A DNA stretch of 34,765 nt from Deltaproteobacteria bacterium (GTDB lineage Bacteria > Desulfobacterota > Syntrophia > Syntrophales > UBA2210): contig JAGYOR010000005.1 of NCBI GenBank assembly GCA_018399535.1, positions 1 through 34,765 of the forward strand. The letters run 5' to 3'. Shown here in pieces: positions 1 through 34,765 of this stretch; position 1 is the first letter of the stretch; every line of letters starts with the position of its first letter. Both the position numbers and the translations under genes were made by a program. The notes below the pieces were generated by a model that worked only from the letters and a program-made list of their open reading frames with translations, was not told where the DNA came from and ran no database searches.

Positions 1-199
1 TGGAAAGCGTAGTGGTAGGCACGTTGGTCAAGTCGGCGATGTTGGTCGGATAAAAGACGCGGGCCGAACTGACGTCGTACCCGGTATTCAGACTGCTGAT
101 ATCATAGGTTTCAATTCCTGACGGTTCGCAGGCGGCGAAAAGAAACACCGCCGCAGCCGCGACCAGAAAGGTAAGGATTCTCTTTGAAAAAACAGACAT
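1..199 (-). CDS. Lipoprotein, N-terminal part only
   Basis: The gene reads leftward from an ATG at 199 and runs off the window edge after about 66 codons. A strong AGGAGG lies about 10 bases before the start. The first 25 residues form a lipoprotein signal: basic MSVFSKR, a hydrophobic run, then the lipobox LFAAC with Cys at residue 25. The mature part (EPSGIETYDIS...) has no motif I recognise. It should be exported and lipid-anchored in the inner or outer membrane. Function unknown; the visible part is too short to assign a family. Confidence 0.8.
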   Translation of the reverse strand, partial: MSVFSKRILTFLVAAAAVFLFAACEPSGIETYDISSLNTGYDVSSARVFYPTNIADLTNVPTTTLS

Positions 200-538
200 T
201 GTGTTTACTCCCTCCTTGTAATGGTTGGCTGACGTATTTCAGAAGAGAGGATTATTCCCTTCACCCTGCGTTTTTTCGCAGAACATCGCCGCGGTAAGAT
301 ACTACTGAATCCGGCATCACCTCCTCGCTGTCGACAGTGGAACTGGAAGAGATACATTTACAGCCTGGGTTAGCTGCATTTGGCGGATTCACAGGATGAT
401 TGAGTGTGGGATGGTGAAAATTGCGGTTACAGAAGAAGAAGTATATTCAAATTCCGTACGCTGTAAGTTCGCTTTTCTATCAATAAGTTCTTCTGCATGT
501 CAAATAAATATTTTCACTGTCATCGTCAGTGCGGCATT
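200..538. other. Intergenic stretch, no convincing gene
   Basis: About 340 bases lie between the lipoprotein start and the hairpin behind the HpaB-like gene. It should hold the promoter of the lipoprotein gene, but I see no clean -35/-10 pair. On the minus strand near 320-330 there is AGGAGGTGATG, an exceptionally complete Shine-Dalgarno-like string, followed by an 18-codon ORF. The spacing to that ATG is only two bases, so I do not call it a gene. Confidence 0.5.
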
Positions 539-561
539 CGGGCCGGCCTTTGGCCGGCCCG
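539..561 (-). terminator. Perfect 10-bp GC hairpin after the HpaB-like gene
   Basis: The arms CGGGCCGGCC (539-548) and GGCCGGCCCG (552-561) pair perfectly around a 3-base loop. It begins 29 bases after the minus-strand stop codon. No T-run follows on either strand, so it is a 3' stabilising hairpin or a weak terminator rather than a textbook intrinsic terminator. Confidence 0.55.
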
Positions 562-590
562 GACGTTCACACGACAAGATTCTACTTTTT

Positions 591-2042
591 TCAAAACGCC
601 TCTTCCCTGGAAATAATTCCCGCCGCCGCCTTTGCGAGTTTCTCGTACCGGTCGAGCGGAGACTCGGCGAGGATCATCATGTTTTGCGCCGCCATGGAAC
701 CTTCAGCGTGAACAGTTGTTACCTCGTGAAAAGCGGATTCATGGGAACAGGCCTGGCGCATGGTTTCATGAATCATGTGCATACGCTCCAAGGTGGTGTA
801 CCGGTCCGATCCTCCCAGGTAGTGCTCAAGGTATCCGTGAATATCGGGATTGTCCCAGTCACGCTTGTCCGGCGACGTGGCAATGATGCCGCCGCTGATA
901 TCCTGCACGAGTTCAAGTATCTCGTGATATTTCGAGGCGAAGTGGAGCTTGGCCATGTTGGCGATGAGGGGATTGGGAACGGCGATTTCGCCGTACATGA
1001 CCGGTTCGCGGGCCGCGGCATTGGTAAGGGCGCGCAGCGTCTCAACGTAGGCCGCGATGGCGGCGAGTTTTTCACGGATGTGGCCGACTTTCTCGAGACC
1101 GTTGTATTTAGCCATGGCCACGGCACATCCCGCCAGTACCTCCACGGAGGGCACTTTGTAACTGATGGCCGTGAACCGGTGGAAGGTTGCAAAGGTATAG
1201 GCGAGCAGCATGGAGTACTGCCACTCGCCGCACATGAAAACGCGATCCCAGGGGACAAAGACGTTGTCGAAAACAATCATGGCTTCCGTCAATTCCCGCA
1301 CGGGGTGATCGGCGTGAAATTCACGATCCGACCAGGCGCCCCGCCCTCCTCTGCAGATGAAGGTCACGCCCTCGGTGTTGGCGGGAATCGCGAAACTTAC
1401 CGCGTATTCCGCCTCGTTTTCACGCATCTGGCGCGTGGGAACCACGATGATCTCGTTCGCCGCCGGAGCGCTGGTAATATGAATCTTGGCGCCCTTGACG
1501 ATGATTCCGTCCTTGTTTTTGTCCACTACGCGAAGATAATAATCGGGATGCTTTTGCTTTGCCGGCTCTTTCGACCGATCGCCTTTCACACAGCTCACGG
1601 CGCCGCAGGTATGCAGGTCGTTTTTCCTCAGATGTTCCAGGAAATTCGTTGCGTTTTCCTGGTACTCCTTTTTCCCCATCTGGCCGGCCACCACGAAGGC
1701 CGCGTTGAGGCAATCCGTTCCGATATCTTTTCCGAAGGGCAGACCGCCGGTAAGCTCGATGGCCCGTTGTATGATTTTAGTCCTGTTCTGCAGGTCCTCC
1801 ACCGTTTTCGGCGTGACGAAAAGGCGGTTGATTGGTTCGCCCGTCTCAGGGTGTTTCGCCACGAACAGGTCCCGTATTTCGGGATCATTCGAAGCTGCCA
1901 GTTCGTAACCCGCACCGATAGTATTGCAGGTGATTCCCAGTATCGGATGGGCTGTTATGTCATTCACTTTTTCGCCGCTGATGTAGACGCGCCGTCCGTC
2001 CCGAAGGCTCTCCTTGTATTCTTCGACTGTTCGAATGCCCAT
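591..2042 (-). CDS. HpaB/AbfD-superfamily flavoprotein (4-hydroxybutyryl-CoA dehydratase-like, cluster ligands missing)
   Basis: A 483-residue protein starting at an ATG with AAAGGAGGA just upstream. It has the acyl-CoA-dehydrogenase-like fold shared by 4-hydroxyphenylacetate 3-hydroxylase (HpaB) and 4-hydroxybutyryl-CoA dehydratase (AbfD). Markers are RVYISGEK near residue 18, the flavin-loop motif KGDRS near 153-157, VFDNVFVPWDRVF near 257-269 and HAEGSMAAQN near 445. Against the Clostridium AbfD sequence as I remember it, the [4Fe-4S] ligands Cys99, Cys103 and Cys299 fall on Pro102, Asp106 and Tyr295. Only the His (His288) and the catalytic Lys (Lys296) remain. It is therefore unlikely to be a true AbfD. 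Other Cys lie at 146 and 151 next to the flavin loop. It is a single gene, divergent from pyruvate kinase, and its substrate is unknown. The family is certain; a specific activity is not. Confidence 0.85.
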   Translation of the reverse strand: MGIRTVEEYKESLRDGRRVYISGEKVNDITAHPILGITCNTIGAGYELAASNDPEIRDLFVAKHPETGEPINRLFVTPKTVEDLQNRTKIIQRAIELTGGLPFGKDIGTDCLNAAFVVAGQMGKKEYQENATNFLEHLRKNDLHTCGAVSCVKGDRSKEPAKQKHPDYYLRVVDKNKDGIIVKGAKIHITSAPAANEIIVVPTRQMRENEAEYAVSFAIPANTEGVTFICRGGRGAWSDREFHADHPVRELTEAMIVFDNVFVPWDRVFMCGEWQYSMLLAYTFATFHRFTAISYKVPSVEVLAGCAVAMAKYNGLEKVGHIREKLAAIAAYVETLRALTNAAAREPVMYGEIAVPNPLIANMAKLHFASKYHEILELVQDISGGIIATSPDKRDWDNPDIHGYLEHYLGGSDRYTTLERMHMIHETMRQACSHESAFHEVTTVHAEGSMAAQNMMILAESPLDRYEKLAKAAAGIISREEAF

Positions 2043-2065
2043 GGTACTCCTCCTTTTAATTAATA

Positions 2066-2081
2066 ATCCGGGATTCCGGAT
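2066..2081. promoter_or_regulatory. Small inverted repeat between divergent genes
   Basis: ATCCGG-GATT-CCGGAT, a perfect 6-4-6 inverted repeat, lies 24 bases upstream of the HpaB-like start in the 122-base divergent gap shared with pyruvate kinase. It could be an operator or chance. No clear promoter boxes were identified around it. Confidence 0.25.
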
Positions 2082-2164
2082 GGATGTTCAATTGCGATGA
2101 CATGCAGGTAATTCTGTAGTATGAATGATGTAAAGATTCCCTCGAATAAAGGAAAATATAGCAT

Positions 2165-3643
2165 ATGCCGCCACGGGGTTCTACGGAAATATTTCTTCCT
2201 CCCTGCCGGACCAAGATTATCGGTACCGTCGGTCCTTCCTGCGGAGACGCGTCTACACTCGAAACGATGATACGACACGGCATGACGGCGGCCCGGTTGA
2301 ACTTTTCTCACGGTACTTTTGAAGACCATCGACACAACATCGCCGCTTTCCGGTCGGCGGCCGCGGCGGCGGCGAGACCTTCAACCATCCTTGCCGATCT
2401 TCCCGGCCCGAAAATCAGAATCGGGCAGCTTGCGAGTGACCCGCTTACGCTGGAAAAAGGCAATGAAATCATCCTTACGACGGATGATATGCCGGGAACG
2501 GCCTCCCGCATTTCCGTCCGCTACAAGCGGCTTCCCGAAAGCCTTTCGGAAGGCGACACGATTTACCTGAACGACGGGTTTGTGGAACTCACCGTGCTTG
2601 ACGTGCAAAAGGATTCAGTCCGCTGCATGGTCGCCTCCGGCGGCAGCCTGCTTTCCGGAAAGGGGCTCAACCTGCCGGGCCGGAAGGTCTTTCTCGACAA
2701 TCCAACCGATAAGGACCTGGAAATCATGGAATTCGCCCTGGCCGAGGGAATCGATATTTTCGGCGTCTCCTTCGTGGAAGACGCCGACGCCCTTGTCAAA
2801 GTCAGGGATTTCGCGGCGAAGCGGGGAAAGACAATCCATACTGTGGCAAAAATCGAGCGGGCCGCCGCCATCGACAACATCGATTCCATACTCGACGAGG
2901 CTGATGCGATCATGATCGCCCGCGGGGATCTGGGTATCGAAATCCCCATAGAAGACATGCCCTCGGTTCAGAAAGAGTTGATTCACAAGGCGAACGAGCG
3001 GTGTCGGCCAGTCATCACGGCCACCCAGATGCTGATGTCGATGGTTGAGCACGCGCGTCCGACGCGTGCCGAAGTTACGGACGTGGCGAACGCGATTCAG
3101 GACGGGACCGATGCGATCATGCTCTCCGAAGAAACCGCCGTGGGACGACATCCCGTTACTGCAGTCACAACCATGGCCGCCGTTGCCGCTTCCTTTGAAC
3201 GACGACACAGTGAACTGCTGTGGATATCCGCTCTCCGGGAAGAACTCAAGAACAACCTCGTCCGCAAACAGATTTCCATCGCCGACATGATATCGCTGAA
3301 CGTGGCCGAATCGGTCCTCGCACTCAACATTTCCTTCGTGCTTACGTCGACCGTGACGGGCATGACGCCACGGCGCATATCGCGCCTGAAACCGTCAAGC
3401 TGGATCATCGCCGCGTGCGATAACGAAGCGGTGATGAATTTCTGTTTCATGTCGTCCGGAGTGTATCCGCTTATCATGGACAAAAAAACGAAATCGTGGC
3501 ATGAAAACGTGGTAGAAGAATTAAAACTTCGGGGTATTATCTCGCCGGGCGACCGGGTTATTCTCACTGAAGGACAGTTCTCCGGGCCGGGCGGAGGAAC
3601 CGGACCGGGCGGAACCGATACGATGGCGATCATGACACTGTGA
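2165..3643 (+). CDS. pyk: Pyruvate kinase
   Basis: A 492-residue enzyme that converts phosphoenolpyruvate and ADP to pyruvate and ATP in the cytoplasm. Residues 15-26 (RTKIIGTVGPSC) and NFSHG at 46-50 open the A domain. The lid (B) domain spans roughly 85-180. TVAKIE carries the catalytic Lys229. The signature MIARGDLGIE is at 250-259, ATQMLMSM at 286-293 and the Thr/Glu loop LSEETAVG at 320-327. A normal C-terminal regulatory domain follows to a Gly-rich tail ending DTMAIMTL. AAGGA precedes the ATG at 2165. It stands divergent from the HpaB-like gene and 72 bases ahead of the methyltransferase gene, so it may be the first gene of that transcript. Confidence 0.97.
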   Translation: MPPRGSTEIFLPPCRTKIIGTVGPSCGDASTLETMIRHGMTAARLNFSHGTFEDHRHNIAAFRSAAAAAARPSTILADLPGPKIRIGQLASDPLTLEKGNEIILTTDDMPGTASRISVRYKRLPESLSEGDTIYLNDGFVELTVLDVQKDSVRCMVASGGSLLSGKGLNLPGRKVFLDNPTDKDLEIMEFALAEGIDIFGVSFVEDADALVKVRDFAAKRGKTIHTVAKIERAAAIDNIDSILDEADAIMIARGDLGIEIPIEDMPSVQKELIHKANERCRPVITATQMLMSMVEHARPTRAEVTDVANAIQDGTDAIMLSEETAVGRHPVTAVTTMAAVAASFERRHSELLWISALREELKNNLVRKQISIADMISLNVAESVLALNISFVLTSTVTGMTPRRISRLKPSSWIIAACDNEAVMNFCFMSSGVYPLIMDKKTKSWHENVVEELKLRGIISPGDRVILTEGQFSGPGGGTGPGGTDTMAIMTL

Positions 3644-3715
3644 CGTCACCGTCACCACCGAACAGCCGGTTTTCTTCCCGGCCTGAACAATCAACGAAAA
3701 GGACGGACGCCGCCG

Positions 3716-4585
3716 GTGAACCGCTATCACGGCATTGAAATATCTGAACAACACTGGTTTCCATCGTCTCTTTTTGGCGAATCTGTTGAATTCCTGCACT
3801 ATTTCGAAAACATCAGCAATATTTTCAGTACTGTCGCGCCCCTTTTGCGACACGCCCTGGACCGGGCAGGAACCAACATCGTCATTGACCTCTGCTCGGG
3901 CGGGGGCGGTCCCTGGCCCCGCCTCGCGCGGGAGATGAACCGGCAAAACGGGTCGCGCCCTTCGATTCTTCTTACCGACAAGAACCCGGAAGCGGGATTA
4001 CTCAGGAATTGCCGAATATTTTCTTCGAACGGCGACACCATCGCCTGTTCGTCGCAGCCCATTGACGCCCGGAACGTTTCCGCCGATCTCGACGGGTTTC
4101 TGACGCTTTTTAACGCCTTCCATCATTTCTCACCCTGCGAGGCCCGCGGAATTCTGAGCGATGCCGTCAACACGGGCAGGGGCATCGCCGTTTTCGAGGC
4201 AACAGAACGCAGTCTTTTTTCCATTATTCAGATGATCTTCACGCTTCCGCCGCTGGTCTGGGTTCTGACCCCGTTTCTCCGGCCGGTACGGTTTTCCCGT
4301 CTCTTCTTCACCTACATCATTCCGCTCCTTCCCCTGGTTATTACATTGGACGGCGTCCTGTCATCACTGAGAACCTATACCCCCGAAGAACTGCGTCGAC
4401 TTGCCGGGAACTGTGACGGCACAGCTTATATCTGGAGGGCGGGAAGCATAAAGTCGTTCCGGCTTCCCAGAAAAATAACCTATTTAATAGGATATCCCTT
4501 ACAACGGGTGAAGAAAGGCGGTCTACCTTCGCAGGCCGACCCGCACCTGACGAATACGAAAAAGGCGTTGGATAATATTGTTTAA
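3716..4585 (+). CDS. Class I SAM-dependent methyltransferase-like protein with membrane segments
   Basis: A 289-residue protein with a GTG start, preceded by AAAGGA. Motif I of the Rossmann methyltransferase fold is VIDLCSGGGG (56-65), with the acidic end of strand 2 at LLTDKNP (85-91). FNAFHHF near 131-137 fits motif IV/post-IV, so an SAM-binding site is likely. Residues about 168-215 contain two strongly hydrophobic stretches around a Pro-rich turn, which is unusual for a soluble methyltransferase and suggests action at the membrane on a lipid-like acceptor. It leads the run that contains the hydrolase, UbiA and CPBP genes, which fits a prenyl-lipid or quinone substrate (inference). Substrate not determinable. 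Confidence 0.75.
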   Translation: MNRYHGIEISEQHWFPSSLFGESVEFLHYFENISNIFSTVAPLLRHALDRAGTNIVIDLCSGGGGPWPRLAREMNRQNGSRPSILLTDKNPEAGLLRNCRIFSSNGDTIACSSQPIDARNVSADLDGFLTLFNAFHHFSPCEARGILSDAVNTGRGIAVFEATERSLFSIIQMIFTLPPLVWVLTPFLRPVRFSRLFFTYIIPLLPLVITLDGVLSSLRTYTPEELRRLAGNCDGTAYIWRAGSIKSFRLPRKITYLIGYPLQRVKKGGLPSQADPHLTNTKKALDNIV

Positions 4586-4636
4586 TAATATAGAATGAAA
4601 AACCACTGAAGACGACGGCTAGAAAGGAGACACCGG

Positions 4637-4831
4637 ATGACGGTTATACAGCAGAAGGGGGACAAAATTCGTCAGGCGATCAAACGCATATCATTACGCC
4701 TCGAAGACAAGGACGGAAGCAAGCTTTCCAGGCTCGTCCAGGAAGCGGGTCAGGAATTCAATCTGTCTCCCATGGAGCAGGAATTCCTTTTCAATTTCTT
4801 CAAAGAGGGAAAAACATTCCAGGAAGAATGA
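4637..4831 (+). CDS. Small conserved-looking helical protein
   Basis: A 64-residue protein starting at ATG 4637 behind a good GAAAGGAGA. It is charged and predicted helical: KGDKIRQAIKRISLRLEDK, then LSRLVQEAGQEFNLSP, then EQEFLFNFFKEG. There is no Cys, signal or membrane segment. I recall similar short proteins of this pattern (KGDKIRQAI...FDLSP..E.FL..FF) in deltaproteobacteria but know no function. Its TGA stop overlaps an ATG (ATGA at 4828-4831) that opens the next reading frame, implying translational coupling. Confidence 0.7.
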   Translation: MTVIQQKGDKIRQAIKRISLRLEDKDGSKLSRLVQEAGQEFNLSPMEQEFLFNFFKEGKTFQEE

Positions 4832-5029
4832 GCGGACCGGCGAAACGGCGGTTCGTTCATAACCCTGTTTTGCCCGAGCTGTCAGGTGCAGAGCCGCGGC
4901 AACCGTTTACCGACCGGCGGGGTGCGGCTTCCCCGATGGCAGGCGGTGCGCGACCGTCCCGTCTTCTACCGGCAGCATCACGCCGACTGGTTACCGGCGA
5001 TGATTCCAGGGCGGTATTCCGGAAAGTAA
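4828..5029 (+). pseudogene. Short CxxC gene, probably frameshifted
   Basis: An ATG at 4828 overlaps the previous stop (ATGA), as expected for a coupled gene. That frame starts MSGPAKRRFVHNP and then becomes Pro/Arg/Ala-rich. One base later, from about 4865, another frame reads LFCPSCQVQSRGNRL and continues through WQAVRDRPVFYRQHHADWL to a TAA at 5027. That second frame has natural-looking composition and a CxxC, but no start codon of its own. Deleting one T from TTTT at 4868-4871 joins them as FVHNPVCPSCQ. This could be a true frameshift mutation, a sequencing slip or coincidence. Alternatively the second frame extends the upstream 64-residue gene through its TGA, with which it is in phase. 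Confidence 0.35.
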
Positions 5030-5126
5030 CACTGCGCCACGCAGGACGGGCCGGTCCGGAACCGTTTTCCAGATCCTTGTAGAACACGTCCGTCTCCGGC
5101 CTGAAAATCCGAACCGAATCAAAGAA

Positions 5127-5321
5127 ATGAATGAAGGGCTGATTTTCGCGTTTTTCGGCGTGCTGATTACACTGATGTATTCCGGCACAAAAAAACAGCC
5201 GTCTGAAAAACCGGTATCCCGTGCCCGGTTTTTCCGGCCGAGCTGCAGGAACAGCAATGACTGCAATCAGAAAACAGAATGTAAAAAAAGCGCTGACCGG
5301 CGCACCCGCTTCGGACGATGA
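5127..5321 (+). CDS. Possible small single-pass membrane protein
   Basis: The ORF encodes 64 residues: an N-terminal hydrophobic helix (GLIFAFFGVLITLMY, residues 4-18), then a basic tail with three spaced Cys (SCRNSNDCNQKTECKK). The Shine-Dalgarno is poor (CAAAGAA). Its second half overlaps the 5' end of the hydrolase gene in another frame and includes the hairpin at 5205-5234. The helix is the only positive evidence, so it may be spurious. Confidence 0.22.
   Translation: MNEGLIFAFFGVLITLMYSGTKKQPSEKPVSRARFFRPSCRNSNDCNQKTECKKSADRRTRFGR
5205..5234. terminator. Hairpin with A/T flanks upstream of the hydrolase gene
   Basis: GAAAAACCGG (5205-5214) and CCGGTTTTTC (5225-5234) form a perfect 10-bp stem around a 10-base loop. 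Read as a terminator it is a 5-bp GC stem plus a T5 run, symmetric on both strands. It lies 22 bases before the hydrolase start, so it may partly terminate or attenuate within the run. Confidence 0.5.
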
Positions 5322-6186
5322 CGCAACCGCCTGCGCTGGCCCGGGGGTTACCGTCGCCGAGAGATTCTTTAAAACTTCGGACTGCGTTCATCTCAGGATC
5401 ATCGATTTTATTCCTCCCGAAAACGACGGAGGGAAACCGGTTCTCGTCTTCGTTGCCGGCTGGATTTCCATGATCTCCGCCTGGCGTCCGGTCCTTTCGG
5501 TGCTGACGCCGTACATGAGAATCCTCTACGTGGAAACGCGTGAAAAAAGGAGCGCCCTGGTCGATTGGACGAAATCGACGGATTTTTCAATATCCCGTAT
5601 GGTGTTTGACCTTCGGGAACTGCTGGAAGAACTCGTTCCTCCGTCATCTGTCTTTTTTCTCGCAGGCAGTTCTCTCGGATCAACGGTCATTCTCGATTTT
5701 CTGAGCGGATGCCGGCGACAACCGGAACTGGCCGTCGTCATCGCCCCGAATGCCGAATTCGGCATTCCCCGCTGGTTCTATCCCCTGGTACGCCTCATCC
5801 CGCCGGCCGCATACAGCCTGGTAAGGGCGCCGATCAAGCACTACCTGTGCACCTACCGTATCGACAGTCTTCACGAGAAGGAACAGGCACTTAAATACCA
5901 GCGTTCGCTGGACTGGGCCGATCCCAGAAGACTGAAAGCAAGCGCCCTGGCAATGAAGGGATACAGCCTCTGGCCGAAACTGGGTGGGATTGCCGCCCCG
6001 GTGGTCATCGTGGCGGCGCGGACCGACCGCCTGCACGGCGTCAGAGACATTGAACGAATGGCGAAGCTCATTCCCGACGCGCGCATGGAAATTATGGAGA
6101 GCAACCGCGAGACCCACAGTGAAAAAGCGGGGCGTTTTATTCTTGACGAAATCGAAAAATGCCTCAAGACAACCGAAACATCATGA
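5257..6186 (+). CDS. Alpha/beta-hydrolase fold protein
   Basis: A 309-residue protein. I place the start at ATG 5257 (AGGA seven bases upstream) rather than the in-frame GTG at 5221, which lies inside a hairpin. The fold is clear: strand and oxyanion region PVLVFVAGW (61-69), nucleophile elbow GSSLG (137-141, Ser139), acid Asp257 in AARTDRLHG, and His287 in NRETHSE. The cap is about 165-235. Length and triad fit esterases/lipases or thioesterase-like enzymes; the substrate is unknown. There is no signal peptide. It sits 28 bases before the UbiA gene in the same direction, so an acyl- or prenyl-lipid role is plausible but inferred. Confidence 0.82.
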   Translation: MTAIRKQNVKKALTGAPASDDDATACAGPGVTVAERFFKTSDCVHLRIIDFIPPENDGGKPVLVFVAGWISMISAWRPVLSVLTPYMRILYVETREKRSALVDWTKSTDFSISRMVFDLRELLEELVPPSSVFFLAGSSLGSTVILDFLSGCRRQPELAVVIAPNAEFGIPRWFYPLVRLIPPAAYSLVRAPIKHYLCTYRIDSLHEKEQALKYQRSLDWADPRRLKASALAMKGYSLWPKLGGIAAPVVIVAARTDRLHGVRDIERMAKLIPDARMEIMESNRETHSEKAGRFILDEIEKCLKTTETS

Positions 6187-6214
6187 TACCAACAGCCGGG
6201 GCAGGAATTGATAC

Positions 6215-7114
6215 ATGAACAATCGCCGTGAACACTACCGCAACTGGTTTCTCGCCGTCAGGCCCTGGTCGTTCGTCATGACCTTCTTCTGCGTCACCAC
6301 GGGCAGCATGACGGGAAGCATCTATCAACCTTTTTCATGGTTCTTGTATGTTCTCACATTGCTGGGTGTCGTTCTTCTTCATGGAGCGGCGAACTTTCTT
6401 AATGATTATTATGACGTGGCAAGCAATGTCGACGACGCCGGCGTGGCAACCGCCCGGTATCGTCCCCATCCGCTTGCCGAAGGTTCTCTGTCTCTTCAGG
6501 CCGTTCGAAGTGCAGCCGTGGTGTTCATTCTTGTAGCCCTGGTTATCGGTCTCTATCTCACCATTACGCGCGGTCTTACCGTTCTCGTTATCGGCCTTGC
6601 CGGGCTTTTCGCCAGCGTTTTTTATACGGCGCCGCCCTTCAAGTACAAGTACAGCGCCCTCGGAGAACCGGCGGTCTTTATCGTGTGGGGCCCCCTCGTC
6701 GTGGGAGGCGCTTCGTTTGTTCAGGGTCAATCGCTGAAAAGCGAAACCTTCCTGGTCTCCATCCCGCTGGGGATACTGGTCGCACTTGTCCTCCTGGCAA
6801 ATAACATTCGCGACATGGAAAGCGACCATGCGCGAGGAATTCGAACCATCCCCGTGCTCACAGGTAAAACCGCCGCCGTCGGTCTGTATCTGTTTCTGAT
6901 TGCGGCCGCCTACACGGCGGTTGCCCTTATGTCGTTTTTCGGACCACTTACCCCCTGGTCGCTGATAGTCCTGCTTTCGCTTCCTTATACCGTCAACCTG
7001 GCGCGGGAAATTCTTCGGGCTGTTCCCATTGACGCCGATGCCCGAACCGCCGGTGTCGTCACGGCCTTCGGAGCGCTCCTGCTTCTGTCGCTCCTGGTGG
7101 AGAAAATCCTGTGA
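6215..7114 (+). CDS. UbiA-family prenyltransferase (MenA-like)
   Basis: A 299-residue integral membrane protein with about eight or nine hydrophobic helices. Both Asp-rich prenyl-diphosphate/Mg sites are present: NDYYDVASNVDD (63-74) in the first cytoplasmic loop and NIRDMESDHARG (197-208) in the second. The pattern NNIRD...D...G..T resembles 1,4-dihydroxy-2-naphthoate polyprenyltransferase (MenA) more than UbiA proper. A MenA role in menaquinone synthesis is the most likely specific call, but no other men or mqn gene lies in the window. The start at 6215 has only a weak AGGA upstream. Its TGA overlaps the GTG start of the CPBP gene. Confidence 0.85.
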   Translation: MNNRREHYRNWFLAVRPWSFVMTFFCVTTGSMTGSIYQPFSWFLYVLTLLGVVLLHGAANFLNDYYDVASNVDDAGVATARYRPHPLAEGSLSLQAVRSAAVVFILVALVIGLYLTITRGLTVLVIGLAGLFASVFYTAPPFKYKYSALGEPAVFIVWGPLVVGGASFVQGQSLKSETFLVSIPLGILVALVLLANNIRDMESDHARGIRTIPVLTGKTAAVGLYLFLIAAAYTAVALMSFFGPLTPWSLIVLLSLPYTVNLAREILRAVPIDADARTAGVVTAFGALLLLSLLVEKIL

Positions 7115-7737
7115 TACGGAAAGCTGATTCGAATATCACGGTACCCGTCGCCATAATACTGGTCGCCTTTCTCTGGTTCATCACCTTCTACCTCACAGTC
7201 GGCGTTTTCTGGACCAAGATCGCTCTGTCAACAGTAATACTTGCCGCCTTTGCTCTTTGGGCGGCGCCGGATATCAGGCACCGGGTCACGTGTAATGCGC
7301 GGGCCCTCGTGTGGGGTGTTCTTTCGGCGGGGGCACTCTATGGCCTTTTCTGGATCGGCAGGACTGTTTCACTTCTCCTGTTTCCTTTTGCCGGCGACCA
7401 GATCTGGTCCGTGTATGACAAAGCCTCGGGATACAATCCCTGTATCATTCTTTGCGTCCTTTTGTTTATCACCGGGCCCTGCGAGGAAATTTTCTGGCGG
7501 GGATTCCTTCAGGACAATCTCATGAAACGGTACGGGAAGAACGCCGGCTGGATCAGCGCGACCATAGTGTACGCGGGCGTTCACATCTGGTCTCTCAATT
7601 TCATGCTCGTTGGAGCGGCCGCCGTGGCCGGCGCCTTCTGGGGCGCTCTTTATCGACGGACGGAAACACTGACGCCCGTCATCATATCGCATGCCCTCTG
7701 GAGCGCCGTCATATTCACCCTCGCCCCCATGAATTGA
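7111..7737 (+). CDS. CPBP-family intramembrane metalloprotease (CAAX protease-like)
   Basis: A 208-residue polytopic membrane protein starting with GTG in a GTGA overlap with the UbiA stop, so it is translationally coupled. The CPBP/Abi motifs are intact: CEEIFWRGFLQ with Glu125, Glu126 and Arg130, then His158 in VYAGVHIW and His194 in ISHALWS. These are the zinc and catalytic residues of the Rce1-type glutamic/metallo protease family. Five or six membrane helices are visible. CPBP members cleave prenylated CAAX proteins in eukaryotes; bacterial ones have varied or unknown roles. The tight coupling to a prenyltransferase is notable. It ends 18 bases from the convergent permease gene. Confidence 0.85.
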   Translation: MIRKADSNITVPVAIILVAFLWFITFYLTVGVFWTKIALSTVILAAFALWAAPDIRHRVTCNARALVWGVLSAGALYGLFWIGRTVSLLLFPFAGDQIWSVYDKASGYNPCIILCVLLFITGPCEEIFWRGFLQDNLMKRYGKNAGWISATIVYAGVHIWSLNFMLVGAAAVAGAFWGALYRRTETLTPVIISHALWSAVIFTLAPMN

Positions 7738-7755
7738 AACGTGCCGCTCATCCCG

Positions 7756-8799
7756 TCAATCGTTTCCCTGGGACTCCTGCCAGTATCGCCTGCCGGAGCC
7801 CATCATGACGCTTATGGGTCGCAGTTCTTCGATATTCTCACAGATAATTTTTATTGACGAGGCTATGGGAATGGAAAGCAGGGCGCCCACGATCCCCCAG
7901 AGCCAGCCCCAGAAGAGCAGGGAGAGCAGAACGACCACGGGGCTCAGGTTCAGACGGTCGCCGAGTACTTTCGGTGCGATGAAATTGCCGATGGTCATCT
8001 GGATGGTTATCAAGGCTACAAGAGACACGACGGTCGGCCAGATACCCGGATAATACTGAACAAGCGCCAGCAGAACCGGCGGAACTGTCGCGATGATCGA
8101 GCCGATGTTGGGAATGAAATTCAGGACAAAGGCCAGCGCGCCCCATGTCACCGCAAAGTCGATCCCAATAATCGAAAGGGCCAGCCATACCAGTACTCCC
8201 GTCACGAAGCTTATAAGTACCTGGACCGAGAGATATCGGCTGATCTCCGACGATATGGAGGCGATGATGCGGGTAACGCGCTCGGCCTGGTCATCGGACA
8301 GGGCGTAGCCTATTTTATAGTGGGCGTAAGGCTTGCCAAGCAGCAGAAAAACCAGGAAGATGATAATCAATACCAGATTCACCAGAATGGAAAACACTGA
8401 TCCCGACAGCCGCACCAGGAGATCCCGGATCGTCTTCGCCCAGTCGAAGTCCGCCAGTGGATTGTCTTTCAGGTAGGCAAAACCGCTCAATTCCTCCAAC
8501 AACTGTCCGAAACGCTCCTCGTATTTGGGAAATTCCGCCATGATGGCAAAAACGCGGTCGTAAAGAAAAACCACCCCTATGTACCCGATTCCGAAAAGAA
8601 GAACGATGACGAAGAGAACGGCGATCGGCAGGGGGATTTTATGCCTCGTCATCACGTTGATGACCGGACCTATAACAAAGGTGAGCAGCCAGGCAATTAC
8701 CAGCGGGAGGATCACCGATTGAGCCGCGTTGAGAACGAATCCACCCGCTACAAGGGCAAGCAGGGCAAGAAAAAAAAGCGCCAGTTTTTCCTTATCCAT
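7756..8799 (-). CDS. AI-2E family transporter (PerM/YhhT-like permease)
   Basis: A 347-residue membrane protein with the typical layout: two N-terminal helices (residues 7-46), a third at about 57-80, an extra-membrane segment of about 80-140, then the long C-terminal membrane block with FVLNFIPNIGSIIATVPP (about 228-245) and a GLI-type end (LSPVVVLLSLLFWGWLWG). Family members export small molecules, including the AI-2 signal in some cases, or act as Na+/H+ antiporters, so substrate assignment is unsafe. The ATG at 8799 is preceded by a distant AAGG. It is transcribed alone, convergent with the CPBP gene. Confidence 0.85.
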   Translation of the reverse strand: MDKEKLALFFLALLALVAGGFVLNAAQSVILPLVIAWLLTFVIGPVINVMTRHKIPLPIAVLFVIVLLFGIGYIGVVFLYDRVFAIMAEFPKYEERFGQLLEELSGFAYLKDNPLADFDWAKTIRDLLVRLSGSVFSILVNLVLIIIFLVFLLLGKPYAHYKIGYALSDDQAERVTRIIASISSEISRYLSVQVLISFVTGVLVWLALSIIGIDFAVTWGALAFVLNFIPNIGSIIATVPPVLLALVQYYPGIWPTVVSLVALITIQMTIGNFIAPKVLGDRLNLSPVVVLLSLLFWGWLWGIVGALLSIPIASSIKIICENIEELRPISVMMGSGRRYWQESQGND

Positions 8800-8993
8800 G
8801 ATGACGATGCCCTTCTTTCAGGTGAAGACGGCCGTTGCCGTGCCTGAAGTTGCTTTTTCCGACGAATGATCTTTTTTCCATTGACTGAATCATCGTGCAT
8901 TCCCGCGGTACGTTGCTGTTCATACCACAGATCCGTCCACCTGTCATCTCTTCTCCGCCGACGTTTCCGATTCCAGACCGGGCGATCATGTCG

Positions 8994-9875
8994 TCAACAA
9001 ACAAACCATTGCTCCGTGGTGAACATTCCCTTTTCCGTTCTGAAGACGCTGTTCCCCTTTATGAATGTATTCAAGTGGTTCGATGCGCTCCCCGGGAACA
9101 ATTTACTCGTGTAATACGAATCCGGATTGCTTTCCTGGCAGTTATTGGGGCAGACCCTGAGGCATTCGTCGCAGTTGAGCCAATAGTCGTAACCCGCAGT
9201 ATTAATGACCCGCTCGATATGTTTGAGTCCCTCGGCATCTTTAAGCGCCAGCGGATAAATGGCGTGTTTTATGGTATGGGCCATACAGATCATCTTCCGG
9301 AACGTGCCGTCTGCCGAAAACGCTCCTGCCGGGCAAGCGTCCCGGCAGGCACGACATTTTGGAGGGCAGGGATCCTCGTCAATAATGGGATCGCCCGGGA
9401 GTTCTGCATCGGTCACCACGGCCGCCAGTCGCAATCGGGCGCCGAAGGTTGGGTGGTATACCTGCCCGCTGCGGCCGAAGGCTCCCAGGCCGGCACGGAC
9501 TGCGGCATGCTTGAGAGAGAGAATCCCTCACGGCTCGAACTCGTGAAAGACCATCGGAGCGTAGCTGGGAACCATGACGGCGGCGAAGCGGCCTTGCGAT
9601 TCGATCAGGTTGCACAACTCCAGGCTGATCTCATCCAGCCGGCGATAAACGGTGTGGTAGGAGCGGTAAAGGGCGTGAAGATTATAGTCGGGTGATTGCA
9701 GGATAACGCGCGGTATTTCGATTCCAAAGACGACCACCGTCTTCGCCCCCTTGTATATATTTGACGGGTGATGTTTCTCCGGGGCTTCATCGAAACGATT
9801 CACCGGGGCAAAACCGAACGCCGACACGCTGCGGTCCAGATAGTTGGCCATCACGTCTCTCATGGTACTATTCAT
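8994..9875 (-). pseudogene. QueG-like (COG1600) double [4Fe-4S] protein interrupted by one in-frame TGA
   Basis: One open frame of 293 codons, broken only by TGA at codon 116 (9528-9530). The N-terminal part contains GAKTVVVFGIEIP (43-55). Directly after the TGA the family core continues in the same frame as GILSLKHAAVRAGLGAFGR, then LRLAAVVTDAEL. Two ferredoxin-type clusters follow: Cys170/174/177/181 (CPPKCRACRDACP) and Cys197/235/238/242 (NCDECLRVCPNN). These are features of the epoxyqueuosine reductase / reductive dehalogenase superfamily. AAAGGGGAGAT precedes the ATG, and the start overlaps the MarR stop by four bases (ATGA). The TGA may be a nonsense mutation, a sequencing error, or recoded. 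If it stops translation, a 115-residue fragment without clusters results. Substrate unknown. Confidence 0.75.
9489..9530 (-). other. TGA codon with a downstream hairpin (weak SECIS-like candidate)
   Basis: After the TGA (9530-9528), 21 bases pass before the hairpin GCCGCA-GTCCG-TG(C)CGGC at 9506-9489. It has a 6-bp stem with one bulge and a 5-base apical loop starting with G. Loop distance and leading G fit loose bacterial SECIS rules. Such stems are common in GC-rich coding DNA, and the family position is not known to me as a conserved Cys, so this is speculative. Confidence 0.15.
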
Positions 9876-10330
9876 ATCTCCCCTTTCTTTACACGCACAT
9901 CACCGGAATCCGGGCTTTTGCGGACGGCACGCAGGAGCCTGCAAAGTTCTACCTGTTCTACATCATTGAGTGTGGCCAGGAAATCGCTGTTGGCCCGTTC
10001 CAGCTTCACACGGATCAGGGGAACCCGGTTCCGTCCCTTCAAAGTCAGACAGACACAAACAGCCCGGCGGTCGTCCGGGTGCGGCCGCCTCTCGACCAGC
10101 CCGGATGTTACCAGACGGTCCAGTAAGGCGGTCAGGGTGGCCGGGTCGAGCCCGCTCCGTTCGCTCAGTTCCCGTGAGGTAACCGCGTCCTCTTGTCCCA
10201 GGAAGTTGAGGATCATCGCCTGGACCGCGGTAATATCCATATCCGTCAGGCAGGCGGTCCAGAACCTCGTTGCGGCCTGATTGGCCCGAGCGAACAAAAA
10301 AAAGATGCAGTCCTCAACACGAAGAGCCAT
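9872..10330 (-). CDS. MarR-family transcriptional regulator
   Basis: A 152-residue winged-helix protein. The helix-turn-helix is TSRELSERSGLDPATLTALLDRL (about 51-73), followed by the wing SGLVERRPHPDDRRAVCVCLT with the family's DDRR signature. Terminal helices at about 1-30 and 100-140 make the dimer. MarR proteins are usually local repressors released by small phenolic or other ligands or by oxidation. It is coupled to the downstream iron-sulfur gene by an ATGA overlap and faces the dehalogenase-like gene. The 135-base gap contains two overlapping palindromes close to the start, good candidates for its own operator. The Shine-Dalgarno (GAGG) is far from the ATG. Confidence 0.9.
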   Translation of the reverse strand: MALRVEDCIFFLFARANQAATRFWTACLTDMDITAVQAMILNFLGQEDAVTSRELSERSGLDPATLTALLDRLVTSGLVERRPHPDDRRAVCVCLTLKGRNRVPLIRVKLERANSDFLATLNDVEQVELCRLLRAVRKSPDSGDVRVKKGEI

Positions 10331-10353
10331 GGGTCTATGCTTTTACCTCGTAA

Positions 10354-10373
10354 ACAAATAATTTGTAGACAAA
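10354..10373. promoter_or_regulatory. Overlapping palindromes, likely MarR operator
   Basis: ACAAAT-A-ATTTGT (10354-10366) is a perfect 6-1-6 palindrome, and TTTGT-AG-ACAAA (10362-10373) a perfect 5-2-5 palindrome sharing bases with it. They lie 24 bases upstream of the MarR start and about 90 upstream of the dehalogenase start. On the minus strand a possible -35 TTGATA (10377-10382) and a poor -10 TATTTG flank or overlap them. The TTTGT...ACAAA form resembles known MarR boxes. Confidence 0.55.
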
Positions 10374-10465
10374 CTATATCAAAGGTGGTACCCCGTCAAG
10401 AAAAACCTGCGGCCTGATTGGACTATTCCCTGATGTGTCCAGTGCCGGAAGAAAGGGTGGTCGAG

Positions 10466-11371
10466 ATGAAAGTATTACGCACTCCCGATGAGCGATTCCG
10501 AGATCTGCCGGGTTTCGATTTCGCACCGAACTACCTTCAGGTCCCCGACGGTGAGGGAGACTCGCTTCGAGTGCACTACCTGGATGAGGGACCGCGGATG
10601 GCCGAGCCGATACTTCTGATGCACGGAGAACCAAGCTGGTGTTACTTGTACCGGATAATGATTCCCCTCTTCACCGACGCGGGATACCGCGCTGTCGCCC
10701 CCGATCTGGTGGGATTCGGACGCTCGGACAAGCCTGCGGAGATGAACGACTATACATACCAGCGGCACGTCGACTGGATGCAGGCCCTCCTCGACCACCT
10801 GGACCTGAGCAGAATCACGCTGGTCTGCCAGGACTGGGGTGGCCTGATAGGCCTGCGACTGGCGACCGATCACCCGGAACGTTTCGCCCGCGTGGTGGTG
10901 GCGAACACGGGACTTCCCACGGGTGATCATCCCATGTCGGATGCCTTTTCGGCCTGGCGTGAATACTCGCGGACCGCCCCCGAATTTCACGTGGGCAGCA
11001 TCATCAAGGGTGGCTGCGTTACCCCTCTCTCCGACGCGGTCATTGCAGCCTACGACGCCCCTTTCCCCGACGACACCTACAAAGCGGGAGCCCGCGTCTT
11101 TCCGTCGCTCGTCCCCATCACTCCCGACGATCCGGCTGCCGAAGCCAATCGCCGGGCATGGGAAGTCCTGTCGAGATTCAAAAAACCTTTCATCACCTCC
11201 TTCAGCGACTCGGATCCGATCACCCGTGGAGGCGACAGGGTTTTCCTCAAAATGGTCCCCGGCACTAGCAATCAGCCGCACGCCACGATTACGGGCGGCG
11301 GTCACTTCCTGCAGGAAGACCGGGGAGAAGACTTTGCCCGGGTTGTGATCGATTTCATGAAAGGCAGTTGA
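10466..11371 (+). CDS. Haloalkane dehalogenase-like alpha/beta hydrolase
   Basis: A 301-residue protein. I choose ATG 10466 (MKVLRTPDERF, the usual family start, AAGGGTGG upstream) over the in-frame ATG at 10418. HGEPSW (53-58) holds the oxyanion Glu55 and is typical of dehalogenases. The nucleophile is Asp123 in CQDWGG, with halide-binding Trp124 beside it. The acid is Asp250 (or Asp248) in FSDSDP, and the base is His280 in GGGHFLQED. These match haloalkane dehalogenase subfamily I (DhlA/DhmA), which hydrolyse carbon-halogen bonds to alcohols. Natural substrates in anaerobes are unknown, and some relatives are epoxide or other hydrolases. It stands divergent from the MarR / iron-sulfur pair, suggesting shared control. 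Confidence 0.88.
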   Translation: MKVLRTPDERFRDLPGFDFAPNYLQVPDGEGDSLRVHYLDEGPRMAEPILLMHGEPSWCYLYRIMIPLFTDAGYRAVAPDLVGFGRSDKPAEMNDYTYQRHVDWMQALLDHLDLSRITLVCQDWGGLIGLRLATDHPERFARVVVANTGLPTGDHPMSDAFSAWREYSRTAPEFHVGSIIKGGCVTPLSDAVIAAYDAPFPDDTYKAGARVFPSLVPITPDDPAAEANRRAWEVLSRFKKPFITSFSDSDPITRGGDRVFLKMVPGTSNQPHATITGGGHFLQEDRGEDFARVVIDFMKGS

Positions 11372-11423
11372 TCGCCGGCGATGACATTACTCGGCAATCG
11401 CGTGTATGGAAGCAAAACTATCA

Positions 11424-11451
11424 TTGACAAAAACCGTGTCGTGTGTATGAA
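11424..11451 (+). promoter_or_regulatory. Sigma70-type promoter of the enoyl-CoA hydratase gene
   Basis: A perfect -35 TTGACA (11424-11429), a 16-base spacer and -10 TATGAA (11446-11451), about 120 bases before the enoyl-CoA hydratase start. The remaining leader holds no ORF with a good start that I trust. Confidence 0.6.
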
Positions 11452-11458
11452 ATACACA
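11442..11458. promoter_or_regulatory. Perfect 7-3-7 palindrome over the -10 box
   Basis: TGTGTAT-GAA-ATACACA is a perfect inverted repeat that contains the -10 hexamer of the promoter just described. A repressor bound here would block polymerase. The size fits TetR- or GntR-type operators. No regulator gene lies beside it. Confidence 0.5.
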
Positions 11459-11571
11459 GCTTGTAAAAATGAGTATCCCCTGCATAGAAAAACAGTTACA
11501 TTCGGCGTCTGCAAGTCATGTGCCCCGAAGGGCTGCATTATTATCAATCAGGAAGAAGGAGGAAAATCATA

Positions 11572-12354
11572 ATGGCTTTTGAGTACGAAAAGTTAAACGT
11601 GGAGCAGGATGGCAAGGTGCTTGTCGCCGCCATAAACCATCCGCCGGCGAATGCCATGGGCCAGGGCGTTCTGCGCGACATCAGCGATCTGCTCGACAGG
11701 TGTGAGAACGATGACAATGTACGGGTTATCGTCATTACCGGTACGGGAGAAAAGCTTTTTTCCGCCGGCGCCGACATCACAGAATTCGCCGATCTCCAGA
11801 AAGGCAATGTCCCCAAGTATGACGGCAACGAAATTTATTTCAAAATCGAAAACTACCCCAAGGTTATCATCGCAGCGATTCAAGGCGGCGCCTACGGGGG
11901 AGGACTCGAGCTCGCCTGTTGCTGCCACCTGCGCGTCATGTCGGAAAGCGCCACGCTGGGGCTTCCCGAAGTAAAGCTCGGGCTTAATCCCGGATGGGGA
12001 GGCACGCAGCGGTTGCCCCGTTTCATAGGCAAAACGAAGGCCCTCGAACTTATGTTGACGGGTAACTTCATGCCGGCATCGGAGGCTCTCTCGCTGGGTT
12101 TGTTGAATAAAGTCGTACCGCAGGAAAAGGTGCTGGATGAAGCAAAGGCACTTGCCAAAAAACTGGCGGCCGGAGCCCCCCTGGCCCAGAGGGAAATCAT
12201 GAAGGCCATCAGGCTGGGACTGGAAACCAATATAAGAGAAGGTGTACTGGTTATCGAGCGCGCGGCGAGCAGGACTCTTCAGTTCTCGGAAGACTTCGCC
12301 GAAGGTTCGAAGGCATTCCTCGAAAAGAGACCGCCCGACTTCAAGGGGCGCTGA
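11572..12354 (+). CDS. Enoyl-CoA hydratase / crotonase-family protein
   Basis: A 260-residue enzyme. ATG 11572 has a strong GAAGGAGGA nine bases upstream; the frame is open further upstream but without a better start. The oxyanion-hole segments are FSAGADITEF (63-72) and GGAYGGGLELA (105-115). Both catalytic glutamates of a true hydratase are present, Glu113 and Glu133 (LPEVKLGLNPGWGGTQRLP), 20 residues apart as in rat crotonase. It should hydrate short-chain 2-enoyl-CoA to 3-hydroxyacyl-CoA in beta-oxidation or its reverse in syntrophic metabolism. It is preceded by its own promoter and palindrome, and followed by a hairpin before the deoxyhypusine synthase-like gene. Confidence 0.92.
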   Translation: MAFEYEKLNVEQDGKVLVAAINHPPANAMGQGVLRDISDLLDRCENDDNVRVIVITGTGEKLFSAGADITEFADLQKGNVPKYDGNEIYFKIENYPKVIIAAIQGGAYGGGLELACCCHLRVMSESATLGLPEVKLGLNPGWGGTQRLPRFIGKTKALELMLTGNFMPASEALSLGLLNKVVPQEKVLDEAKALAKKLAAGAPLAQREIMKAIRLGLETNIREGVLVIERAASRTLQFSEDFAEGSKAFLEKRPPDFKGR

Positions 12355-12394
12355 TATTCAGCGGGCACCGACCCGGAGTAACGGTCTAAAACAG

Positions 12395-12422
12395 GCCCCT
12401 CCCTTTTGTCACGGGGAGGGGC
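12395..12422 (+). terminator. Hairpin after the enoyl-CoA hydratase gene
   Basis: GCCCCTCCC (12395-12403) and GGGAGGGGC (12414-12422) pair perfectly over a 10-base loop. It begins 40 bases after the stop codon. No T-run follows, and the next gene starts 17 bases later. It may partly terminate, stabilise the upstream message or mark a processing site. Confidence 0.45.
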
Positions 12423-12439
12423 ATATACATGTGGAGCCC

Positions 12440-13465
12440 ATGAAAAACTTTTTTTCAGCGCAGACGCGAACCGCCGGAACAAAGTCAGACAGTGTAGCCG
12501 AGTTTATCAGGCATCATTTCAGGCATTTCAACGCAGCCGTCCTCGTCGACGCCGCCGAGGCATACCGTTCGCATATTGACAGGGGGGACGCCATGTTCAT
12601 GAGCCTGGCGGGCGCCATGAGCACTGCCGAGCTCGGTCTCTCCCTGGCCGAAATGATCCGCCGGGACAAAATTCACGCCGTAAGCTGCACGGGAGCAAAC
12701 CTCGAGGAAGACATTTTCAATCTCGTGGCTCACGATCACTATCAGCGAATACCCCATTACCGAGACCTGACGCCGGAGGAAGAAAAGGAGCTTCTGGAAC
12801 AGCACCTGAACCGTGTCACTGATACCTGCATTCCCGAAGAGGAAGCATTCAGAAGAATTGAAAGGTTCATCATCGACCTCTGGAAAGAGTCGGATGCCTC
12901 CGGAAAATCCTGCTTCCCTCACGAGTTCATCTACCAGCTGATTGACAGTGGATTGCTTGACCAGTATCACCAGATTGATCCGAAAGACAGCTGGGTCATG
13001 GCCGCCTGCGAGAAAAAGCTTCCCATTTTCGTTCCCGGCTGGGAGGATTCGACGCTGGGCAATGTCTATGCAGCACACTGCCTCCGCGGAACCATTAAAA
13101 ATATTCACACGGTTCGCACGGGAATCGAATACATGATGCAGCTTTCCGAATGGTATCGATCGACTTCGGCGGAACGGAACATCGGCTTTTTTCAGATAGG
13201 CGGCGGCATCGCCGGGGATTTCGCCATCTGCGTGGTTCCCATGCTTCGCCAGGACATGGGCGTTCATGACGCACCCCTGTGGTCGTATTTTTGTCAGATC
13301 AGCGACTCAACAACCAGCTACGGATCCTATTCAGGCGCCGTGCCGAACGAAAAAATCACCTGGGAAAAGCTGGCTGTCGGCACACCTAGTTTTATTATTG
13401 AGTCCGACGCCACCATCGTGGCCCCTCTTGTTTTCAGGTATGTTTTGGAGGAAGAATCACCGTAG
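12440..13465 (+). CDS. Deoxyhypusine synthase-family protein
   Basis: A 341-residue protein. The start is ATG 12440 (MKNFFSAQ) with GTGGAG upstream; the in-frame extension into the preceding gene is not real. The family core is obvious: SLAGAMSTAELG (55-66), CTGANLEEDIFN (83-94), the NAD-site region FVPGWEDSTLGN (197-208), IGGGIAGDF (253-261), and DSTTSYGSYSGA (289-300). WEKL places the catalytic Lys at 310, equivalent to human Lys329 (WGK there, so the middle Gly is Glu here). True deoxyhypusine synthase modifies eIF5A, absent from bacteria. Bacterial homologues are thought to act on polyamines (homospermidine synthase-like) or unknown acceptors. It may be co-transcribed with leuB. Confidence 0.88.
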   Translation: MKNFFSAQTRTAGTKSDSVAEFIRHHFRHFNAAVLVDAAEAYRSHIDRGDAMFMSLAGAMSTAELGLSLAEMIRRDKIHAVSCTGANLEEDIFNLVAHDHYQRIPHYRDLTPEEEKELLEQHLNRVTDTCIPEEEAFRRIERFIIDLWKESDASGKSCFPHEFIYQLIDSGLLDQYHQIDPKDSWVMAACEKKLPIFVPGWEDSTLGNVYAAHCLRGTIKNIHTVRTGIEYMMQLSEWYRSTSAERNIGFFQIGGGIAGDFAICVVPMLRQDMGVHDAPLWSYFCQISDSTTSYGSYSGAVPNEKITWEKLAVGTPSFIIESDATIVAPLVFRYVLEEESP

Positions 13466-13475
13466 CGGTTTTTAA

Positions 13476-14633
<1,158 letters not shown>

Positions 14634-14661
14634 CAAGAATCGGCAACGCGAGGTTGCAACG

Positions 14662-14850
14662 ATGACGAGAGTACGCCTTGGCGACGTAGCGGCGATCATA
14701 ACCATTGAAGGACTCCTTGTCTGCATGGAATGCGCCGACGACAGGGATCTTGCCGCCGTCGCATCCGAGGAAGACCTGATCCTTCGTGGAGATATTCCGG
14801 AGGACGGTGACCTCCGCTGCGGACGATGCGGGCAGCGGATCAAGGGCTGA
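14662..14850 (+). CDS. Small two-CxxC (zinc-ribbon-like) protein
   Basis: A 62-residue acidic protein starting 28 bases after leuB with GAGG upstream. Two CxxC pairs, CMEC (21-24) and CGRC (53-56), sit about 30 residues apart and probably bind one zinc ion. The middle (DDRDLAAVASEEDLILRGDIPEDGD) is acidic. I do not recognise a named family. The Shine-Dalgarno and compact position between leuB and the convergent leuD end support it being a gene. Confidence 0.6.
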   Translation: MTRVRLGDVAAIITIEGLLVCMECADDRDLAAVASEEDLILRGDIPEDGDLRCGRCGQRIKG

Positions 14851-14865
14851 GAGGACGAAGGCCCG

Positions 14866-15372
14866 TCAGACAGCTTCTCCTTTTCGAATACGCTCGATCG
14901 TGTAGGGAACGAGACCGCCGGCTTTTATAATCTCCGCCATAAAATCAGGAACGGGGCTTGACGCAAACTGCCGTGAGTCGTCGATACGCTCAATCGAACC
15001 GGCGGCGAGATTCACCCTGACTTCGTCGCCTTCCGCGAGTTCTTTCGGCGCTTCCGGGGACTCGAGCAAGGGGAGCCCGATATTGAAGGCGTTTCGATAA
15101 AATATGCGCGCAAAGCTGCGGGCGATAATGAGCGATACGCCGGAAGCCTTGATTGCAAGCGGTGCATGCTCCCGAGAAGAACCACACCCGAAATTGCCGC
15201 CCGCAACGATGACATCACCGGGACGCACCGAAGAAGCAAACTCCGGCCGCAGATCGGCAAAGCAGTTCCGCGCCAGTTCGGACGCCTCGGAAACATTGAG
15301 AAAACGTGCGGGAATGATCAGGTCAGTATCGATATCATCACCCAGTTTCCAGATTTTACCCTGAAACATCAT
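14866..15372 (-). CDS. leuD: 3-isopropylmalate dehydratase small subunit
   Basis: A 168-residue swivel-domain subunit that pairs with LeuC to isomerise 2- to 3-isopropylmalate; it can also handle citramalate. Markers are GDDIDTDLIIPARF (12-25) and the substrate-loop signature GGNFGCGSSREHAP (58-71). The short length matches the archaeal/deltaproteobacterial type rather than the roughly 200-residue enterobacterial LeuD. The start is ATG 15372 (ATGATG) with AAAGGAA upstream. It is the last gene of the leftward leuA-leuC-leuD run, 82 bases after leuC, and ends 15 bases from the CxxC mini-gene. Confidence 0.96.
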   Translation of the reverse strand: MMFQGKIWKLGDDIDTDLIIPARFLNVSEASELARNCFADLRPEFASSVRPGDVIVAGGNFGCGSSREHAPLAIKASGVSLIIARSFARIFYRNAFNIGLPLLESPEAPKELAEGDEVRVNLAAGSIERIDDSRQFASSPVPDFMAEIIKAGGLVPYTIERIRKGEAV

Positions 15373-15454
15373 GTGGAATTTCCTTTCGCTGTTATAGATG
15401 TGTCATTACATACGCCCGACATGGCCGTTTTCACCCTCGTGCCGACTGTTTCCA

Positions 15455-16714
15455 TCAGAGTTCTCCGGGACCGCCGATTTTTCCCAATACAGCCGAAGCC
15501 GCCGCGACAAAGGGATTCGAGAGGTAAACCTCGCTTTCAGGATGTCCCATGCGCCCCACGAAATTCCTGTTGGTCGTTGCCAGGGCTCGTTCGCCGGCCG
15601 CGAGAATACCCATGTGACCTCCCAGGCAGGGACCGCAACAGGGCGGGCCGATAACGGCATTCGCGTCGAGCAGTGTTTCAACGATGCCTTCCCTGACCGC
15701 TTCACGGTAAATCTTGGGGGAACCGGGAATGATGATCAATCGAAGTCCCCGGGCCGCCCTTTTTCCCTTCAACACGGACGCGGCGTCCCGAAGGTCTTCC
15801 AGAGAACCGTTGGTGCATGACCCGATGAATACCTGGTCCAGCGTCACATCTCCACATTCCGAGAGATTCCGGACGTTCGCGGGCGAGTGGGGAAAGGCCA
15901 CCTGCGGTTCCAGGGACGCCGCGTCGATGGTAACAACCCGTTCATACCGGGCATCGGCGTCGCTCATACGATAAATTGCGCCTGTCTCGGAGCGTTCATC
16001 AACAAACGCGCGGGTGATATCGTCCGGTTCAAAAATGCCGTTCTTGCCCCCCGCTTCGATAGCCATGTTCGCCATGGTGAGCCGCTGATACATGGGCATG
16101 CGCCGAACGGTTTCTCCACCGAACTCCAGGGTCGCGTAACGCGCTCCTTCGACACCGATCATGCCGATGAGATGTAAAATAATATCCTTCCCCCCCACCA
16201 ACGGCGACGGTGTGCCCTCGATGTTGACCCGGATAGTGGGCGGTACTTTCAGCCATATTTCTCCGGTCGCCATAATGACGCCGAGGTCGGTGCTTCCCAC
16301 GCCTGTTGAAAAAGCGCCCAGCGCTCCGTAAGTACAGGTATGACTGTCGGCGCCGATGACTACCTGCCCCGGAAGAACAAGCCCCTTTTCCGGAAGAATC
16401 ACGTGCTCGATGCCCACGTCTCCTCCCTCGTAGTAATGCGTTATATCGTGGCGGCGGGCGAATTCTCTCACGAATTTCACCTGCTGGGCCGACGCTATAT
16501 CCTTGTTCGGAACGAAATGATCCGCCACGAGGGCAACGGCATCCCGGTCGAAAACAGTCTCCCGGCCTATCTCGTTGAACACCTTGATGGCGATAGGGGC
16601 CGTGATGTCGTTGGCGAGGGCCATGTCGACCTTCACCTGGATCAGGTCTCCCGGCGAAACGGTTTTCCTGGCCGCGTGTTCCGCCAGTATTTTTTCTGTA
16701 ATGGTCATTGGCAT
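15455..16714 (-). CDS. leuC: 3-isopropylmalate dehydratase large subunit
   Basis: A 419-residue aconitase-family protein that carries the [4Fe-4S] cluster. I take ATG 16714 (MPMTITEKIL) with TTGGAG eight bases upstream; the frame is open to 16765 but lacks a better start. Cluster Cys occur in FIGSCTNG and in PPCCGPCLGG, and DSHTCTYGALGAFSTGVGS is the substrate region. The length and sequence are of the shorter LeuC2/HacA type that pairs with a short LeuD, as here. It is the middle gene of the leuACD transcript, 79 bases after leuA. The gap includes a small hairpin, CCGTGC/GCACGG (16740-16767). Confidence 0.96.
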   Translation of the reverse strand: MPMTITEKILAEHAARKTVSPGDLIQVKVDMALANDITAPIAIKVFNEIGRETVFDRDAVALVADHFVPNKDIASAQQVKFVREFARRHDITHYYEGGDVGIEHVILPEKGLVLPGQVVIGADSHTCTYGALGAFSTGVGSTDLGVIMATGEIWLKVPPTIRVNIEGTPSPLVGGKDIILHLIGMIGVEGARYATLEFGGETVRRMPMYQRLTMANMAIEAGGKNGIFEPDDITRAFVDERSETGAIYRMSDADARYERVVTIDAASLEPQVAFPHSPANVRNLSECGDVTLDQVFIGSCTNGSLEDLRDAASVLKGKRAARGLRLIIIPGSPKIYREAVREGIVETLLDANAVIGPPCCGPCLGGHMGILAAGERALATTNRNFVGRMGHPESEVYLSNPFVAAASAVLGKIGGPGEL

Positions 16715-16793
16715 GAGGCAAACTCCAATTATAAAATTTCCGTGCTCTATAATACAGGACGGCACGGCGGTAAACGTTTTTTTAATTCTTTTT

Positions 16794-18380
16794 TCAGAGC
16801 GACGGCTTCTCCGTTCGTTTCGTGTCCGGGGTCCTCAGCGAGTCAAGACGGTTCAGGGCATTGATATAGGCCTTCGCCGTCGCCACCAGGACATCCGGGT
16901 CGGATCCCCGGCCGATGACGCTGTGCCCGTTGAACCCGAGCTGGACCGTGACGACGCCCTGCGCGTCCGTCCCGCCGGTTATGGCATTCACGGCGTATTT
17001 GATCAGTGAATGTTTTGTCCGGGTGATTTTTTTGATCGCAGCGAACGTCGCATCAACCGGACCGACGCCGAACTCGGCGTCCTGTTTCTCTTTCCCGTCC
17101 ACTTCCATGCGCACCGCCGCCATCGGCATTGCGGCATTGCCGGATATCACGTTCAGGTAAAGCAGCTTGTACTTGTCCGGTTTCCTGAAAATGGTATCCG
17201 AAATGAGTTCCTCCAGGTCCTCGTCAAAGATCTGTTTTTTGACATCGGCCAATTCCTTGAAGCGTTTGAAGGCCCGGCTGAGTTCATCGTCGGTCAGCAT
17301 GAACCCGATTTTTTTCAGGCGTTCCTTCACGGCGTGTCTGCCCGAATGTTTCCCCAGCACGATATTGGTATCCGTCACTCCCACGCTTTGAGGCGTCATG
17401 ATTTCGTAGGTAATTTTTTCCTTGATAAGCCCGTCCTGGTGTATGCCCGATTCGTGGGCAAACGCGTTCGCCCCCACGATGGCCTTGTTCGGTTGCACGG
17501 GAATGCCGGTTATGTCCGTGAGCAACCGCGACGTCCGGTAAATGTGTTTCGTGTCGATGTTTGTCGAGAACCCCAGAATATCCTTTCGTGTTTCCAGGGC
17601 CATGACGATTTCTTCCAGCGACGTGTTGCCGGCACGCTCGCCGATGCCGTTTACGGCGCACTCCACCTGCCGGGCGCCCTGTTTAAGTGCCGCCATGGAA
17701 TTGGCGACGGCCACGCCGAGATCATTGTGACAGTGGACGGATATCACGGCATCATTGATGTTTTTCACCTTTTCGAACAGATAGGCGATGAGATCTCCCA
17801 GTTCATCCGGCATGGCGTAGCCCACCGTGTCGGGAATATTCACCGTCGTGGCCCCCGCTTCGATGACGGACTGAACCATGTCGACCAGATAATCACGGTC
17901 ACTTCGGGTGGCATCCATGGGAGAAAATTCAATATTGTCCGTGTATTTACGTGCGTGCCGCACGGCGTCCACGGCCTCCTTCAAGACCTGCTCCCTGCTT
18001 TTCTTCAATTGATACCGGAGGTGGATATCGGATGACGAAATAAAGGTGTGAATGCGGGGATGAGCCGCCTCGGCGATGGATTCCCACGCCCTGTCGATAT
18101 CGTTGCGGTCGGCACGGGCAAGAGCCGCGATCTGGGGTTTTCGAATGCGCCTGGCTATTTCCTGGACGGCGATGAAATCACCTTCCGATGCAACGGGGAA
18201 GCCCGCCTCGATAATGTCGACCCCCAGTTTTTCAAGGTGGCGGGCCATGCGGAGCTTTTCGTCGAGATTCATGCTGAATCCCGGCGACTGCTCGCCGTCC
18301 CGCAGGGTCGTGTCGAAAATGTATACCCTGTTATCATTCCGCTTTTTTACCTTTTCCCCTTTTTGTGCCGTCTTCCTCAT
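16794..18380 (-). CDS. leuA: 2-isopropylmalate synthase
   Basis: A 528-residue enzyme that condenses acetyl-CoA with 2-oxoisovalerate, the committed step of leucine synthesis. AAAGGAGGAGGAA directly precedes the ATG. The TIM barrel starts with [15 protein letters not shown] (20-34). The metal ligands include HCHND, followed by [20 protein letters not shown] and [10 protein letters not shown]. The C-terminal leucine-sensing domain (about 400-510) is complete, so feedback inhibition is expected. It differs from the neighbouring CimA in these motifs. It is the first gene of leuACD, preceded by a terminator, leader peptide and promoter that together make an attenuator. Confidence 0.96.
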
Positions 18381-18422
18381 TTCCTCCTCCTTTGTGCACG
18401 TTCGGCTTTCACCTTTTCATAC

Positions 18423-18458
18423 AAATAAAAAAGGCCATGGGCGTGGCGCCCATGGCCT
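18423..18458 (-). terminator. leuA attenuator terminator
   Basis: On the minus strand AGGCCATGGGCG / CGCCCATGGCCT form a perfect 12-bp stem (18447-18458 with 18432-18443) around a CCA loop, followed by TTTTTTATTT. This is a textbook intrinsic terminator. It ends about 45 bases before leuA and starts about 25 bases after the leader-peptide stop. Confidence 0.9.
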
Positions 18459-18511
18459 CTCTCATTTCTTCGTGTAAAACTTTTATTCGGTCAGAAGGGC
18501 GGGCGACACGC
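18441..18511 (-). promoter_or_regulatory. leuA antiterminator pairing
   Basis: The leader RNA segment encoded by 18511-18500 (GCGTGTCGCCCG, leader codons 29-33) can pair with 18452-18441 (TGGGCGCCACGC). That gives ten Watson-Crick pairs, one G-U and one mismatch. It uses up the 5' arm, loop and part of the 3' arm of the terminator, so the two structures exclude each other. Separately, ACCGGTAA (18593-18586) and TTACCGGT (18532-18525) make an 8-bp pause-type hairpin spanning the Leu codons. Confidence 0.7.
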
Positions 18512-18596
18512 GAACGATATGCACACCGGTAAGAGCGAGTCCAAGACCCGAAAGGCTCAACAGGTTGCCAAGAATCGTTCGTCCGTTACCGGTCAC
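18483..18596 (-). CDS. Leucine-rich leader peptide of leuA
   Basis: A 37-codon ORF with a GTG start and CAAGGAG about nine bases upstream, ending TAA. Nine of 37 residues are Leu, most within codons 9-22 (ILGNLLSLSGLGLAL), plus Leu34-Leu35. It lies between a promoter and an intrinsic terminator ahead of leuA. A ribosome held at Leu codons 9-22 leaves codons 29-33 free to form the antiterminator. One that runs to the stop masks them. This is the classical leu attenuation arrangement. A small hydrophobic membrane peptide is the alternative reading. Confidence 0.75.
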   Translation of the reverse strand: MTGNGRTILGNLLSLSGLGLALTGVHIVRVSPALLTE

Positions 18597-18627
18597 CCGT
18601 GCTACTCCTTGAAAAGATTAGATAGAG

Positions 18628-18656
18628 CTTCTACATTATGAATAAACCCGTGTCAA
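18628..18656 (-). promoter_or_regulatory. Promoter of the leuA leader
   Basis: Minus-strand -35 TTGACA (18656-18651), a 17-base spacer and -10 TAGAAG (18633-18628). Transcription would begin about 25 bases upstream of the leader-peptide start. Confidence 0.7.
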
Positions 18657-18698
18657 CGATTATTTTCACGCCTTCCTGCAGTACGCGACAAGTGCTTT

Positions 18699-20288
18699 TC
18701 AATTTTTTCTTTCTTCCTTGCTCAGCTTGTACTGCAGGCTGTCAACCAGCGCCCGCCAGCTGGCCTCGATAATATTGCTCGAAACACCGATGGTGGTCCA
18801 GACATCCTCACCGTCTCCCGATTCGAGAAGCACCCTGACCTTGGCCGCGGTGCCGTCGCTGCCCTCGATAATGCGGACCTTGAAATCCACCAGGTGCATT
18901 TCATCCACCTCGGGATAAAATTTTCTCAGGGCTTTCCGCAGGGCGTTGTCAAGGGCGTTCACGGGACCGTTCCCCTCGGCGGCGGTAATTTCCTGTTCCT
19001 TTCCGACGGAAATCTTGATGGTCGCCTGTGAACTGGAAATCCTTCTGCGCTTTCTCTGGTCGATCACGTTGAATGATACCAGCTCAAAAGGTTCCCTGAA
19101 TTCCCCCAGGGTTTTTTTAATGAGCAGCGCCAGCGATCCGTCGGCAGTATCGAACTGGTATCCCTCGTCCTCCATTTTCTTGATTTCCCGGACAACCCTG
19201 CGGCTTACGTCGTCCGAATCATCAAGAGATATTCCCAGTTCCCGGGCCTTGTATTCTATGTTGCTCCTGCCGGCAAGATCGGACACGATAACGCGTCGGT
19301 GGTTCCCCACCAGTTCCGGGTCGGTATGTTCATAAGCGGTCGGGTTCTTGAGCACGGCGCTTACGTGAACACCACCTTTGTGGGCAAACGCGCTTTTGCC
19401 CGTGTAAGGACGGGCGTTCACCGGGGGAACATTCGCTACATCGCTGACGTAGAGCGACAGGGCCGTGAGATTTTCCAGCGAGGATCCGGGAACGCAACGT
19501 CCGTTCATCTTGAGATGCACGTTTCCGATAACAGTTACCAGGTCGGCATTGCCGCAACGCTCTCCATATCCGTTGACGGTCCCCTGGGCCATGCGGACTC
19601 CCGCTCTCAGGGCGGTAATAGTGTTTGCCACGGCAAGTCCGCAATCGTTGTGGGCATGAATTCCCAGGCGTTCTGCGGGAACAATCTTTTTGACCTCTGA
19701 CACGATATCGGCCAGTTCCCATGTCATGGTTCCACCGTTGGTGTCGCACAGGGCAATCCAGTCCGCGCCGTCCGACAGGGCCCGCTCAATCGTTTTTAAG
19801 GCGTATGATGGATTATGCTTGAATCCGTCGAAAAAATGCTCGGCGTCGTAAACGACTTCCTTGCCCCGGGATTTCAGGTACGAGACGGATTCTCCTATCA
19901 TGTCAAGATTTCCCTCGAGCGAAACACCGAGAATGTCCGTCGCGTGCAGATCCCAGCTCTTGCCGAAAATCGTTGTCACAGGCGTGCACGCGTCGATCAG
20001 GGCACGTATGTTGGGACACTCTTCGGGTGTCATGCCCTGTTTGCGAGTGCTTCCGAACGCCGCCAGGCGAATATTTTTAAATTTCTCCCGTTTCGCCAGT
20101 TTGAAAAACCGCAAGTCCTTTGGATTCGATCCCGGCCAGCCACCTTCGATATAATGAAAGCCGGCCTCATCAAGCTTGCGGGCGATCTTGATTTTTTCCT
20201 CTGCCGTTACGCTCACCTGCTCGCCCTGGGTCCCGTCGCGTAGTGTGGTGTCATAGATAATTACGTCTTCACCCGTGCGTTTCATCAT
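18699..20288 (-). CDS. cimA: (R)-citramalate synthase
   Basis: A 529-residue enzyme that condenses acetyl-CoA with pyruvate to citramalate, the threonine-independent entry to isoleucine. I place the start at ATG 20288 (MMKRTGEDV) because AAGGAG at 20299-20294 overlaps the in-frame GTG at 20294. Barrel motifs are [28 protein letters not shown] and [12 protein letters not shown], with [14 protein letters not shown]. The variant [12 protein letters not shown] (not GEQSPG) marks the CimA group. A C-terminal regulatory domain (about 395-520) is complete, so isoleucine feedback is expected. It is preceded by an Ile-codon leader and terminator. LeuCD and LeuB nearby supply the later steps. Confidence 0.95.
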
Positions 20289-20299
20289 TTTCACTCCTT

Positions 20300-20337
20300 A
20301 AAAAAAAACCCGCCCCCAGCAAGCCGCTGGTGGCGGG
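20300..20337 (-). terminator. cimA attenuator terminator
   Basis: On the minus strand CCCGCCACCAGC pairs with GCTGGGGGCGGG (20337-20326 with 20320-20309), 11 of 12 pairs with one mismatch and a 5-base loop, followed by a run of nine T (20308-20300). The T-run runs straight into the cimA Shine-Dalgarno AAGGAG, so termination and cimA translation signals abut. Confidence 0.92.
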
Positions 20338-20375
20338 TTTTGAAGTCCTTTTTCCGTAGACTATTCCATCACCAG
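20327..20375 (-). promoter_or_regulatory. cimA antiterminator pairing
   Basis: CTGGTGATGG (20375-20366), which spans the leader's last Trp codon and its TGA, can pair with CCGCCACCAG (20336-20327), the 5' arm of the terminator. That is eight Watson-Crick pairs, one U-G and one mismatch. Ribosomes that reach the stop codon would cover the first strand and allow termination. Ribosomes stalled at the Ile codons would leave it free. Confidence 0.7.
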
Positions 20376-20446
20376 GCCGCGCACGAATGCGTCCCCCGAA
20401 TTATGCCGCCAATAATAATGATGGTGGAAAAGTCCCTGTTTGTCAC
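20369..20446 (-). CDS. Isoleucine-codon leader peptide of cimA
   Basis: A 25-codon ORF with a GTG start behind GAGGACAGGA, ending TGA. It reads MTNRDFST then Ile-Ile-Ile-Ile-Gly-Gly-Ile-Ile (codons 9-16: ATC ATT ATT ATT GGC GGC ATA ATT), then RGTHSCAAW. Six of 25 residues are Ile, four in a row, the expected sensor of isoleucyl-tRNA level. It lies between a good promoter and an intrinsic terminator, directly ahead of the citramalate synthase gene, whose end product is isoleucine. Confidence 0.85.
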   Translation of the reverse strand: MTNRDFSTIIIIGGIIRGTHSCAAW

Positions 20447-20477
20447 GTTTTCCTGTCCTCGTAAGCTTAGGTTCTTC

Positions 20478-20506
20478 TCACTACAGCAAAAGGACACGCC
20501 TGTCAA
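20478..20506 (-). promoter_or_regulatory. Promoter of the cimA leader
   Basis: Minus-strand -35 TTGACA (20506-20501), a 17-base spacer and -10 TAGTGA (20483-20478), about 30 bases before the leader-peptide start. The layout matches that of the leuA leader promoter. Confidence 0.7.
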
Positions 20507-20551
20507 CGTAAAACATGCTTTCTTTTTTTGCGCACGCCTGCAAGAAAACCT

Positions 20552-21319
20552 TCAGAGATAACTCCGTCCCCCCAGGAATCGACGCCGGTAATAGGCATTG
20601 TCAAGTGAATCAACGGAGACCTGTCGGCCCGCCCTGGGTGCGTGAATAAAACGCCCACCGCCGGCGTAAATACCGACATGCGACACCTGTCCTTTTCCCG
20701 CGGTGTCGAAGAACACGAGGTCGCCTTCCGACAGGGCTTTTGGATTGACGGGATCTCCCGCCATGAACTGGGCGCGGGAGGTACGTGGAAGGCTGAACCC
20801 GTTGAGTCGGTATACCGACATGGCAAGCCCGCTGCAATCGAAACCGTCCTTCGGGGAATTTCCTCCCCACTTGTAGGGAACGCCGAGAAAGCTCCGGGCC
20901 GTTTGTACAAGCCTCGTTCGAACATACCGGTCGCCCAGGCGGGCCCGGCTGGCCAGGGTGTACTGGTCGGGCCTGACTATATAGAACTCTTCGATAATGT
21001 TCTGTGCTTCAAGTTCTTTCGCCTTTGCAAGCGCTTCTTCACGGGTGGAAAAATCGCCGAACCGGACCTTGTACAAATCCCGTTCATAAACAAAATAATA
21101 GGCGTCCAGGTTGTATTCGTTGAGATAATCGGTCAGGCGACTCGCGTTGCCCACGTTTGAAAAAGCACCGGCCTGAATCGTGAATCCCAGAGGTGCCAGT
21201 TTCGCCGGTTGTTCTGGATATGCCTGGGGGTGGGGAGATACAGGTGGAGGCGGAGCGGTGCGAACTGTGCAGGCTGAAAGCGCCAGAAACAAGAACAGGT
21301 AAAACAGTCGCGCCTTCAA
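20552..21319 (-). CDS. SPOR-domain NlpC/P60 lipoprotein (peptidoglycan endopeptidase)
   Basis: I favour a TTG start at 21319 (255 residues), right after GAGGGAGGGAGA. It gives a clean lipoprotein signal, MKARLFYLFLFLALSAC, with lipidated Cys17. The GTG/ATG at 21352/21349 would add an acidic stretch unlike a signal peptide. A Pro-rich linker leads to a SPOR domain (about 44-115: FTIQAGAFSNVGNA, YKVRFGDFSTREEAL) that binds denuded glycan strands. The NlpC/P60 domain follows (about 130-255) with Cys162 in DGFDCSGL, His214 in SHVGIY and His226 in FIHAPR. It should cleave peptide stems of peptidoglycan in the periplasm. A single gene, located behind the cimA leader region. Confidence 0.9.
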   Translation of the reverse strand: MKARLFYLFLFLALSACTVRTAPPPPVSPHPQAYPEQPAKLAPLGFTIQAGAFSNVGNASRLTDYLNEYNLDAYYFVYERDLYKVRFGDFSTREEALAKAKELEAQNIIEEFYIVRPDQYTLASRARLGDRYVRTRLVQTARSFLGVPYKWGGNSPKDGFDCSGLAMSVYRLNGFSLPRTSRAQFMAGDPVNPKALSEGDLVFFDTAGKGQVSHVGIYAGGGRFIHAPRAGRQVSVDSLDNAYYRRRFLGGRSYL

Positions 21320-21521
21320 TCTCCCTCCCTCTTGTTCCCGAGCTCTCATCACCGTTCCCGTTCTTTCCCGATTGCCGCTGAACCAGCCTACCGATTACGG
21401 AAAAATATAATCTACCATAGATGTTCTTTTCAACCCCTTTCCCGTTCCATCAATTCCCTTGAATTACGATCCGCGGAAGCGTAGAAAGAGCGCTGTTTCG
21501 AAATCACTGAAGGAGTAGCCG

Positions 21522-22964
21522 GTGTTTCCACGTTTTGCCCGGTTTTTCCGCCTCCGCTGGAAGATGGACGGCGGTTACCGTGAACTGCTCATCATAGCGC
21601 TTCCCCTTATCGCCAGTACCGCAACGTGGTCGGTCCAGCATTTCGTGGACCGGATGTTTCTGGCCTGGTATTCGCCGGACGCGGTGGCGGCCGCCATGCC
21701 GGCGGGACTGCTTTCATTCACTGTCAGTTGTATCTTCATCGGAACGGCGGGTTACGTGGGAACATTTACCGCCCAGTACTTCGGGGCCGGTTTTCCCGAA
21801 AGATGCGGTCCCTCCCTGTGGCAGGGCCTGTACGTCGCCCTTATCGGCGGAACAGTGCAGCTCATGTTCATTCCCCCGGCCGGATTCCTGTTCGCGATCG
21901 TTGGCCACGGACCGGAAATCCTTGTCCTGGAACGTCTTTATTTCTCGATTCTCTGCGGCGGCGGCTATTTTATCATCGCCTCGTCGGCAATGGCCGGCTT
22001 TCTTTCAGGATTGGGCCGCACCCGGCCGGTCATGTGGGTAAATATCACGGCCACTGCCGTTAACCTTTTTCTCGACTGGCTTCTGATTTTCGGCAACTGG
22101 GGATTTCCTGAAATGGGAATAACGGGAGCAGGAGTCGCCACTGTCGCTGCGCTTGCGATCGGAACAATAATATACGGATTTATTATCGCCGGCCCCCGGT
22201 ACCGGAAAAAATTCGACACGCTCCGGGGATGGCGTTACGACCGTCCTCTTTTCCGTTCACTGGTCAGGTACGGGTTTCCCAGCGGAATACAGTTTTTTAT
22301 CGACGTGGCGGGGTTTACCATTTTTTCCCTCCTGATGGGGCGTCTCGGAATGGAGGCACTGGCCGCCACCACCATCGCCTTCAACATCAGCACGCTGGCT
22401 TTCATGCCCATGATCGGTATCGGGATCGCCACATCGGTCCTGGTGGCCCGCCGCCTTGGTGAAAACAGGCCGGACCTGGCCTCTGATTCCACCTGGTCGG
22501 CCTTTCACGTGACCTTTGGTTACATGGCCCTGCTGTCTCTACTGTATGTCACCCTGCCGGATCTCTTTATAATGCCGTTCGCCCGGACGTCCGACACCTC
22601 GACATTTGCCGCCATCGAACAATATACCATCTTCCTGCTCCGGTTCGTGGCGGTGTATTCACTGTTCGACACGATGAACATTATTTTTTCATCGGCCCTG
22701 AAGGGAGCGGGGGATACCCGGTACATCATGATAGTGACATTCGTCCTTTCCCTGCTCCTGCTCGTTGTACCCGCCTGGACCGCAGCCGTCCTGTTTTCCG
22801 GGGGGTTGTACCTTCTGTGGACTATTGCATCTATTTATATCATGTCCACCGGCTGCATCTTTTTGTACCGGTTCCTCGGCGGCGCCTGGAAATCCATGCG
22901 CGTTATTGAAGAAGTGCCTATCGTTGTTCCTCCGGCGGCGCCTGAAACGCCTCTGTCTGAATGA
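21522..22964 (+). CDS. MATE-family multidrug/toxin efflux transporter
   Basis: A 480-residue protein with about twelve membrane helices in two similar halves. It starts with GTG behind GAAGGAG. Family features include the N-terminal LIIALPLIASTATWSVQHFVD region, FLSGLGRTRPVMW around helix 5, and in the second half GFPSGIQFFIDVAGFT and SALKGAGDTRYIM. These are the classic MATE GxGxT-type segments. It should exchange cationic compounds for H+ or Na+ at the inner membrane. It is alone on the plus strand and followed by a strong hairpin shared with the oppositely oriented tRNA genes. Substrate unknown. Confidence 0.9.
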   Translation: MFPRFARFFRLRWKMDGGYRELLIIALPLIASTATWSVQHFVDRMFLAWYSPDAVAAAMPAGLLSFTVSCIFIGTAGYVGTFTAQYFGAGFPERCGPSLWQGLYVALIGGTVQLMFIPPAGFLFAIVGHGPEILVLERLYFSILCGGGYFIIASSAMAGFLSGLGRTRPVMWVNITATAVNLFLDWLLIFGNWGFPEMGITGAGVATVAALAIGTIIYGFIIAGPRYRKKFDTLRGWRYDRPLFRSLVRYGFPSGIQFFIDVAGFTIFSLLMGRLGMEALAATTIAFNISTLAFMPMIGIGIATSVLVARRLGENRPDLASDSTWSAFHVTFGYMALLSLLYVTLPDLFIMPFARTSDTSTFAAIEQYTIFLLRFVAVYSLFDTMNIIFSSALKGAGDTRYIMIVTFVLSLLLLVVPAWTAAVLFSGGLYLLWTIASIYIMSTGCIFLYRFLGGAWKSMRVIEEVPIVVPPAAPETPLSE

Positions 22965-22985
22965 GTGAAACAGTTCGGCTGCAAT

Positions 22986-23020
22986 AAAAAAGGGATCACG
23001 ACGTTTATCGTGATCCCTTT
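22986..23020. terminator. Bidirectional terminator between MATE gene and tRNAs
   Basis: AAAGGGATCACGA (22989-23001) and TCGTGATCCCTTT (23008-23020) form a perfect 13-bp stem with a 6-base loop. On the minus strand it ends in a run of six T, which suits the tRNA-Val/tRNA-Asp transcript. On the plus strand it serves the MATE gene with a shorter T3. Confidence 0.9.
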
Positions 23021-23026
23021 CATGTC

Positions 23027-23103
<77 letters not shown>

Positions 23104-23114
23104 GTGTAATATTC

Positions 23115-23190
23115 TGGTAGGCGGAACAGGACTTGAACCTGTGACATCCACGGTGTAAGCGTGGCGCTCTCCCAGCTGAGCTATCCGCCC
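23115..23190 (-). tRNA. tRNA-Val (TAC)
   Basis: A 76-base cloverleaf with encoded CCA. The acceptor is GGGCGGA/TCCGCCT (one G-U), the D arm TAGCTCAGCTGGGAGAG, the anticodon loop CTTACAC with TAC, and the T loop GTTCAAGTC. It is the first gene of a two-tRNA unit. Confidence 0.97.
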
Positions 23191-23222
23191 CTTCAATCGA
23201 GCAACATAGCCTGAGCTCGAGA

Positions 23223-23251
23223 GATGTATTCAAAAACCGCACCCTTGTCAA
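23223..23251 (-). promoter_or_regulatory. Promoter of the tRNA-Val/tRNA-Asp unit
   Basis: Minus-strand -35 TTGACA (23251-23246), a 17-base spacer and -10 TACATC (23228-23223), about 33 bases before the tRNA-Val 5' end. It lies in the short gap after lon, so the tRNAs need not depend on lon read-through. Confidence 0.6.
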
Positions 23252-23299
23252 GAACAATCTGTCCGTCTGTAAAAAGAAAAACCTGAGCGCGGCATTGCA

Positions 23300-25759
23300 T
23301 TAATTACAGTCCCGGCAGAGATTGACCCGTATCTCCCGATTTCCCGAGTAAGCGACCCCGCCTTTCGACTCTGATTCAACCTGCGTATCGTCGTCGGGAG
23401 GCAGCAACGCCCGTTCAAGCACCTCGTCCATAGTATCCACCAGTACAATCTCAACTTCCTTGAGAACGTTCGCGGGGATATCGTCTTCGAGGTGTTTCTT
23501 GTTTTCCCTCGGAATAATGACTGTTTTTATGTGCGCCCGGTGCGCGGCAAGAAGTTTCTCCTTCAATCCCCCGATGGGAAGTACCCGGCCCTGCAGGGTG
23601 ATTTCACCGGTCATGGCGACATCGCTGCGCACTTTCCGTTTCAGCAGGGACGACGCAATGGAAGTCGCCATGGCTATTCCCGCCGACGGACCGTCCTTGG
23701 GAATGGCGCCCTCCGGAACATGCACATGCACGTCCAGTTTGCGGTAGAAATTTTCGTCCAACCCCAGTTCATCGGCCTTTGAACGCACATAGGTAAGCGC
23801 CGCCTGGGCAGATTCCTGCATCACGTCGCCGAGTTTTCCCGTCAACGTAAGCTTGCCCGTTCCCCGCATGACCGTGGACTCGATATTGAGCAGCTCCCCG
23901 CCCACCTCGGTCCATGCCAGCCCGACGGTCAACCCGATCTTGTCCTTGAGATCCGTTTCTCCGTGTCGGTATTTCTCGACACCCAGGTATTTCTCAATGG
24001 AATTCGACGTTATCCGCACCGAACCCTTGCTTCCCTCGGTCACGATTTTTCTGGCCACTTTCCTGCATATAGAGGCTATTTCACGCTGCAGCCCCCTGAC
24101 GCCGGCTTCCTGGGTATAGTTCCTGATGATTTTCAGAAGCGCTCCATCGGTGAAGCTGACATTCTCCTCCGTGAGGCCGTTCGTATCCATTTCCTTGGAG
24201 ACGAGATATTGTTTTGCGATACTCAACTTTTCCGGTTCCGTGTATCCGGCGATCCGGATCACCTCGGTACGATCCTGCAGCGGCGCCGGGATGGTCTGCA
24301 GTACATTCGCCGTCGTTATGAACATGATATCGGAAAGATCATAATCCACCTCCAGGTAATTATCGTTGAAGGCGTGATTCTGTTCCGGATCGAGAACCTC
24401 GAGCAACGCAGCCGCCGGATCGCCCCTGAAATCGGAGCTGAGCTTGTCGATTTCGTCAAGGCAGAAAACGGGGTTGTTCGAACCGGCTTTCTTCAGAAGC
24501 TGTACTATTTTCCCCGGAAGGGCGCCGATGTACGTCCGCCGGTGTCCCCTGATTTCAGCCTCGTCCCTGAGTCCTCCCAGCGACAATCGCACGAACTTGC
24601 GGTTCGTGGCTCTGGCTATCGATTTTGCTACCGATGTCTTTCCAACCCCCGGAGGTCCCACGAAGCAGAGAATCGATCCTTTCTTTTTCTTTGCCAGTAT
24701 CTGCACTGCCAGGTATTCCAGTATGCGCTCCTTCACCTTCTTGAGACCGTAATGATCTTCCTCGAGAATAGCCTCGGAAACCTTGAGATCGTTCTGGTCC
24801 TCGGTCTTTTCGTACCAGGGAAGCGCGAGAATCCAGTCGATGTAATTGCGTACCACTGTTGATTCCGCCGACATGGGCGCCATCATTTTCAGTTTCTTTA
24901 TCTCGTGCTCCACTTTCTCACGGGCTTCTTCGGTCATCTTTTTCTCTTCCAGCTTCTTTTCGAGCTCCCTGATCTCGTTCCTGAAGCTGTCATCCTCGCC
25001 CATTTCTTTCTGAATCGCCCGCATCTGCTCGTTCAGATAATAATCCTTCTGCGTCTTCTCCATCTGTTTTTTCACGCGCTTCTTGATGCGGGTTTCTACC
25101 TCGAGAATTTCTATTTCCGATATCAGAAGTGAATAGATCTTTTCGAGGCGCTCTCCGATATCCCAGGTTTCAAGAAGTTTCTGTTTTTCTTCAAGAGCCA
25201 CATGCAGATGGGATGCCGCCACGTCGGCCAGTTTAACGGGGTCCGTGGTGGACGCCATGGTCGTCACCATTTCCGCGGGCACTTTCTTGCTCATCTTGGC
25301 ATACTTGTCGAAGGACTCCGCGATGCTTCTCATCAGGGCTTCAACAGTGACCTTCTGGCGCTCGGAATCATAGAACTCCGGCACCTCGTCGACGCGGACA
25401 TAGAAAAAATCAGGATTCGGCAGATACTCCCTGATCTGCCCCCGTGTTTTCCCTTCCACCAGCGCCTTTACCGTTCCGTCGGGAAGCCTGAGAAGCTGAA
25501 TAATAGAGCCGATGGTGCCGACTCCGTAAATATCCTCTTCCTCGGGATTGTCGTTTTCGGCATTCCGCTGCGCTGCGAGAAATATTTCCTTTTCATATTT
25601 CATGGCCGATTCGAGGGCGTGGATGGACCGTTCCCGTCCTACGAAAAGCGGCACGATCATGTGGGGAAAGACCACCACGTCCCTCAAGGGAAGCAGTGGA
25701 ACGGTGATCCCCGCGTTCATCGTTTCATCGTCTTTTTTTGTACTTCCGAACATTCCCAC
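23300..25759 (-). CDS. lon: ATP-dependent protease Lon
   Basis: An 819-residue cytoplasmic AAA+ serine protease for damaged and regulatory proteins. The N-terminal LON domain begins [15 protein letters not shown] (about residue 20), followed by a coiled-coil linker. Walker A is GPPGVGKTS and Walker [13 protein letters not shown]. The proteolytic domain has PKDGPSAG with Ser692 and Lys735 in GGLKEKLL, 43 residues apart as in E. coli. The start is GTG 25759 or ATG 25753; AGGAGATAGGA lies upstream of both. The tail after the domain is about 30 residues longer than usual and ends NLCRDCN. It sits one base from the clpX stop, last gene of tig-clpP-clpX-lon. Confidence 0.97.
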
Positions 25760-25760
25760 G

Positions 25761-27050
25761 TTATCCTATCTCCTTCTGCCGCTTTGTTTCGGCAGTCTCG
25801 GTTTGTGTTTCAAATAACAGTATTGGTTTCTCGCTGTTCAAAACCACATCCTCGCTTATGAGACATTCCCGCACGTCATCGCGGGAAGGAATATCATACA
25901 TGATATCAAGCATGATGTTTTCCAGGATCGATTGCAACCCCCGGGCACCGGATTTTCGGGCGATGGACGACTTGGCGACCGCCCTGAGAGCACCTTCGGT
26001 AAAGGAGAGCTTCACGTTTTCCAGCTCGAACATCTTCTTGTATTGCCGAACAACCGAATTTTTCGGCTCCACCAGGATCTTGACGAGATCCGCCTCGTCC
26101 AGGTCATCAAGGGTGGCAATCACGGGCAGACGGCCTATAAATTCGGGAATCAGGCCGTATTTCAACAGGTCTTCCGTCTGCACGTCTACCAGAATATCCC
26201 CTATATTTCTTTCGTTTTTGCTCCGTATATCGGCGCCGAATCCCATGGAGTTAACGGCGCTTCTCTTTTCGATGATGTCCGTCAACCCGTTGAAGGCGCC
26301 GCCGCAGATAAAGAGAATATTCGTCGTGTCTACCTGAATGAATTCCTGCTGGGGATGCTTCCGGCCACCCTTGGGGGGCACATTCGCCAGTGTTCCCTCG
26401 ATAATCTTCAGCAACGCCTGCTGGACGCCTTCCCCCGAAACATCACGGGTAATGGAAGGATTGCCCGACTTCCGTGAAATCTTGTCGATCTCATCAATGT
26501 AGACGATCCCCCGGGACGCCTTCTGGACGTCGTAATCGGCGTTCTGCAACAGGCTTAAAATTATATTTTCCACATCTTCACCGACGTACCCCGCCTCGGT
26601 CAGCGTTGTCGCGTCGGCAATCGTAAAAGGAACGTTAAGCATGCGCGCCAGCGTACGCGCCAGCAGCGTTTTTCCCGACCCCGTCGGGCCGATGAGCAGA
26701 ATATTGCTTTTCTGCAGTTCCACGCCGTCGCGGTCACGGTCCGCGAAAAGGCGCTTATAATGATTATAGACGGCCACTGACAGAACTTTCTTCGACCGTT
26801 CCTGTCCTATGACATACTGGTCGAGAAACTTCTTGATGTCCTTCGGGCTGGGAATATCTTCCTTTACTTCGCGAATGTCGTGAATCCCGCCGTCTTCTTC
26901 AACGATACAACGGCACAGTTCGATACACTCGTCACAGATGTAGGCACCCGGCCCGGCGATAAGCTTTCGTACTTCATTTTGTGTCTTTCCGCAGAACGAG
27001 CAGTACAGCAGGCCCTGCTCTCCTTCGTCGTCTTTTCGCCTTTTAGACAT
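25761..27050 (-). CDS. clpX: ClpX, ATPase subunit of the ClpXP protease
   Basis: A 429-residue unfoldase that recognises substrates and feeds them to ClpP. The N-terminal zinc domain has Cys17, Cys20, Cys39 and Cys42 (YCSFC...ICDEC). Walker A is [11 protein letters not shown] and Walker [10 protein letters not shown]. The ClpP-binding IGF-type loop appears as IGFGA (NSMGFGADI, with Met in place of Ile). Sensor motifs [13 protein letters not shown] and KSGARGLQ follow. AAGGGG precedes the ATG at 27050. It lies between clpP and lon on the same strand. Confidence 0.97.
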
Positions 27051-27097
27051 CGTTAAGCCCCTTCTCTACCGTATCACCTTGCTTTATTTCCGCATTC

Positions 27098-27126
27098 CCG
27101 ACCGGGCGCCGGCCGTCCCCGGTCGG
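27098..27126. other. Hairpin between clpP and clpX
   Basis: CCGACCGGG (27098-27106) and CCCGGTCGG (27118-27126) form a perfect 9-bp stem over an 11-base GC-rich loop. A T6 run follows on the plus strand, but the genes here run on the minus strand, where no T-run follows. Possibly an RNA processing or stabilising element in the clp transcript, or a terminator of antisense transcripts. Confidence 0.4.
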
Positions 27127-27135
27127 CGCGCTTTT

Positions 27136-27741
27136 TTATTTCGACGCCTTGTCCATTATGGACGTCCGCTGCTCGATCACCTCGTCGACAACTCCGTAAT
27201 CGCACGCTTCCCGACTGGTCATAAAATAATCACGATCCGTGTCTTTTTCAATACGTTTCACCGACTGACCCGTGTGTTTACTGAGTATTGCGTTCAATTC
27301 CTCTCTCAACCGCAATATCTCGCGGGCCTGGATGCCGATATCCGTCGCCTGTCCCTGTGAACCTCCCAGGGGCTGATGTATCAGAATCCGCGCATTTGGC
27401 AACGCGTACCTCTTGCCCTTCTCGCCGGCGGCCAGGAGAATCGCTCCCATGCTTGCCGCCTGGCCGATACAGACCGTTGCCACCGCCGGCTTTATGTACT
27501 GCATGGTGTCGTAAATCGCCATTCCCGCACTTACCACGCCTCCCGGGGTATTGATATAAAAATAGACATCCTTGTCGGGATTTTCCGACTCAAGATAGAG
27601 CAGCTGGGCGATGATCACGTTCGCCACTTCATCAGTGAGGGATGAACCGAGAAAAACGATCCGGTCCTTCAGGAGTCTCGAATATATGTCGAATGCCCGC
27701 TCACCGCGACCATCCTGCTCTATAACCATGGGAATAAGCAT
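27136..27741 (-). CDS. clpP: ClpP, proteolytic subunit of Clp protease
   Basis: A 201-residue serine protease forming the tetradecameric chamber. The start [24 protein letters not shown] is the usual processed-type N-terminus, so little or no propeptide. The triad is Ser97 (GQAASMGA), His122 (ILIHQPLGG) and Asp171 (DTDRDYF). The oxyanion loop is [11 protein letters not shown] (63-73). Its ATG overlaps the trigger-factor stop by one base (TGATG), so translation is coupled. Partner ClpX is encoded 85 bases downstream. Confidence 0.98.
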
Positions 27742-29075
27742 CAGGCACCCTCTTTCTGCAGGTCGGCGAACGATTTGTGCTCGACTGTAACATGTGCTTT
27801 GTCGATCAAAAAGTCCAAAATCTTGTTTTCGAGTATTTCGTCGCGCAACTGTTCCCTGGCTTCTTCATTTTCAAAGACCTCCCGGACCTGATCGAGTCTC
27901 TGGCCGTTTACTATCATCAACTCATCGATCCGGGCTTCGACCTCGGCGTCATCCACGGCAATGGCTTCTTTCTCGGCTATCTTCTCAAAGAGAAGGGCCG
28001 TTTTCATCATTCTTTCGGCGTGAGGCCTGAAACTCTCCCGCATACTCAAGCTCAATTCGGCCGCCTTGTCCTTGCCCAGTCCCGAAGACATCATGCGTTG
28101 CTGTGCATCGAGCATCAGCCGATATATCTGCCTTTCAACCCAGATCGAGGGCACTTCGAATTCATGCTTTTCCAGCAACGCGCTGATGATGTTTTTGCGT
28201 AAATCTTCGTTCGTCTTCTGCGTCGCCTCATCGACCATGCTCTTTTTGACAGCCTCGCGCAAATCCTCCATATTTTCGAAGGTATCGAAGTTTTTTATGA
28301 ATTCGTCGTCGAGCGGCGGAACTTTCTTCTCCTGAATATCCTTCACGACGACTTTGAAAAATCCCTGTTTGCCCGCCAGTTCAGCCGGCTCATAGTCATC
28401 GGGAAAGGTAATATCAACGGTTTTTTCATCGTCCTTTTTCAGACCCGTCAACTGTTCCTCGAACCCCGGAATAAACTTGCCGCCGCCGATTTCGATGGAG
28501 TAATTCTCCGTCGTCAGTTCCTGACGGATCTCCCCGTCCACGGTCACTTCGAAATCGATAACCAGGAAATCTCCCTGTTTACTCTCCCTTGGCTCCTTTA
28601 CGGATTCCAACGTCGCATACATATCGCGCATCTGATCGATGCGGTCGTCAACGTCTCCGTCGACCACATCGATCTCATCCCTGGCAACCTCGAGTCCCTC
28701 GTAATCATGAGGCTCAACCTCGGGCCTGATTTCCACCATTGCCGTAAACGAAAAATTTTCTCCCTGCTCGATGCCCCGCTGATCGATCTCGGGTTGAGCG
28801 ATCACGGGAAGGTTATGCTTCCTCACGGCGTCTTCATAATGTTTTTCGATCAGGTTCGAGAGAGCCTCTCTTTCTGCGTCCTGCCGGTAATGCAGCTCCA
28901 GAATTTTCCGGGGAACCTTGCCCGGTCTGAATCCTTTTATTTTGACCTGCCTGCCGACGGCGTCGTATGCCGAGTCAAGCTCATGTTTTACATTCCTCCA
29001 GGGAATATCAAAAGACAGCTTTTTCTTGATGGAACTGACCTCTTCGATGGTCACATCCGCCGCAATGTTTTCCAC
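27741..29075 (-). CDS. tig: Trigger factor (ribosome-associated chaperone/PPIase)
   Basis: A 444-residue protein that binds nascent chains at the ribosome exit. The ribosome-docking signature GFRPGKVP is at 48-55. The FKBP-like PPIase domain spans about 160-245 ([43 protein letters not shown]). Helical arms with many Glu/Lys form the C-terminal chaperone cradle to residue 444. It lies 30 bases after tRNA-Leu and one-base-overlaps clpP. The tRNA-Leu promoter may also transcribe this gene, since no terminator separates them. Confidence 0.97.
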
Positions 29076-29105
29076 GTGAACACTCCTTCATTTCAACATA
29101 AGCAT

Positions 29106-29192
29106 TGGTGCGAGAGAGGGGAGTTGAACCCCTATCCGCGCAAGCGGGCTGGATCCTAAGTCCAGTGCGTCTTCCAGTTCCGCCACTCTCGC
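29106..29192 (-). tRNA. tRNA-Leu (TAG)
   Basis: An 87-base class II tRNA with a long variable arm and encoded CCA. The acceptor is GCGAGAG/CTCTCGC, the anticodon loop CTTAGGA with TAG, and the T loop GTTCAACTC. It stands just upstream of tig on the same strand. Confidence 0.97.
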
Positions 29193-29206
29193 CCGTCACT
29201 ATGTCC

Positions 29207-29235
29207 AATATAGTTACTGACGACACAATTGTCAA
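29207..29235 (-). promoter_or_regulatory. Strong promoter of tRNA-Leu (and possibly tig)
   Basis: Minus-strand -35 TTGACA (29235-29230), a 17-base spacer and -10 TATATT (29212-29207), about 15 bases before the tRNA. One of the best sigma70-type matches in the window. Confidence 0.8.
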
Positions 29236-29489
29236 TAATCGTCGGCTTGCCCCGACAGATCCGCATCTACCTATAATTATTTTATAATATTGCTTATGAA
29301 GTGCCGGCCAACTCCCTCCGCCCAGCCCCCGGCACCATCCTGTCCCGCATCGGGGAGGTGCTCTGTTAGAACATCGTTTCCTCAAATGCAAGCGATAAGT
29401 TAGGTCGGGCGATACGCCCTGGACCGCGGGCGATTGACGACCGACGCGGGTGCGTTCCTCACTGACTTTATCCCGTGCCTGGTACCCGG
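29236..29489. other. Intergenic stretch, no gene seen
   Basis: Between the tRNA-Leu promoter and the epimerase stop. It contains an AT-rich patch near 29265-29295 and a trivial 5-bp hairpin GGGCG/CGCCC at 29407-29419. I see no ORF with a credible start and no clear terminator. Confidence 0.5.
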
Positions 29490-30506
29490 TTATCGCCCGT
29501 AATAACTTCTGTACCAGTCGACGAATCGTTTTATTCCCTCTTCAACGGGAATCGTCGGCCGGAACCCGGTGTCCCGAATCAGATCGTCAACGTCGGCGCA
29601 GGTCTCCACCACGTCGCCCGGCTGCAGGGGAAGCATGTTCTTTTTGGCCCGCCTCCCCAGGCAATCTTCCAGGAGATTGATAAAATGTTTGAGGAGCACC
29701 GGCCGGTTGTTTCCGATATTGTAAATCCGGTAGGGCGCAAAGCTTGATCCCGGATCGGGTTGAAACTTGTCCCAGCGCGGATCCGGCACGGGAATAAGTT
29801 CCATCACCCGCGCCACACCTTCGATAATGTCGTCGATATAGGTGAAATCGCGTCTCATGTTGCCCCGGTTGTAAACATCGATGGACCGTCCCTCGAGAAC
29901 GGCCTCCGTGAACAGGAAGAGGGCCATGTCGGGCCGCCCCCAGGGGCCGTATACGGTGAAGAAACGAAGCCCCGTGCAGGGAATTCCGTAAAGATCGGCG
30001 TAAGCGTGAGCCATGAGTTCGCCCGCCTTCTTCGTGGCGGCGTAGAGACTGACCGGGTGATCCACGTTGTGGTGTACCGAGAAGGGAGTCGCGGCGTTGC
30101 CGCCGTAGACGGAACTCGACGACGCGAAAACAAGGTGCGGCGTCTCCGTGTAGCGGCACCCCTCCAGGACATTCAGGAATCCCTGTACATTGCTGTCGAC
30201 ATAGGCATGCGGATTTTTAATGGAATAACGGACGCCGGCCTGGGCCGCCAGGTGAACCACCCTGTCGAATACACCCCTGCGGCTGCCGAAGAGATTTTTC
30301 ATGTCCTCGCGGTCGCTGATGTCCATCCTGACAAACCGGAAGCCGTCGTTCCGCCGAAGCCGTTCCAGACGCGCCTTCTTCAGCGAAACGTCATAGTAGG
30401 GATTCAGGTTATCAACGCCCACTACGCGGTCACCTTGACCGAGAAGACGCTCCGACAGGTGATAGCCGATGAATCCGGCGGCGCCGGTTACTAATATGGT
30501 ACGCAT
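29490..30506 (-). CDS. NAD-dependent sugar epimerase (UDP-glucuronate 4-epimerase-like)
   Basis: A 338-residue extended short-chain dehydrogenase. The NAD-binding TGAAGFIGYHL is at 7-17, VGVDNLNPYYD at 34-44 (typical of UDP-glucuronate epimerases of the CapI/LpsL group), HLAAQAGVRYS at about 89-99, and the catalytic SSSSVYGG with YAATKKAGE (Tyr, Lys). RFFTVYGPWGRPDMA and RDFTYIDDI are also characteristic of that group. It interconverts UDP-glucuronate and UDP-galacturonate for surface polysaccharide. The ATG at 30506 has GGAG eight bases upstream. It lies 87 bases after the WbpA-like dehydrogenase gene, same strand. Confidence 0.9.
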   Translation of the reverse strand: MRTILVTGAAGFIGYHLSERLLGQGDRVVGVDNLNPYYDVSLKKARLERLRRNDGFRFVRMDISDREDMKNLFGSRRGVFDRVVHLAAQAGVRYSIKNPHAYVDSNVQGFLNVLEGCRYTETPHLVFASSSSVYGGNAATPFSVHHNVDHPVSLYAATKKAGELMAHAYADLYGIPCTGLRFFTVYGPWGRPDMALFLFTEAVLEGRSIDVYNRGNMRRDFTYIDDIIEGVARVMELIPVPDPRWDKFQPDPGSSFAPYRIYNIGNNRPVLLKHFINLLEDCLGRRAKKNMLPLQPGDVVETCADVDDLIRDTGFRPTIPVEEGIKRFVDWYRSYYGR

Positions 30507-30593
30507 GGCAGTAGCTCCGCAGTTTTGAAAGTCGTGTTATCGATTCCGGTACAGACTCGTTCCCCGATTCGGCCGCGCGGTCCCGGTGAATGC

Positions 30594-31886
30594 TTACGCC
30601 CCGTAGAGCCACGCCCTGTCGCCGGAGACGATATTCCTCGTATCAACCACGGGAACACCGAAGGAAGCGAAATCAACGGTTTTGAATACATCATGAGGCG
30701 TTGCGACAAGTATGAGGTCATAGCCGGGTCCGGGCTCAACCGACCGCCTGCCGGCGAACTTGGGAAACCGCCTCGACGGCCTGATTTCAGGAATAAAGGG
30801 ATCGTGGTATCGCACCACAGCGCCCAGATTTTCCAGTTTTTCCATCAGATGATACGAGGGCGATTCACGATCATCATCCACGTTCCCCTTGTAGGCAAGC
30901 CCCATCAGGAGAATGTTCGATCCCCGGAGTGCTTTCCCCCGTTCGTTGAGAACCGTTATGACGCGGGACACAACGTAATCCGGCATAGACGTGTTAATCT
31001 CGCCTGCAAGTTCGATGAAACGGGTCGACATGCCGTATTCCCGGGCTTTCCAGGACAGGTAGAAGGGATCAATGGGAATGCAGTGGCCTCCCAGCCCCGG
31101 CCCGGGATAAAAGGCCTGAAAGCCGAAAGGTTTCGTCTTCGCTGCTTCGATTACTTCCCAGGTGTCGATATCCATTCGATCGAAAAGCATCTTCAGCTCG
31201 TTAACCAAGGCGATGTTGACCGAACGGTAGATGTTTTCAAGCAATTTACAGGCCTCGGCGATTCTCGTGGAAGACACGGGCACGGTGCTTCCCACGACGG
31301 TATTGTACAGCGCTACAGCCGCCCGCAGGCTATCGGGGGTAAATCCGCCCACAACCTTGGGAACCCTGGCCAGCGAAAAATCACTGTTATTCGGATCTTC
31401 CCGTTCCGGTGAATAGGCCAGGTAAAAATCCTCCCCCGCCTTTAGTCCGCTTTCTTCAAGAATCGTCCGCACATCTTCGTCGGTTGTACCTGGATAGGTA
31501 GTCGATTCCAGAATCACCAGCTGCCCCGCCCGCAGATATTGAGCCAGAGTCCTCGCCGTACCTTCCACGAACCGCATGTCGGGCTCGCGGTTACTGGTGA
31601 GTGGCGTGGGAACACAGATAAGGATGCAATCCATGTGCTCCAGGAGTGAGAAATCCGCCGTCGCCCGAAAACGATCCTTGCCGGCCTCCGCCAGGGGCGC
31701 CACGTCAATGTGCCTGATGTAACCCGTACCCTCGTCAAGAAGCCGGACCTTAACCTCGTCCACGTCGAAACCTGTCACCGGGAACCCCGCTTTCACGAAC
31801 TCGATCACCAGCGGCAGACCAACGTAACCCAGACCGACAACTCCGATCCGGGCGTCCCGCGATTCGATTCGTTTCACCAGTTCCAT
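30594..31886 (-). CDS. wbpA: Nucleotide-sugar dehydrogenase (UDP-N-acetylglucosamine 6-dehydrogenase, WbpA-like)
   Basis: A 430-residue enzyme of the UDP-glucose/GDP-mannose dehydrogenase family. The NAD site is IGVVGLGYVGLPL (14-26). ICVPTPLTSNREPD (about 90-103), ESTTYPGTTDE and YSPEREDPNN precede the dimer helix. The catalytic Cys lies in PGPGLGGHCIPIDPFYL (about 258-274), and MGLAYKGNVDDDRESPS marks the C-terminal domain. The YSPERE.PGN-like and GLGGHCIPIDP signatures fit the WbpA/TviB/WecC branch, which oxidises UDP-HexNAc to uronate. The WbpE-like aminotransferase at the window edge supports the WbpA route, but other HexNAc substrates cannot be excluded. Confidence 0.88.
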   Translation of the reverse strand: MELVKRIESRDARIGVVGLGYVGLPLVIEFVKAGFPVTGFDVDEVKVRLLDEGTGYIRHIDVAPLAEAGKDRFRATADFSLLEHMDCILICVPTPLTSNREPDMRFVEGTARTLAQYLRAGQLVILESTTYPGTTDEDVRTILEESGLKAGEDFYLAYSPEREDPNNSDFSLARVPKVVGGFTPDSLRAAVALYNTVVGSTVPVSSTRIAEACKLLENIYRSVNIALVNELKMLFDRMDIDTWEVIEAAKTKPFGFQAFYPGPGLGGHCIPIDPFYLSWKAREYGMSTRFIELAGEINTSMPDYVVSRVITVLNERGKALRGSNILLMGLAYKGNVDDDRESPSYHLMEKLENLGAVVRYHDPFIPEIRPSRRFPKFAGRRSVEPGPGYDLILVATPHDVFKTVDFASFGVPVVDTRNIVSGDRAWLYGA

Positions 31887-31933
31887 GCCGCGCTCCTGGA
31901 AAATATTATTTTTTTGCCGTCACCTGCTTTTGC

Positions 31934-31983
31934 TTCGGGGGGAACCATTTTTCTGTTCACAAACCCCGAATGGTTCCATGAAG
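31934..31983 (-). promoter_or_regulatory. Overlapping alternative stems in the gap before the WbpA-like gene
   Basis: Stem A pairs TTCGGGG (31934-31940) with CCCCGAA (31964-31970). Stem B pairs GGAACCATT (31941-31949) with AATGGTTCC (31969-31977). Both are perfect, but they share bases 31969-31970 and cross, so they exclude each other or make a pseudoknot. It lies in the 140-base gap between the CapD-like and WbpA-like genes. No JUMPstart/ops motif is present. Confidence 0.35.
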
Positions 31984-32026
31984 TCTGATTATTCCATCCC
32001 TGTCAAGAAACATTACTCAACAAGCT

Positions 32027-33877
32027 TCACCGGGGCACATATTCGGGGACAATCTGGCGGAGTTTGTGCCTGATTTGATCTGCAGAAAAGGTGCGCGACA
32101 GTTCAAGCAGCTCGTCAACCTCGCTGTCGAGACCTTCCGGGTCGATATCGTTTCCCCGCAGGACCATGATTTTCTCGTGACCGGTGGAAAGGATGCCTTC
32201 ACCCTCCGTTATGAGTTCTTCATAAAGTTTTTCCCCGGGTCTGAGCCCCGTGAAGGTGATCTGAATGTCGCGGTCAGGTTCAAATCCGCTGAGCCTGATA
32301 ATACTGCGGGCCATGTCCTGTATTCTGACCGGTTCGCCCATTTTCAGAATAAACACCTCGCCTCCCGTGCCCATGGCGCCCGCCTGCAGAATGAGCTGGG
32401 CCGCCTCGTGCACGCTCATGAAGAACCTGGTCACATCGGGATCCGTCACGGTCACGGGCCCCCCTCGCGCTATCTGGCGCTTGAACAGGGGGATCACTGA
32501 ACCGGAACTGCCGATCACGTTGCCGAAACGCACGGCCATAAACCTGGTTTTCCCCTGCTGATTTGCGCCCATTGCCAGACACTCGCAGACACGCTTGGTC
32601 GCGCCCATGATGTTGGTGGGTCGCACCGCCTTGTCGGTTGACACCATGACAAATTTGTCGACACCCGCGGCGAGAGAGAGGCGCACGATGTTCCGCGTTC
32701 CCGCCAGGTTGTTTTCAACGGCTTCCCAGGGATTGTTTTCCTGCATGGGAACATGCTTGTACGCAGCGGCGTGAAAGACGACGTCGGGAGCGAATTCTCT
32801 CATGACCCGGGCGGTCTTGTCCGCGTCCCGCAAATCGGCAAGATAGGACTGCACGTCAAGGTGTTGGAACAGTTCGTGAATATCGGTTTCCACCTGGTAG
32901 AGATTGAATTCGCTGAAATCCACTACTCCAAGTGCCGAGGGCTTAAAGCGCGCCGCCTGGCGCGCCAGTTCGGAACCGATGGAACCGCCCGCACCGGTTA
33001 TGAGGACACGCCTGCCGGTAAGAAATGACCTGATCCCGCCGGTGTCAAGCCGTACTTCTTCCCGCCCGATTACGTCGGCGATCGTCACTTCCCGCACCAT
33101 AGTCAGCGACACCCTGCCGTCGATCAACTCCCCCAGGGGCGGCATAGTCTTGAAGGGCTTATCCGTTGATTCGCAGGCCTCCACGATGCGCCGCATGTCG
33201 GCGCTCGACGCCGACGGATACGTAATCAGAATTTCATCAAAATCATCATGGATGCTGCCGACCTGGTCGATGGTTCCCAACACCGGGACCCCGTGTATAG
33301 CTTTACCCTGTTTTCTTTCATCGTCATCGAGAAAACCCACGGGAATCATGTGAATCGACTGATTTTCCATCATTTCACGTACGACCCGTTCGCCCGCGTC
33401 GCCGGCGCCTACCAGCAGCAGTTTCTTGCCTTTCCGCTTGCCGAACGAACCGGCCAGTGGAAAAATCGACCCTTTCCGCGCAAAAAACAGGCGGACACCC
33501 AGGCGCGTTCCCGCCACCAGCAAAAGTGTCAGCATGAAATCAATGATGGCGACCGACCGGGGGAAACCTTCAAGCCGATACAGAAAAAAGATCAAGAGCA
33601 CGATGCAGAACGTTGACGCCGCTCCCGCCTTGAGAAGATTGATCATGTCGAGAAGGCTGGTATAGCGCCACATTCCCCGGTAAAGATTAAAATAATAAAA
33701 AAAGGCAAGCTTCAGGACGACAACCATGGGGATCGTCTTCCTGCAAAGGTCCGCCATGTAGGGTGGTATGGCTCCCTCCAGGCGGATCCAGAAGGCTCCA
33801 TAATAGGAAAGGGCGACCATTACCAGGTCGACGGCCACCATGAACCAGAAATTCCTGTTTTTTAACAATATCGCCAT
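32027..33877 (-). CDS. Membrane nucleotide-sugar 4,6-dehydratase (CapD/WbpM/PglF family)
   Basis: A 616-residue protein. About four membrane helices occupy the first 130 residues. A first Rossmann domain follows (LLLVGAGDAGERVV, about 155-168), then the catalytic extended SDR domain with ITGAGGSIGSELARQ (about 293-307), HAAAYKHVPMQENNP and STDKAVRPTN-IMGATKR. In the last motif Met replaces the usual catalytic Tyr (MxxxK), as in WbpM and PglF. Length and layout equal full-length WbpM-type enzymes, which remove water from UDP-GlcNAc to start deoxy-amino-sugar synthesis at the inner membrane. It heads the leftward polysaccharide genes. Confidence 0.92.
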   Translation of the reverse strand: MAILLKNRNFWFMVAVDLVMVALSYYGAFWIRLEGAIPPYMADLCRKTIPMVVVLKLAFFYYFNLYRGMWRYTSLLDMINLLKAGAASTFCIVLLIFFLYRLEGFPRSVAIIDFMLTLLLVAGTRLGVRLFFARKGSIFPLAGSFGKRKGKKLLLVGAGDAGERVVREMMENQSIHMIPVGFLDDDERKQGKAIHGVPVLGTIDQVGSIHDDFDEILITYPSASSADMRRIVEACESTDKPFKTMPPLGELIDGRVSLTMVREVTIADVIGREEVRLDTGGIRSFLTGRRVLITGAGGSIGSELARQAARFKPSALGVVDFSEFNLYQVETDIHELFQHLDVQSYLADLRDADKTARVMREFAPDVVFHAAAYKHVPMQENNPWEAVENNLAGTRNIVRLSLAAGVDKFVMVSTDKAVRPTNIMGATKRVCECLAMGANQQGKTRFMAVRFGNVIGSSGSVIPLFKRQIARGGPVTVTDPDVTRFFMSVHEAAQLILQAGAMGTGGEVFILKMGEPVRIQDMARSIIRLSGFEPDRDIQITFTGLRPGEKLYEELITEGEGILSTGHEKIMVLRGNDIDPEGLDSEVDELLELSRTFSADQIRHKLRQIVPEYVPR

Positions 33878-34203
33878 GAATCATCCATTTGCTGTCGCAG
33901 GCGCTTCACGCCGGGCGGCATAGATTGCATCGGTCCGCTCACGACATATAGAATAAAATACAGGCGGGATCAAAGGAAAAATACGGAACACGGCGGCGCA
34001 ACTCTCTTTTCTCATCTCGTTTCGTAATGACTGGCAGCTCTCACCGCCCGTATTTCACGGGGCAACCGCGAAGCCTCCGGAATTATGTTTCGACGTTGAA
34101 TTACCGGGCCGCCTGTGACATACTTTCCCGGCCGCTGAGCCATCACTGACCGGCGGTTCCCGAAAAACGGAAAGGAGCGGGCCGCCTTCGGCCGGGCAAA
34201 AAC
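33878..34203. other. Divergent intergenic region between CapD-like and WbpE-like genes
   Basis: About 326 bases without a credible ORF. A modest plus-strand promoter is possible: TTGAAT (34096-34101), a 17-base spacer, CATACT (34119-34124). The Shine-Dalgarno and hairpin before the aminotransferase start are listed separately. No clear promoter for the leftward gene was found. Confidence 0.4.
34172..34203 (+). promoter_or_regulatory. Shine-Dalgarno separated from ATG by a small hairpin
   Basis: AAGGAG (34172-34177) is 26 bases from the ATG, too far for normal use. Between them GGCCG-CCTT-CGGCC (34180-34193) can fold, which would shorten the effective spacing to about 12. No other ribosome binding site is visible near the start. 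Confidence 0.35.
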
Positions 34204-34765
34204 ATGCAATTTATTGATCTGGCAGCTCAGCAATGCCGCATAAAGGACGCGATTGACAAGAATATTCAGAAGGTGCTGGCCCACGGCCAGTACATCAACG
34301 GACCAGAAATTTCCGCGCTGGAAGACGCCCTCGCGGCCTCTACCGGCGTCACCCATGCCGTCGCCTGCTCTTCGGGCACGGATGCGTTGCTCATGGCACT
34401 GATGGCCCACGGCGTCGGCCCGGGCGACGCTGTGCTCACCACGCCCTTTACGTTTATAGCCACGGCGGAGATGATCAGTCTGCTCGGCGCCACCCCTGTC
34501 TTTGTCGACATTGATGCACACACGTTCAACATTGACCCGGCAAAACTCGAATCCGCCGTCCGGGCCGCGCGGGCGGGCAACACATCGATATACCCCCTCC
34601 CCCGGAACGCTTACCCGGCGCCCCTGATCCCGAAAGGCATCATCGCGGTCGATCTCTTCGGACTTCCCGCGGACTACGACGCAATCAACGCCGTCGCCCG
34701 CAAAGATAATCTTTTCGTCATAGAAGACGCCGCCCAGTCGCTGGGCGGAACCTGTCGCGGCCGCG
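34204..34765 (+). CDS. wbpE: DegT/DnrJ/EryC1/StrS aminotransferase (WbpE-like), 5' part
   Basis: The first 187 residues are seen; the gene leaves the window. The start MQFIDLAAQQCRIKDAIDKNI and GQYINGPEISALE are typical of the WbpE group that transaminates UDP-2-acetamido-3-oxo-glucuronate. CSSGTDALLMAL (53-64) binds PLP phosphate, FTFIATAEMISLLGATPVFVDID follows, and VIEDAAQSLGG carries the Asp that contacts the PLP ring nitrogen. The Schiff-base Lys lies beyond the edge. With the WbpA-like enzyme it suggests a di-N-acetylated mannuronic-acid type sugar. It is divergent from the CapD-like gene. Confidence 0.88.
   Translation, partial: MQFIDLAAQQCRIKDAIDKNIQKVLAHGQYINGPEISALEDALAASTGVTHAVACSSGTDALLMALMAHGVGPGDAVLTTPFTFIATAEMISLLGATPVFVDIDAHTFNIDPAKLESAVRAARAGNTSIYPLPRNAYPAPLIPKGIIAVDLFGLPADYDAINAVARKDNLFVIEDAAQSLGGTCRGR

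Follow-up and report, generated by a model that had tools for sequence, protein, structure and literature searches.

A predicted ribosome-mediated transcription attenuator of leuACD in the Syntrophales, with its first pairing strand at the leader's own start site

The minus strand of the 34,765-nucleotide stretch of DNA analysed here (the window), from an uncultured Syntrophales bacterium (Thermodesulfobacteriota), very probably carries a ribosome-mediated transcription attenuator in the gap between cimA and leuA, which senses charged leucyl-tRNA and controls leuACD. The placement of the host in Syntrophales comes from named relatives of the LeuA encoded here. The leader element lies directly downstream of cimA (18699-20294, minus strand). 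The first controlled gene would be leuA (16794..18380, minus strand), a 2-isopropylmalate synthase of 528 aa scoring above the TIGR00973 cut-off, and sequence reading places leuC (15455..16765, minus strand; aconitase family, 436 aa) and leuD (14866..15372, minus strand; aconitase C-terminal domain, 168 aa) behind it. leuB (13479-14633) is on the opposite strand, apart from the leuACD operon. A leucine-leader attenuator at this place had been predicted from the letters of the window, and conservation, covariation, Leu-specific codons and constant spacing now support it. The comparison with relatives supports four RNA strands (1-4), the Leu-specific conservation and the spacing.

In the proposed mechanism, transcription would start in the cimA-leuA gap and a ribosome would begin translating a 37-codon leader. 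When leucine is ample, the ribosome would reach the stop codon and cover strand 2, and strands 3 and 4 would form the terminator. When leucine is short, the ribosome would stall at the Leu codons 9-22, leaving strand 2 free to pair with strand 3, and the polymerase would read on into leuA. This leucine response itself is what we infer from the arrangement. In untranslated RNA, strand 1 would pair with strand 2 and the terminator would form; termination would therefore be the default. Strand 1 is positioned upstream of the stalled ribosome, which to our knowledge is unusual; during the stall, a further ribosome waiting at the start codon would have to keep strand 1 off strand 2.

The proposed promoter, TTGACA-N17-TAGAAG, is indeed present on the minus strand, with the -35 hexamer TTGACA at 18656-18651 and the -10 hexamer TAGAAG (4/6 matches) at 18633-18628. 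By sequence it is a putative sigma-70-like promoter, and in 62 of 74 relatives a TTGACA lies no more than 110 nt before the leader. A rule-based promoter scan of the window did not list it because TAGAAG lacks the final T required by the scan rule. Downstream, the Shine-Dalgarno (SD) sequence AAGGAG (18605..18610, minus strand) precedes a GTG-started reading frame of 37 codons with nine Leu (VTGNGRTILGNLLSLSGLGLALTGVHIVRVSPALLTE; 18596-18483, minus strand), just as had been described. Seven of the nine Leu codons fall within codons 9-22 (18531..18572, minus strand), the Leu control region. The window thus has a short open reading frame with start signals, rich in the codons of the operon's product, as in a leader-peptide attenuator.

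Among the relatives, the median leader count is 11 Leu in 39 residues (28% Leu), and beyond Leu no residue identity is broadly conserved in the leader peptide. Synonymous codons vary at the conserved Leu positions, and all six Leu codons are used across the leaders; one position, for example, has CTT 26, CTG 21, TTG 11, CTC 10 and TTA 1 times. The description of the Leu codons as spread holds for the window but not for the relatives, which have near-tandem runs such as LLLGLALLRLLL. The distance from the leader stop codon to the terminator is 23-29 nt in 70 of 74 leaders. One Leu position favours CTC (51/65) inside GGCCTCGCC, which suggests an extra RNA constraint. This position lies in the Leu run of the relatives (window equivalent 18531-18572), where GG[CT]CTCGCC is conserved at the codon level.

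The leader ends in an intrinsic terminator ahead of the first structural gene. Strand 3 (18447..18462, minus strand) comprises the terminator 5' arm and the preceding purines and is common to antiterminator and terminator, and strand 4 (18427..18443, minus strand) comprises the 3' arm and the U-run. The perfect 12-bp hairpin that had been read from the window, AGGCCATGGGCG/CGCCCATGGCCT, is GC-rich, is followed by the U-run and folds at -27.8 kcal/mol (z -7.0), with none of 200 shuffles equally stable. We collected leuA upstream regions from Syntrophales genomes and aligned 84 distinct leaders, among which the 5' arm reads GGCC[A/G]TGGG and the 3' arms compensate. In this alignment 98.5% of the terminator cells are paired, compared with at most 67% in slid registers, cells with a double change number 31 versus 11.2 in shuffles, and five of the 12 pairs have a change on both sides. 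A compensating change is found even within the window's genus, where one genome (G003) has GGCCGTGGGC/GCCCACGGC versus GGCCATGGGC/GCCCATGGCC.

The antiterminator shares strand 3 with the terminator, and both stems covary across relatives. Its 5' strand, strand 2 (18488..18507, minus strand), was located by fold and covariation from the end of codon 30 to codons 36-37. The original prediction had placed this strand at codons 29-33, but the conserved strand runs toward the leader stop codon and not toward codon 29. The predicted pairing of ten Watson-Crick pairs plus one G-U, CGTGTCGCCCG with TGGGCGCCACG, does exist with one mismatch, but the conserved register differs: the 75-nt segment before strand 4 in the window folds CGCCCGCC.CTTC with GAGAGGCC...GGGCG, which is the register of the relatives. 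There, the consensus CGCCCRTCGTTTTTAGGT pairs with ACCTRAAAGGCCRTGGGCG. The pairing was scored on anchored blocks, as the ACCTAAA(A)GGCC junction is misaligned between subgroups in the MAFFT columns. The native score of 978.5 is reached by none of 500 strand swaps, which give 943.2 (sd 5.4); the pairing in register is 13.6/18 and at most 9.9 when slid, and one pair occurs as T-A 39, T-G 16 and C-G 10 times of 72, although several of the comparative controls cannot fully remove phylogenetic relatedness. When strand 4 is omitted, 83 of the 84 minimum-energy folds have at least eight pairs between strands 2 and 3, and the exception (L036) comes from the window's genus.

The window itself is a weak representative of this stem. 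Its antiterminator block has drifted (CGCCCGCCCTTCTGACC against GAGAGAGGCCATGGGCG), and at -13.7 kcal/mol its antiterminator is weaker than most, the median of the relatives being -20.6 kcal/mol. When the energies of the two alternative folds are compared with those of shuffles, the terminator stands out, but the antiterminator alone is no better than chance (z +0.74). Single-sequence folding, not significant in the window, was rejected as proof of the antiterminator, and the claim for it therefore rests on the comparison with relatives.

Strand 1 was assigned to the SD and start region of the leader (18588..18613, minus strand) by duplex prediction and by covarying equivalents in relatives. 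Its core CGGGTGAC (18599-18592), which contains the GTG start codon, pairs with GTCGCCCG (18507-18500), and the strand 1:2 duplex of the window has a predicted energy of -20.7 kcal/mol. When strand 3 is left out of the leader RNA, the CGCCC block has a mean predicted probability of 0.66 of pairing upstream; its partner lies most often at a distance of 79-93 nt, close to the start codon of the leader. Native strand 1:2 pairs reach -19.4 kcal/mol; exchanging strands between elements weakens this to -16.9 (sd 0.28), and shuffling to -14.0. Sequence variants associate accordingly, AACGATG pairing off with CATCG at 16:1 and ATGAC with CGTCG at 15:1, counts that relatedness inflates; the direction of this association agrees with a functional 1:2 pairing. 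Such a protector pairing would free the terminator without a stalled ribosome. The original prediction had instead likened an 8-bp hairpin across the Leu codons, ACCGGTAA/TTACCGGT, to the pause hairpin of known attenuators. It is present in the window, but even the closest genomes have not kept it, its counterpart in one of them being ATCGATAA (L035). The hairpin was rejected as strand 1 in favour of the start region.

Could the conserved reading frame instead encode an arrest peptide or a functional small protein that works via its amino-acid sequence? The C-terminus RPSFLG is kept in most leuA leaders, as might be expected of such a peptide. However, the same nucleotides of the antiterminator block translate as RPSFLG, SPVVFR or ARRF-stop, depending on the element. 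The three frames are used by 71/12/1 of the leuA leaders and by 0/38/11 of the leaders of an oxidoreductase operon described below, and the window leader reads the block in the second frame. Because the same nucleotides are read in three frames, the block is conserved as RNA and not as peptide, and the frames are strong evidence that the C-terminus is not kept for the sake of the peptide. With Leu identity alone broadly conserved in addition, we consider a functional peptide extremely improbable.

The hairpin might also be a constitutive terminator, for instance of read-through from cimA, with a separate and unregulated start for leuA and an accidental reading frame. The hairpin is strong by itself and cimA is immediately upstream, but throughout the order the Leu codons, the covarying antiterminator, strand 1 and the fixed spacing from stop codon to terminator are conserved as a set, and the same cassette occurs at an unrelated operon, which makes this explanation very unlikely. 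T-boxes and leucine-binding riboswitches are known to control amino-acid operons in other phyla, and either one might control leuA. No Rfam family, the T-box model included, was matched at gathering scores by the window leader and sampled relatives, no aptamer-like conserved fold was seen beyond the four strands, and the Leu-rich reading frame has an SD sequence; control of this kind is hardly credible.

The attenuator appears to be widespread but dispensable, since some relatives of the same family are without the leader and have leuA directly after cimA (L074, L082, L098, L111, L113, L115 and L167); these leaderless genomes either lost the leader or never had it. A covariance model (R1) built from 60 leuA leaders matches 124 of 139 Syntrophales genomes (E <= 0.001), most leuA leaders being in its training set, whereas matches at operons other than leuA are outside that set. 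In a phylum sample of 247 genomes, about 8 of them from the same order, 38 match R1 at 1e-4. Outside Syntrophales, one strong match (G266) likewise belongs to a leuA leader, and of the weaker matches examined there many resemble attenuators for other amino acids. Outside the order (L303-L325) we observed Trp leaders before trpE and leaders with aromatic residues before DAHP synthase-like, AroA'-like and shikimate kinase-like genes, all named by eye. Spirochaete MAGs (L190, L191, L192 and L200) have what seems to be a separate attenuator, with Leu-rich leaders (e.g. ILLLALLLD) and a strong terminator ahead of leuA.

The enterobacterial leuL element combines a leucine-rich leader peptide with a mutually exclusive antiterminator and terminator before leuA. 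The Syntrophales element shares this layout, but its strand 1 is the leader's SD/start region, its Leu codons are not four in tandem, leuB is separate from its leuACD operon and on the opposite strand, and the corresponding Rfam model (RF00512, Leu leader) has no match in the window or relatives. The trp, his, thr, ilv and pheA attenuators and the ilv-leu leader of S. aureus (PMC5794164) follow the same ribosome-stalling logic but differ in sequence, sensed amino acid and taxon. The Actinobacterial LEU element also has a Leu-run leader upstream of leuA, but it folds as a conserved pseudoknot, in which the run of Leu codons and the leuA Shine-Dalgarno sequence form the base stem (PMC1262725), whereas the present element has a terminator and an antiterminator. 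A 2013 survey with Rfam motifs found such attenuators mainly in gamma-proteobacteria, with few transfers (PMC3766115); those described here are order-wide in Syntrophales. A search of the open literature retrieved no paper on Syntrophales attenuators, an absence that is no proof of novelty.

In about 56 of the 139 Syntrophales genomes, this Leu attenuator lies in front of an operon for a 2-oxoacid:ferredoxin oxidoreductase, and 22 of these genomes are without a leuA match. The operon has the order gamma-delta-alpha-beta (PorCDAB-type), with a gamma subunit of TIGR02175 and a beta subunit whose best match is 3-methyl-2-oxobutanoate dehydrogenase, below its cut-off; pyruvate could be the substrate. 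These leaders (L023, L025-L027, L030, L234-L288 and L293:1900-5100) read the antiterminator block in frames other than that of most leuA leaders. This leader and the absence of leuA are only weakly linked (22/41 against 34/98, Fisher p 0.057), and a strict replacement of leuA by the oxidoreductase operon was not supported. One genome rated complete in five contigs (G040) has ilvC and leuC and no leuA at 1e-90. Missing leuC proved uninformative as a sign of lost leucine synthesis, as leuA-less genomes keep leuC, probably for the citramalate route to isoleucine.

Leaders with other cognate codons precede further genes. Up to ten Tyr codons in tandem were found in leaders before tyrosine phenol-lyase/tryptophanase-like genes of five Syntrophales genomes (L326, L327, L328, L334 and L014), and Trp leaders (WWW) with a terminator precede the gene for indolepyruvate ferredoxin oxidoreductase alpha in at least two genomes, G009 and G102 (L295:670-850; L287, minus strand). 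Six Syntrophales genomes (L279, L282, L285, L289, L290 and L292) have dapA behind Lys leaders whose terminators are of the GCCATGGG type, and such leaders occur outside the order as well (L320). The functions at these operons are proposed from codon logic.

In summary, we describe a four-strand, covariation-supported attenuator family of Syntrophales that is absent from Rfam. Its strand 1 falls on the start site of the leader itself, and its antiterminator block is read in three different frames. It seems to us evenly balanced whether, in this order, an attenuator with cognate codons shows that an enzyme usually called catabolic serves biosynthesis; the regulatory codons suggest, but do not prove, such a use. 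If true, the oxidoreductase would serve to make leucine through reductive carboxylation of isovaleryl-CoA, the tyrosine phenol-lyase-like enzymes to make tyrosine from phenol, and the indolepyruvate oxidoreductase to make tryptophan from indoleacetate. Because regulatory codons name the amino acid that is scarce, they might offer a test, from sequence alone, of the direction in which reversible oxidoreductases and lyases work, which would be useful for organisms that are hard to culture.

Follow-up and report, generated by a model that had tools for sequence, protein, structure and literature searches.

A probable isoleucine-sensing transcription attenuator upstream of the citramalate synthase gene cimA in Desulfobacterota

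The leaders of the ilv, leu, trp, and his type act by ribosome-mediated attenuation. The ilvGMEDA and ilvBN attenuators of Escherichia coli and other Gammaproteobacteria resemble the locus described here in their leader peptides rich in branched-chain residues, their alternative antiterminator and terminator, and their translation-coupled logic. However, the target here is cimA, the entry to the citramalate route, and not threonine deaminase; its leader is exclusively of the isoleucine kind, and no relation to those attenuators was detectable through Rfam. In Actinobacteria, runs of Ile, Val, and Leu codons overlap terminator hairpins before ilvB, and Leu runs precede leuA (PMC1262725), but these leaders belong to another phylum, have other structures, do not include cimA, and are partly contradicted by mutation data cited in the same paper. 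Because the Ile-rich ilvB leaders of Streptomyces are reported in PMC1262725 to be unresponsive to codon mutations, sequence alone is no proof of attenuation. The leu-operon T-boxes of Bacillota also respond to tRNA charging and control the same class of pathway genes; they differ in having no leader peptide and in binding tRNA directly. A survey of 2013 (PMC3766115) stated that Ile/Val attenuator motifs were absent from Rfam, and proposed Gammaproteobacteria as a possible place of origin for amino-acid attenuators.

The window, that is, the whole stretch of 34,765 nt that was analyzed, carries cimA on its minus strand (18699 to 20294; TIGR00977, 717 bits against a cut-off of 450). The probable start is the ATG at 20288, which is likelier than the listed GTG at 20294 because the latter overlaps the ribosome-binding motif AAGGAG (20299-20294), located directly after the T run of the terminator. 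The leader element lies between cimA and an upstream NlpC/P60-type gene that ends at 20552, and all of its parts are read on the minus strand. The first-pass annotation had described a promoter, a leader ORF with codons 9-16 reading Ile4-Gly2-Ile2, an intrinsic terminator with nine T, and an antiterminator strand over the leader stop codon that can pair with the 5' arm of the terminator, and all four were found in the sequence. The promoter (TTGACA-N17-TAGTGA; 20478 to 20506) consists of TTGACA (20506-20501), a 17-nt spacer, and TAGTGA (20483-20478). The -10 element is poor, matching TATAAT at 2 of 6 positions, and the promoter was absent from the promoter-scan output for the window. Among 61 relatives, an exact TTGACA was found in the same place in 56 and the 17-nt spacer in 54, and the -10 element began with TA in 56 of 56.

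The leader ORF (VTNRDFSTIIIIGGIIRGTHSCAAW; 20369 to 20446), with a GTG start, 25 codons, and a TGA stop, is Ile-rich and occupies the same place in relatives. Its control codons 9-16 (20399 to 20422) read Ile-Ile-Ile-Ile-Gly-Gly-Ile-Ile, with isoleucine at positions 9-12 and 15-16; clustered codons for the pathway end product are thus present in a translatable ORF upstream of cimA. All three kinds of isoleucine codon are in use, and ATA accounts for 32% of them in the leaders of the alignment A1 (61 sequences, the basis of the pairing counts) vs 15% in the cimA genes, an excess that possibly gives sharper sensitivity through the minor isoleucine tRNA. Region 2, the 5' strand of the antiterminator (CCTGGTGATGG; 20366 to 20376), was defined by pairing counts and ribosome-masked folding and overlaps the leader stop codon (20371-20369); in 61 of 61 sequences, the end of the stop codon falls -8 to +19 nt from the start of region 2. 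Region 3 (20327 to 20336; pair counts, 61 sequences) is common to the antiterminator and the terminator. The intrinsic terminator (20300 to 20339; sequence and pairing counts), comprising a hairpin (20339-20309) and a run of nine T (20308-20300), sits between the leader and the first structural gene, cimA. As a small correction to the antiterminator first described, the pairing in the window can be extended to 9 of 10 pairs, CTGGTGATGG with CCGCCACCAG (20336-20327). The single-sequence fold of the leader region gave z = -3.0.

Next, 149 genomes of the same order were searched for cimA, and the upstream regions of 91 loci were read. An Ile-rich leader with a terminator was kept in 89 of the 91 (80 by script and nine added by the RNA model), and one locus, L170, showed only a weak fragment of the element. 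Upstream of cimA in L166 there was no detectable leader element, the sole clear exception among the 91. In 66 more distant relatives, no convincing element was found near cimA, the best match (E 0.008) being at or past the gene end, and the element is thus not universal to cimA. Within the order, however, homologous leaders devoid of an Ile-rich ORF or terminator, which the first-pass annotation had named as refuting evidence, were not the pattern. When the 420 nt upstream of cimA were subjected to 3000 dinucleotide shuffles, a terminator-like hairpin arose in 50, whereas the combination of a leader (at least 5 Ile within 10 codons) with a terminator arose in none. Within the window, the pair before cimA is the sole such combination on both strands. 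Since the terminator lies between the end of the NlpC/P60 gene and cimA, it could be imagined as a plain terminator of that gene accompanied by a fortuitous hydrophobic short ORF, with no regulation. Such a reading is extremely improbable: the promoter, Ile run, region 2, and terminator are kept together across the order, both pairings covary, the arrangement did not recur in the shuffles, and the conserved promoter is placed downstream of the NlpC/P60 gene and upstream of the terminator.

The two alternative pairings were evaluated in A1. In the antiterminator, 11 positions of region 2 (CCTGATAATGG or a variant of it) pair with region 3 (CCGTTATCAGG or a variant of it). Here 91.8% of the cells were paired and 47 cells were double changes, vs 21 in shuffles; none of 500 shuffles reached as high a covariation score, and slid registers used as a control were just 25-55% paired. 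The terminator, formed by regions 3 and 4, was 91.7% paired with 70 double changes vs 12 in shuffles, and 6 of its 11 pairs were changed on both sides. It was also proposed independently by RNAalifold. As region 3, the 5' arm of the terminator, is common to both structures, the antiterminator and the terminator are mutually exclusive. A hairpin between regions 1 and 2 was predicted by folding of the window transcript. The particular 1:2 register through the G-I-I-R codons was 78% paired with fewer double changes than the shuffles, and it is not claimed because it lacks covariation.

To calculate the switch, the transcript was folded only as far as the end of region 3, with region 4 not yet present and with pairing forbidden under the ribosome footprint. 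In the window transcript, the probability of the 2:3 pairing was 0.85-0.91 with the ribosome at codons 9-18, where Ile codons occupy the A site, and 0.015 without a ribosome; it was 0 at codons 22-26 including the stop, the zero at the stop codon being in part built into the method, since region 2 lies under the mask there. Over the 61 sequences, the mean was 0.65 at the Ile codons and 0.00 at the stop, and the best codon exceeded 0.5 in 55. Two relatives of the same genus had a weak calculated switch (best value 0.02 in L004 and 0.38 in L005), and approximately half of the relatives would, by the same calculation, antiterminate without any ribosome. Folding with and without masking thus yielded the switch that the first-pass annotation had predicted and, with the conserved Ile-rich leader and terminator, supported its view that the locus follows ilv/leu-type attenuation logic. 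In the full transcript at equilibrium, the terminator was favored with a probability of about 0.99 wherever in the leader the ribosome stood. Because the terminator always wins at equilibrium, antitermination must be kinetic and decided during transcription, as is also the case in known attenuators.

Taken together, the anatomy, the conservation, the covariation of both pairings, and the calculated switch are the basis for regarding the cimA leader as, very probably, a transcription attenuator of the classical ribosome-mediated type, with charged isoleucyl-tRNA as its signal and cimA as its target; from them we infer ribosome stalling, termination in vivo, and a physiological response. When isoleucyl-tRNA is plentiful, the ribosome would reach the leader stop codon and cover region 2 (20376-20366), leaving region 3 free to pair with region 4, and the resulting terminator would end transcription before cimA. 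When it is scarce, the ribosome would stall on codons 9-16 and leave region 2 free to pair with region 3 while region 4 is still untranscribed, by which the terminator would be blocked and cimA transcribed. Without translation, an upstream hairpin involving the Ile-codon region would sequester region 2, and the terminator would be expected to form. Alternatively, control may be mainly translational or exerted by transcription-translation coupling in spite of the attenuation-like anatomy, as suspected for some actinobacterial ilvB/leuA leaders; codon mutations are reported in PMC1262725 to have been without effect in a Streptomyces ilvB leader. We regard this as improbable here, because a strong intrinsic terminator with its T run and a covarying antiterminator are both conserved.

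The cimA leader was also compared with described RNA families. The Rfam families Leu_leader (RF00512), Thr_leader (RF00506), and Trp_leader (RF00513) share its mechanism class and a weak, sub-threshold likeness in overall form, but it is not a member of any of them, the scores being 17.6, 21.9, and 23.3 bits against gathering cut-offs of 50, 55, and 41, respectively. None of the Rfam leader families (Leu, Thr, Trp, His, and Phe) reached the gathering cut-off at the cimA leader of the window or in relatives, and the covariance model of the T-box (RF00230) gave no match there or in relatives. An uncharged-tRNA or metabolite riboswitch of the T-box type that overlaps a short ORF might be considered, given that genes of the leuA/cimA class are under T-box control in Bacillota (PMC12452182). 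Its probability is close to nil: no Rfam family matched at gathering score either at this place or in relatives, a low threshold yielded classical leaders and unrelated sRNAs that were all below cut-off, and alternative hairpins were seen with no large conserved aptamer.

The mechanism of the cimA attenuator is thus the textbook one, and what appears to be undescribed is its target cimA, its lineage, and its codon logic. An open-access full-text search found neither a cimA attenuator nor an Ile leader in Deltaproteobacteria/Desulfobacterota, although most subscription papers lay outside its scope and such absence is no proof. Bacteria that make isoleucine from pyruvate via citramalate would place an attenuator of the E. 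coli type at the committed step of the route, and they would do so in a phylum where the control of amino-acid genes has received little study.

The codons of the leader were then compared with operon content. Leaders with Ile only were found where cimA stands alone or where leuA has a Leu leader of its own (the window, L003-L005, L013, and L117, as well as L015, whose Leu leader is weaker). In loci where leuA comes after cimA and lacks a separate leader (L006-L012, L036, and L037), the cimA leader contains 2-8 Leu codons vs a median of 1 elsewhere (p = 3e-7, a statistic that ignores relatedness), and where cimA is followed by ilvD and ilvB (L040, L044, and L049), it contains 4-5 Val. The model also detected eight cimA loci in other families, whose downstream genes were inspected only afterwards. 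Their leaders were mixed; seven are followed by leuA, or a gene resembling it, that has no leader, and L268 showed no leuA. The comparison spans at least two or three independent groups, with shared ancestry uncorrected. These data also bear on the possibility that the leader peptide works by nascent-chain arrest or as a small protein, the signal being isoleucine or another ligand perceived in the exit tunnel and not codon starvation. A G-I-I-R-P or G-G-I-I-R motif does recur in many leaders, but residues beyond the Ile run vary freely, the reading frame at the peptide end shifts, and the proportions of Ile, Leu, and Val track operon content, so that an arrest peptide is quite improbable, marginally more so than translational control. 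Since the leader end varies in frame and in place relative to region 2 among relatives while the RNA is kept, the RNA and not the peptide end is under selection, consistent with the attenuator reading. The match between leader codons and operon content constitutes a natural experiment on the evolution of attenuator specificity.

A covariance model, R1, trained on cimA leaders only, had two strong forward-strand places in this genome, namely cimA (1.3e-11) and the ilvB1-ilvN-ilvC-ilvD operon (1.1e-7; leader ENTIIIIGVIIISSPCMEGRAMV). The second acetolactate synthase gene, ilvB2, is preceded by a Val/Leu leader (VVAVLVLVEVLVVV) and a separate terminator, and both ilvB leaders are kept in the family. 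Similar to the ilv attenuators of E. coli and other Gammaproteobacteria, this genome splits sensing over two acetolactate synthase operons, with an Ile leader at ilvB1 and a Val/Leu leader at ilvB2. On the contig C149 of this genome (L197), the Ile-rich ilvB1 leader lies at about 2875-3043 and the Val/Leu-rich ilvB2 leader at about 324-463 in the reverse complement, each with a terminator. Across 297 genomes of the phylum, 19 strong R1 loci outside the order were fetched, of which 18 precede cimA, ilvB, ilvD, or leuA. These findings make it likely that an undescribed, phylum-wide Desulfobacterota family of branched-chain amino-acid attenuators exists, in which one core (CCGTTATCAGG with CCTGATAACGG) stands before cimA, ilvB, ilvD, and leuA and the leader codons (Ile only, Ile+Leu, or Ile+Val+Leu) are rewritten with the gene content of the operon. 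If so, the sensed amino acids could be read directly off the operon. A covariance model combined with codon reading provides an annotation rule that can be applied to many uncultured genomes. The conservation of such a family in Desulfobacterota bears on the view of a gammaproteobacterial origin (PMC3766115).

As separate observations, loci L212-L233 from other families of the phylum have this terminator-antiterminator core in front of ilvD, ilvB, and leuA, with mixed Ile, Val, and Leu leaders. The cimA-leuA gap of six other Desulfobacterota (L036, L037, L038, L043, L045, and L055) contains a conserved hairpin, GCCGCRGG...CCTGCGGC, mostly followed by CNATGCTC, for which the four searched (L037, L043, L045, and L055) gave no Rfam match.

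No threonine deaminase passed the cut-off in this genome, which is 96% complete, and CimA is for this reason probably its only isoleucine entry, judging from gene content; this fits the sensing of isoleucine. In the window, leuA (16794-18380), leuC (15455-16765), and leuD (14866-15372) follow on the minus strand (together 14866 to 18380), with leuA 318 nt downstream of cimA. A second candidate attenuator, a Leu-rich leader with a terminator, was noted before leuA on the same strand (18656-18427). It comprises a candidate promoter TTGACA-N17-ATGTAG (18628 to 18656), the leader ORF VTGNGRTILGNLLSLSGLGLALTGVHIVRVSPALLTE in the cimA-leuA gap (18483 to 18596), which resembles the leaders before leuA in L003-L005, L013, and L117 and, more weakly, L015, and an intrinsic terminator (GGCCATGGGC..GCCCATGGCC; 18427 to 18457). 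Similar candidate attenuators occur in the same six loci. Finally, a protein of the deoxyhypusine synthase family (PF01916) is encoded beside leuB on the plus strand of the window (12242-13465), in a bacterium.
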